In this document: positions 1 through 64,000 of the stretch, piece after piece
How the letters are laid out: every line of letters begins with the position of its first letter
Numbering within the stretch: the stretch's first letter is position 1
From: Pseudomonadota bacterium
GTDB taxonomy: Bacteria > Pseudomonadota > Gammaproteobacteria > Steroidobacterales > SZUA-146
DNA: 64,000 nucleotides
Assembly (NCBI GenBank): GCA_039028935.1
Contig: JBCCHD010000001.1
Location: 62,001-126,000, forward strand
Reading direction: 5' to 3'
Notes under the pieces: model-generated
The model's input: only the letters and a program-made list of their open reading frames with translations
What the model was told of the DNA's origin: nothing
The model's database searches: none
Made by a program: the position numbers and the translations under genes

Positions 1-705
1 CCCACGCGACCGTGGCGGCCCGTCATTGAGACCGGCTGGATTGGGTTGGCCGCAGGAATTCCCTTTGCGTTTGCCTCACTGTGTGTCGTGTTTGGTTTGG
101 CCAGCACCACCGTCGCCAACGTGATGTTCATCGTCTCGCTGTCGCCGTTTTTCGCCGCGCTGCTCGGCTGGCTGATTCTCAAAGAGCGCGTTTCGGTGCG
201 CACTTGGATAGCCATCACGATTGCCGTATGCGGCGTACTCATCATGGTACAAGGTGGACTGTCCGCCGAGGGTTGGGTCGGTGTCCTGTGGGCGTTTGGC
301 ATGGCCTTCAACTATGGCCTATTCATGGTGCTCACGCGGTTCGGCAAAGATAAGGATATGTTCCCGGTCGTGTTCTGGTCAGGCGTGCTGCTCGCAGCGA
401 TCATTACCTTCTTTATTGACAGTTTTGCATTGCCCGCTCAAGACGTTTTGTTGGGTCTTGCACTCGGTGTCTTTCAAATTGGTCTGGGCGGCCTGCTGCT
501 TGTCGCGGCGTCAAAACATGTGCCCGCCGCGCAGATAGTCTTTCTCGCTATGCTTGAACCGGTTCTGAGTCCTATTTGGGTGTGGCTCGGTGTGGGCGAA
601 GTGCCGACATCTCAATCACTCGTGGGCGGCGCCATCATTCTGTTTGCCATCGGATTTTTTACGCTAGCAGGCGGTGCGCGCGAGGACGCCGCGCCCAAGG
701 GCTGA
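1..705 (+). CDS. DMT/EamA-family permease, C-terminal part
   Basis: The reading frame is open from the first base, so the gene begins outside the window and about 234 C-terminal residues are visible. The protein is almost entirely hydrophobic helices joined by short charged loops. It carries the repeated feature of the drug/metabolite transporter superfamily: a helix followed by a glutamate at the end of the EamA half (LGWLILKERVS near residue 60, then a C-terminal helix pair around MLEPVLSPIWVWLGVGE). Members are inner-membrane exporters or importers of small metabolites, and the substrate cannot be read from sequence. The gene converges with the hydantoinase gene on the other strand, 95 bp away. 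The family call is confident; the function is not specified further. Confidence 0.85.
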   Translation, partial: PTRPWRPVIETGWIGLAAGIPFAFASLCVVFGLASTTVANVMFIVSLSPFFAALLGWLILKERVSVRTWIAITIAVCGVLIMVQGGLSAEGWVGVLWAFGMAFNYGLFMVLTRFGKDKDMFPVVFWSGVLLAAIITFFIDSFALPAQDVLLGLALGVFQIGLGGLLLVAASKHVPAAQIVFLAMLEPVLSPIWVWLGVGEVPTSQSLVGGAIILFAIGFFTLAGGAREDAAPKG

Positions 706-780
706 CACGGCCGCGTGCCGTATTCAGGTGATGACGGTAAATCACTTGAGTTCATTCGGTCGTAAAGCCAATCCACAGCT

Positions 781-803
781 TAGTCGAGTGTCTATGTCGA
801 CTA
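781..803. repeat. 7-bp perfect inverted repeat at convergent gene ends
   Basis: TAGTCGA (781-787) and TCGACTA (797-803) can form a hairpin with a 9-nt loop. The right arm contains the stop codon of the minus-strand hydantoinase gene. No T tract follows on either strand, so this is at best a weak transcript-end hairpin between two convergent genes. Confidence 0.3.
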
Positions 804-2801
804 TTCGTTGGCCTCGAGACGGCGAGCGTTTTCGCCCGGTAAACTGTCACATGAAGCCGTCACCCGTGCGCTGATCAGGCCGGAATCATCGTCAACCTCC
901 GGAAGTTGGATGCGCTGTACATCCAACGTCACGTCACTAGATTGTCCACCCTTGGTTTCTTGCAAGGCTTGCACTTGTTGTCGAGCCAGGTTTTCGGCTC
1001 GGGCGAGTGCGGCGGTCGGATCGATCTCTGATTCGGGCTCAGCGCCAGTATGAATCAGATAGCCACCACGCTCATTAAGCGTAATCTCAATGGTGTATTC
1101 GGATCGAATCATGCCCACGGCCGCGCCGACAGCGTTAGCCACGTGGCTGTGTTGGGGAACGTGTGTTTCGATGTTCAAACGCTGACCGACCGCTGGGTAG
1201 AACACATTAGCAGGCCCCCCCACCGCGACGAGGGGCAGGGCCGACGTAAACGTCACGCCCAGGTGATTGATCTTGTCCTGACCGGCCGCTACCGCGGCAA
1301 CGAGTGCGTTGTCGTCGCTAAAATTCGTATCGCTCAATTCATTAATAATGAGCCGCGTGCTCTTATCGATGGTGAGATTGACTACCTCTTGGCATACGTT
1401 ACGCACCTGTTCGTCCACATTAGACCCAGCCACCCGATAGCTGGCGCGGCCCAAGAGCTCAGCCGCCGAGCGCGCCGCGCGCACCGACCATTGTCCTTGA
1501 AGCCCGAGCACATGGGCTGCGTCACTCGGAGTAAAACCCGAGCGCCGCAAAATGCCGCGATCGACCAGCGCGCGCACGCAGGCGCGATCGGCGGCGCCAT
1601 TTATCACGTTGCGGCTTTTGTTGGGGCGCGCTGGATTGAGCGTGGCAATAAAGCGCTGTTCGCGCGCGCTCAGCGTGGCGCTTTCGGTGAGATTCAGCAC
1701 AAGATAATCGAGTGCTGACAGCATACCGCCCGAGGCTGAAAGCGCGGCCTCGAGTTCGATTTCGAGTTCAGGGTAAAGGGTTGCCAGCATGGAGATGGGT
1801 GCCACGCGCGTATCCAGCAGGGTTAGGCCGGAGGCGGAGTCGACCTCGACGCCGCTGTCACCGCCCAAGCCAATGGTCTGCATATCGATGGCGTGCACGA
1901 GCGTACGGTAACCGCCGACGTTTGAGCCACGCGCGCTTAAGGCGGGCCAGCCGTTGCGCACGGTGGCGACGTCGGAGGTGGTGCCGCCCATATCGGCCAC
2001 CACAAAATTGTGGAGCGAGGTGAGGTAGCGTGCGCCGATCACGCTCGCGGCGGGACCGGACAGAATGGTTTCGATGGGTTTTTCTATTACCGAATCGGCG
2101 GCGGCGATGGAGCCGTCGCCCTTGACGATCATGACAGGTGCTTTGAGGTTCAACGCGTTCATCGATTCGATGACCGCATTGGTCAGATCAACAATCAGCG
2201 AGATAATGCGCGCATTAAACGCAGCGGTTAGTGCTCTGAGCGGTCCGTTGAGCGAATCGGATAGATCGCATGACGCACTGACAGGCTTACCGGTGAGGGC
2301 GTGAATCAGCGTCGACGCACGGCGCTCATGCTGGGGATTGCGTACCGCGTAGTGCGAGGCGACGGCGAAGGCGTCGACCTCAAGCGACGAGCACGCATCG
2401 CGCACCGCTTGTTCATCGAGCGGGGCGTACTCGTGGCCATCATAACGATGCCCGCCTTCAATCGCCACGACATGCGCGTCAGGGATAGCGCTGGCGATGT
2501 TCGTTCGCGCAATCATGTCTTGGTCAAAGCCGATAAGCAGTACACCGATGTTGGACCCTTTGCCCTCGACCAGCGCATTGGTGGCCAGTGTGGTGGACAA
2601 CGACACCTGCGCGATGTCGGAGGCGGACAGGTTGCTGGCTTCGTCGAGCACTTTTTCTAACGCGCTCGATACACCATCAGAGAGCTTGCTGTGCGTAGTC
2701 AGTGATTTAGCGGCGGTGATGACGGCGTTCTGATCAGAATCGATAATCACCGCATCGGTGTACGTGCCGCCGGTGTCGATGCCGATGAGGTAGCGACTCA
2801 T
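801..2801 (-). CDS. Hydantoinase/oxoprolinase family protein (HyuA-like)
   Basis: This 666-aa protein resembles the HyuA subunit of N-methylhydantoinase/5-oxoprolinase and the acetone carboxylase beta subunit. These are ATP-dependent enzymes that open cyclic amides or activate ketones. The N-terminus has the ASKHA-type nucleotide-binding loop GIDTGGTYTDAVIID, and a second phosphate-binding segment, ADMGGTTSDVATV, lies mid-protein. The length fits the family (about 650-700 aa). I start it at the ATG whose first base is shared with the dctM stop codon (TGATG), which implies translational coupling; a longer frame runs upstream into dctM. It is the last gene of a TRAP operon, suggesting that the imported compound is its substrate. 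No HyuB partner is in the window, so the reaction (hydantoin, oxoproline or other) is undetermined. Confidence 0.85.
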   Translation of the reverse strand: MSRYLIGIDTGGTYTDAVIIDSDQNAVITAAKSLTTHSKLSDGVSSALEKVLDEASNLSASDIAQVSLSTTLATNALVEGKGSNIGVLLIGFDQDMIARTNIASAIPDAHVVAIEGGHRYDGHEYAPLDEQAVRDACSSLEVDAFAVASHYAVRNPQHERRASTLIHALTGKPVSASCDLSDSLNGPLRALTAAFNARIISLIVDLTNAVIESMNALNLKAPVMIVKGDGSIAAADSVIEKPIETILSGPAASVIGARYLTSLHNFVVADMGGTTSDVATVRNGWPALSARGSNVGGYRTLVHAIDMQTIGLGGDSGVEVDSASGLTLLDTRVAPISMLATLYPELEIELEAALSASGGMLSALDYLVLNLTESATLSAREQRFIATLNPARPNKSRNVINGAADRACVRALVDRGILRRSGFTPSDAAHVLGLQGQWSVRAARSAAELLGRASYRVAGSNVDEQVRNVCQEVVNLTIDKSTRLIINELSDTNFSDDNALVAAVAAGQDKINHLGVTFTSALPLVAVGGPANVFYPAVGQRLNIETHVPQHSHVANAVGAAVGMIRSEYTIEITLNERGGYLIHTGAEPESEIDPTAALARAENLARQQVQALQETKGGQSSDVTLDVQRIQLPEVDDDSGLISARVTASCDSLPGENARRLEANE

Positions 2802-4096
2802 CAGGACACGTATCCAAACAGGCGGGGTAGATACAAAGCAAGCGGCGACCAAAAAGTCGTTATGAGCATGACCGGCAGTGCGGCAAACAGCATAAAGCCA
2901 AACGCGGGGCGGGCGACGCTCGACATGCCCACATTACAGATACGGCAGCTCATAAAAAGAATGGGCGCCATTGGTGGACTGTTGCAGCCAATGACGACGC
3001 TCGTGCCAACAATGGCCGCAAAATGAATGGGATCGACGCCGATATTGATCATCACAGGCAGCAATAGCGGACTGACGATGGCCACGACGCTCACATCGTC
3101 CATGATCATACCGAGCAGGATCAGAAATAGGTTGACGGCAAGCAGGATAAGAATTTTCGACTGCAGCGTATTGAGCATCAGGTCGGTCAGTTCCTGTGGG
3201 ATGCGCTCGAGCGTGAAAATGCGACTGGCGACAAACGAGAAGACGAGAATGATCATGATCACGCCGGTGGTCGTAGCGGCGTCGATCAGCGCGTTGGCAA
3301 GTTTGCGCCAGTCGAGTTCGCGGTACACGAAAAATCCAACGGGAATCGCATACACGACGGCAATCGCGGCGGCTTCCGTCGGCGTGAAATAGCCGCCGTC
3401 GATGCCACCGAGAATGATGAATGGCACAAGCAGCGCGGGGAGCGCCGCTCCGCCGGCCTGACCAATGGTGCGCAGTCGTGTTTTTAATGGCATGGCTCCG
3501 CTGGCCACGCCGGCGTGACGACGATGCCAGGCATTGAGCGCGCAGAGCCATAGAATGAGCAGAATGCCGGGCCCGATGGTGGCAAGGAAACAGGCCGCCA
3601 CCGATTGGCGTGTGACCACTGCATAGAGAATCATGGTGATGCTAGGTGGAATCAGTAGACCGAGCAGAGACGACATGCTCAGTAGCGCCGTGGTGTACGG
3701 CCTCTCGTAACCGTGTTTTTCCATCGGGTCGGCCATGATCGTGCCGATGGCGGCCACCGCCGCCGACGCGGTGCCGGAAATCGCACCGAATATGCCGCAC
3801 GCTACAACCATCGAATTGCCCATGCCGCTGCGCGAACGTCCAACAATTGCCTCGACAAATGTAATGAGTCGCGCGGCCATACCGCCAGCCTGCATGAGAT
3901 AGCCGGTCATAATAAAGAGCGGTAGGGCGATGAGGATCACCGAGTTGATCGACCAAAAACCGGTGGTCATGACAAACGAAAATTGAATGTCATACGTGAG
4001 CACCAGAACGAGCGTCATCGCGGCGAACGAAAAGACTACCGGCACGCCGATCATCATTAGCAGCACGACGGCGATGAGGGCATACACCACGCCCAT
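2801..4096 (-). CDS. dctM: TRAP transporter large permease subunit DctM
   Basis: This 431-aa polytopic membrane protein of the DctM/SiaM family forms the Na+-driven translocation pore of a tripartite ATP-independent periplasmic transporter. It shows about 12 hydrophobic helices, the N-terminal stretch starting MGVVYALIAVVLLMMIGVP, and the conserved glycine/proline-rich segments FGAISGTASAAVAAIGTIM and LIPPSITMILYAVV. The ATG overlaps the dctQ stop as TGATG, the same one-base overlap seen at the dctM-hyuA junction, and this is why I reject the longer upstream start. It works with the small permease and the periplasmic binding protein encoded just upstream in the same operon. Confidence 0.95.
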   Translation of the reverse strand: MGVVYALIAVVLLMMIGVPVVFSFAAMTLVLVLTYDIQFSFVMTTGFWSINSVILIALPLFIMTGYLMQAGGMAARLITFVEAIVGRSRSGMGNSMVVACGIFGAISGTASAAVAAIGTIMADPMEKHGYERPYTTALLSMSSLLGLLIPPSITMILYAVVTRQSVAACFLATIGPGILLILWLCALNAWHRRHAGVASGAMPLKTRLRTIGQAGGAALPALLVPFIILGGIDGGYFTPTEAAAIAVVYAIPVGFFVYRELDWRKLANALIDAATTTGVIMIILVFSFVASRIFTLERIPQELTDLMLNTLQSKILILLAVNLFLILLGMIMDDVSVVAIVSPLLLPVMINIGVDPIHFAAIVGTSVVIGCNSPPMAPILFMSCRICNVGMSSVARPAFGFMLFAALPVMLITTFWSPLALYLPRLFGYVS

Positions 4097-4608
4097 CAGG
4101 CTTTGCCTCCATCGCCGAGTGCCAGGGCGTCGCTCAACGCATCGCGTATCGCGTAAAACACCATGAGCACACTGCACACAAACAGGCTGGACTGCGCCAC
4201 GTAGAGGGGGATGCGTAAAGCTGCCGTGCTCTGCTGGCGTTCAAAGCCCCAACGGATGAGGCTGAAGCTCCAAATGGCAAACACGATCGCCATGAGAAGT
4301 GAGATAAGTGTGGCCACAAAACGCATACGCGCTTTGGTCGATTCGTTTTGAGTGATGACCTGAATAAAATCGCCGCTGAGGTGGGTGCGGTCACGCGAGG
4401 CGAGCGCCGCGCCGAGCATGTAAAGCCACATGACGCTAGTGAGTACGACTTCTTCAAGGCCCAACAACGGCTGGCCGAGCAGTTCGCGCGAGACGATGCC
4501 GCTGACCATGAGCACAGCCACGGCGAGCGACAGCACGACGACCAGCGGCTTGAGTACTCGTGCGACGAACGGGTCGAGGCGTTTGATCAGAGCGAGCAAC
4601 GCGTGCAT
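4096..4608 (-). CDS. dctQ: TRAP transporter small permease subunit DctQ
   Basis: This 170-aa protein has four predicted membrane helices, typical of DctQ, the small subunit that associates with DctM in TRAP transporters. Helix 1 is around LVVVLSLAVAVLMVSGIV. The family-typical segment LGLEEVVLTSVMWLYMLGAA follows, with its glutamates next to helix 2. The start codon lies three bases after the dctP stop codon and the end overlaps dctM by one base, so dctP-Q-M-hyuA forms one tight transcription unit on the minus strand. Small permeases are poorly conserved; the identification rests on size, topology and position between dctP and dctM. Confidence 0.93.
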   Translation of the reverse strand: MHALLALIKRLDPFVARVLKPLVVVLSLAVAVLMVSGIVSRELLGQPLLGLEEVVLTSVMWLYMLGAALASRDRTHLSGDFIQVITQNESTKARMRFVATLISLLMAIVFAIWSFSLIRWGFERQQSTAALRIPLYVAQSSLFVCSVLMVFYAIRDALSDALALGDGGKA

Positions 4609-4611
4609 GTC

Positions 4612-5607
4612 TTACTCCGGCACCGACGCGTTATCACGCACGGTTTGCATGATGGCAGGACCTAAAAACGTTTCCGCTTGCGGCCACACTTTGTCGCGCA
4701 CCGTGCGCACCCAACTCTGCATTTCAGCGGTATTGGGCACAAAATACGCCATGCCGTTCGCCTGGGCAGTGGCGATCCATTTGTCGTCTTCGGTTTTGGC
4801 GTCAGCAAACTGCTTGCGAATCACGATGTCGGCGGTGTCTTCAAAGATCTGCTTGTCCGCGTCGCTCAGGTTTAACCACACCTCATTGTTCATCACAAGC
4901 GCCGCCGCCGAGAAGTTGTGTTTGGTGTGCACGAAGTAGTCGAGCAGATCGCCAAAGTACTCATAGTCCCAATAGATCACATTGCTCGAGTCACCATCAA
5001 CAACGCCAGTCTGTAGCGAGGTGTACACCTCAGACCAGTCGATGGGCACGGCGTCAAAGCCCATTGCCGAAATGGTTTGTGGTAACGGAAAAATTGTTTG
5101 CGAACGCAGTTTTATTCCTGCCGTGTTATCGATGCTGGTCGTGTAGCGGCCCTTGGTGGCGATGCCACCAAATCCTTCTGGATAAGGGCCAAAATATTTA
5201 AGACCGTTCTCGGCATAGACACCGGCGACAACTTGAGTGAGCCAACCGTCACGTGCGTAGGCGGCCAGCGCATCGTCCCAACCGATCGTGAGATAGGGTA
5301 AAAAACTCACGCCCATACGTTGGTCGTACGCCGTTTGCGGCCAGGCGAGCACCATGTGCAGATTGCCTTTCAGCAGTTGGTCAAAAATCTCCTGCTGGCC
5401 ACCCAGCTCATTTTGATAAAAGACGTTGATCGAAAGGCGGCCCTGCGAGCGCTCATCGACGAGTTTCGCCCAAAGGCGCATCGATGTGCCCTGCGGCGAA
5501 TCGTAGTCGCCTGACACCACCACAAGATGGAAGCGTTGTGTCTCGTCGGCCGCCATGGCGCCATACGAGAACAGCCAAACAAGAAGGATCAGGCCGTAAC
5601 GGTTCAT
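4612..5607 (-). CDS. dctP: TRAP transporter periplasmic solute-binding protein DctP
   Basis: This 331-aa secreted protein starts at the ATG preceding a clear signal peptide (MNRYGLILLVWLFSYGAMA, cut before ADE). An in-frame ATG 54 bases upstream lacks this arrangement. The mature part shows the DctP fold landmarks: an early SPQGTSMRLWAKLVDERSQG segment, the LRSQTIFP region with the arginine that usually salt-bridges a substrate carboxylate, the motif VPIDWSEVYTSLQTGVVDG, and FAAAALVMN-like text written here as FSAAALVMNNEVW. The carboxylate-binding arginine suggests an organic acid ligand, perhaps the amide-containing acid acted on by the HyuA-like enzyme; that link is inference. It is the first gene of the operon, 133 bp from a divergent unknown gene. 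Confidence 0.95.
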   Translation of the reverse strand: MNRYGLILLVWLFSYGAMAADETQRFHLVVVSGDYDSPQGTSMRLWAKLVDERSQGRLSINVFYQNELGGQQEIFDQLLKGNLHMVLAWPQTAYDQRMGVSFLPYLTIGWDDALAAYARDGWLTQVVAGVYAENGLKYFGPYPEGFGGIATKGRYTTSIDNTAGIKLRSQTIFPLPQTISAMGFDAVPIDWSEVYTSLQTGVVDGDSSNVIYWDYEYFGDLLDYFVHTKHNFSAAALVMNNEVWLNLSDADKQIFEDTADIVIRKQFADAKTEDDKWIATAQANGMAYFVPNTAEMQSWVRTVRDKVWPQAETFLGPAIMQTVRDNASVPE

Positions 5608-5740
5608 AGGGATTCCCTGTTCTGGCGCGAGTACGACGCGGTGGGCGCCGCCAGCAGCCAACTAAAAATATAGCGTGTTGACACCCTTACACGTCGGGCT
5701 GTTCGTGACCCCATGCGACGATTCCGGGTACACTTGCGAC

Positions 5741-6232
5741 ATGACGAATTTATTTCTCGATTTACCGCCGCGTGATCTGCTGCGTGTGATTCATAACCAT
5801 CTCAATCAGCGTTTTTTTGCCGACAGCAAGGCCGCGTCGAAGCGGCTGTTTAAATCGCTTGCGCATGGCACCGAGGCGCCGTTTATTGCCATCTCGACCG
5901 AAGAGTCGGGCGACATTCGAAGCGTCCTGCGTCTCGACATGACGGCGGTGTCGGGCAAGTTTAACTTTCGTTTGTTCCGCGAAGCACTCGCGGCGCATCT
6001 TTATCGCATCGACCAGGCGCTTGCTGACCAGAATGACGCCACGGCTGACTCTGCAAACGTTTACGTCGATCAAGATGATTCCAGCCGTCTGGTGTTCAAT
6101 TTGCCGGGCGTTACCGACAGCAATGGCCATATCAACGCGCTGGTGTCCGGTGTCGAGGTCACGGAGCCCGGATCGTTTGTGGTAAAGCTCGTGTTTTTGC
6201 CCGTCGAGCAGGACGCGCCGCGCAGTGATTGA
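5741..6232 (+). CDS. Conserved-looking hypothetical protein, 163 aa
   Basis: I do not recognise this protein. I take the ATG at 5741 (MTNLFLDLPPRDLL) as start because upstream in-frame residues look non-coding; a start at 5675 is possible. It is soluble, without signal peptide or membrane helix. It is rich in charged residues with an N-terminal helical region (DLLRVIHNHLNQRFFADSKAA) and a more beta-like C-terminal half ending in acidic residues. It is transcribed divergently from the TRAP operon and ends 14 bp from the convergent MFS gene, so it is probably monocistronic. The frame has GC-rich third positions typical of neighbouring genes, which supports real coding. Confidence 0.6.
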   Translation: MTNLFLDLPPRDLLRVIHNHLNQRFFADSKAASKRLFKSLAHGTEAPFIAISTEESGDIRSVLRLDMTAVSGKFNFRLFREALAAHLYRIDQALADQNDATADSANVYVDQDDSSRLVFNLPGVTDSNGHINALVSGVEVTEPGSFVVKLVFLPVEQDAPRSD

Positions 6233-6246
6233 TACCGGTTGGGCAA

Positions 6247-7572
6247 CTAGGCGGTCACCGCCTCAAGCGCGCGGCGGTAATAACGCAGCCCCCAAAACAC
6301 CACAACGGCGGTGGCCGGGTACACGATCCCGGCGACTGTGCTGAGCGACAGATTCAACAGCATGTCGTCGCGGTAGACGAAATTGGTGAAACCGGCGATT
6401 AGGCTGCCCCCGAGCGCAAGACCAAACAGGTTGGCCATAAACAGCAGGAGCGCGCTCATTTGCGCGCGCATGCGGTTAGGGCTGATGGCCATCAGTGCGG
6501 CGAGCGAAATGCCAAAGTAGGTGTAGTGCACGAATGAGGTAAACCACAGAAGCGCAATCGCCGTCGAGGCATCGGGCACGAGCGTCGCAAGGGGGGCAGG
6601 CAGTATCAACAGCGCCGCCGCTAGTCCCACTACGCGCAGATTGGCATCCACGTAGCCGCGCTTGCGCACCCACGTCGCCGCCAGCGCGCCAAACAAGGCC
6701 CCTGGGGTGCCGGCAAAAATCGACATCAGGCCCAGCTGCGTGCCGGCTTCGGTGAGCGGCATGTTGTGCGTGCGCTGAAGAAAGGACGGAAACCAGTTGG
6801 CGTGTCCGTAACCGATCATGCTCATCAGCGACACGGCAGCAAATATAGCGGTGAACGCCTGCCAGTGTGTTCCAAGGTAGGCTCGAATTTCACTCAGCGG
6901 AATGGAGTCGCTGCCCTGTTGCGTGAGCGTGGTTTGCTGGCGCGCCGGTTCTTTTAGAAGCGCAATGGCAATGGACAACGCGACGCCCGGCAAGCCGACG
7001 GCAATAAATGTGAGTTGCCAGGCTTCAAAGCCTTGTAGCATTTCGGGCAACGTCGCCGTTGAAAAATACTCGAACACATGCCCGCCGATCATGTAGGCCA
7101 GTCCGCCTCCAAGCGTGATGCCCATGGCATAAATCGACGTCGCCCAGCGCAGTTTGCCGGGCTCGAAGTAGTCGGATAACAACGAGTAGGCCGGCGGTGA
7201 CAGCGCCGCTTCGCCAACCCCAACGCCCACGCGCGCAAAGAACAAGCCAATAAAGTTCTTGGCAAACCCGCATAGGCAGGTCATGAGCGACCAAAACATC
7301 ACGCCCGCGGCGACAATTCCAACGCGCTTATGCGAATCGGCGTAGCGTCCAATCGGCAAACCAAGGCCGATGTACAACAGCGTGAACGCAAAGCCATGCA
7401 GTAACGAAAATTCGAAATCGCTGATGTTGAACGATTCGCGAATGGGCATCACGAGCATCGCCATAATGTTGCGATCAATGAACGAGAGGATGTAGGCCAG
7501 CAGCAATAAGGCAAGCGCGGTGTTGGCTTGTCGGGCCGGTGGATAGGGAATTGAAGAGGCGCGGTCGGTCAT
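6247..7572 (-). CDS. MFS transporter, spinster-like
   Basis: This 441-aa major facilitator protein has about 12 hydrophobic helices. The N-terminal half has the first-helix signature LSFIDRNIMAMLVMPI and the loop 2-3 motif A variant GRYADSHKRVGI. The fourth/fifth helix region FFARVGVGVGEAALSPPAYS is characteristic of the spinster-like (Spns) subfamily, whose bacterial members are often encoded near catabolic genes. The protein sits in the inner membrane and the substrate is unknown. The stop is 14 bp from the convergent 163-aa gene. Its start is close behind the terminator that ends the EF-G2 transcript, so it must have its own promoter in the short 7573-7639 interval or rely on readthrough. 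Confidence 0.9.
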   Translation of the reverse strand: MTDRASSIPYPPARQANTALALLLLAYILSFIDRNIMAMLVMPIRESFNISDFEFSLLHGFAFTLLYIGLGLPIGRYADSHKRVGIVAAGVMFWSLMTCLCGFAKNFIGLFFARVGVGVGEAALSPPAYSLLSDYFEPGKLRWATSIYAMGITLGGGLAYMIGGHVFEYFSTATLPEMLQGFEAWQLTFIAVGLPGVALSIAIALLKEPARQQTTLTQQGSDSIPLSEIRAYLGTHWQAFTAIFAAVSLMSMIGYGHANWFPSFLQRTHNMPLTEAGTQLGLMSIFAGTPGALFGALAATWVRKRGYVDANLRVVGLAAALLILPAPLATLVPDASTAIALLWFTSFVHYTYFGISLAALMAISPNRMRAQMSALLLFMANLFGLALGGSLIAGFTNFVYRDDMLLNLSLSTVAGIVYPATAVVVFWGLRYYRRALEAVTA

Positions 7573-7584
7573 ACCTCAATGTAA

Positions 7585-7613
7585 CAAAAAAAGCCCTCCG
7601 AAGAGGGCTTTTT
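7585..7613 (-). terminator. Rho-independent terminator of the EF-G2 gene
   Basis: AGCCCTC (7592-7598) pairs with GAGGGCT (7603-7609) around a CGAA loop, flanked by runs of A on the left and T on the right. On the minus strand the hairpin is followed by seven T, directly downstream of the EF-G2 stop codon, giving a canonical intrinsic terminator. Confidence 0.9.
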
Positions 7614-7639
7614 GTCGAGCGGTTAACACGTCGAATCGG

Positions 7640-9724
<2,085 letters not shown>

Positions 9725-9795
9725 GACGGTTCTCTTCGTTTTCAGTAAATGTGTGTTTTCGTGCGTTTTGCTGGGCCTTTTGTTTCGTCCAGCGT

Positions 9796-9834
9796 AAAAA
9801 GCCCATCTGCGGAAGTGGGACCCGCGGATGAGCT
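9796..9834 (-). promoter_or_regulatory. Attenuator-like hairpin in the EF-G2 5' leader
   Basis: On the minus strand, AGCTCATCCGCGG (9834-9822) pairs with CCGCAGATGGGCT (9812-9800) over 13 positions with one mismatch and one G-T wobble, across a 9-nt loop, and is followed by TTTT. This has the form of an intrinsic terminator, yet it lies about 70 nt upstream of the EF-G2 start codon in the sense direction. The plus-strand reading has a poorer T tract. It is either a transcription attenuator for EF-G2 or the end of a short upstream transcript. Confidence 0.6.
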
Positions 9835-9853
9835 TAGATTTTGCGAAACGAGA

Positions 9854-9885
9854 TGATTAACCTTTTGATTTATAAGAGTTAATCA
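9854..9885. promoter_or_regulatory. Perfect 8-bp inverted repeat upstream of EF-G2
   Basis: TGATTAAC (9854-9861) and GTTAATCA (9878-9885) are exact inverted copies separated by 16 bp of AT-rich sequence. The centre contains TATAAA on the minus strand, a possible -10 element without a good -35. The AT-rich patch stands out in GC-rich surroundings and lies where the EF-G2 promoter is expected. A dimeric regulator operator is the simplest reading. Confidence 0.4.
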
Positions 9886-10082
9886 AATAGCCGTTCCGAA
9901 CTTTGCGCGCATGATAGCAGGGTCCGCCAAAGGCCGCCACCCAAACCGTTTAAACGCGCCAAATCAAGCCGATTAAATGTGTCCTCGCGCGCCGGAATTC
10001 AAGGGCGACGTGGTCGCGCTCGATGGCGTGAAATCATCGCGCGGCTGAACCAAAACGTGCCCTCGATGCTCTGACGTTAAGA

Positions 10083-10111
10083 TGGGAAACGGCCGCGCAT
10101 CACCGTATAAT
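10083..10111 (+). promoter_or_regulatory. Candidate sigma-70 promoter for the RND operon
   Basis: A perfect TATAAT lies at 10106-10111 with a poor -35 (TGGGAA, 17-bp spacing), 84 bp upstream of the adaptor start. The rest of the 9886-10194 interval shows no coding potential I would defend. Confidence 0.45.
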
Positions 10112-10194
10112 TGTCGCGCCGCACAAGCCCGATATGAGCATGGCTTTGGGCGCGTGACTCAGCTCCTCGGAGCCCACTACAGGACGTCATTATT

Positions 10195-11247
10195 ATGAGC
10201 AGTATTTGCCGGGGCACTGGACGCCACCTCGATCGTATCCATCGATGTGTGGCCGCATTGATGTTGGGCCTAAGCCCGGTGTCAATGACCGTTGCGCAAG
10301 AGGCCACTACCGTCAATGTCGCGACGCTTGCGGATGTGCAGGTTGCGCAACGCCAATTTGCGCCGGCCGATGTGATCGCGGCCAACCGCGCCATCGTCGC
10401 TGCCGAGGTGGCCGCCAATATCGACTCGGTGGCGGCAGAAGTTGGGCAGCGTGTCAAAAAAGGCGACGTGCTGGCACAGCTTGATCAGCGCGACTATCAA
10501 CTCGCGCTCGAACAAGCCGAGGCGCAGCTGGCGTCGACCAATGCGCAAATCGACCAGGCCAATCTTCGTCTAAAACGGGCGCAGAAGTTATCGGGTAACC
10601 AATATATTTCCGCCGACGACCTGCTCGCACGCGAAACGGATGTTGTGGTGCTCACGGCCAACCGCGCCGCGAATAATGTCGCCATTCGCATTGCCAAAAA
10701 CAATTTGGACAAAACGCAAATCCGTGCACCGTTTGATTCGGTTGTGGTGGCGCGACCGGCACAAGTGGGCAGCTACGTAACCCCCGCCGCCCCCATGTTT
10801 GAATTGGTGCAACTCGATAGTGCGGAGGTCGAGGCACGCGTGGCCAGTAATCTGGTGGCGGGCATCGAGTCGGCCACAGCGCTGCGCTTTGAGCGCAATG
10901 GTGAATTCTGGCCGGTGAGATTGCTGCGTGTGAGTCCCGTCGTGGCGTCTGAGTCCGGCGCACAAATCGTGCGCTTGGCATTTGCGCAACAAGCCGCCGC
11001 GGTGGGAAGCAGCGGTCGATTCAGTTGGCAAGATGCCGGTGGGCTGGTGCCCACCGACTTGTTGGTCAAACGAAACGGCGAACTTGGCGTGTTTATTGCC
11101 GAAGGTGACCGAGCGCGTTTTTATGCGGTGGCCGGTGCACAGGAGGGCCGCCCCGCGGCCGTTGGGCTCGATCCGTCTACAACGATCGTGACGGTCGGCC
11201 GCTTCAAACTGCAGGATGGCCAATTACTGAATATCGTCGGTCAATAG
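10195..11247 (+). CDS. RND efflux periplasmic adaptor (membrane fusion protein)
   Basis: This 350-aa HlyD/AcrA-family adaptor bridges an inner-membrane RND pump to an outer-membrane channel. It has an N-terminal export signal (hydrophobic CVAALMLGLSPVSMTVAQ) without a lipobox. A biotinyl-lipoyl-like half motif, ANIDSVAAEVGQRVKKGDVL, is followed by a helical hairpin (LALEQAEAQLASTNAQIDQ and onwards). The second lipoyl half, TQIRAPFDSVVVARPAQVGS, and a C-terminal beta-barrel complete the fold. The gap to the pump gene is 11 bp, so they form a two-gene operon. No outer-membrane factor or TetR/MarR regulator is adjacent, so the pair probably borrows a TolC-like channel from elsewhere. Confidence 0.92.
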   Translation: MSSICRGTGRHLDRIHRCVAALMLGLSPVSMTVAQEATTVNVATLADVQVAQRQFAPADVIAANRAIVAAEVAANIDSVAAEVGQRVKKGDVLAQLDQRDYQLALEQAEAQLASTNAQIDQANLRLKRAQKLSGNQYISADDLLARETDVVVLTANRAANNVAIRIAKNNLDKTQIRAPFDSVVVARPAQVGSYVTPAAPMFELVQLDSAEVEARVASNLVAGIESATALRFERNGEFWPVRLLRVSPVVASESGAQIVRLAFAQQAAAVGSSGRFSWQDAGGLVPTDLLVKRNGELGVFIAEGDRARFYAVAGAQEGRPAAVGLDPSTTIVTVGRFKLQDGQLLNIVGQ

Positions 11248-11258
11248 GATTCACGGCC

Positions 11259-14200
11259 GTGCTGAGAAACCTCCTTACCCATCATCCGCTGGTCAATATT
11301 CTCTTTCTGGTTGTGCTGATTTTCGGCGCGTTGTCCTTTGTGCAAATGCCCCGCGAGAACGATCCCGACGTCAATTTTAACTGGATAATTATCAACACCG
11401 TGTTGCCGGGCTCGTCGGCCAAAGACGTCGAGGAACTGGTCACTGCGCCGCTGGAAGATGCACTGAGCGGCATTAAGGACATCAAATTTGTGTCGAGCAA
11501 TTCGCAGCAAGATAGCTCGACGATGCTGGTGCGCTTTAATGAAATGCCGCGCGATGAGTTTTTAGTGCGTTTTGCTGATTTGCGTCGCGACGTACAAAAC
11601 AAAGCGCGAGCTGAGCTTCCCGATGAAGCGGAAGATCCGTTTATTACGGAGATTTCCACTTCGAGTGGTTTCCCGACAGCCATTGTCGTGGTGGCCGGTC
11701 AGGCGCAGGACGAAACGTTGCGCGAAATTGCGCGCACCATGGAGCAGGACCTCGAGCGCTTGAAAGGCGTCGACAATGTGTCGAGCATCGGTCTGCACCC
11801 ACCTGAACTGCAGGTCAATCTCGATTTATCGGCGATTGCCGCACGCGGATTGACCGCTACGGCGATCAGCGACAGTTTGCGCAGCGCTTATCGTGATACA
11901 TCGGCGGGCGAACTGTCGGTCGCGGGTGCGCAATGGCTTGTGCGGGTCGACGAAGCGGAGCCCGATCCGGAAAAGTTGGCGCAATTTCAGTTGCGCACCC
12001 CCGATGGCGGCCAGGTCGCGTTGGGGCAGGTCGCCAGTGTTGAGCGGGTGCGTAAAAAGGCCGCCACCAAAGTGACGTTTGAAGGCAGCCCGGCCGTGTC
12101 GTTGGCCGTGATTAAACAAAAGTACGTCAACACATTGGAGTTGGTTGATCGCATCAACGCGTATGTCGATGAGAAAAACACCCAATACGCCGATCGTGGT
12201 ATTCACGTGTCGTTGGCGGACGACCAAACCGTGCAGACACGTAACGCGCTGAACGTCATGGGTCGGAACGCGGTGCTCGGTTTGTTCCTGGTGCTTATCG
12301 TGTGCTGGCTGTTTCTCGGGATACGCATTGCCACTATGGTTACGCTCGGTATCGCCTTTTCCATTGCCGGTACGCTATGGATGCTCAATGTCACGGGCAA
12401 TACGCTGAATGTCATGGTGCTGCTGGGTATCGTGATTGTACTTGGGATGCTGGTGGACGATGCCGTGGTTGTGGTGGAGGCGGTGTACTATCGACTGCAG
12501 CGTGGCGTACCGGGTGTCGAGGCGGCGATCGGCGCGTTGCGCGAAGTGGGCAAGCCCGTGCTGTCAGCGGTCGCGACGACTTCGGCGGCGTTTCTGCCGC
12601 TGATGCTGCTAAAAGGCGTTGTCGGTCAGTTTATGTTTGTGATTCCGTTTGTGGTGACAACGGGACTTGCCGTGAGTTTGATCGAGGCATTTTGGATTCT
12701 GCCAGCGCACGTCATTGCGCTAGGTGCCAATGCAACCGGTGGCGCCGACAAACGCACACACTGGCGTACGCGCTGGACAGAATCGTTACGTAAACGGTAC
12801 ACGCGCGCATTGGCCTTTTTTATGCGTCGGCCATTTATTCTGTTTTTAGCCACGCTCGCGTTGATTCTGTTGGCGGTGCTGTCCATTCTCGGTGGTCGCG
12901 TCACCATGAATTTTTTCCAGGCCGATCCGTTGCGCATCGCCTACGTGAATCTCGACATGCCGGCGGACAGCACGCTCGATGAGACGCTAGCGCAGGCCAA
13001 CGTTGTGGAGCGTCGTGTGCGTGAGAAAATTCTGCCGGAGGAAATTCGGGCGATCACGACGTACGCGGGCACCAAATTTACCGAGACCGAACAGCTCTTT
13101 GGCGATCAGTACGGCCAAATTCAAATCTCGCTGAATCCACGCGGTGATGGTCGCACGGTGGGCGAGATTATGGATGGTCTGCGTGAATATGCGCTGGCGA
13201 CTCCCGGCGATGCCGAGATCACCTTTACGCAAATATCCGGTGGACCTCCTACCCTTGGCGACATCAACGTCAAAGTGCGCAGTAACGACTATGAGGAGTT
13301 GCGTAGCGCTACCGATACTATGAAGTCGCTGGTGGCCTCCTTACCCGGCGCATCAAACGTGGCGGATGATGATGTTCCGGGTCGATTGGAGCTCACTCTC
13401 GATCTGAATGAGACTGCGATTCGTCGCGCGGGCCTTGAGCCGGGCATGATTAATCGACTCGTGCGCCTGCATGTGGACGGCGAGATAATCAGCTTCCTGC
13501 GCTACAAAGGCCAAAAAATGGAGCTGCGTGTTCGTGCCGCGCCGCGGATCGTAGGATCCATCGAGGAGGTGCTCGATGAGCCTATCGCATTACCGATGGG
13601 CGGCACGACGTCGTTACGTGAGTTGAGCGACACGTCGATTCAACGGGGGTCGGGGATTATTCGTCACTACAACTTCCGACGCTCGATCACCGTGACGGCG
13701 GATATTGACGAGACGGTAATCAATATCAAAGAAGCGAACGAGCAGCTGAAAGAGAAATGGAATGCGGCGAAGGGCCAGTTTTTGACAGCCGACGCCGACT
13801 ACACCGGCGTGCTGGATGACATCGAAGAATCGCTTGACGGCATGACCGTGTTGTTCTTGTTCGGTGTTGGTTTGATGTATCTCATTCTGGCAACGCAGTT
13901 TAAAAGTTATTTTCAGCCTCTGCTTATTCTGACGACCGTCCCGATGGCGTTTACAGGGGTGGTGCTGGGTTTATCGATCACGGGCAATCCGTTGAGTTTG
14001 TTTTCGATGTATGGGGTCATTGCGCTTACGGGCATCGCAGTGAATGCAGCGATTGTGCTGATCGCCGCCGCTAATCAACGTATTGAGGCGGGGATGCGGC
14101 CGTTACACGCCACTATGTACGCCGCCCGACGTCGGGTGGTGCCCGTGCTGATGACCGCTACGACAACCATCGCCGGGCTTTTTTCCCTTGCTGTTGGGCT

Positions 14201-14372
14201 CGGCGGTAAGTCGCTGGTGTGGGGGCCGGTGGCCAGTAGTATTGTATCTGGCCTGATCGTCGCGACGGCGCTCACGCTGTTTGTGGTGCCGGTGCTCTAT
14301 CGGTTTTTCATGCGCGGCAGCCGTCGTGGATCCGGAGGTACGGCCTCCGTTCAGGACAATCGGCACGCTTAA
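11259..14372 (+). CDS. RND-family efflux pump permease
   Basis: This 1037-aa proton-driven pump belongs to the AcrB/HAE1-type superfamily and has a GTG start. The topology is standard: one N-terminal helix (NILFLVVLIFGALSFVQMP), a large periplasmic porter domain with the PGSSAKDVEELVTAPLEDAL repeat start, helices 2-6, a second porter loop and helices 8-12. The proton-relay aspartate pair in helix 4 is intact (GMLVDDAVVVVE, about residues 400-401). Length matches the family. It is encoded right after its adaptor. The sequence is closer in flavour to the generic environmental RND pumps than to AcrB itself, and the substrate cannot be predicted. Confidence 0.95.
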   Translation: MLRNLLTHHPLVNILFLVVLIFGALSFVQMPRENDPDVNFNWIIINTVLPGSSAKDVEELVTAPLEDALSGIKDIKFVSSNSQQDSSTMLVRFNEMPRDEFLVRFADLRRDVQNKARAELPDEAEDPFITEISTSSGFPTAIVVVAGQAQDETLREIARTMEQDLERLKGVDNVSSIGLHPPELQVNLDLSAIAARGLTATAISDSLRSAYRDTSAGELSVAGAQWLVRVDEAEPDPEKLAQFQLRTPDGGQVALGQVASVERVRKKAATKVTFEGSPAVSLAVIKQKYVNTLELVDRINAYVDEKNTQYADRGIHVSLADDQTVQTRNALNVMGRNAVLGLFLVLIVCWLFLGIRIATMVTLGIAFSIAGTLWMLNVTGNTLNVMVLLGIVIVLGMLVDDAVVVVEAVYYRLQRGVPGVEAAIGALREVGKPVLSAVATTSAAFLPLMLLKGVVGQFMFVIPFVVTTGLAVSLIEAFWILPAHVIALGANATGGADKRTHWRTRWTESLRKRYTRALAFFMRRPFILFLATLALILLAVLSILGGRVTMNFFQADPLRIAYVNLDMPADSTLDETLAQANVVERRVREKILPEEIRAITTYAGTKFTETEQLFGDQYGQIQISLNPRGDGRTVGEIMDGLREYALATPGDAEITFTQISGGPPTLGDINVKVRSNDYEELRSATDTMKSLVASLPGASNVADDDVPGRLELTLDLNETAIRRAGLEPGMINRLVRLHVDGEIISFLRYKGQKMELRVRAAPRIVGSIEEVLDEPIALPMGGTTSLRELSDTSIQRGSGIIRHYNFRRSITVTADIDETVINIKEANEQLKEKWNAAKGQFLTADADYTGVLDDIEESLDGMTVLFLFGVGLMYLILATQFKSYFQPLLILTTVPMAFTGVVLGLSITGNPLSLFSMYGVIALTGIAVNAAIVLIAAANQRIEAGMRPLHATMYAARRRVVPVLMTATTTIAGLFSLAVGLGGKSLVWGPVASSIVSGLIVATALTLFVVPVLYRFFMRGSRRGSGGTASVQDNRHA

Positions 14373-14704
14373 GGTCTCCGATTTTACCCACCCGGTCTTT
14401 CTTTCTCGGATTCCCTCATCGTCACGATGCTGACCAAACCGCCCCGTGGCGTGGGGGAGCGCATCCGTTGACCAGAATCGGCTGCTGTGCGCGTTGCAAT
14501 TGAACGTGTGTCGCGTGAGTCGGCTGCCATTGTATCGGACGAAATCCGCTATTGAATCCGCGCGGTATGACCTGAAACCGTCTCCGGCCCGCTGGAACCG
14601 GTATGTGGGTCCGATTTATGTCTAATCGTGAGGGAATACTCGGCACCCTGTCGCTATGATGTTTGAGCCAGTCTGAAACCATAAAAAAAACAGTGGGGGA
14701 CACA
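14373..14704. other. Intergenic region, no gene seen
   Basis: These 332 bp separate the RND pump from the secreted dockerin-like protein. I see no defensible ORF, RNA gene or terminator hairpin. A 9-bp inverted match (ATTCCCTCA near 14409 and TGAGGGAAT near 14629) is too widely spaced to interpret. The last few bases hold a good ribosome binding site (GGGGGA) for the next gene. Confidence 0.5.
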
Positions 14705-17659
14705 ATGCAGACGCACCGATCAAAAGGCCGTACAGGCGAGTGGTTTTCGTTTCTTTTTATTGTACTGACCATCACGGTAGTCAGTACGGCATCGGCATCA
14801 ACACCACCCTGCGCGCCGGCAGGTCTGGTGGTGTTGACACCGGCATCTACTGCGACACTTGTTGCAATTGAGCCGGACCTACAACCGTCGAGACTCGAGT
14901 TGCGTTTCCAGAATCCGACGTCGGAGCTTCTGGCACTTGCCGCATTTGACGATATGCTGTTGCCGCCGGGGCCGGGCTTACCCACCGGTTTTCGCGGCCA
15001 GGTCTGGAACGTTCAATCGATGGGTAACGAATTAACGATCGTGGCCGAGGGCAGCCGGCGGGCGGGCAACCCGTCGCTGTTTTTAACGCCTGTGTTGTCG
15101 TCTCAGCCCACCGATTTTTCCGGATCGCGTTCGTGCTTTACGCTGCTTGAGGACCAAGATCTTGTGGACTCGGATGCGGATGGTGCCGGCGATGGTGGTG
15201 CCTTGGAGGCCCAGTGCAAGGAAACCAATGGCAATGATTATGCGTTTTCAGTAGAGCTGGTTGAGGGCGTCGACATCAATGGCTTGCTAACGGTTGCGCC
15301 GTTTGACATCGACGGTGAAATTGAAATCGAGGCACTTGAACTGCTCAAAGCGCAAGTGATTAGCGAGGGACGCATCTCGTTCACCGGCGAAATCAGCGCG
15401 GATGCGGATGCCGTGCTGCCGGAGGGGGAGACGCTCATCGGCAGCACGGTGCTTGGCTCATACATCCTCAAGATGGGCGAACTGTCCAATATCGCCACGC
15501 TCACCGCGACCTTAACGGCGGATGTGTTTGTTGGCGCGTGTGGTTCGATCAGTGCCGGCACCCGCACCGGTGTGACGAGCACGGCGGCGGCCACGCTTGG
15601 TATCGAATATGACAATGGCGCGCCACGAATTATCGCCAGCACGGCCGAAACGGACCTGCAAGTGAGCCCACCACAACTCGATTCCGATGTCGCCGCGGAC
15701 GTCACACTCTATGGCGGCGCCGTATTGCGACTGTCGTTGGATCTCGCTGCCGTTGGTGTGATTCCGGTGGCGGGTGTCATCACCGAAATGACGGCGCGCG
15801 GTTCCGCGCGTGTGCAGGTCGACCCCGTTGCCGATCCCTGGTGGCAGGTGAGCGGACGACCCGAAGTATTTGTTGATTTGTATCCGGCGTTGCTGACCGG
15901 TGATCTCTCGCGTTTTAATTTCGACGTGATTAATCCGCCAGAGCAGCTTTTGTTTTCGGCCAATAACGAGTTTCCGTTTACTCTCCCCGCAGCGAATCGT
16001 GTCAACGGGACGCGCGTTTCGGGTTCGGCGCTTCGCTGGTCACGCGCGTATCTCAGTGCCGATGATTATCAGACGGTTGATACCATTCCGACGGCGGATG
16101 GCGGAGCGCTTTCGCTGGCCAACAGCGCGCAGTTCGGTTCCATTTTGCGTGTCGATTATCTCGGTAACCGCGTATGGCAGCGTCGCGTCGAAGGGGCATT
16201 CGTGCCGCAATCGGCCTTTGAACTGTCCAATGCCGATGTGCTCATTGCCGGTACGCAGTCTGGCGAACTGTGGCTGTTGTTGCTCGATGCCGACGGCAAC
16301 GAATTATGGTCACGCAATTATGCCAGTGCCGGCGGGGATATTGAGCTTGCGACCGTTACCGGCACAGACGGTGGCGACCTCATTGTCGGTGGACTGTTTT
16401 CAAACACGAGCGGCACACCGGAGCTGTCGCCATGGGCGGCGCGAATCGATGCATCCGGTCCGGTAGTCTGGGCCAATTACTTTGGACAGATGGGTGTGGA
16501 TGAGCAGATTCTGGGCGTCACCGGTACAGCCGACAATGGCTTAATGCTCGTTGGCGACACCGAATTTACGCCACCGGGACCGCTTTTGCCTGGTGCCAAT
16601 ACCTACACGCTTAGGCTGAATCCTGATGGGACGGTGAAGTGGTCTAACGTGTGGGCAAGCTCCACCGGCGACCGGCTACTCGCCGCGACGCAGGCGCCGG
16701 ATGGATCCTTTATCGCCGTGGGTAGTACAGGCGGTACGAATCAAGATGCGGCACCACGTGGGTTGGTGATTCGCTACGACGAGGACCAGGCGGCGTCGCC
16801 AGTCGAACCTCGCTACGTGCGGGCGTTCGGTGGTGCATTTACGTACCTTGAGTTTGTGTTCGATGAATGGGTCGATGTGGTGAACAGTGGCGATGGTTTT
16901 GCGCTGGTCGGCACGAGCGGTTTGGGGGCAGACCGCAAGGTGTGGCTCGCCTCATTGGCTGAGCGCGGAGATGAACCTGATCTGACGTGGACGGCGTACC
17001 ACGATGGATTGGATGATGATGGGGCTGTGCGCCTTCACAACGTTGGCGATGGCTATCTGCTCGGTGGAGATAGTGCATCATTTGCTGACGGTGCGCTGGA
17101 ACAGGCGCTGTGGTTGTCGCGGATCCCGTATGAAGGTTGGATGGACTGGAATGTCCCGTCCAACGCCGCAGCCACCTACACACCGATTCTTGAAGATGAG
17201 CCGCCCAGTTTTCCGGCGGTGTCGGATATTCTGAATATCACTGGTGTCGAGGACACCACAAGTTTGGAACAGGAAATGCCGCTCAATTTCACGGTTGCCG
17301 CTTCCGATGGGCTGGTGTTGGTGCCCGTCGGGTTTCCGGCAGTGGAATTGGTGCGTGAACCGCTCGCGTTCGTCGATACAGACGGCGACGGCGTGCAGGA
17401 CGAGCTGGATAATTGTGTATTGGTGTCGAACGCCGATCAGCTCGATACCAACAGCGATGGGTTCGGCAACCTGTGTGATGCCGACCTCAATAACGATGGC
17501 GTCATCAATTTCATCGATCTCAGTTTGCTCAGTAGCCTATTTTTGATGACTGACGACGATGCGGACCTCAATGGTGATGGTGTGGTTAACTTTATCGATG
17601 TGAGTTTGCTGTCGCAGCAGTTTCTTCAGGTGCCAGGACCCAGTGGCATCGCGCCGTAG
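14705..17659 (+). CDS. Large secreted protein with beta-propeller-like region, TSP3-like and dockerin-like C-terminus
   Basis: This 984-aa protein starts at the ATG behind GGGGGA. Its signal peptide has a hydrophobic core FLFIVLTITVVSTASA. Residues from about 30 to 420 are beta-rich and unrecognised. About 430-800 hold repeated stretches of the type GNELWSRNY and TVKWSNVWASS with intervening GGDLIVGG/NGLMLVGD, resembling quinoprotein or delta-60-like propeller blades. Near 890-915 a thrombospondin type 3-like calcium repeat (DTDGDGVQDELDNC) appears. Residues 927-976 contain two F-hand repeats (DLNNDGVINFIDLSLL and DLNGDGVVNFIDVSLL) with the spacing of a type I dockerin. The protein is probably extracellular or surface-bound and calcium-stabilised. 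No cohesin gene is in the window, so what it docks to is unknown. Confidence 0.8.
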   Translation: MQTHRSKGRTGEWFSFLFIVLTITVVSTASASTPPCAPAGLVVLTPASTATLVAIEPDLQPSRLELRFQNPTSELLALAAFDDMLLPPGPGLPTGFRGQVWNVQSMGNELTIVAEGSRRAGNPSLFLTPVLSSQPTDFSGSRSCFTLLEDQDLVDSDADGAGDGGALEAQCKETNGNDYAFSVELVEGVDINGLLTVAPFDIDGEIEIEALELLKAQVISEGRISFTGEISADADAVLPEGETLIGSTVLGSYILKMGELSNIATLTATLTADVFVGACGSISAGTRTGVTSTAAATLGIEYDNGAPRIIASTAETDLQVSPPQLDSDVAADVTLYGGAVLRLSLDLAAVGVIPVAGVITEMTARGSARVQVDPVADPWWQVSGRPEVFVDLYPALLTGDLSRFNFDVINPPEQLLFSANNEFPFTLPAANRVNGTRVSGSALRWSRAYLSADDYQTVDTIPTADGGALSLANSAQFGSILRVDYLGNRVWQRRVEGAFVPQSAFELSNADVLIAGTQSGELWLLLLDADGNELWSRNYASAGGDIELATVTGTDGGDLIVGGLFSNTSGTPELSPWAARIDASGPVVWANYFGQMGVDEQILGVTGTADNGLMLVGDTEFTPPGPLLPGANTYTLRLNPDGTVKWSNVWASSTGDRLLAATQAPDGSFIAVGSTGGTNQDAAPRGLVIRYDEDQAASPVEPRYVRAFGGAFTYLEFVFDEWVDVVNSGDGFALVGTSGLGADRKVWLASLAERGDEPDLTWTAYHDGLDDDGAVRLHNVGDGYLLGGDSASFADGALEQALWLSRIPYEGWMDWNVPSNAAATYTPILEDEPPSFPAVSDILNITGVEDTTSLEQEMPLNFTVAASDGLVLVPVGFPAVELVREPLAFVDTDGDGVQDELDNCVLVSNADQLDTNSDGFGNLCDADLNNDGVINFIDLSLLSSLFLMTDDDADLNGDGVVNFIDVSLLSQQFLQVPGPSGIAP

Positions 17660-17702
17660 CGTTGGTGACCGTCGGCTTCGCGCTTCGACGTTGAGCAGGC
17701 GG

Positions 17703-18173
17703 TCAGTCCATCAACCCAAGCGGTAGGGCGGTTGTGTTCTTAATATTTGAGAGTGCGATGGTTGAGTTGACCTCGAGCACCGACGGCAGCTGAGAAAGCG
17801 AATTGCGGAAAAATCGTTCGTACGACTCGATGTCTTTTGTCACGACTTTGAGAATGTAATCCACCTGCCCGGTGGTGGTGAAACAGTCCATTACCTCTGG
17901 AAATTCCCGAATCGCGTTTTCAAACTGAGGCAATAATTTGCGCCCGTGCGCAGAGAGTTTGATGTGCGCAAAGACCACCACATTGAGACCCAATGCCCGC
18001 CGATCGAGCAGGGCGACACGCCGCTGAATAATGCCTTTTTTCTCTAGGCGATTGATTCGTCGCCAGCAGGGCGACTGCGACAAACCGACCTGTTCAGCGA
18101 TGTCGCTGGCCGACATCGTGGCGTCTTCTTGCAATAGTTCGAGGATCTTGCGATCGGTTTGATCGAGAAGCAT
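17703..18173 (-). CDS. Lrp/AsnC-family transcriptional regulator
   Basis: This 156-aa protein is the usual Lrp length. It begins at MLLDQTDRKILELLQ; the open frame extends far upstream but that part is non-coding. Residues 1-60 form the winged helix-turn-helix (MSASDIAEQVGLSQSPCWRR), followed by the RAM/ligand-binding domain (EVMDCFTTTGQVDYILKVVT). It is divergent from a leucine-type amino-acid dehydrogenase with 256 bp between starts. Lrp-family proteins are typically local, ligand-responsive regulators of an adjacent amino-acid catabolic gene, so that gene is the likely target (inference). The 3' end converges with the dockerin-like protein gene, 43 bp away. Confidence 0.93.
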   Translation of the reverse strand: MLLDQTDRKILELLQEDATMSASDIAEQVGLSQSPCWRRINRLEKKGIIQRRVALLDRRALGLNVVVFAHIKLSAHGRKLLPQFENAIREFPEVMDCFTTTGQVDYILKVVTKDIESYERFFRNSLSQLPSVLEVNSTIALSNIKNTTALPLGLMD

Positions 18174-18190
18174 AAAAATACGTATCCTTA

Positions 18191-18222
18191 TATGAAATAT
18201 GCATAGATCATGCAATATATTG
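18191..18222. promoter_or_regulatory. AT-rich imperfect palindrome, candidate Lrp operator
   Basis: The core TGCAT (18200-18204) and ATGCA (18209-18213) flank AGATC, with further ATAT/ATAT symmetry around it. It sits just upstream of the Lrp start, in the only strongly AT-rich patch between the divergent regulator and dehydrogenase genes. Lrp-type sites are usually AT-rich imperfect palindromes of about 15 bp, so autoregulation and control of the dehydrogenase are plausible. Confidence 0.4.
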
Positions 18223-18429
18223 GTGAAAAAGTGTAGTAATTGCGCTAATTTTTCCGCAAAATCGCGATAATCTAAGCATTCTAATCTGACCATTTTCGGT
18301 CCGGATTCGCGCACTGGGTCACGTCCACCGCAATCGATTTCATCTGTAATGAATTGGTTTGAAACGGGGGAGGACACCCGACTTAATGACCAAATTGAAC
18401 ATGAATGTCCTGAAGGATCGGAGAATCGC

Positions 18430-19521
18430 ATGAATGTGTTTCAACACGCCGAATACGATAATCACGAGCGTATCGTTTTTTGTCACGATGAAGCCTCTGG
18501 GCTCAACGCTATTATCGCCATCCATAGCACCACGTTAGGTCCTGCCGCCGGCGGATGTCGTATGTGGCGCTACGCAAACGACGAAGAAGCGCTCACCGAT
18601 GCGCTCCGTTTGTCGCGGGGCATGAGTTACAAAAATGCGATGGCAGAGATCCGCTTCGGTGGTGGCAAATCAGTGATTATTGGCGACGCACTGCGTGATA
18701 AAACAGCGGAGCTGTTTCGTGCATTTGGTCGCGCCGTTGATCAGCAATCGGGGGACTACATAACCGCCGAAGATGTCGGTGTGCGTGTGGCCGATATGGA
18801 AGAAGTCGCGACCCAAACTCGATTTGTGAGTGGGTTGAGCCAGCGCGGTTCATCGGCTGGCGGCGATCCGTCACCTTGGACTGCACGTGGCGTATTTGTG
18901 GGTATCGGTGAAGCGGTTGCCCATCATCTGGGTGCTGAGTCGCTACAAGGCGTGCGCGTGGCTGTGCAAGGATTGGGCGGAGTGGGCTACCATCTTTGTC
19001 GACATTTGCATGAAGCGGGCGCGGTACTCACCGTCGCCGATATCAATGCTGAACGAGCCAACACGGCGAATGATGAGTTCGGTGCACATGTCGTGAATAC
19101 CGAAGACATCGTGGGAGCAGACGTCGATGTGTTTGCACCCTGCGCACTTGGCGCGGTAATCAATGCGCGCTCCGTTGATGAGCTCAAAGCTACGGTGGTG
19201 GCAGGTGCAGCCAACAATCAGCTTGCTACACCGGAAGATGGTGAGCGCCTCCGCAGCGCGAACGTGCTGTATGTACCGGACTACGTTATCAATGCCGGTG
19301 GCATCATCAGCGCGGAGGGAGAGTATTACGGAGATAAAAGTGCTGACGATGTCGCAGCGCGAGTCGACGCCATCGGTCCGCGACTGCGTGCGATATTTCT
19401 CGAGTCCTCGGCAACCAACACCGGCACGCATGTGATTGCCGATGCACTAGCGGAGAGTAAGATTCGCGAGGGGGCGAGCAAAACGTCTACGCCAGCCCTG
19501 GTCGATAAGCTCGCGTCATAA
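18430..19521 (+). CDS. Leucine/branched-chain amino-acid dehydrogenase (Glu/Leu/Phe/Val dehydrogenase family)
   Basis: This 363-aa NAD-dependent enzyme oxidatively deaminates branched-chain amino acids to 2-oxo acids and ammonia. It starts at ATG 18430 behind GGAG. The substrate domain has the glycine-rich catalytic lysine segments AAGGCRMWRY, GMSYKNAMAEIRFGGGKS and the catalytic-domain text TAEDVGVRVADMEEV. The dinucleotide domain begins at VQGLGGVGYHLCRHL (GxGxxG). The length and GGGKSVIIGD wording match leucine dehydrogenases rather than hexameric GDH; phenylalanine or valine specificity cannot be excluded. It is divergent from the Lrp regulator and is followed by its own terminator, so it is monocistronic. 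Confidence 0.9.
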   Translation: MNVFQHAEYDNHERIVFCHDEASGLNAIIAIHSTTLGPAAGGCRMWRYANDEEALTDALRLSRGMSYKNAMAEIRFGGGKSVIIGDALRDKTAELFRAFGRAVDQQSGDYITAEDVGVRVADMEEVATQTRFVSGLSQRGSSAGGDPSPWTARGVFVGIGEAVAHHLGAESLQGVRVAVQGLGGVGYHLCRHLHEAGAVLTVADINAERANTANDEFGAHVVNTEDIVGADVDVFAPCALGAVINARSVDELKATVVAGAANNQLATPEDGERLRSANVLYVPDYVINAGGIISAEGEYYGDKSADDVAARVDAIGPRLRAIFLESSATNTGTHVIADALAESKIREGASKTSTPALVDKLAS

Positions 19522-19539
19522 AAATACTGCGATCGAATT

Positions 19540-19575
19540 AGGCCCTCCGCCCGACTGGGCGTGAGGGCCTTATTT
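19540..19575 (+). terminator. Intrinsic terminator after the amino-acid dehydrogenase
   Basis: AGGCCCTC pairs with GAGGGCCT, with an inner CGCCC/GGGCG extension around a GACT loop, followed by TTATTTC. The stem is long and GC-rich; the T tract is imperfect. It separates the dehydrogenase from the convergent unknown gene. Confidence 0.8.
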
Positions 19576-19603
19576 CGTTATGGCAACTCGAAAAGGAAAG
19601 AGG

Positions 19604-20728
19604 TCAGGGTTGCACCGCGAGCGTCTTTGCGCGTCGTAGATGGGCAAGAGCGGCGTGGAAGCGTTTCATCACTGGCATCGCATGCGTCCATAATGACGCG
19701 TCTGCGCGTTGGGGATCGATCGTGCTCGACGCGCCGGCAAAACCACGCGGAATTTGACTGAACACTCCGCTGACTTCGAGCGGATCGGCGAAGTGATATT
19801 CGTATCCTGGGATACAGAGTTTTTCGTCGACGTTTGCATCGACCGTGTGCACGCCGTAACTCATCAGGTCAATGGCGATAGGCTGCGGTGGAATAATCCA
19901 GCTTTGGTTTGGCGCGCGCATAAACAGATATTGAATGCGGCGATTACGCGATGCGATGCGAAAGCGTTCGATATCGCCCCCATACAATTTACTGCGCGAT
20001 TGGCTCTTATCGATAAGGCCGCGACGAAAATCCGGCTCGTAACCACCAGCGAAGAGCAACGATTTGGGGTCGTGGTCGTCGCTAAACCAGGCGACGGGTT
20101 TGTTGTTATGGATTGCCCGTTGGCGGTCCTGCATGGCGCGTTTTCTCGGGGTGGAAAAATCGGCATAGGGGCGCACGCGATCGTCGGGGGCGCTTCGAAG
20201 CACAAGCTCGAGCGCCTGGCGATCGGGCCGAGGCCGGGTCGCACGGCGGCTGATGGTGTCCAGCGCGTTTTGAATTTCGAACGGTAAGTTTGTGGTTTCC
20301 TCGGCGCTATACCAATGTGTTTCGCCGTTTTCAACCACCGGTTTAATATCGCCTTTGCCGATCCAGTGCTCGGTCTCGGTATTGATGTAGTGTGTCGCCA
20401 CACGCCATACCAGTGACGAGTCTTTATAAAAAATGCGTGGGTGAAGCGGCCGTCGATGTTCGGGTACCGTCGGTGTTTGCAGCTGAACGTACGCCACGAA
20501 GAATCGAAATTGCTGGTCTCGACGTACGTGGGTGACAAAAAAGCGATGGCCATTCAGTGTGACCAAGTGCTTGGGCAAACGCCTGGCAAGCAACGCATCA
20601 GGAAAGTTGGCGGCTGAACCTTGCGGTTTAACCGGGCAACCTCGCTCGATAAGGCGCGCAAATCGACGCGAGACTGCGGTTTCCGATTGCGCGTTAGGCG
20701 CCTGATCGCTTTGTGGAACCGCGTGCAT
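19604..20728 (-). CDS. Hypothetical protein, 374 aa
   Basis: I do not recognise this protein. It starts at ATG 20728 after an AAGAGAG ribosome binding site. There is no signal peptide or membrane helix. The sequence is rich in Arg, Trp, Tyr and His, with a beta-like N-terminal third (RFFVTHVRRDQQFRFFVAYV), a middle charged region with many Arg/Asp, and a C-terminal part with aromatic patches (PGYEYHFADPLEVSGVFSQI). Long open frames on other strands of this interval are probably shadows of GC-rich codon use. It ends 28 bp past the dehydrogenase terminator and starts 55 bp downstream of the GGDEF gene end, so it could be cotranscribed with the cyclic-di-GMP pair. No function is assigned. Confidence 0.7.
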   Translation of the reverse strand: MHAVPQSDQAPNAQSETAVSRRFARLIERGCPVKPQGSAANFPDALLARRLPKHLVTLNGHRFFVTHVRRDQQFRFFVAYVQLQTPTVPEHRRPLHPRIFYKDSSLVWRVATHYINTETEHWIGKGDIKPVVENGETHWYSAEETTNLPFEIQNALDTISRRATRPRPDRQALELVLRSAPDDRVRPYADFSTPRKRAMQDRQRAIHNNKPVAWFSDDHDPKSLLFAGGYEPDFRRGLIDKSQSRSKLYGGDIERFRIASRNRRIQYLFMRAPNQSWIIPPQPIAIDLMSYGVHTVDANVDEKLCIPGYEYHFADPLEVSGVFSQIPRGFAGASSTIDPQRADASLWTHAMPVMKRFHAALAHLRRAKTLAVQP

Positions 20729-20783
20729 AGCACTCTCTTAGGCTGAGATGAAGATTCATCCCAAGAGTGTACCGCACTGAGAA

Positions 20784-23700
20784 TCAGGCCTCTCGTCGGG
20801 CCTCACTGTTGGCGTCATCGGAATGACGAATTTCAAGCATGCCTTGCTCAACCATTGCGTCGGTGTGATCGCGGAAACTGTAGAACGGATTAATCACGGT
20901 CGCGCTCTGTTCTGTAGATGCGATGGATACCCAAGCATTGCGAGTCGCTTTGGCGCGATACATCGCGGTGTCAGCCAGGCTCAAGAGTTGTTCCCAGTCC
21001 ATCAGGTCGGGTCTGGTGCGGCAAAACGGAAAGCCGGTAATACCGATCGATGCTGTGCTGCGGGTTGCTTGGCCATTACCCACCGAAAACACCGCGTTTT
21101 CCATGGCTGCGCGAATACGCTCGGCGAGTACTTCACCCTGACGCAAGTCTGAGTAGCGACCGATGACCAGAAACTCGTCACCGCCCCATCGAATGACCAC
21201 GTCCGATGAGCGGCAGCACGATTGCAGAAGGTCACGAATTTGCAGCAGCATTTCATCGCCGGCGCTATGGCCGCAGGTGTCATTCACCGGCTTAAAGTTG
21301 TCAAGGTCGATCATCATAAAGATGAAGTCTGACTGTTCAGGTGACGAATCAGCCAGTGGTCGCGCGCCGGGATTGGATTGATAGCGTCGACGTACAACGT
21401 CGATGTCTTTGGCAATTTCTTCGAAGACAAAGCGACGGTTGCGCAATCCTGTGAGTGGATCGGTGATGCTGGCTTGTAAGAAGCGTTGATTGAGCTGCTT
21501 AAGCTCGCCATTACGTGCCGCCAACTCGCGCGTGCGTTCCTGTACGTCTTTTTCGAGTCGACGACGATAGCTGGCTTCGCGCTGTAACTGCTTTTGGTGG
21601 ATCGACCACGCCAGAGCCGCGGCCCCCATCAGTATCATGAGATAAACGAAGTACGCGACTGGGCTGTTCCAAGGCGCTGGAGAAGTGCTCAGCGTTAACG
21701 ACATTTCATCCGTTTGCCACACGCCGTCGTTGTTGGCGGCGCGGACCATGAAGCGATAATCGCCCGCATCCAGGTTGGTGTACGTAACGTGACGTTTATT
21801 CCCTGCTTCAATCCACTCGGGATCGAACCCTTCGAGTTTGTAGGCGAAACGGTTTTGCGATGGATCGGCAAAATCCAACGCGCTGTATTCGATCGAGAGC
21901 ACATCGTCTTGATGGCTTAGGTCGAGGGTTCGGGTCAGCCAATGTGGCTTTCCGTTATCGATCGGTTTATTGAGCAGCGATACTTGCGTCAGCACTACTG
22001 TTGGAGGCGTGGTGTTGATGCCAAGATCGGATGGGTAAAACGCGTTGAACCCGTTGGCGCCGCCGAAAAACAGCTGGCCGGTAGGGCTGCGGTAGTGGGC
22101 ACCAAAGTTAAATTCTTCACTTTGCAGACCGTGACTGCGATGAAAGTTGGCGACTTTGTTGGTGGCGGACGAATATTGGGTAATGCCGTAGTTAGTCGAC
22201 ATCCACAGGTCGCCATCGGTGTCAGACTCAATGCCGTAAACGACATTGTTGATGGTCGGGCCGCTGGTCGGAATAAACTGTTCAAAACCGAGTCTTTCGG
22301 GGTAAGCCAGATTGCCGATGGCGCGGGTCAGACCGCCACCCTGGGTGCCGACCCACATGACACCATTGATGTCGCGGTGAATCGCATAGATGGTGTCCGC
22401 ACTGATAGACGTCGGGTCTTTCTGATTGTGTCGATAGTTGTGGAAATAGCCGTTCTCTGGGTCATAGATGCTGAGCCCGCCGCCGTCCGTGCCGATCCAG
22501 ATGTGACCGTGACGATCCTGCGCGAACGCGGTCGCGCGGGCACTGGCGAGTCCTTCATTGACCGACTGACCAAATGGAAATCGGGTGATTGTGCCGTCGC
22601 TCGCCATGCGGTTGGCGCCGCCGCCAAACGTACCGATCCAGATGTTGCCCTCGCGGTCTTCGAATAACGTCATGATGCCGTTGCTCGATAGGCTTGCCGG
22701 GTCATTCGGGTCATGTCGGAAGTTGGTCACTTCGCCAGTGTCCAGATTAACTCGATCGACACCCGCTACCATTGTGCCGAGCCACAGCTCGTTGCGGGCG
22801 GTAATGAGCATCGACATAATGTGGTTGTCCGAAATAATCGGTGCCGTGTCGGCTTCTTTCGTCAGGAACGCAACGTCGCCTGTGGCGCGATTGATTTTGT
22901 TTAGGCCACCCCCAAAGGTGCCTACCCATAAGGTTTTACTGCGATCTTCAGCAAATGAAGTCACGTTGCCGAAACTCAGTCGGTCAGGGGAGAAATGGCC
23001 GAATCCCCAGCTCCTGGGGTTCCATTTACTGGCGCCCTTGTTGCGCGTCCCGACCCATAATATGCCCGACCGGTCTTGGTACAACGACATAATGTACGAA
23101 TCGCTCAGGCTGCCTGGATCGGATCGATCATGTTTGTAATGAAAAAAGCGGTTGCGCTGTCGATCAAACAGGTTCAGACCTTTGTTCGTGCCAATCCAGA
23201 GGCGACCTGCGTCGTCCTCAAAAATGCTGCGCACACCGTTGTGGCTGAGGGTACGGTCATCCTCGGCATCATGCTGGAAACGAGCAAACGTTCCGGACTC
23301 ACGATCAAACCGGTTTAGCCCTGAGTTACGCGTGCCAAACCAGAGCATGCCTTGTCTGTCTTCAAAAATGGCGCGCACTTTGTTGCTGCTGAGCGACTGA
23401 TTATTGCCGGCTTCGTTACGGAAATTTTCGAATGTGCGCGTAATGGGATCGAAACGACTCAAACCATTATTGGTTGAGATCCAAATGATGCCGCGACTGT
23501 CTTGCATCAGTTCGTACACTTCGTCGCTGGCCAGTGAGTTGGGGTCCGCGGCGTCGTGTCGATAATGTTCGGTAATACCCGTCGCTGGGTTGAGCCGATC
23601 GAGGCCGGCGCCACTGGTGCCGACCCATACTGAACCGTCCGTGGTGTAGGTTACCGCTCTGACGATATCCTTCGAAATGCTGTTGACGTCCTCCGGGTCG

Positions 23701-24110
23701 TGGCGGAACGACGTGAAATCATCGGTGGTCGCATTCCAGCGGGCGACACCACCGCCATTCGTGCCGATCCACAGGTTCCCGTGGGCATCTTCGGTCATGT
23801 CCCAAATAAAGTCGGCGCCCAACGAGTTGGGATTGCCGGGGTCGCGTTTGTACTGGTGCACGCGATTGCCATCATATCGATTGAGTCCGTTCTCGGTACC
23901 AAACCACAAGAACCCCGTTTGATCTTGAAGCATCGCGTTCACGGTACTTTGAGACAGTCCTTCGCCCATTCCCAAGTGTCCGAAGCGCATTGGGTTGCCG
24001 ACTTCCGCGAAAACCTGCAGACAAAGGGTGGTCGCCAACAACGCGAATGTACGACGCACGCATTGCCGGTGTCGTCGTGAATCCGAGAGGGAAGAGAATA
24101 TGTTCTTCAT
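20784..24110 (-). CDS. Two-component-type sensor: propeller, Y_Y_Y and GGDEF diguanylate cyclase
   Basis: This 1108-aa sensor has an N-terminal signal or anchor (RRTFALLATTLCLQVFA). About 600 residues of two-component-regulator propeller blades follow, each marked by LWIGT/MWVGT-like text and FRHDPEDPxSLS-like spacing. Then come a Y_Y_Y domain, a membrane helix near 815-837 (YFVYLMILMGAAALAW), a short coiled coil, and a GGDEF domain. The active motif WGGDEF (about 975) is intact, and RSSD stands five residues before it, matching the RxxD inhibitory site for product feedback. It should therefore make cyclic-di-GMP in response to a periplasmic signal. Its ATG overlaps the upstream EAL gene by four bases (ATGA), so the two are translated together. 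Confidence 0.93.
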   Translation of the reverse strand: MKNIFSSLSDSRRHRQCVRRTFALLATTLCLQVFAEVGNPMRFGHLGMGEGLSQSTVNAMLQDQTGFLWFGTENGLNRYDGNRVHQYKRDPGNPNSLGADFIWDMTEDAHGNLWIGTNGGGVARWNATTDDFTSFRHDPEDVNSISKDIVRAVTYTTDGSVWVGTSGAGLDRLNPATGITEHYRHDAADPNSLASDEVYELMQDSRGIIWISTNNGLSRFDPITRTFENFRNEAGNNQSLSSNKVRAIFEDRQGMLWFGTRNSGLNRFDRESGTFARFQHDAEDDRTLSHNGVRSIFEDDAGRLWIGTNKGLNLFDRQRNRFFHYKHDRSDPGSLSDSYIMSLYQDRSGILWVGTRNKGASKWNPRSWGFGHFSPDRLSFGNVTSFAEDRSKTLWVGTFGGGLNKINRATGDVAFLTKEADTAPIISDNHIMSMLITARNELWLGTMVAGVDRVNLDTGEVTNFRHDPNDPASLSSNGIMTLFEDREGNIWIGTFGGGANRMASDGTITRFPFGQSVNEGLASARATAFAQDRHGHIWIGTDGGGLSIYDPENGYFHNYRHNQKDPTSISADTIYAIHRDINGVMWVGTQGGGLTRAIGNLAYPERLGFEQFIPTSGPTINNVVYGIESDTDGDLWMSTNYGITQYSSATNKVANFHRSHGLQSEEFNFGAHYRSPTGQLFFGGANGFNAFYPSDLGINTTPPTVVLTQVSLLNKPIDNGKPHWLTRTLDLSHQDDVLSIEYSALDFADPSQNRFAYKLEGFDPEWIEAGNKRHVTYTNLDAGDYRFMVRAANNDGVWQTDEMSLTLSTSPAPWNSPVAYFVYLMILMGAAALAWSIHQKQLQREASYRRRLEKDVQERTRELAARNGELKQLNQRFLQASITDPLTGLRNRRFVFEEIAKDIDVVRRRYQSNPGARPLADSSPEQSDFIFMMIDLDNFKPVNDTCGHSAGDEMLLQIRDLLQSCCRSSDVVIRWGGDEFLVIGRYSDLRQGEVLAERIRAAMENAVFSVGNGQATRSTASIGITGFPFCRTRPDLMDWEQLLSLADTAMYRAKATRNAWVSIASTEQSATVINPFYSFRDHTDAMVEQGMLEIRHSDDANSEARREA

Positions 24111-25972
24111 GAACGAAGTTCCTGTAGGACGGGTTTTGAGGTTGAGTTGTACAGTTCTAAAAACGCATCTCGTGAGATGGCGGGTGAACAGTAGAAGCCC
24201 TGGTACAGATGGCATTTCCAAGACCGCAATAGTTCGTACTGCTCTTTCGATTCGATGCCTTCGGCAATCACGGTGAGATTCATGTTGCGAGCGAGCGATA
24301 TGAGTGCAGAGGTGATGACCGAATCGGCGCCGTTCTCCAGCGCTCCTGATACGTATGAACGGTCAAGTTTGAGAATATCGATGGGCAGTTTTTTCAGGTA
24401 ATCGATCGCCGTGTCGCCCGTGCCGAAGTCATCCAATGACAGGCGCACACCGATCGCCTTGAGTTCGTGCAACTGCCGCACAATACGCTGATCGCTACCG
24501 ATATTTCCGCGCTCGGATATTTCCATTTCGAGCTGAGCCGCATCAAGGCCATGTTCGACGAGCGAACGCTCGAGGGTGCGCACGACGTTGCCGCGTCTGA
24601 GCTGCGTGATCGACAGGTTGATGGCCATACGCAGGGCCGTTCCGGTCTGATCCATCCAATAGCGCAAGGCAGCGCAGGATTGTTCGATAACGTAATCGCC
24701 GATCTCAACGATGCTGCCGTTCATCTCTGCGACCGGCACAAACTCGCCGGGCGAGATGACGGTGCCGTCTTCGCGGGTCCAACGCAATAAGGCTTCGGCG
24801 CCCACAATCTGGTTGTTCCACATGTTGACCAGAGGTTGATAAGCGACTTGCAATTCATCGCGTTTGATCGCTTCGCGCATCCAGGCATCGAGCTGCAGCT
24901 GCCGCGCGCTAGAAATCTGGCCCTCTTTATAATGAAACGCAAAACCGCCACCTTTGCGCTTGACGTCGCTCATCGCGCGTTCCGCGCTGCGCATTAATTC
25001 GTTTGCGCCGCGTCCGTGTTGTGGGGAAACGGCAGCACCAATGCTGGTGGACAGGTAGATATTGATGTCGCTCAATGCAATCGGTTTGGCGAGCTCGGCA
25101 GTCACTAACTTGCGGACTTTTGTGAGGTGGTTTTCGCTCCCATCGTGCGGCACCATCAGCGCGAAACGCACACCGTCAAGTTTCGCCGCACATGCGGCAA
25201 GTGTGCTGGGTACGTTGGGTGCGTAGAGATCTGACTTGAGCACCATCAAACGCAGGCGTTCGCCAAGTTGCGCTAATACACGATTGCCCACTTCCCGCCC
25301 ATGTGTATCGTTGATCAGGTGAAAGCGCTCGACTCCAATATGAAAGACCAACAGCTCGGCTGCTTGACTCATGGCGCCGGCAATTAAGTGGCGAAACTTG
25401 TGCGCGGTGGGTAGCTGGGTCAGCGGATCAACGGCTTCGAGTTGCGACAGATGCTGTTTGACGTCCAGCGTACGGCGCTGTTCTTCCTGGATGCGCACTT
25501 TGGTGTCGAGCAGTTCGCGCTTAATGGCCGCAAGCTCGACGACTGCTGCGAGGCGTCGACTGGCCACGTTCCAATTGACCGGCTTGCGAATGACATCGGC
25601 GACGTTGCTGTCGAGCGCGTGCTGGATTTCGCGTTCATTCGACACAATCGTCATGCAATCAATTTTGCTGTAGGGGATTTCTTCTGAGATGTACTCGTAC
25701 AGATGCCGGCCATCGTTACAGTAGACGCTGGCTGGACAGATCAACGCAGAAGGCGGTGTGTCGACGCAGTAGCGCGCCGCTTCTTCGGTGTTCTGGATGC
25801 TCACACACGTGAGCGATTCTCGAGTCAGCCACTTGCGCGCCCAGTCGGTTTCCACAGGCGTAAAACCGGCGAGCAAGACCACGCCAAGCGAATCCTCAGG
25901 AAGGATCTCGCTTGTTGCCTCCGCGTCCCTGTCAGTCAGGCGGATGAGTTCGTTGGTGGGTTTTCTTTCCAT
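24107..25972 (-). CDS. Cyclic-di-GMP phosphodiesterase with degenerate receiver and GGDEF domains (EAL protein)
   Basis: This 621-aa cytosolic protein starts at MERKPTNELIRL; a longer frame to 26065 exists. Residues about 25-160 resemble a receiver domain ending in DVIRKPVNW, but without a clear phosphorylated aspartate. A GGDEF-like domain follows whose signature is DGVRF (about 264), so it is expected to be inactive as a synthase. The EAL domain is well preserved: GAEALLRW (about 390), INLS, EISE, DDFGTG, KLDRSYV, AEGIESKEQ and QGFY cover the metal-binding and catalytic positions, so hydrolysis of cyclic-di-GMP is likely. The stop overlaps the start of the GGDEF sensor gene, which couples a degrading and a making enzyme in one operon. 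Confidence 0.92.
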   Translation of the reverse strand: MERKPTNELIRLTDRDAEATSEILPEDSLGVVLLAGFTPVETDWARKWLTRESLTCVSIQNTEEAARYCVDTPPSALICPASVYCNDGRHLYEYISEEIPYSKIDCMTIVSNEREIQHALDSNVADVIRKPVNWNVASRRLAAVVELAAIKRELLDTKVRIQEEQRRTLDVKQHLSQLEAVDPLTQLPTAHKFRHLIAGAMSQAAELLVFHIGVERFHLINDTHGREVGNRVLAQLGERLRLMVLKSDLYAPNVPSTLAACAAKLDGVRFALMVPHDGSENHLTKVRKLVTAELAKPIALSDINIYLSTSIGAAVSPQHGRGANELMRSAERAMSDVKRKGGGFAFHYKEGQISSARQLQLDAWMREAIKRDELQVAYQPLVNMWNNQIVGAEALLRWTREDGTVISPGEFVPVAEMNGSIVEIGDYVIEQSCAALRYWMDQTGTALRMAINLSITQLRRGNVVRTLERSLVEHGLDAAQLEMEISERGNIGSDQRIVRQLHELKAIGVRLSLDDFGTGDTAIDYLKKLPIDILKLDRSYVSGALENGADSVITSALISLARNMNLTVIAEGIESKEQYELLRSWKCHLYQGFYCSPAISRDAFLELYNSTSKPVLQELRS

Positions 25973-26216
25973 AATACGCTGAGTCTCGACTTTGATGACT
26001 CGCGCCTCAGCGGTGGCGCTAAAATGATTTATGGAAAGATACGGTGTGTCGGCAGCGCCAACCATCGAACAGTTCCCAAAATCGTCTTTTCCGATACCGC
26101 TTAGGACAAATTTGAGGACTGGTTGGCATGTCTTCGGATGGCGTTTGGCCCAGCATGGAGCTGCTGCGCCAATCTATGTAAAATTGCAGCCTCACCAGCC
26201 CGAGAGAATGATCGTT

Positions 26217-26798
26217 ATGTCCAATCAATCTGGCGCGTCCATTCCGGATGCGGATCGCGTTGCCGCATTGTTGCGTGGGCGCCGCACTTTGGGTCGATTT
26301 GCCGACAAACCGGTCGATCGAGCGTTGCTGCTCGAGGCGATTGAAGTGGCCCGTTGGGCGCCCAATCATCACCTCACAGAACCCTGGCATTTTTATGTGC
26401 TTGGCCCGGAGGCGATCTCGACCACCATCGAATGCGTCCGTGCACGTGCGACCGAAGCCAAAGGCGAGGAGATGGGTCGTCGCAAGGCGAAGCGCGCCCA
26501 AAACGTACCAGCGTGGGTCGTGGTCACCAGTCGTTTTTCGGATAATGCCATTGTTGAAAAAGAGGATTACGCTGCGACATGCTGTGCCATCCACAACATG
26601 GCGCTGTATCTATGGGAGCTGGGTGTCGGTATGAAATGGTGCACCGGTTCTATGGCGCACGGCACGCAGTACGCAGAGGCGCTGGGACTCGATGTGGAGG
26701 CCGAATATATCGTTGGGATTTTGCGCATCGGCTATCCGTTGAATCAACCCACACAGAAGCGCAAAGCGGCGATCGACATCACGACGATTATGGACTGA
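26217..26798 (+). CDS. Nitroreductase family protein
   Basis: This 193-aa FMN-dependent oxidoreductase starts at ATG 26217, which has GAGAG ten bases upstream; the ATG nine bases earlier is too close to it. The first half has the typical flavin phosphate-binding text RRTLGRFADKPVDRALLLEA and ARWAPNHHLTEPWHFYVLG. A conserved glycine-rich C-terminal part (EYIVGILRIGYP) closes the fold. Members reduce nitroaromatics, quinones or dehydrogenate small molecules using NAD(P)H; the natural substrate is not known. It precedes an acetyltransferase gene by 4 bp (operon) and is divergent from the EAL gene. Confidence 0.9.
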   Translation: MSNQSGASIPDADRVAALLRGRRTLGRFADKPVDRALLLEAIEVARWAPNHHLTEPWHFYVLGPEAISTTIECVRARATEAKGEEMGRRKAKRAQNVPAWVVVTSRFSDNAIVEKEDYAATCCAIHNMALYLWELGVGMKWCTGSMAHGTQYAEALGLDVEAEYIVGILRIGYPLNQPTQKRKAAIDITTIMD

Positions 26799-26802
26799 TT
26801 GT

Positions 26803-27321
26803 ATGTCGAATATCGTTACGCGAATGGCCAGCACAGCCGATACGGATTCACTCGCACGTTTGGCCAAGCAGACCTTCTTGGACGCGTTTGAGAAATTCAA
26901 CGAACCCCAGAACATTCGCGCCTATGTCAAAAGCGCGTTTAGTCCGTCACAAATCGCCGTCGAATTGCTCGACGAGGACTCTGTTTTTTTCGTCGCTGAA
27001 CGCGACAGCATGCTGGTGGGTTACGCCAAAATTCGTCAGGGGGAAGTGCCCGCGTGCGTAGCGGCGGCATCACCTGCCGAGCTTCATCGAATCTATGTTG
27101 AGCAGAGCGTGCTCGGTACGGGTATCGGACAGATGCTGCTCGATGCCGCCATTGAAACCAGTCGTGCACAACAGCACGATGTGTTGTGGTTGGGCGTGTG
27201 GGAGCACAACCTCGACGCAGTGGCCTTCTATGAGCGTTTCGGTTTTGAGCGTGTCGGTGAGCACCCGTTTATGATGGGCGCCGAGCAACAGACCGACTTC
27301 ATCATGCAGCTAACGCTCTAG
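26803..27321 (+). CDS. GNAT-family N-acetyltransferase
   Basis: This 172-aa Gcn5-related acetyltransferase transfers acetyl from acetyl-CoA to a small-molecule or protein amine. The CoA pyrophosphate-binding motif A is EQSVLGTGIGQMLLDAAIE. The C-terminal segment with AVAFYERFGFERVGEHPF is typical of the family. The N-terminal part (LAKQTFLDAFEKFNEPQNIR) resembles PaiA-like polyamine acetyltransferases, but this does not establish a substrate. It begins 4 bp after the nitroreductase stop, implying cotranscription. The 3' end meets the NhaC gene tail-to-tail with 9 bp between stop codons. Confidence 0.9.
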   Translation: MSNIVTRMASTADTDSLARLAKQTFLDAFEKFNEPQNIRAYVKSAFSPSQIAVELLDEDSVFFVAERDSMLVGYAKIRQGEVPACVAAASPAELHRIYVEQSVLGTGIGQMLLDAAIETSRAQQHDVLWLGVWEHNLDAVAFYERFGFERVGEHPFMMGAEQQTDFIMQLTL

Positions 27322-27330
27322 TCGACGTTG

Positions 27331-29178
27331 CTAAGCGCGGCGGCCAAACACGCGTAAGGCCACGAGCAGCAGCGCCATGCCCGCGAGCATCGAAATCCAC
27401 CAAGGTAAGCCGAAACCAGTAGGGATGGTGCCCACACTGATCGCGACGACACCGACCAGCATGGCGTAGGGGATCTGTGTGCGTACGTGTTCGATGTGGT
27501 CGCAGCCGCTGGCGGTTGAGGAGAGCACCGTGGTGTCGGAAATCGGCGAGCAGTGGTCACCCCACACGGCACCGGCAAGATTGCAAGAAACGGCTGAATA
27601 GATGATGTGATAGCCCGCCGGATTGTCCGCGCCGTTGACCGTCATAATGGCCCATGCCAGCGGTATGATCAGGGGCATCAAAATGCCCATCGTGCCCCAA
27701 CTCGTGCCGGTTGAGAACGCGGTGAGGGCCGATACGATAAAGATCGTTGCGGGCACCAGGGCAAGTGGTAGCGTCTCCTCGAGTTTCGATACTAGATACG
27801 CGGCCGTACTCAGATCGTTGGTGACGTTTGAAAGTGCCCACGCCAGCACCAGAACCGTCATCGCCAACAGCATGGCGCGCACGCCCCGGTACCAAGCGTC
27901 CACGGTTTCATGCACATTCAGTACGCGATAGCCCATGGCAAGAAAAGCAGCCGCCAGCACGCTACAGATTGACGCCCACATTAGCGCTTTATAGGAATCT
28001 GCGTTGCCGACGATGTCCCGCAGTGATTCAGTGGTGTCACTCTTGCCCGTTACATATAGCCCGATAAGCAATCCGCCGATGAGCACGAGTATCGGTACGA
28101 TCGCAATTATCGCGCGTGGCTCGACGCCCGGCTTGGCTTCTATCTCATCGCCTTCAGCCGCGACGGATCCTTCGATCATCGTGGTTTTGACGTTGCCCGC
28201 CCGCGCCCGGCGTTCGGCTTTCAGCATGGGACCAAAGTCGCGGCCCGTAACGGCTACCGCGAGCACGAACAGCAGCGCGAAAAACGGATAGAAGCTGTAC
28301 GCCAACGAGTTGAGAAAAATACTGTAAGCCGCTTCATTGTATTGCGGTAGCTGATCCACAGACTCTTTGATCAGTCCAAGCTGATAGCCGATCCAGGTTG
28401 TGATCAGGGCCACCGTTGCTACCGGCGCGGAAGTTGAGTCGACGATATACGCAAGCTTTTCCCGTGAGATATTGAGACGGTCTGTGATGGGGCGGGCGGT
28501 ATTGCCGACCACCAGCGTGTTGCTGTAGTCGTCGAAGAAGATCACCAGGCCCATGGCCCAGACCGCGACCTGACCCGATATCGCGGTTTTCGCTTTGCGA
28601 ATAACTGACTGCACAATCGCAGCCATGCCCCCCGAGCGCGAAACGATGCCTACCATGCCGCCGATCATGAATGTGAACAACATGATTTGCGCGTGCGAGC
28701 GGTCGGCGAGTGCCTCAGTCACATAGTGCTCAAACGCGTTGAGCAGGCCTTGAAACAAACCCTTTGGGCCAAAACCGATCAATGTTGCTGCACCAATCCA
28801 GATGCCGAAAAACAGCGCCGGGATGACACTGCGAAACACTAGTGCCAACAAAATGGCGATGAGTGGCGGCAGTATCGACAGCCAGCCTGGGATGAGTCGG
28901 AGCGTTTGGTTTTCGCCCGTCGCACTTTGCGCCACAATCGAGTGGTTGGCGAGCACGTCACCGAAGGTGGTTTTGCCGTTGTCATCGGCTGTCTGCACCC
29001 GCGGTTTGTCGTCGACGATCAGGGTGATGGCGCTGCCAGGTTCAACGCCAGAAATCGTAATTTCACTGCCGACCTCTTTGAGCGCAACCTTTGGTGAATC
29101 GATGGTCAACGCGTGAGCGCTGGCCGCCACGCACAAACTGAACATCAGCGCATACATTCCCCGCACGATTGTCGCCAC
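27331..29178 (-). CDS. NhaC-family Na+/H+ antiporter with an N-terminal extracytoplasmic domain
   Basis: This 615-aa protein is longer than typical NhaC (about 460-500). I choose the GTG at 29178, which has GGAG seven bases upstream and gives a signal peptide with a positive N-region (MATIVRGMYALMFSLCVAASAHA). Alternatives are ATG 29211 and ATG 29157. About 75 residues of beta-rich sequence with DDKPRVQTADDNGKTTF follow, before the first membrane helix. The remainder is NhaC-like: IFFDDYSNTLVVGNTARPI, STSAPVATVALITTWIGYQ and AVWGDHCSPISDTTVLSS. It exchanges Na+ (or an amine/organic acid in related members) for H+ across the inner membrane. It is divergent from the formate dehydrogenase operon with 149 bp between. 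Confidence 0.88.
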   Translation of the reverse strand: MATIVRGMYALMFSLCVAASAHALTIDSPKVALKEVGSEITISGVEPGSAITLIVDDKPRVQTADDNGKTTFGDVLANHSIVAQSATGENQTLRLIPGWLSILPPLIAILLALVFRSVIPALFFGIWIGAATLIGFGPKGLFQGLLNAFEHYVTEALADRSHAQIMLFTFMIGGMVGIVSRSGGMAAIVQSVIRKAKTAISGQVAVWAMGLVIFFDDYSNTLVVGNTARPITDRLNISREKLAYIVDSTSAPVATVALITTWIGYQLGLIKESVDQLPQYNEAAYSIFLNSLAYSFYPFFALLFVLAVAVTGRDFGPMLKAERRARAGNVKTTMIEGSVAAEGDEIEAKPGVEPRAIIAIVPILVLIGGLLIGLYVTGKSDTTESLRDIVGNADSYKALMWASICSVLAAAFLAMGYRVLNVHETVDAWYRGVRAMLLAMTVLVLAWALSNVTNDLSTAAYLVSKLEETLPLALVPATIFIVSALTAFSTGTSWGTMGILMPLIIPLAWAIMTVNGADNPAGYHIIYSAVSCNLAGAVWGDHCSPISDTTVLSSTASGCDHIEHVRTQIPYAMLVGVVAISVGTIPTGFGLPWWISMLAGMALLLVALRVFGRRA

Positions 29179-29327
29179 CTTGTTCTCCGCCGCTGTTAGA
29201 CAAAGCCCCATGCTATCACGCTTGCGTGCCCGCGCCGCCTGTGGGGCGTTAAGCGTCTCAGATTCACACGCGGCAGCGCTGCAGGCTGATACACTGGAGA
29301 AGTGTTATGGGAACAGTGTGAAGAGCC

Positions 29328-30176
29328 ATGCCTCACTCAATGAAATCCGTGGCGATCACGCGTCGTCGTGAAGCTGACTGCGCGATCGATAACGACCACG
29401 TGGCAACCGAAGAGCCGATGGAAGTACGCCTTCGCCATCAAGTGGACGGTAAGTGGACCGAGCGCAGTATCTCGATCACGATGCGTACGCCCGGGAATGA
29501 TGCGGAACTCGCTGCCGGCTTTTTGTTCACCGAAGGTATTGTGCGTGACGCGTCGGACATCGCGCACGCTGAGCACTGCGGTCCGCCCAACGCCAGCGGC
29601 CTGCGCAATGTGGTCAAAGTAACCCTCGCGGAGGGCGTCACGGTCGATGTCGGCAAGCTCATGCGCAATTTTTACACGACGTCCAGTTGTGGCGTGTGCG
29701 GCAAAAGCTCGCTCGAGGCGCTCGATGTGGAAACTCGATTCACCATTCCGGCGCCACGACCGATGTTGACCGATGCTGCGCTCATTGATGCCCCAGCGAA
29801 ACTGCGCGCCACACAGTCTCTGTTTGATTCCACCGGGGGGATCCACGCCTCGGGATTGCTCGATCGCGCCGGTGATTTGCTGGCAGTGCGGGAGGATGTC
29901 GGGCGTCATAATGCCCTGGATAAACTCATAGGACACGCCCTGGGGGAGCGGGCCCTGCCTCTGTCGGAATGTGCGGTATTGCTCAGTGGCCGGGCGAGTT
30001 TCGAGCTGTTACAGAAGAGTTTGATGGCTGGAGTGCCGATTGTGGCGGCGGTAGGCGCGCCGTCGTCGCTTGCAATAGAGTGCGCGGAAGCAAACAACAT
30101 GACACTGGTGGGGTTCCTGCGCGGTTCGGGGTTTAATGTCTACTCCGGTCCTGAGCGCATTATGTTTGATCGCTGA
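29328..30176 (+). CDS. fdhD: Formate dehydrogenase accessory sulfurtransferase FdhD
   Basis: This 282-aa protein is the sulfur carrier that hands sulfur from a cysteine desulfurase to the molybdenum cofactor of formate dehydrogenases, which is required for activity. It carries the conserved reactive pair in SSCGVCGKSS, the family's GNDAELAAGFLFTEGIV near the N-terminus, and the nucleotide-binding-like EDVGRHNALDKLIGHAL. The length fits. It is the first gene of the operon and ends 13 bp before fdsG. In many fds operons this gene (fdsC) lies after fdsA instead, so the order is a local variation. ATG 29340 is an alternative start. Confidence 0.95.
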   Translation: MPHSMKSVAITRRREADCAIDNDHVATEEPMEVRLRHQVDGKWTERSISITMRTPGNDAELAAGFLFTEGIVRDASDIAHAEHCGPPNASGLRNVVKVTLAEGVTVDVGKLMRNFYTTSSCGVCGKSSLEALDVETRFTIPAPRPMLTDAALIDAPAKLRATQSLFDSTGGIHASGLLDRAGDLLAVREDVGRHNALDKLIGHALGERALPLSECAVLLSGRASFELLQKSLMAGVPIVAAVGAPSSLAIECAEANNMTLVGFLRGSGFNVYSGPERIMFDR

Positions 30177-30189
30177 CCCGAGAACCAAC

Positions 30190-30663
30190 ATGACACCGGA
30201 GCAGATAAAACAGCGTACAGCTATCATCGTGGAGTCCATGCAGTTTCTGCCGGGTGGGCTACTGCCTATCTTGCATCGCCTGCAGGATCAGCTTGGCTAT
30301 GTGCCTGAGGAATCGGTGCCCGTGGTGGCTAAAGCGCTTAATCTATCTCGCGCTGAAGTGCACGGTGTAATCAGTTTCTATCATCATTTTCGCCGCACGC
30401 CGCCCGGTCGTCGCACCTTGTTTGTGTGTCGTTCGGAAGCGTGTCAGTCGGTCGGTGGGCGCGCTTTGGAGCAGCATGCCAAAGAACGACTCGGCATCGA
30501 TTGGCATGAAACGACAACGGACGGGAGCGTCACGCTCGAGCCGATTTATTGTCTCGGCAACTGTGCCTGTGCGCCCGCGGTGATGCTCGATGAGCAGGTG
30601 GTCGGTCGGGTGACATCCGGACGACTCGACGCGCTGATCGATGACCTCAGCGCAACTGACTGA
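30190..30663 (+). CDS. fdsG: NAD-dependent formate dehydrogenase gamma subunit FdsG (NuoE-like)
   Basis: This 157-aa thioredoxin-like [2Fe-2S] subunit is equivalent to NuoE of complex I. The four cluster cysteines are present as CRSEAC (Cx4C) and CLGNC (Cx3C). The N-terminal helical part ends in EVHGVISFYHHFRRTPPG, the standard NuoE signature. It starts at ATG 30190, where the preceding frame lies inside fdhD. It passes electrons between the flavin/iron-sulfur subunit FdsB and the complex. It is followed by fdsB after 35 bp. Confidence 0.95.
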   Translation: MTPEQIKQRTAIIVESMQFLPGGLLPILHRLQDQLGYVPEESVPVVAKALNLSRAEVHGVISFYHHFRRTPPGRRTLFVCRSEACQSVGGRALEQHAKERLGIDWHETTTDGSVTLEPIYCLGNCACAPAVMLDEQVVGRVTSGRLDALIDDLSATD

Positions 30664-30698
30664 ACACTGGGACTCAAGTTTCCCTCGGGCGAAATGAC

Positions 30699-32237
30699 AT
30701 GACGACACTGTCTGCTTACATCTCACTTGATACAACCAGTCGCTCGATTGGCGCCGACGAGGTGGCCGCGTTGCTGCAAGCATCCGCCGTTCAACACGGT
30801 ACATCGGTGTCGCTCACGCGAACCGGCACGCGCGGTCTGTTCTGGCTTGAACCGATGATCGAGTTCGACACCGACGCGGGGCGTGTCGCGTTTGGTCCGC
30901 TTGACCCCGGCGATGTGCGCGCGGTGTCGACAGTGATCTCGCCAAAGGGTGAACTCAATACCGAGCACCCGGCCTATCTTGGGTTGCTCGATGAGGTGCC
31001 CGAATTCGCCGGCCAGCTTCGCCATACCTATTCGCGAGTGGGCGTTACCGACCCGCTGTCATTGGCGCAGTATCGTGCGCACCACGGCTACGAGGGCCTG
31101 CAGCGCGCGCTGTCAATGAACAGTGACGATATCGTCGAAGAAATTGCGAATTCGGGCCTTCGTGGTCGTGGTGGCGCCGCGTTTCCAACGGGTATCAAAA
31201 TGCGCACTGTGGCGGCGCAAAACGACACGCAAAAGTACATCGTCTGCAATGCGGACGAGGGCGACTCCGGCACGTTTGCGGATCGCATTATTATGGAAGG
31301 CGATCCGTTCTTGCTCATCGAGGGTATGACGATTGCGGGTGTGGCGTGTGGTGCCACTCAGGGTTACATCTATGTGCGATCCGAATACCCGCAAGCCATC
31401 ACTTTATTGAACAAGGCGCTGGCAACGGCCTATGAGCACCAGCTGTTGGGCGAAAACGTGATGGCTTCGGGCAAACAGTTTGATCTCGAAGTGCGCAAGG
31501 CAGCCGGTGCGTATATTTGCGGCGAGGAAACCTCTCTGCTCGAAAGCTTAGAGGGCAAACGCGGCCTTGTGCGGTTTAAGCCGCCGCTGCCGGCGATCGA
31601 GGGACTATTTGGTAAGCCGACGCTCATCAATAATGTGGTGAGTTTGGTATCAATGCCTGAAATCGTGCGACTCGGTGCGGATAGTTATCATGCCCTCGGC
31701 GTTGAGCGATCCCGCGGAACACTCACGGTACAGCTCGCTGGCAACGTCAAGAAAGGGGGCCTATTTGAGGTGCCGTTTGGCACAGCACTGCGTGACGTGA
31801 TTGAGCAGTTCGGTGGCGGCACGTTGACTGGGCGACCGGTCAAAGCCGTGCAAATTGGTGGCCCGTTAGGCGCATTTGTGCCGCCTGCCCATTTTGATAT
31901 GCCGCTGGACTACGAAGCCTTTGCTGCGCGTGGTGCCATGATCGGTCATGGCGGGATGGTGGTGTTTGACGACACGGCGGACATGGGCGAGATGGCGCGG
32001 TTTTCGATGGAATTTTGCGCGATCGAGTCATGTGGCAAATGCACACCTTGCCGCATTGGTGCGGTGCGGGGTACGGAAGTGATTGACAAAATACGACGTG
32101 GCGAAGAGGTTGACGCACATCGCATTTTGCTGCGGGATTTGTGTAATACAATGGTCGATGGTTCGCTGTGTGCGCTGGGCGGCATGGCGCCGTTTCCGGT
32201 GCTGAGCGTTATGGACCACTTTGAGGAAGAGCTCTAA
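30699..32237 (+). CDS. fdsB: NAD-dependent formate dehydrogenase beta subunit FdsB (NuoF-like)
   Basis: This 512-aa diaphorase subunit takes electrons to FMN and reduces NAD+. An N-terminal thioredoxin-like region of about 100 residues comes first. The FMN/NAD domain follows, with SGLRGRGGAAFPTGIKM, CNADEGDSGTFADRI and GAYICGEETSLLESLEGKRG. The C-terminal [4Fe-4S] motif is ESCGKCTPCRIG plus the later CALGG cysteine. It is the soluble counterpart of NuoF fused with a NuoE-like N-terminus, as in other Fds enzymes. The stop codon overlaps the fdsA start by one base (TAATG), implying coupled synthesis. Confidence 0.96.
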   Translation: MTTLSAYISLDTTSRSIGADEVAALLQASAVQHGTSVSLTRTGTRGLFWLEPMIEFDTDAGRVAFGPLDPGDVRAVSTVISPKGELNTEHPAYLGLLDEVPEFAGQLRHTYSRVGVTDPLSLAQYRAHHGYEGLQRALSMNSDDIVEEIANSGLRGRGGAAFPTGIKMRTVAAQNDTQKYIVCNADEGDSGTFADRIIMEGDPFLLIEGMTIAGVACGATQGYIYVRSEYPQAITLLNKALATAYEHQLLGENVMASGKQFDLEVRKAAGAYICGEETSLLESLEGKRGLVRFKPPLPAIEGLFGKPTLINNVVSLVSMPEIVRLGADSYHALGVERSRGTLTVQLAGNVKKGGLFEVPFGTALRDVIEQFGGGTLTGRPVKAVQIGGPLGAFVPPAHFDMPLDYEAFAARGAMIGHGGMVVFDDTADMGEMARFSMEFCAIESCGKCTPCRIGAVRGTEVIDKIRRGEEVDAHRILLRDLCNTMVDGSLCALGGMAPFPVLSVMDHFEEEL

Positions 32238-35104
32238 TGGCTAGCTGGAAACGGGCAGAACCTGAACACGACTACGGCACGCCAGAGGTGTTGGCGTCGA
32301 CGTTTGTCACGCTCACGATCGATGGTGCGGAAGTGACGGTGCCAGAGGGCACGTCGGTCATGCGCGCAGCCGCGATGAATGGCGTCAGCATCCCTAAGCT
32401 GTGTGCCAGTGAAGATCTTGAGCCGTTTGGCTCCTGCCGGCTGTGTTTGGTCCAAATTGAAGGACGCAAAGGCTTTCCAGCATCGTGCACAACCGAAGTG
32501 GCCGAGGGCATGGTGGTCAACACGCACAATTCGGATATTGCGCGTCTGCGTCGCAACGTGATGGAACTCTACATCAGCGACCACCCGCTCGACTGCCTAA
32601 CCTGTTCAGCCAACGGCGACTGTGAACTTCAGGACATGGCCGGTGCCGTGGGGCTGCGCGAAGTGCGCTACGGTTACGACGGCGCCAATCATATTAATGA
32701 CGAAGCGGATCGATCGGGCGCCTACTTTGACTACGACCCTAGTAAGTGCATCGTCTGTTCCCGCTGCGTGCGTGCATGTGAGGAAGTGCAGGGCACGTTT
32801 GCGCTGACCGTGGACGGTCGTGGGTTCGTGTCTCGGATCGCCGCCAGTCAGAACGATAACTTCGCTGATTCCGAATGTGTATCGTGTGGGGCGTGCGTCA
32901 AGGCGTGTCCGACCGCAACGCTCATGGAAAAGTCAGTCATTGAAATGGGCCAACCTGAAAACGCCACCATTACCACGTGCGCCTATTGCGGCGTCGGCTG
33001 TTCGTTTCGGGCCGAAATGCAAGGCGATCAGCTTGTTCGCATGGTGCCCAACCGCGATGGGCATGCCAATCACGGGCACTCGTGTGTGAAGGGACGCTTT
33101 GCATTTGGTTATTCCAATCATCCTGATCGCATTACAACGCCCATGATTCGTGAGTCGATTCATGAGCCATGGCAACAGGTTGATTGGGAAACGGCCATCG
33201 AATTTACCACCAATCGACTCAAGCATATTCAGAAAAAATATGGGCGACGATCGGTGGGTGGCATTACCTCGTCTCGCTGCAGTAACGAAGAAACCTATCT
33301 CGTGCAGAAGTTTATTCGGGCGGGCTTTGGTAATAACAACGTCGATACCTGCGCCCGCGTCTGTCATTCACCTACCGGCTATGGCCTGAAAACCACCCTT
33401 GGCGAATCGGCGGGCACCCAGGCCTTCGATTCGGTAATGAAGTCGGACGCGATAATGGTCATCGGGTCCAATCCTACCGATGCGCATCCGGTGTTTGGTT
33501 CGCAAATGAAACGTCGCATTCGACAAGGTGCCAAGGTCATCGTGGTTGATCCACGCCAGATCGATCTGGTGAGCAGTCCGCACGCCAAAGCCCATCACCA
33601 CCTGCAGCTCAAGCCGGGCACTAACGTGGCCATCATTAACGCGCTGGCGCATGCGGTGATTGATGCGGGTCTAGAAGATCGCGCCTTTATCGCCGAGCTC
33701 TGCGAAGACGAGGCCTTTGATATCTGGCGTGAATTTATTATGCGCGAGGAAAATTCACCCGAGCACCTGGAGGCCTTTACCGGCGTACCGGCAAGCGACG
33801 TGCGGGCCGCGGCGGTGACGTTCGCCAGTGTACCTAACGGTGCTATTTACTACGGACTGGGAGTCACCGAGCACAGTCAAGGCTCCACGATGGTGATGGG
33901 GATTGCCAATCTTGCCATGCTCACCGGTAATGTAGGTCGCGAAGGGGTTGGCGTAAATCCCATGCGCGGACAAAACAACGTACAGGGCTCGTGCGACATG
34001 GGCTCATTCCCGCACGAACTGCCGGGCTATCGCCATCTTTCCGATGTGGATTCGCGTCGACTGTTTGAGCGTGAGTGGGGCGTTAATCTCGATCCCGAAC
34101 CGGGCTATCGGATTCCCAATATGTTCGATGCGGCTGTCGAGGGCAGTTTCAAAGCGCTGTACATTCAGGGCGAAGACATGGCGCAATCCGACCCCGATAC
34201 TCAGCATGTACACAAAGCGCTGTCATCGATGGAGTGTGTCATCGTGCAGGATCTGTTTCTCAATGAAACCGCCAAGTTCGCGCATGTATTTTTACCGGGA
34301 TCCTCATTCCTCGAAAAAGACGGTACGTTCACCAACGCAGAGCGACGTATTTCTCCCGTGCGAAAGGTGATGGAGCCACGGTCTGGCCTGGCCGACTGGG
34401 AAATCACGATGGCGTTGTCGAACGCGATGGGTTATCCCATGACCTATACCCACCCAAGCGAAATTATGGATGAGATTGCGCGTCTGACCCCAACATTTAC
34501 CGGCGTTAGCTACGCGCGGTTGGACGAGCTGGGCAGCATTCAATGGCCCTGCAACGAGACGGCGCCAGAGGGCACACCCACCATGCATGTCGACGGGTTT
34601 GTGCGAGGCAAGGGTTATTTTGCGCCCACACCGTTTGTCGAAACCACCGAACGCTCGACGCGCAAGTACCCACTGCTGATGACCACGGGTCGCATACTGT
34701 CGCAATACAATGTGGGCGCCCAAACGCGCCGCACAGCAAACATGCAGTATCACGACGAAGACGTGCTTGAAATGCATCCGGCTGATGCGGAGACCCGCGG
34801 TATCAAAGAAGGCGACTGGGTTGGCATCAAAAGTCGCGCTGGAGAGACCGTAATGCGTGCGGTGATGTCAACCAAGGTGCAGCCGGGTGTTGTGTACACC
34901 ACCTTCCACCATCCGCACTCGGGCGCTAATGTGGTGACGACGGATAATTCCGATTGGGCCACCAATTGCCCTGAGTACAAAGTGACGGCGGTAGAGGCCT
35001 ATCCGGTCAGTCAGCCGTCGGAATGGCAGCGCAACTTCCAGAAGTTTACGGATCAGCAGATTGACTACCTGGGCTCGGCGATGGCTGAGCAAAAAGTGCG
35101 CTAG
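32237..35104 (+). CDS. fdsA: NAD-dependent formate dehydrogenase catalytic alpha subunit FdsA
   Basis: This 955-aa molybdenum or tungsten bis-MGD enzyme oxidises formate to CO2. An N-terminal NuoG-like [2Fe-2S] ferredoxin domain (CASEDLEPFGSCRLC) and a His-Cys3 cluster segment (HPLDCLTCSANGDC) come first. Two [4Fe-4S] motifs follow (CIVCSRCVRACE and CVSCGACVKACP), then the FDH-type cluster CAYCGVGC. The metal ligand lies in DTCARVCHSPTGYG, a cysteine version with no selenocysteine codon. The C-terminal dinucleotide-binding domain (NGLRPRTTAN-type region, here NVGAQTRRTANMQYH) is complete. The enzyme is cytoplasmic and forms an Fds(ABG) complex with the neighbouring subunits. Confidence 0.97.
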   Translation: MASWKRAEPEHDYGTPEVLASTFVTLTIDGAEVTVPEGTSVMRAAAMNGVSIPKLCASEDLEPFGSCRLCLVQIEGRKGFPASCTTEVAEGMVVNTHNSDIARLRRNVMELYISDHPLDCLTCSANGDCELQDMAGAVGLREVRYGYDGANHINDEADRSGAYFDYDPSKCIVCSRCVRACEEVQGTFALTVDGRGFVSRIAASQNDNFADSECVSCGACVKACPTATLMEKSVIEMGQPENATITTCAYCGVGCSFRAEMQGDQLVRMVPNRDGHANHGHSCVKGRFAFGYSNHPDRITTPMIRESIHEPWQQVDWETAIEFTTNRLKHIQKKYGRRSVGGITSSRCSNEETYLVQKFIRAGFGNNNVDTCARVCHSPTGYGLKTTLGESAGTQAFDSVMKSDAIMVIGSNPTDAHPVFGSQMKRRIRQGAKVIVVDPRQIDLVSSPHAKAHHHLQLKPGTNVAIINALAHAVIDAGLEDRAFIAELCEDEAFDIWREFIMREENSPEHLEAFTGVPASDVRAAAVTFASVPNGAIYYGLGVTEHSQGSTMVMGIANLAMLTGNVGREGVGVNPMRGQNNVQGSCDMGSFPHELPGYRHLSDVDSRRLFEREWGVNLDPEPGYRIPNMFDAAVEGSFKALYIQGEDMAQSDPDTQHVHKALSSMECVIVQDLFLNETAKFAHVFLPGSSFLEKDGTFTNAERRISPVRKVMEPRSGLADWEITMALSNAMGYPMTYTHPSEIMDEIARLTPTFTGVSYARLDELGSIQWPCNETAPEGTPTMHVDGFVRGKGYFAPTPFVETTERSTRKYPLLMTTGRILSQYNVGAQTRRTANMQYHDEDVLEMHPADAETRGIKEGDWVGIKSRAGETVMRAVMSTKVQPGVVYTTFHHPHSGANVVTTDNSDWATNCPEYKVTAVEAYPVSQPSEWQRNFQKFTDQQIDYLGSAMAEQKVR

Positions 35105-35106
35105 CG

Positions 35107-35331
35107 ATGACTGTTCGAGTGGATAAGCTCGTGCGCATGGCTCAGCAGATTGCCGATAACAATAGTTTTACCCCCGATGTCGACGTGGTTGCCGCCAAAG
35201 TTGCCGATCATATTCAACGTTTCTGGGATCCACGCATGAAGCAGCAGATCATCGACTACGCCAATTCTGGAGAAGCGCAATTGACCCAAGTCGTGACGCG
35301 AGCGGTAAGCCTCATACGCGTGGAGACCTAA
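35107..35331 (+). CDS. fdsD: Formate dehydrogenase delta subunit FdsD
   Basis: This 74-aa protein begins two bases after the fdsA stop codon. FdsD proteins are small, without cofactor-binding residues, and are needed for assembly or activity of soluble formate dehydrogenases. The wording VDKLVRMAQQIADNN and HIQRFWDPRMKQQI is characteristic of the family. No membrane helix is present. It closes the operon fdhD-fdsG-fdsB-fdsA-fdsD. The 116 bp that follow precede the aromatic amino-acid gene and show no terminator hairpin. Confidence 0.92.
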   Translation: MTVRVDKLVRMAQQIADNNSFTPDVDVVAAKVADHIQRFWDPRMKQQIIDYANSGEAQLTQVVTRAVSLIRVET

Positions 35332-35399
35332 CCCATCGTCGGTATTCTATTCGCCGCCGCGCGTAGCGCCGTGGTGAGTCCGGCTGACGATCACGCCGA

Positions 35400-35430
35400 C
35401 TGCAGGGATTGGGTTGCTTTTGACCTGCAG
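35400..35430. repeat. 7-bp inverted repeat before the PDT-PDH gene
   Basis: CTGCAGG (35400-35406) and CCTGCAG (35424-35430) are perfect inverted copies 17 bp apart and end 17 bp before the start codon. It could be an operator or a leader hairpin; no leader peptide rich in Phe or Tyr codons is visible, so classical attenuation is not supported. Confidence 0.3.
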
Positions 35431-35447
35431 TTCGATAGGCTTCGCTC

Positions 35448-37139
35448 ATGACTTCCTCCGATCTTCTTCGTGTCGCCTACTTAGGGCCGGCCGGTAGCTA
35501 CACCCAGCAGGCGGCACAGAAACGCTTTAGCGACGCGCGTTTGGTGTCGTGTGCGTCGATCGAACAAGTGTTTGCTGCGGTGGGCAATGCCGAGGCCCAG
35601 TATGGTGTGGTGCCGATCGAGAACATGCTGCAGGGCTCAGTTACCGAGACGCAGGATGGACTCTACACGTGGCACGACTCGGTACGCATACACGATATGC
35701 TGGTGATGCCGATCGCCCATGCGTTGGGCGGCGTCGGCGTATCGCTCGACGCGGTACGTGATGGCATACAGACTGTCTATTCCAAAGATCAGGCGCTCAA
35801 ACAGTGTTCGGATTATCTAGAGCGCGTATTTCCCAATGCGACCTTGATTGAAGTGGACAGCACCAGCCTCGCGGCAGAACGCGTCATGTCGGCGAACGAT
35901 CCGACATTGGCCGCCATTGCCAGCGAGGCGGCGTTCGCTCAAGTCGGTCTGACGGTACTCGATACGCAGATCGGCAATATACGCGACAACAAAACTCGCT
36001 TTGCAGTGCTTGGGCCACCCAATCCGGATTTGGCCAATGCAACAGGCAGTGACGCCACCGCCTGTGTTATTTATCCACCAGGCGATCGCGTCGGTATTTT
36101 GGAAGAAATTCTCGCGGTAATCAGTCGTGATCACGGACTGAGTTTGTCGTCGATTCACTCTCGCCCTGATCGTCGCGGTGCGTTTCGATTTTATATAGAA
36201 ATTGAAGGGCATCTGAAAGATGCCGCCGTTCGACACTGCATCGACGCACTTCGCCGAAAACTGGCCGATGATCTGGCCGAAATTTTGGTGTTCGGTAGCT
36301 ATCCCAGGTGCCCCTTTAACCCGCCCAAGCTCAGCACAATCGGCATTGTCGGCGGTACGGGCAAGATGGGAGCCTGGTTTCGCGAGCTGTTTGAAAAAGC
36401 AGGCTATGAGGTGTTGTTATCGGGACTTAACAGCGAATTGAGCGTCGAGCAGTGCGTCAAGCAATCGCAGGCGGTATTGCTTAATGTTCCGATCACCCAT
36501 TCGGTTCAAGTTGCGCGAGACGTGGCGGCTTGGCTGGAGCCTGGGCAGCTCGTGCTCGACAACACGTCGGTGAAGGGGCAGGTGATGGATGCCCTTCTCG
36601 ACGCTGTGCCAGAGGGCGTTGAAGTGCTGGGTATGCACACCATCTTTGGTCCAGAAGTCGACTCGTTGCGTAAGCGGAATACCGTGTTTACTCGCACGGC
36701 CAAGTCCGGCGAATTGGCTGAAGAATTTGAACACATTTTTTATAAATACGGTGCGCAGCTGAGCTATACCGATGAAGCCAATCACGACCAGCAGATGGCT
36801 TTTCATCAGAATCTTGAGCACTTTACCAAGCTGGTGTTGGCGGAAGTGCTGTCTAAACATGTGGCCGACCCATCGGGCACGGTGGCCTACAGCTCGCCAA
36901 ATTCGCGAGCGTCGCTGCGTACGATGGCGCGCGTCCTGAGGGTGGATGCGAAATTACTCGCGGATATTCAGGCGCACAACGAGCAAGGCCCGGAAATGCT
37001 TCGCCAATTCATGACTATTGCGCATGAGTTGCTCGCGCTGATTGAGAACAAAGACTTTGATGCGTTGCTCCAACGCATACAGTTCAACTCAGACGCACTG
37101 GGAGAAGATCTGCTGGCAGAGCTGCTTTATAACGAGTAG
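35448..37139 (+). CDS. Fused prephenate dehydratase-ACT-prephenate dehydrogenase
   Basis: This 563-aa protein joins two competing branch enzymes. Residues about 8-190 form a prephenate dehydratase: YLGPAGSYTQQAAQKRF, VPIENMLQGSV and the catalytic KTRFAVLG near 181-188. An ACT regulatory domain follows (about 200-280), with HSRPDRRGAFRFYIEIEGH in place of the usual ESRP site. From about 295 to the end lies a TyrA-like dehydrogenase with the Rossmann loop GIVGGTGKMG, DNTSVKGQVM and GMHTIFGPEVDSL, whose histidine is the expected catalytic one. No chorismate mutase domain is present at either end, unlike the enteric PheA and TyrA fusions. The product should convert prephenate to both phenylpyruvate and 4-hydroxyphenylpyruvate, with phenylalanine feedback through ACT. 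It is preceded by 116 bp after fdsD and appears to be transcribed independently. Confidence 0.88.
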   Translation: MTSSDLLRVAYLGPAGSYTQQAAQKRFSDARLVSCASIEQVFAAVGNAEAQYGVVPIENMLQGSVTETQDGLYTWHDSVRIHDMLVMPIAHALGGVGVSLDAVRDGIQTVYSKDQALKQCSDYLERVFPNATLIEVDSTSLAAERVMSANDPTLAAIASEAAFAQVGLTVLDTQIGNIRDNKTRFAVLGPPNPDLANATGSDATACVIYPPGDRVGILEEILAVISRDHGLSLSSIHSRPDRRGAFRFYIEIEGHLKDAAVRHCIDALRRKLADDLAEILVFGSYPRCPFNPPKLSTIGIVGGTGKMGAWFRELFEKAGYEVLLSGLNSELSVEQCVKQSQAVLLNVPITHSVQVARDVAAWLEPGQLVLDNTSVKGQVMDALLDAVPEGVEVLGMHTIFGPEVDSLRKRNTVFTRTAKSGELAEEFEHIFYKYGAQLSYTDEANHDQQMAFHQNLEHFTKLVLAEVLSKHVADPSGTVAYSSPNSRASLRTMARVLRVDAKLLADIQAHNEQGPEMLRQFMTIAHELLALIENKDFDALLQRIQFNSDALGEDLLAELLYNE

Positions 37140-37371
37140 CTCGACGACAGATGCAGGGGTGAACGACGCTGAGAACGTGTAGCGAGCACCCACTTCCACC
37201 TTTCTTCCTCGTGCTTGCGCGCACTTTTTCCGGCATTGTGTGTTGGGCTGGCTCGGTAGAGCCTGGAATCTCCGACTCGTCGCCATGTTTGCAGTGCACT
37301 GTCGAGATGCCGCGCAAAGTTTCCCAGCACCGCCACTGGACCGGCCAACGGTCGGCCCTTAGAATTCCGCC

Positions 37372-39258
37372 ATGTCATTGATTCGGATGGACGACATTTC
37401 GCTCGCCTTTGGCGAGCAGGTGATTTTTCGGCAGGCCAATTTCGTGCTTGAGGAGGGCGAGCGCGTTTGTCTTATTGGTCGCAACGGGGCGGGCAAATCC
37501 ACGCTCATGAAGCTTATTACCGGTGAGTATCAGACCGATGATGGGGAGATTCATCGGCAACCGGATGTGCGGATCAGTCAACTGCGGCAGGAGCTGCCGG
37601 AGTACTCAGAGCTTACAACTCGTGACGTGGTGGCCACAGGGCTGGCGCGGCAAAGAGAGTTGATTGATCGGTTCGAGGCGTTATCTGCCGACACCGGACG
37701 TGCCAATCAGCTCAATGAGCTCGAAGCGCTTCAGCGACAAATCGAAGCGGCGGGTGGCTGGGAACCCGGTCAGCAAGTGGACACCATGATCGCCCAGCTC
37801 GAGCTCCCAGCGGATAAGCGATTGTGTGATTTATCGGGTGGCTGGCAGCGACGTGTGGCGCTCGGACGCGCGCTGGTGTCCAAACCGCACATATTGATGC
37901 TTGACGAGCCAACTAATCACCTGGATATCAGCACGATCTCATGGCTCGAACGGCGCGTTCAGTCGTACGACGGGAGTGTGGTGTTTATCACTCATGATCG
38001 CTTGTTTTTACAAAAACTGGCAACACGCATCGTTGAGCTGGATCGCGGGCAACTGATCAGTTGGACGGGTGATTACAAGAAATTCTTGCGGCACCGCGAT
38101 GAAGCCAATACCACCGAGGATGCGCACAACGAATTGTTTGATAAAAAACTCGCTCAGGAGGAGGCATGGATTCGGCAGGGCATTAAGGCAAGGCGTACGC
38201 GCAATGAGGGTCGAGTGCGGGCGCTACAGGCAATGCGCGAAGAGCGCGCCGCGCGCATTAAGCGGGCTGGCAAAGTTCGCATGCACATCGAGGGTGCGGG
38301 CGCGTCGGGCAAGAAAGTCATTACCGCGCGTAACATCACGCACGGTTACCATGGCGAAACGCTGATTAAAGGTTTTTCGCTAAAAGTCATGCGGGGAGAC
38401 CGTATTGGGCTGATCGGGAATAATGGCGTGGGCAAAAGCACATTGCTGCGAATATTGCTTGGTCAAATCGAACCGGATGAAGGCTCTGTCAAGCTCGGTA
38501 CACATCTTGAGACCGCCTATTTCGATCAGATTCGACGCACACTCGACGGCGATCAGACGATCGTGCGCTATATTGGCGAAGGCAAAGACTACATCACGTT
38601 GGGCAGTAAGCAAACGCATGTGATTGGCTACTTGAAGAACTTCATGTTCTCGCCCAAGCGTTCAATGACGCCCATACGCGCGTTGAGCGGCGGTGAACGC
38701 AATCGAGTACTGCTGGCAAAACTGCTCACCCGTCCGGCCAACTTGTTAGTGCTCGACGAGCCCACTAATGACCTGGATGTCGAGATGCTCGAGGTGTTGG
38801 AAGAGCAGCTTGTGAACTACGACGGCACACTGATTATTGTGAGTCATGATCGACAGTTTTTGGATAATGTCGTCACGTCCGTGTTGGTCTTTGAGGAAGA
38901 GGGCAAAGTCGAACAGTACGTGGGGGGTTACAGCGACTGGCATAGACGAAACAAGAAACTGTTGATCAAAGACGAGCAGCAGGCCGCCCAGCGCAAGAAG
39001 GAGTCCGACACCGCGAGACGAAATGAGAAGCCTGCGCGAACCAAACTAACGTACAAGCTGCAGCGCGAGTTAAATGCTCTGCCGGAGACGATTTCGAGTC
39101 TCGAAGAGGAGGTCGAAACGCTGCGTCGCCAGACGCTGGCGGCGGGTTTTTATGAGCAAGACTATGAGCAGATGCAAAGCGTGCTTGATCGTTTGACGGC
39201 CGCCGAGACGGCGCTTAACGACGCCACGGAACGTTGGATTGAGTTGGACGATATGTGA
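37372..39258 (+). CDS. uup: ABC-F ATPase Uup
   Basis: This 628-aa protein has two tandem ABC domains and no membrane segments, as in ABC-F ribosome-associated ATPases. Walker A loops are GRNGAGKST and GNNGVGKST; the signature motifs are LSGGWQRR and LSGGERNR; Walker B strands are ILMLDEPTNHLD and LLVLDEPTNDLD. The linker between the domains is basic (RQGIKARRTRNEGRVRAL). The C-terminus is a coiled coil of about 75 residues (RELNALPETISSLEEEVETLR), the Uup feature that binds DNA or ribosomes. Uup is linked to translation and branch-migration functions and precise-excision suppression in E. coli. It lies 232 bp downstream of the PDT-PDH gene, an interval with no gene that I can see. Confidence 0.93.
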   Translation: MSLIRMDDISLAFGEQVIFRQANFVLEEGERVCLIGRNGAGKSTLMKLITGEYQTDDGEIHRQPDVRISQLRQELPEYSELTTRDVVATGLARQRELIDRFEALSADTGRANQLNELEALQRQIEAAGGWEPGQQVDTMIAQLELPADKRLCDLSGGWQRRVALGRALVSKPHILMLDEPTNHLDISTISWLERRVQSYDGSVVFITHDRLFLQKLATRIVELDRGQLISWTGDYKKFLRHRDEANTTEDAHNELFDKKLAQEEAWIRQGIKARRTRNEGRVRALQAMREERAARIKRAGKVRMHIEGAGASGKKVITARNITHGYHGETLIKGFSLKVMRGDRIGLIGNNGVGKSTLLRILLGQIEPDEGSVKLGTHLETAYFDQIRRTLDGDQTIVRYIGEGKDYITLGSKQTHVIGYLKNFMFSPKRSMTPIRALSGGERNRVLLAKLLTRPANLLVLDEPTNDLDVEMLEVLEEQLVNYDGTLIIVSHDRQFLDNVVTSVLVFEEEGKVEQYVGGYSDWHRRNKKLLIKDEQQAAQRKKESDTARRNEKPARTKLTYKLQRELNALPETISSLEEEVETLRRQTLAAGFYEQDYEQMQSVLDRLTAAETALNDATERWIELDDM

Positions 39259-39416
39259 GCGCCGGGACGCTGCACACGCATGCGCTGTTCTGTATTGAGG
39301 GGCGAGGTCAGCGGCGGTAGAGCCAATGCGCTCTTGCCTGACGGCGCGCAAGCGAAGGCCGCAGCGATCCACCGATGACCGTTAATGCGGTGTGGGTCAG
39401 GCTCGGCGCGACAGCA

Positions 39417-40262
39417 TCACGACGAGAACGTGTCGCAGGCGCCGACATCGCCAGTTTCAAGCCCGCGCCGAAACCAGTACATCCGTTCTTCGGATGAGCC
39501 GTGAGTAAACGCTTCTTCAACGACCCGGCGGCCGGCCATTTTTTGGATGTGATCGTCACCGACAGCGGCCGCCGCACGAAGGCCTTCTTCGATATCTCCC
39601 TCTTCGAGCACCTGTCGCTGTTCGTGCGCATGCCGTGCCCACATGCCGGCATAGCAGTCGGCCTGTAACTCCATGCGCACCTGGATTTGATTGCTCTCGG
39701 CCTGACTGCGCGCCTGGGCTTGCGCGGCGCGGACACGATTTGAAATGCCCGTTACCGTTTGGACGTGATGGCCCACTTCGTGTGCCACGACATAGGCCAG
39801 TGCGAAGTCACCGCTCGCGCCCATGCGCTGCAGTTGATTGAGAAAGCTCAAATCAAGATACACCCGTTGGTCGGCCGGGCAATAAAATGGCCCGCTCGCT
39901 GCTTTGCCGGTGCCGCAGGCGGTGGGGGTTGTGTTTCGATAGAGAACTAACGTAGGGCGGGGGTAACGCTGACCAGCGTTGGCGAACACTTGATCCCAAA
40001 CGTCTTCCGTGTCGGCCAGTACAACCGACACAAAATCGCTCACTTCTTTTTCTTGCGCGCTTTGTTGGATGGCGCCAGAAGACGAAGTCGAGGTTTGTTG
40101 ACGCCCCATGTCCTGCATGACTGTCGCTGGATCTTTGTTTAAAAGAAAAATCGCAACCAGCGCCATAATTATTGCCCCACCGCCGAGGCCGGCACTGCGT
40201 TTGACGCGCTGTCCGCGTCGATCGTCAATGTTTTTACTCCTGCGTCCCCGTTCCCACCGCAT
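39417..40262 (-). CDS. ypfJ: Neutral zinc metallopeptidase, YpfJ family
   Basis: This 281-aa membrane-anchored protease-like protein is of the YpfJ/zinc_metallopeptidase family. I start it at the ATG preceding MRWERGRRSKNIDDRRG because GAGAGG stands eight bases upstream; the longer frame reads into intergenic sequence. A single helix (GGGAIIMALVAIFLL) near residue 30 anchors it. The C-terminal domain holds the zincin motif AHEVGHHV and a downstream glutamate-containing segment MELQADCYAGMWA. The fold is conserved but the cellular substrate is not known. It is convergent with uup. Confidence 0.92.
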   Translation of the reverse strand: MRWERGRRSKNIDDRRGQRVKRSAGLGGGAIIMALVAIFLLNKDPATVMQDMGRQQTSTSSSGAIQQSAQEKEVSDFVSVVLADTEDVWDQVFANAGQRYPRPTLVLYRNTTPTACGTGKAASGPFYCPADQRVYLDLSFLNQLQRMGASGDFALAYVVAHEVGHHVQTVTGISNRVRAAQAQARSQAESNQIQVRMELQADCYAGMWARHAHEQRQVLEEGDIEEGLRAAAAVGDDHIQKMAGRRVVEEAFTHGSSEERMYWFRRGLETGDVGACDTFSS

Positions 40263-40401
40263 CGCGTGCCCTCTCGCTGTTTGTGATGATTTGCGCCACA
40301 TCGTGTGCGGGTAAAGTATACCCCTATTTCGTAAGTTGCCCCTAGCAATGGGCGAACAGAGACAACAAATCAGGCGCTTACCTGGCTTGGGTTCACGATT
40401 T

Positions 40402-40430
40402 TTGACGCTCCGCCTCTGATTGGATAAAAA
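40402..40430 (+). promoter_or_regulatory. Possible promoter of the TPR gene
   Basis: TTGACG (40402-40407), a 17-bp spacer and TAAAAA (40425-40430) resemble a sigma-70 promoter. Its transcription start would fall on or beside the ATG at 40437, implying a leaderless or nearly leaderless mRNA, unless a downstream start is used. Confidence 0.3.
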
Positions 40431-40436
40431 GAGGGC

Positions 40437-41027
40437 ATGTACACGCATCGTAATGTTCCTTTTCGTCACGCGCTCGGTGTGTGGTGGCTGTCCATTGCGT
40501 TAGCGCCTGCGGTTGAGGCGCAGTCCGTTCAGGTCATTGGCGACAATGGTGGTAAGACTTGCTATCGTGCTGCCGAACTGGCGGTTTCGACTCATGTTGC
40601 TTCGAAAGACGATGTCGCGGCATGCACGCGCTTTCTTGCTCAAGACCGGATCACCAAAAGCGATCGGGCAGCGGCGTTGGTTAATCGCGGAATTCTCGAA
40701 ATGGCTGCAGGTGATCATGCCGCTGCACGTCGGTCGTACGACGACGCGTTACAGTTGGCAGAGAACCGAGGTGAAACCCGCATCAATATTGCCAATATCT
40801 ATATGCACCAGGCGCGTTATCGCGAGGCCGTTTCGGAGTACACCAAGGGTATTCCGCTCATGAAGCGACGCCAGCATGTCGGCTACCTGAATCGCGGTCT
40901 TGCCTACGAGTATCTTGAGGAATACGAGGCGGCGGGTGCTGATTATGCGCGCGCATTGAACCTCGCGCCGCAATGGATTCGGGCTAAAAAAATGCTGGCT
41001 CGTGTGCGGCTAAAACAGTCGCCTTAA
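40437..41027 (+). CDS. Exported TPR-repeat protein
   Basis: This 196-aa protein has an N-terminal signal peptide (hydrophobic ALGVWWLSIALAPAVEA, cut before QSV). The mature part contains about three tetratricopeptide repeats: AALVNRGILEMAAGDHAAAR, TRINIANIYMHQARYREAVS and YLNRGLAYEYLEEYEAAGAD. These mediate protein-protein contacts, and the export signal puts it in the periplasm. There is no catalytic domain. It is divergent from the YpfJ-type protease and convergent with the GFA-like gene 74 bp further on, so it is probably monocistronic. Confidence 0.88.
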   Translation: MYTHRNVPFRHALGVWWLSIALAPAVEAQSVQVIGDNGGKTCYRAAELAVSTHVASKDDVAACTRFLAQDRITKSDRAAALVNRGILEMAAGDHAAARRSYDDALQLAENRGETRINIANIYMHQARYREAVSEYTKGIPLMKRRQHVGYLNRGLAYEYLEEYEAAGADYARALNLAPQWIRAKKMLARVRLKQSP

Positions 41028-41101
41028 GCCGCGTTGCGGATTACAGACGCGACGTTTTCGCGATAGCGGCGAGGTATCGTCGACATTCCGCCTCGATGGT
41101 T

Positions 41102-41497
41102 TTACTTTCCGCCGACGGTGTCCCGACTCAAATGCACCAACGTGTCGGCATGTTGCTCCCAGTTCTGCCCATCGAAATCGCGAATCACCATGTCATCGGG
41201 AATAGTGTCCAGACAGCGTGCGTTTACCGAATAGCCATCGGGATTAGAGCGCGGAATATAGAATGGGCGTGCTCCGCATACCGAACAAAAATAGTGCTTC
41301 GCAATGCCGGAGTTAAAGGTGTAGCACGAGAGCGATTCCTCGCCGGCCACTAAACGAAAGGCGGAGGCTGGTGTGATGACATGCAAAAATCCGGTCTTGG
41401 TGCAAATGGAGCAATTGCATCGAATCGCCTCAAGCGGCGGTTTGACACGCACTTCAACACGAACAGCGCGGCAGTGGCAGGCGGCGTGCAGTAACAT
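41102..41497 (-). CDS. GFA/CENP-V-like zinc protein
   Basis: This 131-aa protein belongs to the glutathione-dependent formaldehyde-activating (GFA) family, a small zinc-binding fold. The two zinc sites are visible as ACHC, CNCSICTK and CSVCGARPFY. The start is backed by a strong AGGAGG, ten bases upstream of the ATG. True GFA enzymes make S-hydroxymethylglutathione, but most members of the wider family are uncharacterised, so enzymatic activity is not claimed. It could have a link to formaldehyde metabolism upstream of formate oxidation, yet the fds operon is 6 kb away on a different strand. Confidence 0.88.
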   Translation of the reverse strand: MLLHAACHCRAVRVEVRVKPPLEAIRCNCSICTKTGFLHVITPASAFRLVAGEESLSCYTFNSGIAKHYFCSVCGARPFYIPRSNPDGYSVNARCLDTIPDDMVIRDFDGQNWEQHADTLVHLSRDTVGGK

Positions 41498-41687
41498 GTC
41501 GATCTATCCTCCTCATAGTATTGGCGCCTCGAATGCGCATGGTAGCGTGTTTATTCCGCTCTTGCCGTGCGAGCGGAGCGAAGAATGCCCCGTTTCACCG
41601 CGATGGGTGGAGGTTGCGATCGGAAAAGTCTATATTTTGAGGACGCCCATTTCGGCGCAATAACACCCCGGTGGCAGGTGTGTTGGC

Positions 41688-44396
41688 ATGAACGCTTCAG
41701 ACGGTGAACAACTCACCGCGATCTTTTTTGGTGCGTGTGACCTCGATGGCGAGGAGCGTGAGCGCTTTCTCGATGAGCAGTGCGCGCACAACCCTGACCT
41801 TCGTGAACAAGTCGAGCGCTTGCTGGCGGCGGGCGATGATCTGTCTGAAGCCGAACAAACCCATATTGTCGCGCGTGCGATTCACGATGCTGCGGGCAAG
41901 TTCGCCAGAGAGCAGATGCCCGAGCATATAGGGCCCTATAAAATACTCGACGAGATTGGGGAGGGTGGCATGAGCGTGGTGTACGCCGCCCAGCAGCACG
42001 AGCCGGTTAATCGTCGCGTGGCGCTTAAGTTGATTCGCCCTGGCATGGACACGCGCGACGTGATCAATCGATTCGAGTCTGAGCGTCAAGCGTTGGCGGT
42101 GATGGACCACGTCAACATCGCCAAGATTTTTGACGGTGGCACGACGTCGGCGGGTCTGCCGTATTTTGTCATGGAGCTGGTGTCTGGCGAACCCCTCACC
42201 GATTACTGTGACGAACATCGACTGTCGATAAAAGCGCGTTTAAGTCTGTTTTGCGATGTGTGCGCGGCGGTACAGCACGCGCACCAAAAGGGTGTTGTGC
42301 ACCGCGACCTCAAGCCGTCGAACATACTGGTTAGCGAGCAAGATGGTGAGCCACTTGTGAAAGTTATCGACTTCGGTATCGCTAAGGCACTCGATGCAAC
42401 ACTCAACGACGACCCAACGGAAACGCGCTATGGGGTGGTGATGGGTACACCGACCCACATGAGTCCTGAACAGGCCTCGGGTCACGTGCACGACATTGAT
42501 ACGCGCACCGATGTGTACTCGCTCGGCGTGGTTCTGTTTCAATTGTTGACCGGACTGCTGCCTTACGAAATCGACAAAATTGGCAGCGACGCCATTCGCA
42601 AGTCGATCGAAGCGGGCGCAACCACACGACCCAGCGCCAAACTCAAACGAGACGATCAAGGCGAAAGCCTGGCACAAACTCGTCGTCTGAGTTTAAGCGC
42701 GTTGCTCAAGCATATTGAAGGCGACCTTGACTGGATCACGTTGCGCGCGATGGATGTCGAGCCTTCTCGTCGCTACCAAACCGTCAACGCCCTTACGCTC
42801 GATATCCAACACTTTCTTCAGGCTCGGCCCGTGACAGCGCGTCCCCCGAGCGCGGCGTATCTGGTTAGCCGATTTATCAAGCGCAATCGCAAGACTGTGT
42901 TGGCCGCCGGAGTGACCGTGGCGGCACTGCTGGCCGGCATCACAATGGCCACAATCGGTCTGGTGCGCGCTACCCAAGCAGAGCGCGTAGCGGTGGATAA
43001 ACAACGTACCGCCGAGAGCGCCAAAGAGTTTGTGGTGAGTATCTTCACGGCCAGCGATCCGGAGGCGGCGCTGGGTCGTCAGGTGTCGGCTAGTGATCTA
43101 TTGCGTCAAGGTGCCGCGCGCATCGATCAACAGCTTGATGATGAACCGGCGATTCAAAGTGAGCTCCTGCAAACGATGGGACGCGCATTTGAAAACCTTG
43201 CTCTCTACGATGACGCCGAGCCGTTGTTGAGACGCGCGGTGACGTTGGCCGAACAGGCGTATGGGCCGAACCATCTCGAGGTGGCCGCCGCACAGCAAGA
43301 GCTGGGTGAGGTGCTCTGGCGTACCGGGCGCTATGACGAGGCGAAGGCCGCGCATGAGCGCGCGCTTGAGATCATCGCGTCGGAGCTTGGCAGCGATCAC
43401 CCCGACTACGCGGTTAATCTTGCCAAGCTTGGCATGGCTTGGTTTCGGGAAGGTAACTTCGAAAAAGCGCAGAGCCTGTTCCAAGAAAGCCTCATGCTTT
43501 ATCAACGGCTAGGGCTAACCGACACGAGTGACTATGCCGACACGCTGAGTGACCTGGGTGGCGTCAAACTACGTCAAAATCGTCTAGATGAAGCGGCGGT
43601 AGACTTTCATGAGGCTTTGCGCGTGTGGCGTGAGAGCTTAGGCGACGTGCATCCAAATATTGCGACGGTGCTGTCGAATCTGGGCGCGGTGGCGGCCAAG
43701 CAGGGTAGTCATATTGAAGCCGCGCAATATTACGAGCAGGCGCTGGATATGCGGCGTACGTTGTATGGCGATAAGCCGCATTCTCAAACAGCGGTGTCTC
43801 TCAATAATCTCGCGTCTTTGTATTGGCGGCAAAACGACGTGGCCAGGGCGGAGCCCTTGTTCCGAGAATCGCTCGCCATGCGTCGAGCCGTGTTCGGAAA
43901 TACGTCGGTCGCGGTCGCGACCGGACTCAATAATCTCGCCTTGGTGCTGCTCGCCCGCGGTGATACCGACGCGGCGGAACAGGCCTATCGAGAAGCTCTA
44001 CAAGTGCGGCAGCTCGTACAAGGCGAAGATCATCCCAATGTCGGTATTACGCAGACCAATCTCGCCGCGGCACTCAATGCCAAGGGCGACTATTCGTCGG
44101 CCTTGCGAGAAAGCCGGGCGGCGATTACCGCGCTACAGCTCGCGCTGGGTCCGGCACATTGGCGGGTGGCGTCAGCGCGCAGCGTCCACGGTGCCGCATT
44201 AGTCGGTTTGGGCGAGTTTCTGGAGGCCGAGGCAGAGCTGGTACCGGCGTTTAGCGATATTCGCGCCGCACGCGGCGACAGTGATCGCTATACGCTTGAG
44301 GCGCTCGATCGGGTAGTGAATTTGTACGCCGCATGGGAGAATGGCGCTCCCGATGAAGACTATGCGGCGCTGCGCAACACGCTGGGTAGTCGTTAG
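41688..44396 (+). CDS. Transmembrane Ser/Thr protein kinase with C-terminal TPR repeats
   Basis: This 902-aa protein has an N-terminal cap of the kind found in ECF-linked kinases (EERERFLDEQCAHNPDLREQ). A Hanks-type kinase follows: glycine loop GEGGMSVVY (about 91-99), VALKLI, catalytic HRDLKPSN (about 204-211) and DFG (about 227). The activation-loop text GTPTHMSPEQASG is also intact, so activity is expected. A membrane helix lies at about 404-430. A C-terminal half of about eight TPR/Kelch-like 42-residue repeats (LSNLGAVAAKQGSHIEAAQY, LNNLASLYWRQ) follows and would sense or bind partners outside the membrane. No partner phosphatase or ECF sigma factor is encoded nearby. Confidence 0.93.
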   Translation: MNASDGEQLTAIFFGACDLDGEERERFLDEQCAHNPDLREQVERLLAAGDDLSEAEQTHIVARAIHDAAGKFAREQMPEHIGPYKILDEIGEGGMSVVYAAQQHEPVNRRVALKLIRPGMDTRDVINRFESERQALAVMDHVNIAKIFDGGTTSAGLPYFVMELVSGEPLTDYCDEHRLSIKARLSLFCDVCAAVQHAHQKGVVHRDLKPSNILVSEQDGEPLVKVIDFGIAKALDATLNDDPTETRYGVVMGTPTHMSPEQASGHVHDIDTRTDVYSLGVVLFQLLTGLLPYEIDKIGSDAIRKSIEAGATTRPSAKLKRDDQGESLAQTRRLSLSALLKHIEGDLDWITLRAMDVEPSRRYQTVNALTLDIQHFLQARPVTARPPSAAYLVSRFIKRNRKTVLAAGVTVAALLAGITMATIGLVRATQAERVAVDKQRTAESAKEFVVSIFTASDPEAALGRQVSASDLLRQGAARIDQQLDDEPAIQSELLQTMGRAFENLALYDDAEPLLRRAVTLAEQAYGPNHLEVAAAQQELGEVLWRTGRYDEAKAAHERALEIIASELGSDHPDYAVNLAKLGMAWFREGNFEKAQSLFQESLMLYQRLGLTDTSDYADTLSDLGGVKLRQNRLDEAAVDFHEALRVWRESLGDVHPNIATVLSNLGAVAAKQGSHIEAAQYYEQALDMRRTLYGDKPHSQTAVSLNNLASLYWRQNDVARAEPLFRESLAMRRAVFGNTSVAVATGLNNLALVLLARGDTDAAEQAYREALQVRQLVQGEDHPNVGITQTNLAAALNAKGDYSSALRESRAAITALQLALGPAHWRVASARSVHGAALVGLGEFLEAEAELVPAFSDIRAARGDSDRYTLEALDRVVNLYAAWENGAPDEDYAALRNTLGSR

Positions 44397-44424
44397 CGTT
44401 ACCTCATTACCCGGCGGAGTCTCG

Positions 44425-45351
44425 ATGACCTCACACTCTTTACAAAGCGCGCCCTGCGTCCTCATGGTGCGCCCGGCGTGCTTCTATTCCAACCCCGAAA
44501 CGGCGAAAACCAATGAGTTTCAACACGCTATCGCCGCGGATGTGGATGCGCTCGACATGGCGCAGGCCGAATTCGACGGCGCCGCCGCAACGCTGCGAGA
44601 GGCGGGGGTTCAAGTGGTGGTGGTGGAAGACACCGAATCGCCGCAAACCCCCGATGCGCTTTTTCCGAACAACTGGTTGACCACCCATGCCGACGGTTCG
44701 TGCGTGCTCTATCCCATGCAGCCGGAGAGCCGTCGCGGTGAGCGACGTCTGGACGTGCTCGACATTCTTCGAATCGAGCACAAAAAAACCATTCGACACG
44801 TGCTGGATTGGTCTGATTTTGAACACACACAAAAATACCTGGAGGGCACCGGTAGTCTCGTGCTCGATCGCCAGCATCGGGTGGCGTACGCGTGTCGCTC
44901 CGCCCGCACGGACGAGACCGTGCTACGGCATTTTTGCCGGCACTTCGACTACACGCCCGTGTTGTTCGACGCGTTCTCACAGAGCGGAACAGCGATTTAC
45001 CACACCAATGTGATGATGTGCGTGGGTACTGGCTACGCGGTCGTGTGTCTTGAGTCGATTCGCGATGAGCGCGAGCGCGCGCAGGTGGTGGACGCGCTGT
45101 CGCAGCACCGCCAGATTATCGATATTTCCTATGCACAGGTCGCGCAATTTGCGGGCAACATGCTCGAAGTGCGCGCCTCAACCGATGCGCGTCTGCTGGT
45201 CATGTCGTCGCGCGCCTATGCCAGCTTGACGGCGTCGCAAATTTCCGCGCTCGAGACCCATGCCAATCTCGTTCAATGTCGGGTCGACGGCATCGAGGAT
45301 GCCGCCGGCGGCGGGATTCGGTGTATGCTAGCGGAAATCTTTTTGCCGTAG
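44425..45351 (+). CDS. ctlX: Amidinotransferase/arginine-deiminase-like protein (CtlX family)
   Basis: This 308-aa protein belongs to the amidinotransferase superfamily and resembles CtlX, a citrulline-utilisation hydrolase. It starts at ATG 44425 behind CGGAG. The conserved catalytic segments are DALFPNNWLTTHADG, the histidine region SGTAIYHTNVMMCVG, and the C-terminal nucleophile cysteine in GGGIRCMLAE. These match the Asp/His/Cys triad of the superfamily. It should act on an amidino or ureido group of a free amino acid derivative, but substrate identity is inferred from family only. It follows the kinase by 28 bp, with its frame partly running inside the kinase end; cotranscription is likely. 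Confidence 0.85.
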   Translation: MTSHSLQSAPCVLMVRPACFYSNPETAKTNEFQHAIAADVDALDMAQAEFDGAAATLREAGVQVVVVEDTESPQTPDALFPNNWLTTHADGSCVLYPMQPESRRGERRLDVLDILRIEHKKTIRHVLDWSDFEHTQKYLEGTGSLVLDRQHRVAYACRSARTDETVLRHFCRHFDYTPVLFDAFSQSGTAIYHTNVMMCVGTGYAVVCLESIRDERERAQVVDALSQHRQIIDISYAQVAQFAGNMLEVRASTDARLLVMSSRAYASLTASQISALETHANLVQCRVDGIEDAAGGGIRCMLAEIFLP

Positions 45352-45392
45352 TCGGCGCGACCGCTCGGCACGTTCATTGTTTGGAGTTTATT

Positions 45393-46283
45393 ATGGCTAA
45401 GAATCGACTGCCTAATTTTGTTGTCGTGATGGCAATCATTGCTGTTATTCTCATCGCCTTTGGTGCGCGCTTTTTCAAAGCTGTGGAACCCGGTCACGTC
45501 GCCGTTGCATCGCTGTTCGGAAAAGTAACAGCGGAATCCTATCCCGAAGGACTTCACATTCCCGTCAATCCATTTTTTAAGTGGCATGACTATGATGTGC
45601 GCATGAAAACGCATTTTGAAAAGGCGAACGTGCCCTCACAGGATCAGCTGCAAACCCAGCTTGAAGTTAGCGTGCAGTATCGATTGATTGGCGCACAGGC
45701 GCCACTGATTTTGCAAAACACAGGTAGCATGGAGCAAATCGTTGCCGTGCATCTGCGGCCAGCGCTCCGTTCGTTGTTGCGCGAACAGGGTAAGAGCATT
45801 CGTCGGGCAGAAGATTTCTTCCTTGAAGAGACGCAGCAGAATTTGCAAACGGCGCTGCTGACAGGGATGGACCAGTTCATGTTGCCGAAAGGCGTCGCCG
45901 TAGAAGCCGTTCTGATCCGTGATATCCAACTGTCGCCGTTTATCACCAAAGCCATTGAAGAAAAGAAACAACGCGAGCAAGAGGTTGAGAAACAAAAGGC
46001 CGAGCTCGAGCGTTTTCGCACGGAGCAGCAGCAGCTTGTGGCCGCCGCCACCGCGGAACGTAATGCCGCTGAAGAGCAGGCAAAGCGGCAGCGAATTCTG
46101 GCCGATGCACAGGCCTATGAAATCCGCCAAATCAATGAGGCGATTGCATCAAATCCGGCTTATATTCAGCTTCAAGCGCTGGAGTCGCTAAAAGAAATTT
46201 CCAAAGACCCAGCGTCCAAGCTGTATTTCATTAACAGCGATAGCCCCATGCCGCTGCCGCTGATGCATCTGGGCGAAAAATAG
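45393..46283 (+). CDS. SPFH/Band 7 (prohibitin-like) membrane protein
   Basis: This 296-aa protein starts at the ATG preceded by TTTGGAG; the longer frame that overlaps ctlX is non-coding upstream of it. One N-terminal helix (FVVVMAIIAVILIAFGARFF) is followed by the SPFH/prohibitin domain, starting KAVEPGHVAVASLFGKV, and a C-terminal helical coiled coil (EKQKAELERFRTEQQQLVA). SPFH proteins form large ring-shaped oligomers and membrane microdomains, and they modulate membrane proteases such as FtsH. No specific partner is encoded nearby. It follows ctlX by 41 bp and precedes the M61 peptidase by 7 bp. Confidence 0.92.
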   Translation: MAKNRLPNFVVVMAIIAVILIAFGARFFKAVEPGHVAVASLFGKVTAESYPEGLHIPVNPFFKWHDYDVRMKTHFEKANVPSQDQLQTQLEVSVQYRLIGAQAPLILQNTGSMEQIVAVHLRPALRSLLREQGKSIRRAEDFFLEETQQNLQTALLTGMDQFMLPKGVAVEAVLIRDIQLSPFITKAIEEKKQREQEVEKQKAELERFRTEQQQLVAAATAERNAAEEQAKRQRILADAQAYEIRQINEAIASNPAYIQLQALESLKEISKDPASKLYFINSDSPMPLPLMHLGEK

Positions 46284-46290
46284 CCGACCG

Positions 46291-48045
46291 ATGAGTACCG
46301 TGCACTACGACATCACGCCGGCGTCGCTTGGCGGCCATCGGTTTGACGTGCGGCTCACCGTGCAAACCGATGGCGAAGGGCTTGATCTCACGCTGCCGAC
46401 GTGGATTCCCGGCAGCTACCTAGTGCGTGATTTTTCCAAGCATCTGGGGCGGGTAACGGCGCACTGTTCAGGCCGTGCTCTTCGTGTGCGCAAACACGAT
46501 AAGCGACGCTGGCGGGTTGAGCCGTGCGACGGTGAGGTCGTTATTGAGTACGAGGTGTACGCGCACGATCTTAGCGTGCGTGGTGCGCATCTTGATTCCA
46601 CGCATGGCTTTTTTAATGGATCGAGTGTGTTCCTTGAAGTCGAGGGTCGTGAAGAGCAGCCCCTCACGGTGACCATTCATGCGCCGACTGACGAACATGT
46701 GTCGGTGAAGGACTGGCGCGTCGCAACGACACTGCCTCGCGATGGGGCGTCCGAATGGGGGTTTGGTCGGTTTCGCGTGAGTAATTACGCCGAACTCATC
46801 GATCATCCAGTCGAAATGGGTCGCTTCGATCTCGTGCCGTTCGAGGTGGCCGGTGTGCCGCACTATTTTGTGCTCAGCGGTCGTCATCACTGCGATACCG
46901 CGCGCCTTGCCGACGATGCCGCGCGCATATGCCGCACGCAGGTGGATTTGTTTGGCGAACTGCCGTCTATGGAACGCTATCTTTTCCTCACACGCGTAGA
47001 AGGTTCGGGCTATGGCGGCCTTGAGCATCGTGCCAGTTCCGCGCTTGTCTGCGCGCGTGACGCGCTGCCTAAGCACAGTGGTCATGCGGACAAAAAATAC
47101 CGACAGTTCCTTGGGCTAGTCAGTCACGAGTACTTTCATTTGTGGAACGTCAAACGCATAAAGCCAGCGGTCTTTACACCGTATGCACTCGAGGGCGAGA
47201 GCTACACCGAACTGTTATGGGTTTTTGAGGGCGTTACCAGCTACTACGACGATCTGGCGTTGGTGCGATCGGGTGTGATCGACGAAAAGGCCTATGCAGA
47301 ACTCCTAAGCAACACTATTTCTCGTGTGCGTGCGTCGGTTGGGCATCGGCATCAATCGTTAGCGGAATCGAGTTTTGACGCATGGGTTAAGTTCTACAAA
47401 CCCGATGAAAATACGCCTAACGCCGTGGTGAGCTACTACGCGAAAGGCGCGCTCGTTGCGATGGCGCTCGATCTGACCTTGCGTGAGCGCGGCGACGCGA
47501 CGCTTGATGATGTGATGCGCGCGATGTGGTCGCACTACGGCAGTCGTGATGTGGGAGTCCCGGAGGACGGTTTTGAAGAAGTCGTCGAGCAGGTGAGTGG
47601 CCTGCATCTGCGGCCCTTTTTTGACGCTATGGTGCGCGATACACAAGCGCCTGATCTCGAAGCGTTGCTGGAGAGCGTTGGATGGCAGCTCATGCCGGCG
47701 AGTGAACCGGCCGCGCCGATTACCAGTCTTGGTGTCACACTGGCCGCCGGGTCCTCGGAGATTAAAACGGTTCGGCGCGGTAGCTGCGCGGAGCGCGCCG
47801 GCCTCGCTGCTGGCGACACATTGATCGCGATAAACGGTCTGCGGGTGGCGGATAAGGTGGCCGCACTGCTCAAGCCGTATTCGGTCGGTGATCGTGTGCG
47901 CGTCCATCTCTTTCGGCGCGACGAATTAATTGAGTTTGACGTGGTGCTCGAGAAGCGACCGGCCACACGGTGGGTCATTGCAGACGCGCCTCAGGCGGAC
48001 GATCGAGCGCTGGCGTCGCGCGCGCTTTGGTTGCAGTTACACTGA
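46291..48045 (+). CDS. M61-family glycyl-aminopeptidase-like metallopeptidase with PDZ domain
   Basis: This 584-aa protein has the domain plan of the M61 family: N-terminal beta domain, catalytic domain with the zincin motif VSHEYFHLWNVKRIKP, a downstream glutamate in WVFEGVTSYYDDL, and a C-terminal PDZ domain (ITSLGVTLAAGSSEIKTV, then AGLAAGDTLIAING). It has no clear signal peptide, so a cytoplasmic location is the default. M61 members cleave N-terminal Gly/Ala peptides, and the physiological substrate here is unknown. It begins 7 bp after the SPFH gene. The following 196 bp (48046-48241) contain no gene I would call. Confidence 0.92.
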   Translation: MSTVHYDITPASLGGHRFDVRLTVQTDGEGLDLTLPTWIPGSYLVRDFSKHLGRVTAHCSGRALRVRKHDKRRWRVEPCDGEVVIEYEVYAHDLSVRGAHLDSTHGFFNGSSVFLEVEGREEQPLTVTIHAPTDEHVSVKDWRVATTLPRDGASEWGFGRFRVSNYAELIDHPVEMGRFDLVPFEVAGVPHYFVLSGRHHCDTARLADDAARICRTQVDLFGELPSMERYLFLTRVEGSGYGGLEHRASSALVCARDALPKHSGHADKKYRQFLGLVSHEYFHLWNVKRIKPAVFTPYALEGESYTELLWVFEGVTSYYDDLALVRSGVIDEKAYAELLSNTISRVRASVGHRHQSLAESSFDAWVKFYKPDENTPNAVVSYYAKGALVAMALDLTLRERGDATLDDVMRAMWSHYGSRDVGVPEDGFEEVVEQVSGLHLRPFFDAMVRDTQAPDLEALLESVGWQLMPASEPAAPITSLGVTLAAGSSEIKTVRRGSCAERAGLAAGDTLIAINGLRVADKVAALLKPYSVGDRVRVHLFRRDELIEFDVVLEKRPATRWVIADAPQADDRALASRALWLQLH

Positions 48046-48241
48046 ATGTCCGCCTGTTGATCGCCGCCACGTGCGGCCTCCGCTCAACACACCTAACCTC
48101 AAAACCCCGCTCCACTGCCGCCGAGACAAGCAATTGGTGTGTCTCAGTGTATCGGCGACGCGACAAGCGCCCCTCGTTGACGACATTGCGACCAGGAAGA
48201 CCGGCATCGTTCGTCATGCGACATAAACTGTGAACCGTGTC

Positions 48242-48270
48242 TTGACACACCGAGAAAATACTGGTGTTAT
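48242..48270 (+). promoter_or_regulatory. Sigma-70 promoter of the leu operon
   Basis: TTGACA (48242-48247) is a perfect -35. A 17-bp spacer separates it from TGTTAT (48265-48270), and TGG (48262-48264) supplies an extended -10. The expected start is about 48277, giving a leader of about 230 nt before leuA. Confidence 0.8.
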
Positions 48271-48314
48271 CGGCATTATCTTGTAACGCTTTGGTTTCAT
48301 TAGATACTTTAACG

Positions 48315-48404
48315 ATGCGAAACGATCAGACTTTGTCAGCACGTGGCCCCGGTTTGACCGGCGGTGTGCTGTTGCTCGACCTTCTAGTTCTCCTTCTTAA
48401 TTAG
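48315..48404 (+). CDS. leuL: Leucine leader peptide (LeuL-like)
   Basis: A 29-codon frame from ATG 48315 to TAG 48404 encodes a peptide with ten leucines, eight of them in the last eleven residues (VLLLDLLVLLLN). The codons used for leucine are mixed (CTG, TTG, CTC, CTT, CTA). Leu-rich peptides placed between a strong promoter and a transcription terminator ahead of leuA are the hallmark of leucine attenuation. The ribosome binding site is weak. The peptide has no product function; it measures the supply of charged Leu-tRNA. Confidence 0.85.
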   Translation: MRNDQTLSARGPGLTGGVLLLDLLVLLLN

Positions 48405-48479
48405 GAGCGGGGCGAGCACGCGAAGTAAACAGAACACACTAAGCCCCGCCTCTCCAACAAAGAGTGCGGGGTTTTTTTT
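48404..48479 (+). promoter_or_regulatory. Leucine attenuator: antiterminator and terminator
   Basis: GCCCCGCCTCT (48443-48453) pairs with AGAGTGCGGGG (48461-48471) to form the terminator hairpin, followed by eight T (48472-48479). The alternative partner GCGGGGC (48407-48413) lies directly after the leader stop codon and is a perfect complement of GCCCCGC (48443-48449), with GGA extending it. A ribosome at the stop codon would cover 48407-48413 and leave the terminator free. A ribosome stalled at the Leu codons would leave 48407-48413 free to form the antiterminator. Confidence 0.85.
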
Positions 48480-48505
48480 GTCCACACACCCTTAGGGCGA
48501 TGACT

Positions 48506-50056
48506 ATGACGGCGACTCAACCAGAACGATTGATTATTTTTGATACCACTTTGCGCGATGGCGAACAGGCGCCAGGCTGCAGCATGAGTCTCGATGAAAA
48601 ACTACGGGTGGCGACCAGCCTCGCGCGGATGGGCGTGGACATCATTGAAGCGGGTTTTCCGGCGGCTTCGCCTGGCGATTTTGACGCGGTGAAAGAAGTG
48701 GCGAAGTCCGTCAAGGGCTCCACGATTTGCGGCCTTGCGCGCAGTCATGCGCCGGACATCGAGCGTGCCTGGGAAGCGCTGCAATACGCAGAGGACGCGC
48801 GAATTCATGTGTTTTTGGCGACCAGCGCGATTCACCGCGAGTTCAAGCTCAACATGGCCAAGGAAGAGATCTTACGCCGTGTCCATGAAGGCGTGACGCT
48901 CGCGCGATCGCTGTGCGACAACGTGGAATTTTCACCCGAGGACGCGTCACGGACTGAACATGACTTTCTGGCTGAGGTAGTACGCGTGGCCGCGGACGCG
49001 GGCGCCACCACAATCAATATTCCCGACACCGTTGGCTACACGGTGCCATCCGAATTTTACGACGTGTTTGCGCACCTTCGCGAAACGCTGGCGGATCGCG
49101 ATGACATTGTGCTCAGCGTGCATTGCCATGACGATTTGGGCATGGCGGTGGCCAATTCTTTGGCGGCTGTACGAGGTGGCGCGCGGCAAGTCGAGTGCAC
49201 CATTAACGGGATCGGTGAGCGCGCCGGCAACTGCTCGCTCGAAGAGGTAGTGATGGCGGTGAAGACGCGCCCGGATATTTATCCACTTGCTACGAGTATC
49301 GACAGTACACGTTTGTATCCGGTTAGTCGGCTGGTGTCTAAGGCTACGGGCATGCACGTACCGCGCAATAAAGCGATTGTGGGCGAGAATGCGTTTGCAC
49401 ACGAGGCCGGCATCCATCAGCACGGCATGCTGCAGAACGCACAGACGTACGAAATTATGAAGCCCCAAGATGTGGGCATTAGCCGTTCGCACTTGGTGTT
49501 GGGCAAGCACAGCGGACGACACGCGTTTCGGCAAAGAGTGGAAGATTTGGGATTCCGCATCGAAGAGCGCGAGATCGAGCGTGCGTTTAACGATTTCAAG
49601 GTGCTCGCGGATAAGAAAAAAGACATTTTTGATCGAGACATCGAAGCGATTGTGCTGCGTCGAAACGTGTCGCAATCTGGACCATGGAGTCTCAAGCGCC
49701 TCACGACCAGCTCGGCGTCGCGCGAAGCATCCTCGGCGCAAGTATGGCTCGAGCATGAATCCGGTGCGGAGGCCCATGCTAGCGGACGTGGGGATGGTCC
49801 TGTGGCGGCTGCGTTCAGCGCGGTTGAAGCGGCACTTGGGATCAATGTCGTGTTGCGCAATTTCGACGTGCGCAATGTCTCTATGGGTGAAGACGCTCAG
49901 GGCGATGTGTCCGTTAGTATCGAACACGACTACACGGAGTATCACGGTTCAGGGCTCCACACTGATATCATAGAGGCCAGCGTTCGCGCGTTGTTGCAGG
50001 CTTTGAATCGGGTGCCGGCTGTGGCGGCCGTCACGCCCGAACCTGCGACGGTCTGA
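48506..50056 (+). CDS. leuA: 2-isopropylmalate synthase LeuA
   Basis: This 516-aa enzyme condenses acetyl-CoA and 2-ketoisovalerate to 2-isopropylmalate, the first step of leucine synthesis. The catalytic motifs are [39 protein letters not shown], and [15 protein letters not shown] with its metal-binding histidines. The C-terminal regulatory (LeuA dimer) domain, which binds leucine for feedback inhibition, starts about residue 390. I place the start at ATG 48506, eight bases after AGGG; ATG 48500 is too close to it. It is the first structural gene behind the leucine attenuator, and ilvE follows after 31 bp. Confidence 0.96.
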
Positions 50057-50087
50057 AGCGCGAGAGAAAAATTATTAGGAGATCTCT

Positions 50088-51047
50088 ATGTCATCGCCCG
50101 CAAAATACATCTGGCAAAACGGGGAGCTCGTGCCCCATGAGCACGCCACAGTGCACGTGCTGACGCACGCGCTCCACTACGGTTCTTCGGTTTTCGAAGG
50201 TATTCGCGCCTATGGCACACCCGATGGCGCGCAGTTTTTTCGACTCGAAGAACATATGCGTCGACTTTTTTTCTCGGCCAAGGTGTATCGCATCGACATC
50301 CCGTTTACGCTCGAGGAGTCACTTCAGGCGTGCCACGATGTACTGGCGGCTAACGAATTGACCGACGGGGCCTATATTCGACCGATCGCTTTTCGCGGCA
50401 ACAGCGGTTTTGGTGTGGTGCCCGCGCCGGATGCACCGGTTGAATTTGTCGTTGCCGCGCAGGAGTGGGGTGCGTATTTGGGTGCTGACGGTCTCGAGAA
50501 AGGCGTAGACGTATGCGTCTCGTCGTGGAATCGTGCCGCACCCAATACATTGCCGGCCGGCGCCAAGGCCGGCGGTAACTATCTATCGAGCCAGCTGATC
50601 AGTATGGAGGCCAAACGACTTGGCTTCACCGAGGGCATCGGCCTGACGGTGGATGGGCTGGTCAGCGAAGGCGCGGGTGAAAATCTGTTTTTGGTGCTGA
50701 ATGGCACGCTCTATACGCCGGACATCAGCTCATCGATTCTCGGCGGCATTACTCGCGGCACCATTATCGAGTTGGCGAAAGAGAACGGCATTGAAATGGT
50801 GCAGCAATCGATTCCGCGCGAAATGCTCTATGCGGCGGACGAAGTCTTCATGACCGGCACGGCGGCGGAAGTCACGCCCGTGCGCTCCATCGACCGAATC
50901 AAAGTGGGTGAAGGTCGGCGCGGGCCAATTACCGAGCAAATGCAAAACGCCTTTTTTGGTTTATTCAACGGTCAGACCAAGGACCAATGGGGTTGGCTGA
51001 CGCCCGTCAACTTTGCGCCACCCACCGCGCGCATTGTGGCGGGGTAG
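50088..51047 (+). CDS. ilvE: Branched-chain amino-acid aminotransferase IlvE
   Basis: This 319-aa fold-type IV PLP enzyme carries out the last transamination for leucine, isoleucine and valine. The start has AGGAGA six bases upstream. The PLP-binding lysine lies in GAKAGGNYLSSQL, and the family text HALHYGSSVFEGIRAY, SWNRAAPNTLPAG and GLVSEGAGENLFLVL is present. The sequence reads very close to the enteric IlvE. It lies between leuA and leuC, so transamination is under the leucine attenuator. The gaps on either side are 31 and 62 bp. Confidence 0.96.
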   Translation: MSSPAKYIWQNGELVPHEHATVHVLTHALHYGSSVFEGIRAYGTPDGAQFFRLEEHMRRLFFSAKVYRIDIPFTLEESLQACHDVLAANELTDGAYIRPIAFRGNSGFGVVPAPDAPVEFVVAAQEWGAYLGADGLEKGVDVCVSSWNRAAPNTLPAGAKAGGNYLSSQLISMEAKRLGFTEGIGLTVDGLVSEGAGENLFLVLNGTLYTPDISSSILGGITRGTIIELAKENGIEMVQQSIPREMLYAADEVFMTGTAAEVTPVRSIDRIKVGEGRRGPITEQMQNAFFGLFNGQTKDQWGWLTPVNFAPPTARIVAG

Positions 51048-51109
51048 ATTGCCCCGCTGGCTGAGCGAGGCCGCACTGACCGCATGACACTGACCACGGT
51101 AAGAGACGA

Positions 51110-52504
51110 ATGACGGCGAAGACTCTGTACGAAAAGATTTGGGATGAACATCTGGTGGTGCCGGCAACCGAGGATCACCCGGCGGTGCTGTATATCGATT
51201 TGCATCTCATTCACGAGGTGACATCGCCGCAGGCCTTTTCGATGCTGCGCGAACGCGGTCTGCGCGTGCGCCGACCGGACCGCACATTGGCGACGCCGGA
51301 TCATTCCACACCCACTCGGGCGAACTTACTCTATGAGGCGTTTCCGGATGGACCTGCCAAAGAACAGGTCCATCAGCTTTTGGCCAACTGCCGCGAGTTC
51401 GATATCCCCCTCTACGACTTGCACAGTCCCGATCGCGGTATCGTGCACGTTATCGGGCCGGAAGTGGGCGCCACGCAGCCTGGCAAAACGATTGTGTGTG
51501 GAGATAGCCACACAAGCACGCATGGTGCATTTGGTGCGTTAGCCTTCGGCATCGGTACGACCGAGGTCGGCCACGTGTTTGCCACGCAGACGCTGTTGCA
51601 GCAGCGCTCCAAAACCATGGCCGTAAACGTGGAGGGGCGCCTGGCGCCCGGTGTCACGGCCAAAGATCTGATTCTCGCCATTATCGGTGAAATCGGTGTG
51701 GGCGGTGGGACGGGCCACGTGATCGAATACCGCGGAGAGGCCATTGAGGCGCTCAACATGGATGAGCGCATGACCGTATGCAACATGTCGATTGAGGCGG
51801 GCGCCCGAGCCGGTCTTATCGCGCCGGACCAAACGACGTTTGATTATCTTTTTGGGCGGCCACTGAGCCCCAGCGCGGAAGCGTGGGATGAGGCGGTCGC
51901 CCATTGGAAAACACTGCATACTGATGCCGACGCGATCTTTGATCGTGAGGTCTCCATCGACGCCAGTGTCATCGAGCCGATGATTACGTACGGCACGAAT
52001 CCCGGCATGGTGATGCCGGTTGACGGGCGAATTCCGATGGGTGGCGACAAGACCTTTGATCAAGCATTGCGCTACATGAACTTAACACCCGGCCGTGCCC
52101 TGTTGGGTCAGAAAGTGGATGTGGTGTTTGTCGGTAGCTGCACCAATTCGCGTATGAGCGATTTGCGGGCGGTAGCGGATGTGTTGCGCTCGCGTAAAGT
52201 GGCGTCCTCGACAAAGATGCTGATCGTGCCGGGTTCGCAGGCAACCAAACGACAGGCCGAAGCTGAAGGGCTTGACCGTATTTTTATCGCCGCCGGTGCG
52301 CAATGGCGAGAGTCCGGCTGCTCAATGTGTTTGGGCATGAACGGTGACAACGTGGGTCGCGGCGAATATTCCGTGAGTACCTCTAATCGAAATTTCGAAG
52401 GACGTCAGGGCGTCGGGGCGCGCACGCTGCTCGCTAGTCCTGTGACGGCCGCCGCCGCAGCCGTGTCGGGTTGTGTGGCGGACCCGCGCGTCGTCTTCGC
52501 TTGA
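51110..52504 (+). CDS. leuC: 3-isopropylmalate dehydratase large subunit LeuC
   Basis: This 464-aa aconitase-family subunit isomerises 2- to 3-isopropylmalate with LeuD. The [4Fe-4S] ligands are the cysteines in [12 protein letters not shown] and [11 protein letters not shown]. The family text [12 protein letters not shown] near the N-terminus and [19 protein letters not shown] are also present. The length is that of bacterial LeuC. It is followed by leuD after 25 bp. Confidence 0.97.
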
Positions 52505-52529
52505 ATCTCGGGGGCAATTAGGAAAGGCG

Positions 52530-53105
52530 ATGAAGGCGATCAACACCATTACCTCTCGAACGGTTGTCATGCCCAACACGGATATCGACACCGATCAGAT
52601 TATTCCAGCACGATTTCTGACGACAACAGAGCGGTCCGGCCTCGGTCAACATTTGTTCAGCGAGTGGCGTTATACGCCCGACGGCGAACCGAATCCCGAT
52701 TTTGTTCTCAATACCGAACAGGCGAGCGGTTGCCGGGTGCTGGTGGCTGGGGATAATTTCGGTTGCGGTTCGTCGCGCGAGCATGCACCTTGGGCGTTAG
52801 TGGATTACGGATTTCAAGCGGTCATCAGTACGTCTATGGCGGATATTTTTCGTTCGAATGCGCTCAAGAACGGCTTACTGCCGATCGTGGTGAATGAAGC
52901 GGTGCACGCGGCACTGATCGCGTCGCCTGGTGCAAATGTGACTATTTCGCTCGGAGCGCGGATGCTCACACTTGAGCACGGCGAACGGGTGCCATTCGAC
53001 ATCAACAATTTCTCTCGGTACTGCTTGATGAACGGCGTAGATGAACTGGGTTTTTTGCAGTCTCATTTGCCCGCGATAGAGCGCTTTGAAAAGGTACGAG
53101 CATGA
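52530..53105 (+). CDS. leuD: 3-isopropylmalate dehydratase small subunit LeuD
   Basis: This 191-aa swivel-domain partner of LeuC starts at ATG 52530 behind AGGAAAGG; the longer frame begins inside leuC. Landmarks are [17 protein letters not shown], the loop [15 protein letters not shown] that meets the cluster, and the C-terminal segment typical of the gammaproteobacterial LeuD. The stop overlaps leuB by four bases (ATGA), so LeuD and LeuB translation is coupled. Confidence 0.97.
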
Positions 53106-54166
53106 ACGCCAGAATTTGCGTCCTGCCGGGCGATGGTATCGGCCCTGAGATTATTGCGGTCGCCGTTAGGGTGCTGGAGGCGATTGGCCAAAGCTCAGGG
53201 CGCTCGTTTGACATCGACCAAGCCGACATCGGCGGTGCAGCCATAGACGCCTGTGGCGATCCACTACCGCCATCCACGCTTGCTGCATGCAAGGGCAGCG
53301 ACGCGATCTTGCTGGGCGCGGTGGGCGGGCCCAAATGGTCTGATCCGAAAGCGACCGTCAGGCCGGAGCAAGGGCTGCTGCGACTGCGCGCAGAGCTTGG
53401 CTTGTTTGCAAACCTTCGACCCATCCGAACGCATCCATCGATCATTCGGCACTCGCCGTTGCGCGAGGAGCTGACCAAAGACATCGACATGATCATTGTG
53501 CGAGAGCTCACTGGCGGCATTTACTTTGGTGAGCGCGTTGAGTCCGACGAGCAGGCGAGCGACCTCTGCGCCTATTCGGCGGATGAGGTGGCGCGTATTG
53601 TGCGCGTGGCGGCAAGACTGGCCGAGAATCGGCGTGGGCGTCTCGTGTCGGTGGACAAAGCGAACGTGTTGGCGACATCGCGACTGTGGCGCACCGTAAC
53701 CACCGAGGTGATGGCCAGTGAGTTTCCACACGTAACGCTCGAGCATGTGCTGGTCGACGCAGCGGCGATGCATTTACTGCAGCGACCCGCGTCGTTCGAT
53801 GTCATTGTGACAGAAAATCTATTTGGCGATATTCTTACTGACGAAGCATCGGTGATTCCGGGCTCAATCGGTTTATTGCCCTCCGCCTCCCTTAACGGCA
53901 GCGGTGTGGGCTTGTTTGAGCCGATTCACGGCTCGGCGCCAGACATCGCTGGCCGCGGCATCGCCAATCCATACGGCACGCTTGCCAGTGTCGCGATGTT
54001 GTTGCGCCACTCACTCGGCCTAGACGGCGAGGCCGACAAGCTGGAGCATGTGCTCGAAACGTGTTTGACAGACAGCTTGGTGACACCTGATCTTGCGGCA
54101 CCGGACGTGGCGTTGTCGACCGAAGCGGTGGGTAGCGCTGTTTGTGAACGACTGTTGCAGGACTAA
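53102..54166 (+). CDS. leuB: 3-isopropylmalate dehydrogenase LeuB
   Basis: This 354-aa NAD-dependent enzyme oxidises and decarboxylates 3-isopropylmalate to 2-ketoisocaproate. Landmarks are the N-terminal [22 protein letters not shown], the catalytic [13 protein letters not shown], the metal-binding [13 protein letters not shown], and [14 protein letters not shown] for NAD. The ATG overlaps the end of leuD. It is the last gene of the operon; the next gene is on the opposite strand 22 bp downstream. No terminator hairpin was found there. Confidence 0.97.
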
Positions 54167-54188
54167 TCCGGTAGTCGATTGCGCAGAT

Positions 54189-54566
54189 TTACAGTATCGC
54201 CCGTTCTGAGAGTTTCCGATTTACCAGGTCGATGAGCTCATCAATCGTATCGGGTCGATTCATTTCTTCCTGCGAGATGAACGGTTCCAGTTTGCCCGCC
54301 TGACGCAAGACAGCCGAGGGGTACGCGAGCTGCGCGTCGGGGTGGGCCGCTTCGATCAGATCAATATAAGAGAATTCGACGTTGATCGGCAGGGTGTTGA
54401 CAAAGCGTCGCCACTGCCCACGCATGTGGACGGGCGAATACGTCACGTCGCAGAGTTTACACGGGTACGTCGACGGCGAAAATGTCTTATGCACGGCGTC
54501 TTTGAGTTTATTCAATAAGCCGGATTCGGCGTTGTAAATAAAAACGAGATCGGGTTGGCTGGCCAC
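54189..54566 (-). CDS. Hypothetical protein with a CxxC pair, 125 aa
   Basis: I do not recognise this small protein. It starts at a GTG with AGGAG eight bases upstream. It has no membrane helix or signal. A Cys-x-x-Cys pair (PCKLCDVTYSP) lies near residues 36-40, and the N-terminal strand (PDLVFIYNAESGLLNKLKD) could be a thioredoxin- or nucleotide-binding-like fold. It converges with leuB, so it may carry a 3' extension into the end of the leu operon. Function is not assigned. Confidence 0.7.
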   Translation of the reverse strand: MASQPDLVFIYNAESGLLNKLKDAVHKTFSPSTYPCKLCDVTYSPVHMRGQWRRFVNTLPINVEFSYIDLIEAAHPDAQLAYPSAVLRQAGKLEPFISQEEMNRPDTIDELIDLVNRKLSERAIL

Positions 54567-54640
54567 CGTCAGGCTCCTGGCAACAGTAGGACTCTGTGCA
54601 TGGTATCGCTCATCTGGCGTTCGTCAATAGGTGAGCGCGC

Positions 54641-54659
54641 AACGTTAATGAAACGTTAA
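54641..54659. promoter_or_regulatory. Direct repeat AACGTTAA x2, 11-bp spacing
   Basis: AACGTTAA occurs at 54641-54648 and 54652-54659, starting 11 bp apart, about one helical turn. That arrangement is typical of sites for OmpR/PhoB-type response regulators. It lies in the 289-bp gap (54567-54855) between the divergent GTG-started small gene and the DMT permease. I see no gene or terminator in the rest of that gap. Confidence 0.35.
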
Positions 54660-54855
54660 ACACTCGTTGTTCGATGAGCTTCATGGTATTTTTGCCGGTG
54701 CGCTGTGCGTCAGTCGAGGCGGACGTTTACGTTGAGTACGATCGCGGCCTTTTCGCCTTGGAGGAAAGCCTCTCAATCGCGGTAAACGGCAGCTTGGTCT
54801 GAGCGCGTGCACCACGTTTACGCGACCCTCGTAATAGGTGGTCGCTTACTATTTT

Positions 54856-55767
54856 ATGACCGGTCCCGGCATGTCGCTTATTCTCACTTTGTTTTCGCCA
54901 AAACTCGCCCTTCTGCGCTTGATTTTTGGTGCAGTGCTAATCAGTTTCTCCGGTGTGTTCGTATTGCTCGTGGAAGCGGGACCCGTGTCGAGCGCATTTT
55001 GGCGCGTCATGCTCGGCGGCCTCATTCTCATGATGTGGATGCTCATCAAGCGTCAGCCTATTGTGCCGGGCTGGCGCTCGCTGAGCTGGCTGGCATTAGC
55101 GGGCTTAATGTTCGCGGTTGATTTGTACGCCTGGCACAAATCGATTGTGTATGTCGGCGTTGGCTTATCAACGCTATTGGCTAACTTTCAAGTGTTTGTC
55201 ATGGCCGGTGCCGCGGTGCTGTTGTTCGGTGAACGCATGACGCGAGTGCAGCTGGTCGCCATTCCGATGGCGCTGTTCGGATTGTATCTCATCGTCGGAC
55301 TGGACTGGCAAACACTGGATGCGACCTCACGAGCCGGGGTGTATCTGGGTCTGGTCACCGCCGTCGCCTACGCTGGCTACATGTTGTCGCTCCGGCAGGC
55401 TCGTTGGGTCGCGCCGCGGCGCAACGCGTCGTCCGATTTGTGTGTCGCCAGTTTTTTCTCGGCGCTATTCCTTTTTCTCGCCGCCTCGCTTGAAGGCGTG
55501 TCACTCGCCATTGGATCCTGGTCCGACTTTACGTGGCTCGGTCTCTACGCGCTGGTTGGACAAGTGCTGGGCTGGCTGTGTATTTCAAGCTCGCTCCCCT
55601 ACGTGCCGACCGTACACATTGGTCTTGCGCTGCTGCTGCAACCGACCCTGTCGTACGTGTGGGGAGTGGTGATATTTGGCCGCGCCGTGTCGATGCTGGA
55701 GGTGATGGGCGCTGCCATTGCGATCATGGCGATTTTTCTCGGTTCTCGCCCGGCGCGACCACAGTAA
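54856..55767 (+). CDS. DMT/EamA-family permease
   Basis: This 303-aa protein shows ten hydrophobic helices in two EamA repeats: the first around FGAVLISFSGVFVLLVEAG and the second around GVYLGLVTAVAYAGYMLS, with the helix-ending glutamate in LLFGERMTRVQLVAIP. It is inner-membrane and transports an unknown small metabolite. I use the ATG at 54856; a GTG at 54838 and an ATG at 54871 are alternatives, and none has a convincing ribosome binding site. It is unrelated in position to the DMT protein at the window start. It is followed by plsY after 50 bp. Confidence 0.85.
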   Translation: MTGPGMSLILTLFSPKLALLRLIFGAVLISFSGVFVLLVEAGPVSSAFWRVMLGGLILMMWMLIKRQPIVPGWRSLSWLALAGLMFAVDLYAWHKSIVYVGVGLSTLLANFQVFVMAGAAVLLFGERMTRVQLVAIPMALFGLYLIVGLDWQTLDATSRAGVYLGLVTAVAYAGYMLSLRQARWVAPRRNASSDLCVASFFSALFLFLAASLEGVSLAIGSWSDFTWLGLYALVGQVLGWLCISSSLPYVPTVHIGLALLLQPTLSYVWGVVIFGRAVSMLEVMGAAIAIMAIFLGSRPARPQ

Positions 55768-55817
55768 CTTGACGGCCTGGCGCTGTGCTATTCTGATCGG
55801 ATTGATGAAGGTGCATT

Positions 55818-56456
55818 GTGTTTGAACTTGGTTGCAAAATTTTTCTGGCCTACCTGCTCGGCTCCCTATCGGGCAGCTTGCTGCTGGGCCGTTTAAAAGG
55901 CACGGACATACGCCAAATGGGCAGCGGCAATGCCGGAGCCACCAATGCGCTGCGTACGCAGGGATTGGTGTTTGCGTTGGGGGTGGCGATTTTTGATGTC
56001 GGTAAGGGGCTTATTGCGGCGGCCTGGCTACCGCACGCAGGTTGGTTGCCGCTTGACCCCTCACTGGAGCGCATCTGGGTGGTCGCAGCGTGTGGCGCGG
56101 CCGCGGTGGTCGGTCACATCTATCCTTTCTGGCATGATTTTCGGGGTGGCAAGGGCGCGGCAACCTTGATCGGGGCCTACTGCATCGTGGCGCCAAAACT
56201 CATATTGCCGGCCTTAGTGGTTTTTTTGCTGGGCGTGACTCTGACGGGTTATGTGGGCTTGTCTACCATACTGACGGTGACGGCGGCCTTTGTGTTTTCA
56301 ATGGTGCTCTATGCGGACGTGTCGACGCCGTTTTGGTTTGCGCTGGCTATGGCGGTGCTCGTGGTCGTCGCGCATCGTGGCAACATTGAGCGCATGATCG
56401 CTGGCAATGAAAACCGCCTTGAACGCGCCATGATTTGGCGCAACCGGCGTTCTTGA
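55818..56456 (+). CDS. plsY: Glycerol-3-phosphate acyltransferase PlsY
   Basis: This 212-aa integral membrane enzyme transfers an acyl group from acyl-phosphate to sn-glycerol-3-phosphate, starting phospholipid synthesis. A GTG start is used, backed by AAGG about seven bases upstream. The three conserved cytoplasmic motifs are GSLSGSLLLGRLKGTDIR, GSGNAGATNALRTQG and the glycine-rich HDFRGGKGAAT. It has about five membrane helices. It sits 16 bp before birA. Confidence 0.95.
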   Translation: MFELGCKIFLAYLLGSLSGSLLLGRLKGTDIRQMGSGNAGATNALRTQGLVFALGVAIFDVGKGLIAAAWLPHAGWLPLDPSLERIWVVAACGAAAVVGHIYPFWHDFRGGKGAATLIGAYCIVAPKLILPALVVFLLGVTLTGYVGLSTILTVTAAFVFSMVLYADVSTPFWFALAMAVLVVVAHRGNIERMIAGNENRLERAMIWRNRRS

Positions 56457-56472
56457 TCCAACGACGGGCCGC

Positions 56473-57456
56473 GTGAACATTCGCGTCGATCAGAGGCTCC
56501 GAGTATTGCAGGCGCTCACGCCCGGCGAACTCACGCGCCGCGAGGCCATAGCCGACGCGACGGGCGTGTCGGACGCATCACTTGCTGAGGCGGTCGATGC
56601 ACTGGTGGCGGTGGTGCCGGAGCTGTCGATTGTCGATGAGCACCTCCTGTTGTCAGCGGAACTGAAGCTGATCGATTCGGCGCGTTTTGAGCGAGCACTG
56701 ACTGCGCACTCGGCGCGAATACACAAAGCCTCGCTGTATGCTTTATGCGAATCAACCAACTCGGCAGTGCTGACACAACCCTTTGCCCAGAACGGTTCAG
56801 TGAATCTTGCGCTCGCAGAGTTTCAAACCAGCGGCCGGGGTCGACAGGGGCGCAAGTGGACATCGGGGTTTGCCGGTGGCATTTGTCTGACGGTGGCACA
56901 GCAGTTTAAGCAGCCGGTTGCGTCGACCATTACACTTGCTGTGGGCGTGTGCGTAGCGGAGGTGCTGGATTCGTTATTAACGGATCGGGTCTTACTTAAG
57001 TGGCCCAACGATCTCCTAATGGGCGGCGGCAAAGTCGGCGGCATCTTGGTTGAATCGACCCTGCAGGGGTCTACTTGCACGTTGCGGGTGGGTGTTGGGG
57101 TTAATTGTGTGGCGCCGGACGCACCGGCGCACAGCGACGGGCTACCCGCTCTTCGACCGGTTGCACTGAATGATTTTGTCGACCCGCCCGTCGATCGAAC
57201 GCAACTCGCCGCTTCGCTCGTTCAAGGCGTATTGGCGGCGATGGATGAACATGCCGCTGAAGGATTCGCTGCGTTTGTCTCTCGTTGGCAAGATCGCGAT
57301 TATCTTTATCATCAGCCGGTGCAGGTGTTTGATCAAGAACACGTTCGGCATGGCACGGCCATAGGCATCAATGCGCAGGGCGAACTGTGCGTACGCACAG
57401 AAGAGGGAGATCGTTGGCTGGGGAGCGGCGACGTTCGCGTGCGCAAACGTCTCTGA
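56473..57456 (+). CDS. birA: Biotin operon repressor / biotin-[acetyl-CoA-carboxylase] ligase BirA
   Basis: This 327-aa bifunctional BirA has an N-terminal winged helix (about residues 1-60; GELTRREAIADATGVSDASL) for DNA binding. A central biotin-protein ligase domain has the biotinyl-AMP loop SGRGRQGRKWTSG and the KWPNDLLMGGGKVGGILVE segment, and a C-terminal SH3-like cap follows. A GTG start is used. It both attaches biotin to the carboxylase carrier protein and can repress biotin genes. It lies upstream of coaX, a common order in gammaproteobacteria. Confidence 0.95.
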   Translation: MNIRVDQRLRVLQALTPGELTRREAIADATGVSDASLAEAVDALVAVVPELSIVDEHLLLSAELKLIDSARFERALTAHSARIHKASLYALCESTNSAVLTQPFAQNGSVNLALAEFQTSGRGRQGRKWTSGFAGGICLTVAQQFKQPVASTITLAVGVCVAEVLDSLLTDRVLLKWPNDLLMGGGKVGGILVESTLQGSTCTLRVGVGVNCVAPDAPAHSDGLPALRPVALNDFVDPPVDRTQLAASLVQGVLAAMDEHAAEGFAAFVSRWQDRDYLYHQPVQVFDQEHVRHGTAIGINAQGELCVRTEEGDRWLGSGDVRVRKRL

Positions 57457-57589
57457 GCCGCGATGTCCGATCGAAACATGCCGCTCCCTGTGTTGGGGGT
57501 CCAAGATCCATCCATACGGGGTCGCTGCGATTGCCAATTGATGACGCATCCTGTGAAATCGACGTGTGCCAACACTAAAGGAGAGCCCT

Positions 57590-58360
57590 TTGACGCGAAC
57601 GCACGATAGCGCCGACACGCTGTTGATTGACGCGGGCAACAGTCGACTCAAGTGGGCGATTTGGCGCGACGGTGTGCTGGTCGAACACGGTTCATCTGAC
57701 TATAACGATGACGAAGATCGGGGCGTTGCGGCCGCTTTGGAGGGCGTTGGATCGGTTCGACGCGTAGCGCTGGGTAGCGTTGCCTCGTCGGCAGTTGCCA
57801 AGGGAGTTCGGGCTTGGGCGGCCAGTCGGGCTCCCACGCTCGACGTCCGTGACGTCGCGGTTGAGCCGCTGCCGGTGCTTGAACCAGCCTATTCTGATTA
57901 CGGTTCATTGGGCGTCGATCGCTGGCTAGCGCTGCTTGGCGCGCGCTCGTTATATCCGGGGCACGTGTGCGTCGCCGATTGCGGTACCGCCTTGACGCTT
58001 GATGCGCTGGCCGCCGATGGCCGTCACCTCGGTGGTGTGATTGTGCCCGGCTACACGTTGATGCAAGAAGCCTTATTAACTCAAACTGCGCGCATTCGCG
58101 ACGCCGATCAGCCGTTGCCTGACACCGTTTTTGGTACGTCGACCGGTGCGGCCGTGAATGCCGGTGCGACCTTCAGTCTCGCCGCTGTGCTCGATCGATT
58201 CGTCGCCGAAACTCGAGAGCGTTTGGAGGGGGAAGTGGTTGTTTTTGCGACAGGCGGGGCGCGTGAACGGCTTTTGCGATTCGCGACTTGCGACGTCATC
58301 GATGAGCCCGATCTGGTATTGTTGGGACTGGCAGCCCGGCTACAGATAGACCGAGACTGA
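57590..58360 (+). CDS. coaX: Type III pantothenate kinase CoaX
   Basis: This 256-aa ASKHA-fold kinase phosphorylates pantothenate, the first step of coenzyme A synthesis. A TTG at 57590 with AGGAG eight bases upstream is the best start; a GTG 24 bases upstream lacks such a site. Landmarks are the phosphate loop DAGNSRLKWAIW, DYGSLGVDRWLALLGA and VADCGTALTLDAL. Type III kinases are not feedback-inhibited by CoA. It lies 133 bp after birA and 28 bp before a SPOR protein. Confidence 0.94.
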   Translation: MTRTHDSADTLLIDAGNSRLKWAIWRDGVLVEHGSSDYNDDEDRGVAAALEGVGSVRRVALGSVASSAVAKGVRAWAASRAPTLDVRDVAVEPLPVLEPAYSDYGSLGVDRWLALLGARSLYPGHVCVADCGTALTLDALAADGRHLGGVIVPGYTLMQEALLTQTARIRDADQPLPDTVFGTSTGAAVNAGATFSLAAVLDRFVAETRERLEGEVVVFATGGARERLLRFATCDVIDEPDLVLLGLAARLQIDRD

Positions 58361-58388
58361 CGCAATCTAAAGGGATGGATAAAACGCG

Positions 58389-59210
58389 ATGCGTGCGCTG
58401 ATTTTGGGACTACTGCTTCTCAATATTTTGTATTTCACTTGGTCGAAGAATATTGACACCGATCCGTCGCGTATTCAGGCTGCTTTGCCGGCCGATTTAC
58501 CGCGACTTCAACTGGTCGAATCGCCAGTAGCTCAGTCCGAGGTGGAGCCGGGCGCCGCTTCGGAGCAGGACGCGGTGTCTATGCCGCGTGTCGGTGCGGA
58601 TGATGTGCTGTCCGTGGACGAGACGGTCTCGGACGTGGCTGAGATCACGACCCTGGAGGCGCCGGTCGATGACCCGGTTGAGCCCATCGAATCGCCGCTT
58701 CTGGTCAATGCTGATCCGGTGGTGTTTCCTCAGCGATGCGTAGGCGTCGGCCCTTTTACCAGTTTGCGTCAGGCGTCCGAGGCGGCGGCGCTATTCAATG
58801 ACGCTGGCGTACAAACGGCTCAGCGCGTTGAAGAAGCGCAGGTTTGGGTGGGCCATTGGGTGCATTTGCCGTCTTATCCCACGCGTGAAGCGGCGATAGC
58901 GGTGGTCGAGACTCTGCGCGAAAAGGGCGTTAAGGACATCTATATCGAACCATCGGGCGAGCTAAAAAACACCATTTCGCTCGGCCTTTTCTCGAATCTT
59001 GAGCGCGCCGAGGTGCGCGCGGGCAATGTGCGCAAACTGGGTGATGTGAAACCCCAGATCCGCAATCGCAGTCGTGATGGCCTGGTGTACTGGATCGATC
59101 TGTCATTAGAGTCGGGTAAATCGCTCGAATTGAATGCGCTGCCGAGTGATCCTAACCAAGAAATGAAAACCGAAGCCATTGAATGTCCGGCGCCTGCCGT
59201 GTTCAGCTGA
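58389..59210 (+). CDS. SPOR-like membrane-anchored protein
   Basis: This 273-aa protein has one N-terminal helix (ALILGLLLLNILYFTW), a variable acidic linker, and a C-terminal region with two SPOR-like units. The first is around CVGVGPFTSLRQASEAAALF. The second covers WVHLPSYPTREAAIAVVETL and GLFSNLERAEVRAGNVRKLG. SPOR domains bind denuded peptidoglycan and occur in cell-division and envelope proteins. The gene follows coaX by 28 bp, the same order as in Pseudomonas, where a SPOR gene and tRNA genes follow birA and coaX. Confidence 0.88.
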   Translation: MRALILGLLLLNILYFTWSKNIDTDPSRIQAALPADLPRLQLVESPVAQSEVEPGAASEQDAVSMPRVGADDVLSVDETVSDVAEITTLEAPVDDPVEPIESPLLVNADPVVFPQRCVGVGPFTSLRQASEAAALFNDAGVQTAQRVEEAQVWVGHWVHLPSYPTREAAIAVVETLREKGVKDIYIEPSGELKNTISLGLFSNLERAEVRAGNVRKLGDVKPQIRNRSRDGLVYWIDLSLESGKSLELNALPSDPNQEMKTEAIECPAPAVFS

Positions 59211-59350
59211 GTCAATCGCTTGGATCGGTGATCCGCGGGCGGTCAGAGGTTTGACGTGGATCATTGACAGGCCGGCTCAAGTCGCTAGAATCGCGTTCTC
59301 GATGATCGACATCGTGTCCGGCTTAGCGCAATGCGCTGGGCCGCCGAAAT

Positions 59351-59426
59351 GCCGGAGTAGCTCAATTGGTAGAGCAGCGCACTTGTAATGCGAAGGTTGG
59401 GAGTTCGATTCTTCTCTCCGGCACCA
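59351..59426 (+). tRNA. tRNA-Thr(TGT)
   Basis: A 76-nt cloverleaf runs from GCCGGAG (acceptor 5') to CTCCGGC plus A and an encoded CCA (59424-59426). The D arm reads AGCTCAATTGGTAGAGC, and the anticodon loop CTTGTAA gives TGT, which reads ACA threonine codons. The T loop is GTTCGATTC. The anticodon stem has one non-pairing position at its base. It stands alone, 141 bp after the SPOR gene; the tRNA cluster and tuf gene usually found next in related bacteria are absent. Confidence 0.96.
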
Positions 59427-59459
59427 TTTCCGCACTGACGCGACAAAGCGACACCTGTT

Positions 59460-59963
59460 CTAGCGGGTTTTGGTTTCCCATTCCTCGCGTTTGAGGACGA
59501 CGGTTCCGGCCAATTTGTCGTGCCAGCCCTGGCGTCGTGAATCCCACAAGACCCACAGACAACCCAGTCCCAACAGTGGCACCGAGAGTACGGAGAAGGT
59601 GAGGTAGCGGACGATAAACTGGTGTATGCGCGGCGTGTCCCCTGTGTGCTGGTCGACGATTTGCGAGTGAATCATCATTTTGCCGGGCGTAGCCTGAAAA
59701 TGGGCGAGAAACCACAGTGCGGCAATGGCTGGAAGCAAGGCGCCGATAATGACATGCCAGGCACCCTCAATGAGCGTTTCATCAAACAAGTAGCCCGGTC
59801 CGTAAATCACCATGAGTACGGGTGTCACGAGCGCGGCAACCATAATGACATCGGCAGAGGTGGCCATCACTCGTGGCCAGAACGTCACGTAGTGCCAGTT
59901 ATCCGGGTCACGAGCGGAATCGATCGATAGAGCGTCTGCGGCGGTAGTCGAATCGGTGGTCAC
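59460..59963 (-). CDS. RDD-family membrane protein
   Basis: This 167-aa protein has three to four predicted helices and the RDD signature arrangement: an Arg-x-x-Ala-x-x-x-Asp segment (RVMATSADVIMVAALVTPV), a glycine-rich FQATPGKMMIHSQIVD, and the C-terminal RRQGWHDKLAGTVVL. RDD proteins are of uncertain function, and some act in transport or ion homeostasis. It starts at GTG 59963. The stop codon lies 34 bp from the tRNA end on the opposite strand. Confidence 0.88.
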   Translation of the reverse strand: MTTDSTTAADALSIDSARDPDNWHYVTFWPRVMATSADVIMVAALVTPVLMVIYGPGYLFDETLIEGAWHVIIGALLPAIAALWFLAHFQATPGKMMIHSQIVDQHTGDTPRIHQFIVRYLTFSVLSVPLLGLGCLWVLWDSRRQGWHDKLAGTVVLKREEWETKTR

Positions 59964-60002
59964 AATAGATGATCGATCGGATTTGCGGCGCGAGGCGGGC
60001 CC

Positions 60003-60377
60003 TTAGCCTCGGGGCTTCAGGGATAAAAAACAGGCCAGAGCGCCTATGATTTCAATCGCCAATACGGCGTAGAGTAGCGAGCCCGTGCTGCCGTCGACAA
60101 TAATGCCCACAATGCGCGAACACGCCACTGTGCCCATGGAGAGCAAGCCCACCAGCAAAGCGGGGCGGGTGAGGTCTGGCTTGAGCGCGCCGAGAATAAA
60201 AAACGCGGCGAGTCCAAGCTCCAGCCCACCGTAGAACGCGCGCATTTCGGTCGTGGCAAGCTTGCTGGTCAGTTCAAATTGCACGAGATTGGAAAAACTG
60301 ACCGGATCAAACAGTGCCCAGCCGCCAAACGCCAAAAAGCTCAATCCGAAAATCCAAAGTACGACTTTTGCCGCCAT
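60003..60377 (-). CDS. DUF4345-like small membrane protein
   Basis: This 124-aa protein has four predicted membrane helices (VVLWIFGLSFLAFGGWALF, FYGGLELGLAAFFILGAL, PALLVGLLSMGTVACSRIVG, YAVLAIEIIGALACFL). The second helix carries the FYGGLELGLA text of the DUF4345 family. Function is unknown in all members I know of. It is read in the same direction as the RDD gene, 39 bp upstream of it, so the two may form an operon. It lies 169 bp downstream of the glutamate dehydrogenase gene. Confidence 0.8.
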   Translation of the reverse strand: MAAKVVLWIFGLSFLAFGGWALFDPVSFSNLVQFELTSKLATTEMRAFYGGLELGLAAFFILGALKPDLTRPALLVGLLSMGTVACSRIVGIIVDGSTGSLLYAVLAIEIIGALACFLSLKPRG

Positions 60378-60546
60378 GATGTGCTCTCCCCTGTTCGATC
60401 AGTGAGCAATACCCGCAACACCCGACGGGCTGCTCAGGTTGAACACGCAGAGTACCAAAAAAGAGTGTCCAGCCGCTCTAAATTGTTGTGAGGCACTGCA
60501 GGAAAAGTGAATTGGGCTTCGGATAGCACCGCTGAGCGATGCGAAT

Positions 60547-63500
60547 TCAGTCGATCACCAGTTTGCGCATCTCCTGAACCGCAACGGACAGCGTGGCAAA
60601 GTCCATCGAACCCATACTGCGCATATCCGTGACAACCCGTTGCGCACGCGAGATCGATCGTTCTCGCGAAGCCAACCACGCGTCGGCCACGTCGCTACTG
60701 CCTTGTTGCCGATGTTTATTCGCCGCGCTGACGGCACTGACCGTGGCGGCACGGCGTATCTCGTACAAATTTTCACGCAGTGTGCCGCGCGCGAGTGCTT
60801 GCCAGCGGCCGCGTACCGGCAGGCTTTCAATCTGTTCGCTTAGCCAGCTTAAGCGCAGGCCCCGCGTCAGCTCAAAATAAACGCGGGCCACAAATTCGTC
60901 GTCACGTTTCAGCTGGACGGCCGCTTGCGCTATGTCGTAGCCGGAATACAGATAGCGTATTCCCGCCATCTGATGGGCGAGCGACTTATTCACGCCCATG
61001 TTCAGATAGATTTCGCGCGACGCTCGAAACTGCTTTAGTCCGTCACCTTGAAGCAAATTGCTGAGGTTCTTACTGAGATTGACGATGGCTGGGGCGAACG
61101 TACCGATCGCTTGCGTGGTATCACCCGCAAACTGCGGCCGTTGCAGAAGCCACAGCGCGGCGCGGCGCAACAAGCGAGAGGTTTCCGCCAGCATGCGGTA
61201 CTGAGCGCGTGCCTGAATGTCGTTGTCGAGCGCTTCAACGGCTCGCCAAATTGGTCGCAAGTTGAGTGTTTCGCGTGCGATCGTGTAGGCGCTGGCGATT
61301 TCGCCCGCGGTGGCACCTGTTTCCTCTTGTGTGCGGACGACAAACGTAGGGCCCATACGGTTAACCAGGCTGTTGGCCGTTTGCGTTGCGATTATCTCAT
61401 GCGCGAGTCGATGATCGGCCATGAGGCTAAGGTACTTCCTCTGCAGAGGCTTGGGGAAATAATTGACCAAATCTTCGCGTGCGAATTTGTTGTTGAGCTC
61501 GGTTGATTCTGACAGTTGATTAATCAGATTGATTTTGGCGTAAGACAACAGAATAGACAGTTCAGGGCGGGTGAGGCCGCGTCCGTTTTGCTGTCGCTCC
61601 AGCACCTCACTGTCGGTAGGGAGAAACTCAAGTTCGCGATCGAGTTCGCCACTTTGTTCGAGCATGCGCACAAACTGCATATGCTCATTGGCTCGAGCGA
61701 CGGCGTCGCTCTCGAGCGTGCTGATGGCCTGCGTCTGGAAGTAGTTATCGCGTAACACCAGTGTTTCTACTTCGTCGGTCATCTTGGCGAGTAAGCGGTT
61801 GCGCTCTTTCATCGATAATCGTGTGCGCAGCATGGCAAGGTTAAGCAGAATTTTAATGTTCACTTCGCGGTCGGAACAATCGACACCACCGGCATTGTCG
61901 ATGAAATCGGTATTGACCTTGCCATCATTGAGCGCATATTCAATGCGCCCATGTTGGGTAAGCCCAAGATTGCCGCCTTCGCCGACCACACGGCAGCGCA
62001 GGTCTTGACCGTTGACCCGCACAGTATCGTTGCTGCGGTCTCCGGCATCGTGGTTCGTTTCGGTGCTCGCCTTGACGTAAGTGCCGATGCCACCATTCCA
62101 AAGCAGATCGACTTGCATACAGAGGATGGCACGAATGACTTCGTCCGGCGTTGGGTCGCTAGTGCCTTTGAGGTCGAGCATCTCTTTGGCACGAGCGCTG
62201 AGTGGCAGCGTCTTGCTGCGACGAGAATAGATACCGCCCCCTTTTGAGATGAGCTTACTGTCGTAGTCTTCCCAGGTTGATCGCGGTAGATCGAACAGAC
62301 GCTGTCGCTCTTTGTAGCCCGCCTTGGCATCGGGATCGGGGTCGATGAATATGTGCATGTGATTAAATGCGGCTTGCAATCGGAGAGTGGCCGAGCGCAA
62401 CATGCCGTTGCCAAACACGTCGCCACCCATGTCGCCGATGCCGGCGACGGTGAAGGGCTCGGTCTGGGTGTCGATACCCATCTCTCGAAAATGCCGTTTC
62501 ACCGCCTCCCAGGCGCCTTTGGCGGTGATGCCCATGCCCTTATGGTCGTAGCCAACCGATCCACCGGAGGCAAAGGCGTCGTCGAGCCAGAAACCGTATT
62601 CGGCCGAGATACCGTTAGCAATGTCAGAAAACGTCGCCGTGCCTTTATCCGCCGCCACGACCAGATAGGGGTCATCGCCATCATGCCGCACGACCTGCGC
62701 GGGCGGCACGATCTTGTCGCCGTCGATGTTTTCGGTGATGTCTAATAATCCGCGAATCAGGGTTTGGTAACAGCGAATCACTTCCTGTTGCACGACGTCG
62801 CGATCACCCACCGGCAGTTTCTTGCAGACAAAACCGCCTTTTGCGCCGGTCGGGACAATGACCGTATTCTTGACCACCTGCGCTTTCATCAGTCCAAGCA
62901 CTTCGGTGCGAAAATCTTCCCGTCGATCCGACCAGCGAATTCCGCCTCGCGCGACGCTGCCGCCGCGAAGATGCACACCCTCCATATGCGACGAGTAAAC
63001 GAATACCTCGTACATCGGTAAGGGTTTGGGAAGGCCGGGAATTCGCGCCGGATTGAACTTGAACGACACGTAGGGTTTGGGTTGACCGTCATCGTCGGCT
63101 TGATAAAAGTTCGTGCGCAACGTGGCCGCTAGTGCGGCGGTAAAGCTGCGGAAAATTCGGTCTTCGTCGGCGCTCTCGACCTGATTGATTGATTTGCGTA
63201 GTTTCTTTAATTTGCGATCGACGGCGCTGGTGCGATTGCGGGTCGAAATATCGGGATCAAACTTCAGTTGAAACACTTCCATCCAGTCTTGTGTGAACGA
63301 TGGGTTACGTCCGAAGACTTCCTCCATGTAGGGCTGACTAAACGGCAGTCCGGTTTGTAGAAGGTAGCGACAATAGGCACGCAGCAGCGTCGCCTCGCGC
63401 CAAGTGAGACCGGCGGATACGACGAGCGTGTTGAATCCATCGCTCTCGGTGTTGCCACGCCAAGTTTGTTCAAAGGTGTCTTGGAAGCGCTGTCCGATTT

Positions 63501-64000
63501 CCACCGGGTTGATTGTCGCGTCGCCATGTGGACGCATCTCGAATTCCTGAACGTATACGCAGGTTGATTCAACCTGGCAGCGGTAAGGTCGTTCGCTGAT
63601 CACGATCATGCCCATGTTCTCGAGCATGGGTAGGACATCGGAGATAGAGATTGGCTGGTCTTTTTGAAACACCTTAAAGCGCAGATGATTCTCACCAAAC
63701 GAAGGTGGTCGGTAAAGCGCCATTTGAATCGATTTGCCATCAAGAATATTCGCGATGCGCTCCACGTCAAACGTGGCTTCATAGGGCGAAAAGTCCTCTT
63801 CGTAAGCCGCCGAGAAACCGGCGCCGTAACGATCAAATAGCATCGCGCCTTGCGCCGGACCGAGGCGGCTGATCAGTTCTTCGCGTAAGCCGCCACGCCA
63901 GGTTTGAACGGCCTCAGCAATCTCCTGTTCAATGGTGGCGAGATTGCTGCGGCGGGTTCGATCGGGTGGTGTGGTGACACGGCACTGCAGTCTGGCCAAT
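60547..64000 (-). CDS. NAD-specific glutamate dehydrogenase, large (180-kDa) type, C-terminal part
   Basis: The visible 1150 residues are the C-terminal part of the very large NAD-glutamate dehydrogenase found in Pseudomonas and other proteobacteria (about 1600 aa). The N-terminus lies outside the window, and the frame stays open to the window edge. Catalytic-domain landmarks are RGGIRWSDRREDFRTEVLG, VPTGAKGGFVCKK, GDMGGDVFGNGMLRS and NGGIGTYVKASTE. The enzyme deaminates glutamate to 2-oxoglutarate and ammonia in catabolism. A long helical C-terminus follows. A 4-bp stem with a TTTTTT tail at about 60457-60480 lies downstream but is too weak to call a terminator. Confidence 0.93.
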   Translation of the reverse strand, partial: LARLQCRVTTPPDRTRRSNLATIEQEIAEAVQTWRGGLREELISRLGPAQGAMLFDRYGAGFSAAYEEDFSPYEATFDVERIANILDGKSIQMALYRPPSFGENHLRFKVFQKDQPISISDVLPMLENMGMIVISERPYRCQVESTCVYVQEFEMRPHGDATINPVEIGQRFQDTFEQTWRGNTESDGFNTLVVSAGLTWREATLLRAYCRYLLQTGLPFSQPYMEEVFGRNPSFTQDWMEVFQLKFDPDISTRNRTSAVDRKLKKLRKSINQVESADEDRIFRSFTAALAATLRTNFYQADDDGQPKPYVSFKFNPARIPGLPKPLPMYEVFVYSSHMEGVHLRGGSVARGGIRWSDRREDFRTEVLGLMKAQVVKNTVIVPTGAKGGFVCKKLPVGDRDVVQQEVIRCYQTLIRGLLDITENIDGDKIVPPAQVVRHDGDDPYLVVAADKGTATFSDIANGISAEYGFWLDDAFASGGSVGYDHKGMGITAKGAWEAVKRHFREMGIDTQTEPFTVAGIGDMGGDVFGNGMLRSATLRLQAAFNHMHIFIDPDPDAKAGYKERQRLFDLPRSTWEDYDSKLISKGGGIYSRRSKTLPLSARAKEMLDLKGTSDPTPDEVIRAILCMQVDLLWNGGIGTYVKASTETNHDAGDRSNDTVRVNGQDLRCRVVGEGGNLGLTQHGRIEYALNDGKVNTDFIDNAGGVDCSDREVNIKILLNLAMLRTRLSMKERNRLLAKMTDEVETLVLRDNYFQTQAISTLESDAVARANEHMQFVRMLEQSGELDRELEFLPTDSEVLERQQNGRGLTRPELSILLSYAKINLINQLSESTELNNKFAREDLVNYFPKPLQRKYLSLMADHRLAHEIIATQTANSLVNRMGPTFVVRTQEETGATAGEIASAYTIARETLNLRPIWRAVEALDNDIQARAQYRMLAETSRLLRRAALWLLQRPQFAGDTTQAIGTFAPAIVNLSKNLSNLLQGDGLKQFRASREIYLNMGVNKSLAHQMAGIRYLYSGYDIAQAAVQLKRDDEFVARVYFELTRGLRLSWLSEQIESLPVRGRWQALARGTLRENLYEIRRAATVSAVSAANKHRQQGSSDVADAWLASRERSISRAQRVVTDMRSMGSMDFATLSVAVQEMRKLVID

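Follow-up and report, generated by a model that had tools for sequence, protein, structure and literature searches.

Fusions at the phenylalanine/tyrosine branch point normally join chorismate mutase to one of the enzymes that use its product. The window analyzed here, that is, the whole stretch of 64,000 nucleotides, carries a gene whose product joins the two competitors for prephenate, prephenate dehydratase (PDT) and prephenate dehydrogenase (PDH), and leaves the mutase out. This raises the questions of whether such a chain is genuine, whether both of its halves could work, where its prephenate is made, and what became of the enzymes that usually do these jobs in its host. The gene and its domains are located as follows.

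35448..37139, + strand: fused PDT-ACT-PDH gene, a single open frame from ATG to stop, 563 aa
35472..36017, + strand: PDT catalytic domain, residues 9-190; PF00800, E 1.8e-52
36045..36311, + strand: ACT regulatory domain, approximately residues 200-288; sub-threshold PF01842 match and fold match to the Phe-bound PDTs 2qmx/3mwb
36306..36335, + strand: inter-domain linker between ACT and PDH, residues ~287-296; from the alignment and the AlphaFold2 model
36336..36767, + strand: PDH nucleotide-binding domain, residues 297-440; PF02153, E 9.7e-10; GGTGKMG at 302-308
36768..37112, + strand: PDH dimerisation domain, residues 441-555; PF20463, E 9.6e-10

The PF00800 profile matched the fusion with 178.2 bits (curated cut-off 25.2) and was covered at positions 1-178 of 181, while PDH_N (PF02153) at residues 335-436 and PDH_C (PF20463) at residues 444-544 scored 38.6 and 39.1 bits, respectively (cut-offs 26.5 and 22). 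The Pfam ACT match at residues 213-261 reached 20.6 bits, short of the curated 27, and the NCBIfam prephenate dehydratase model spanned residues 8-286 with the ACT region inside. Pfam and NCBIfam both assigned a two-domain PDH to residues 297-552. Consistently, phmmer searches against solved structures matched PDTs to residues 8-292 and the Haemophilus influenzae TyrA to residues 297-544. An AlphaFold2 model built on a 39-row alignment (pLDDT 93.6, pTM 0.82), which superseded a 7-row model with a pLDDT of 68.9, folded as PDT, ACT, and PDH; in Foldseek searches its PDT half retrieved 2qmx and 3mwb (TM 0.82-0.85 by target) as well as 6vh5, and its PDH half 2pv7 (TM 0.81-0.82). The domain order that the first-pass annotation had read from the letters is therefore upheld by Pfam, NCBIfam, AlphaFold2, and Foldseek alike, and so is its claim that the protein lacks a mutase domain, as a CM_2 profile search of the fusion gave no match up to E 0.1. 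A mutase hidden between ACT and PDH was ruled out as well, since that linker is only ~10 residues long in the model, so that no mutase fits in the fusion. These results confirmed a genuine dehydratase-ACT-dehydrogenase protein without a mutase domain.

The distribution of the family was assessed by scanning 84,980 species genomes with sequence patterns that included the invariant KDQALKQC; this returned six further intact or contig-end-truncated copies and one frameshifted copy. The fusion is found in seven independent assemblies: the window genome, a gammaproteobacterial congener (G001, 75% identity to the window fusion), four Tectimicrobiota-type MAGs, and a Pacearchaeota contig, on which Rad50 and Mre11 of archaeal type are encoded as well. 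The Tectimicrobiota-type carriers are two Entotheonella, the Tectomicrobia KatS3mg131, one "Proteobacteria" MAG, and one "Nitrospinota" MAG (J063), the last two being placed by the genome collection in the same phylum as Entotheonella. One copy (L005) ends at a contig end, and that of KatS3mg131 (L009 8016-9699) is split by a frameshift. All five sampled genomes of this sponge-symbiont-type phylum have the fusion, compared with 1 of 279 in the archaeal phylum and 1 of 369 Gammaproteobacteria. Because of this last count, and because no other sampled family of the host order carries the fusion, the gene probably entered the host genus laterally. No full-length match was found among plasmid records, and no NCBIfam model has the PDT-ACT-PDH order. 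Nor did a search of the open literature, PMC1173090, PMC11237513, and PMC10520331 included, yield a description of this order. Thus, the large known family with the same order that the first-pass annotation had considered did not turn up in the genomes, NCBIfam, or that literature, and the fusion apparently represents a rare and undescribed family.

In the PDT tree the fusions formed one group (95/93, 98% of bootstraps), and so they did in the PDH tree (99/98); with both halves monophyletic, a single fusion event is indicated. The archaeal copy stood beside that of J063 in the PDT tree (98/97), which suggests a transfer of the fusion into the archaeon, and the gammaproteobacterial pair was sister to the Tectimicrobiota clade, not nested inside it. 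A Nanoarchaeota PDT without a PDH in frame (L017 7675-8596) also carried HSRP and grouped with the fusions (98/90), on a very long branch and with YTDF in place of the TRF triad. In the Tectimicrobiota-type genomes, nothing besides the fusion resembled a PDT or PDH below E 0.09, and a separate chorismate mutase gene was present in four of the five, the one examined encoding a 95-aa AroQ. Since no PDT or PDH other than the fusion was found there, both activities are probably needed in these organisms.

Whether both halves could be catalytically competent was judged from the following sites, all on the + strand and numbered in part by the Escherichia coli enzymes.

35613..35624, + strand: PIEN motif, residues 56-59; N59 = E. 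coli PheA N160
35781..35807, + strand: SKDQALKQC, residues 112-120, invariant in 7/7 fusions; S112 = E. coli S208, Q119 = E. coli Q215
35994..36002, + strand: TRF triad, residues 183-185 = E. coli T278-F280
36156..36167, + strand: HSRP ligand motif (canonical ESRP), residues 237-240
36636..36638, + strand: His397 = E. coli TyrA His197 (catalytic), from the alignment (PMC2954222)

By alignment, the PDT of the window fusion keeps the equivalents of E. coli E159 (E58), N160, S208, Q215, and T278-F280, the role of the last triad in PDTs having been described (PMC10845154); the position of His209 is occupied by Lys. In J063, whose only PDT is the fusion (L006 2242-3930), Ser stands where E. coli has Asn160, and Asn160 is therefore not strictly essential; the presumed importance of this residue rests on conservation counts. 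The canonical Phe motifs of the ACT domain, GAL and ESRP, were not found in the window fusion, which reads GIL and HSRP at these places. GI or GL replaces the GA of GAL in the fusions, and HSRP is present in six of the seven, with QSRP in the archaeal one. The HSRP reading of the first-pass annotation is thus correct, but the motif is not peculiar to this protein, occurring in its relatives and also in an archaeal PDT.

In the PDH half, the equivalents of Ser176, His197, His245, Asp246, His257, and Arg294 are invariant in 7/7 fusions; the window protein has His446-Asp447, His458 for His257, and Arg495 for Arg294. The roles of these catalytic residues have been described for the E. coli and H. 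influenzae TyrA enzymes, and E. coli His257 is needed for tyrosine inhibition, while in the H. influenzae structure tyrosine occupies the active site (PMC2954222). With His458 conserved throughout the fusions, a separate tyrosine control of the PDH arm is probable, which makes the idea of a single ACT domain setting the Phe/Tyr split unnecessary; that proposal of the first-pass annotation was speculation and found no support, and two independent controls appear at least as likely as control by a single ACT. The acidic NAD+ discriminator Asp (D32) is missing from the fusion PDH, with Ser or Gly at that place, and the Tectimicrobiota fusions have two Arg in the discriminator region that the gammaproteobacterial pair does not share. 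When the acidic discriminator is missing, NADP+ use becomes a candidate (PMC1173090), and the fusion PDH is accordingly a candidate for NADP+ use. Stretches invariant across the fusions included SKDQALKQCS, SRPD, and HQNLEHFTK, and dN/dS between the two Entotheonella copies was 0.12-0.13 in all three domains, that is, purifying selection acts on PDT, ACT, and PDH. With catalytic residues present in both, the two halves look active.

The genome of the window (G000, 96.9% complete) was compared with those of its congeners G001 and G002. Its inventory comprised one PDH, which is the fusion, two PDTs, and one chorismate mutase. This only mutase is part of a P-protein (mutase-PDT-ACT, 363 aa) on another contig, between gyrA and aroA, so that the aroQ gene for which the first-pass annotation had proposed to look exists as a domain of the P-protein beside gyrA. 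Its statement that the window holds no mutase gene may stand for the window, but not for the genome; likewise, of the expected absence of separate pheA and tyrA genes, only the tyrA part held, as no tyrA or T-protein (mutase-PDH) was found in this 96.9% complete genome but an AroQ-PheA P-protein is kept, with an altered PDT site. Most sampled relatives of the order carry a P-protein, and 23 yielded a PDH with an N-terminal mutase-like stretch (identified by eye), i.e., a T-protein. With the T-protein missing, the fusion is the sole tyrosine-branch candidate of the window genome. In G002 (84% complete) neither the fusion nor its ABC-F neighbor was seen, and a hisC-like aminotransferase, absent at that place in the window genome, lies between pheA and aroA (L062 6330-6462, L063 4932-6056). 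In G001 (L104, L117) the fusion is present and no chorismate mutase or P-protein was seen; the contig ends ~400 bp upstream of aroA, and no pheA lies in that interval.

The genes on both sides of the fusion, given for context only, are:

32237..35104, + strand: molybdopterin formate dehydrogenase subunit (fdhA), upstream neighbor
37372..39258, + strand: ABC-F ATPase, downstream neighbor

The fdhA gene is directly upstream of the fusion in G001 too, and the ABC-F protein, with 80% identity to its G001 counterpart and 47-65% to those of order relatives, is vertically inherited in the order. A vertical ABC-F gene and a recurring fdhA-fusion pair indicate a contig of the host. No compositional sign of transfer was detected, since GC and GC3 of the fusion (0.55/0.62) equal those of its neighbors; any transfer must therefore be old. 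The fdhA gene belongs to a formate dehydrogenase cluster (29328-35104) that looks NAD-linked, with FdhD, NuoE-like, NuoF-like, and the 955-aa molybdopterin subunit FdhA, and a 902-aa frame at 41688-44396 in the window appeared by eye to encode a Ser/Thr kinase and, after it, TPR-like repeats.

The reading that we favor, with a probability of about 0.66, is that the protein is a bifunctional Phe/Tyr branch enzyme that entered the genus laterally, and that loss of the T-protein and takeover of the dehydratase function followed. According to this reading, a separate AroQ chorismate mutase would supply the prephenate and the fusion would consume it in the cytoplasm, the N-terminal PDT converting it to phenylpyruvate for phenylalanine and the C-terminal TyrA-type PDH to 4-hydroxyphenylpyruvate for tyrosine. 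After the gammaproteobacterial genus had gained the fused gene, the native T-protein would have disappeared, and the PDT half of the P-protein would have come under relaxed selection, leaving the P-protein chiefly as a chorismate mutase. As in other PDTs, binding of an end product, probably phenylalanine, to the ACT domain would close the PDT, while tyrosine would inhibit the PDH directly at its active site, and cross-talk between the two arms would be possible.

Two P-proteins were available for the genus.

L001 1468-2559 (G000 contig 31) and L063 3734-4852 (G002): genus P-proteins with altered PDT site and intact mutase

In these proteins the PIENS motif reads PLEDF or PLETF, and YANQQ also occurs at the PDT site. 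The Asn160 position, which is N in 43/43 other PDTs, is D and T, and the His after Ser208 (His209), present in 42/43 others, is N; on the other hand, the Gln215 and Thr278 equivalents are kept. The columns without variation among 17 other P-proteins from the order were scored, with leave-genus-out controls. In the genus P-proteins 0/33 were broken in the mutase, 9/62 and 12/62 in the PDT, and 3/31 in the ACT, as against 1-6 in the PDT and 0-2 in the ACT of the controls. Consistently, PDT identity minus mutase identity was -1 and -3 points in the genus and +8 to +16 in the controls. Relaxed selection following a takeover would leave such a pattern, though the pattern is not proof. The PDT of the P-protein from the window genome still scores 177 bits and that of the genus may be active; between G000 and G002 the PDT halves are 81% identical with saturated synonymous sites, so that dN/dS within the genus was mostly not computable.

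The same data bear on the alternative that the two dehydratases are redundant isoenzymes, in which case the fusion would have replaced only the T-protein, the P-protein would still be the main active Phe enzyme, its PDT site changed yet functional, and the fusion PDT would be a second isoenzyme under different feedback control. Purifying selection on the PDT half of the P-protein, its retained ESRP and Thr-Arg-Phe, and the sole PDT of J063 that does without the Asn all speak for this. Nevertheless, the Asn160, Thr/Ser161, and His209 equivalents are changed in both congeners, although the first and the last of these are N in 43/43 and H in 42/43 other PDTs, and the surplus of broken columns is limited to the PDT/ACT part of the P-protein, so we consider redundancy a rather unlikely account. 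Improbable, too, is that the fusion acts wholly or partly on arogenate, as an arogenate dehydratase/dehydrogenase (ADT/ADH). Folds and motifs are common to PDT/ADT and to PDH/ADH, and TyrA enzymes are often of broad specificity (PMC1173090, PMC10845154), but the PDH half scores best with prephenate dehydrogenase models and the H. influenzae TyrA. A PDT half reduced to a regulatory scaffold, so that the protein would amount to a TyrA whose N-terminal control region is unusual, could account for the non-canonical ACT motifs (HSRP, and GI/GL for GAL) and the Lys at His209; it is very improbable, however, given that no other PDT was detected in the Tectimicrobiota-type genomes and that the window protein retains PIEN, S112, Q119, and TRF. 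An assembly chimera, a frameshift read-through, or a contaminant contig deserves hardly any credence, for although the related records are MAGs and the L009 copy is split by a frameshift, the frame and the conserved linker are common to seven independent assemblies, which refutes the artefactual joining of two genes raised in the first-pass annotation, and the recurring fdhA, the vertical ABC-F, and the matching GC/GC3 agree with this.

Beyond the favored reading of a laterally acquired branch enzyme, a broader one is offered tentatively, at somewhat short of even odds: the single-chain Phe/Tyr enzyme may be ancestral and sole in Tectimicrobiota and may have been passed on to one genus of Gammaproteobacteria and to an archaeon, displacing in that genus the T-protein and turning the P-protein into a mutase with a dead, possibly still regulatory, dehydratase. 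In the fused enzyme, a ligand at one arm may then shift the flux through the other. If true, a textbook bifunctional enzyme would have been replaced at the level of its domains in a gammaproteobacterium. The family also offers a natural experiment in which, after entry of a foreign enzyme, the resident bifunctional enzyme drifts in one half and stays unchanged in the other.

As the mutase lies outside the fusion, channeling of the mutase product cannot explain the joining of the two halves; possible reasons are a fixed 1:1 stoichiometry and shared regulation. Among known systems, the E. coli P-protein PheA (AroQ-PDT-ACT) shares the order of the PDT-ACT module and the Gln215 and Thr278 equivalents; the fusion differs from it in lacking the mutase, in the appended PDH, and in the changes of ESRP to HSRP and His209 to Lys. 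The T-protein TyrA of E. coli and H. influenzae (AroQ-PDH, TyrAc-delta class) includes the closest solved structure to the PDH half, 2pv7; this half aligns to E. coli TyrA with no gap after strand 2 and has the same catalytic His/Ser/Arg set, but AroQ is absent, the N-terminal partner is PDT-ACT, and no acidic NAD+ discriminator ends strand 2. The four-domain TyrA-AroQ-PheA-ACT protein of Archaeoglobus (PMC1173090), also in Huberarchaea (PMC11237513), likewise has both prephenate consumers and an ACT in one chain; it is the mutase-including triple fusion found only in these two lineages among archaeal fusions in a 2024 survey (PMC11237513), and the present fusion has the opposite order, with PDT first, and no mutase. 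The exported CM-CDT fusions (PMC10520331) are similarly rare in Proteobacteria and likewise join enzymes of the route from chorismate to Phe, but they are exported, include the mutase, use a PheC-type dehydratase, and have no dehydrogenase. Finally, TyrA is a fusion partner also in TyrA-AroF (EPSP synthase) and HisHb-TyrA (PMC1173090), where its partner is not the competing dehydratase.
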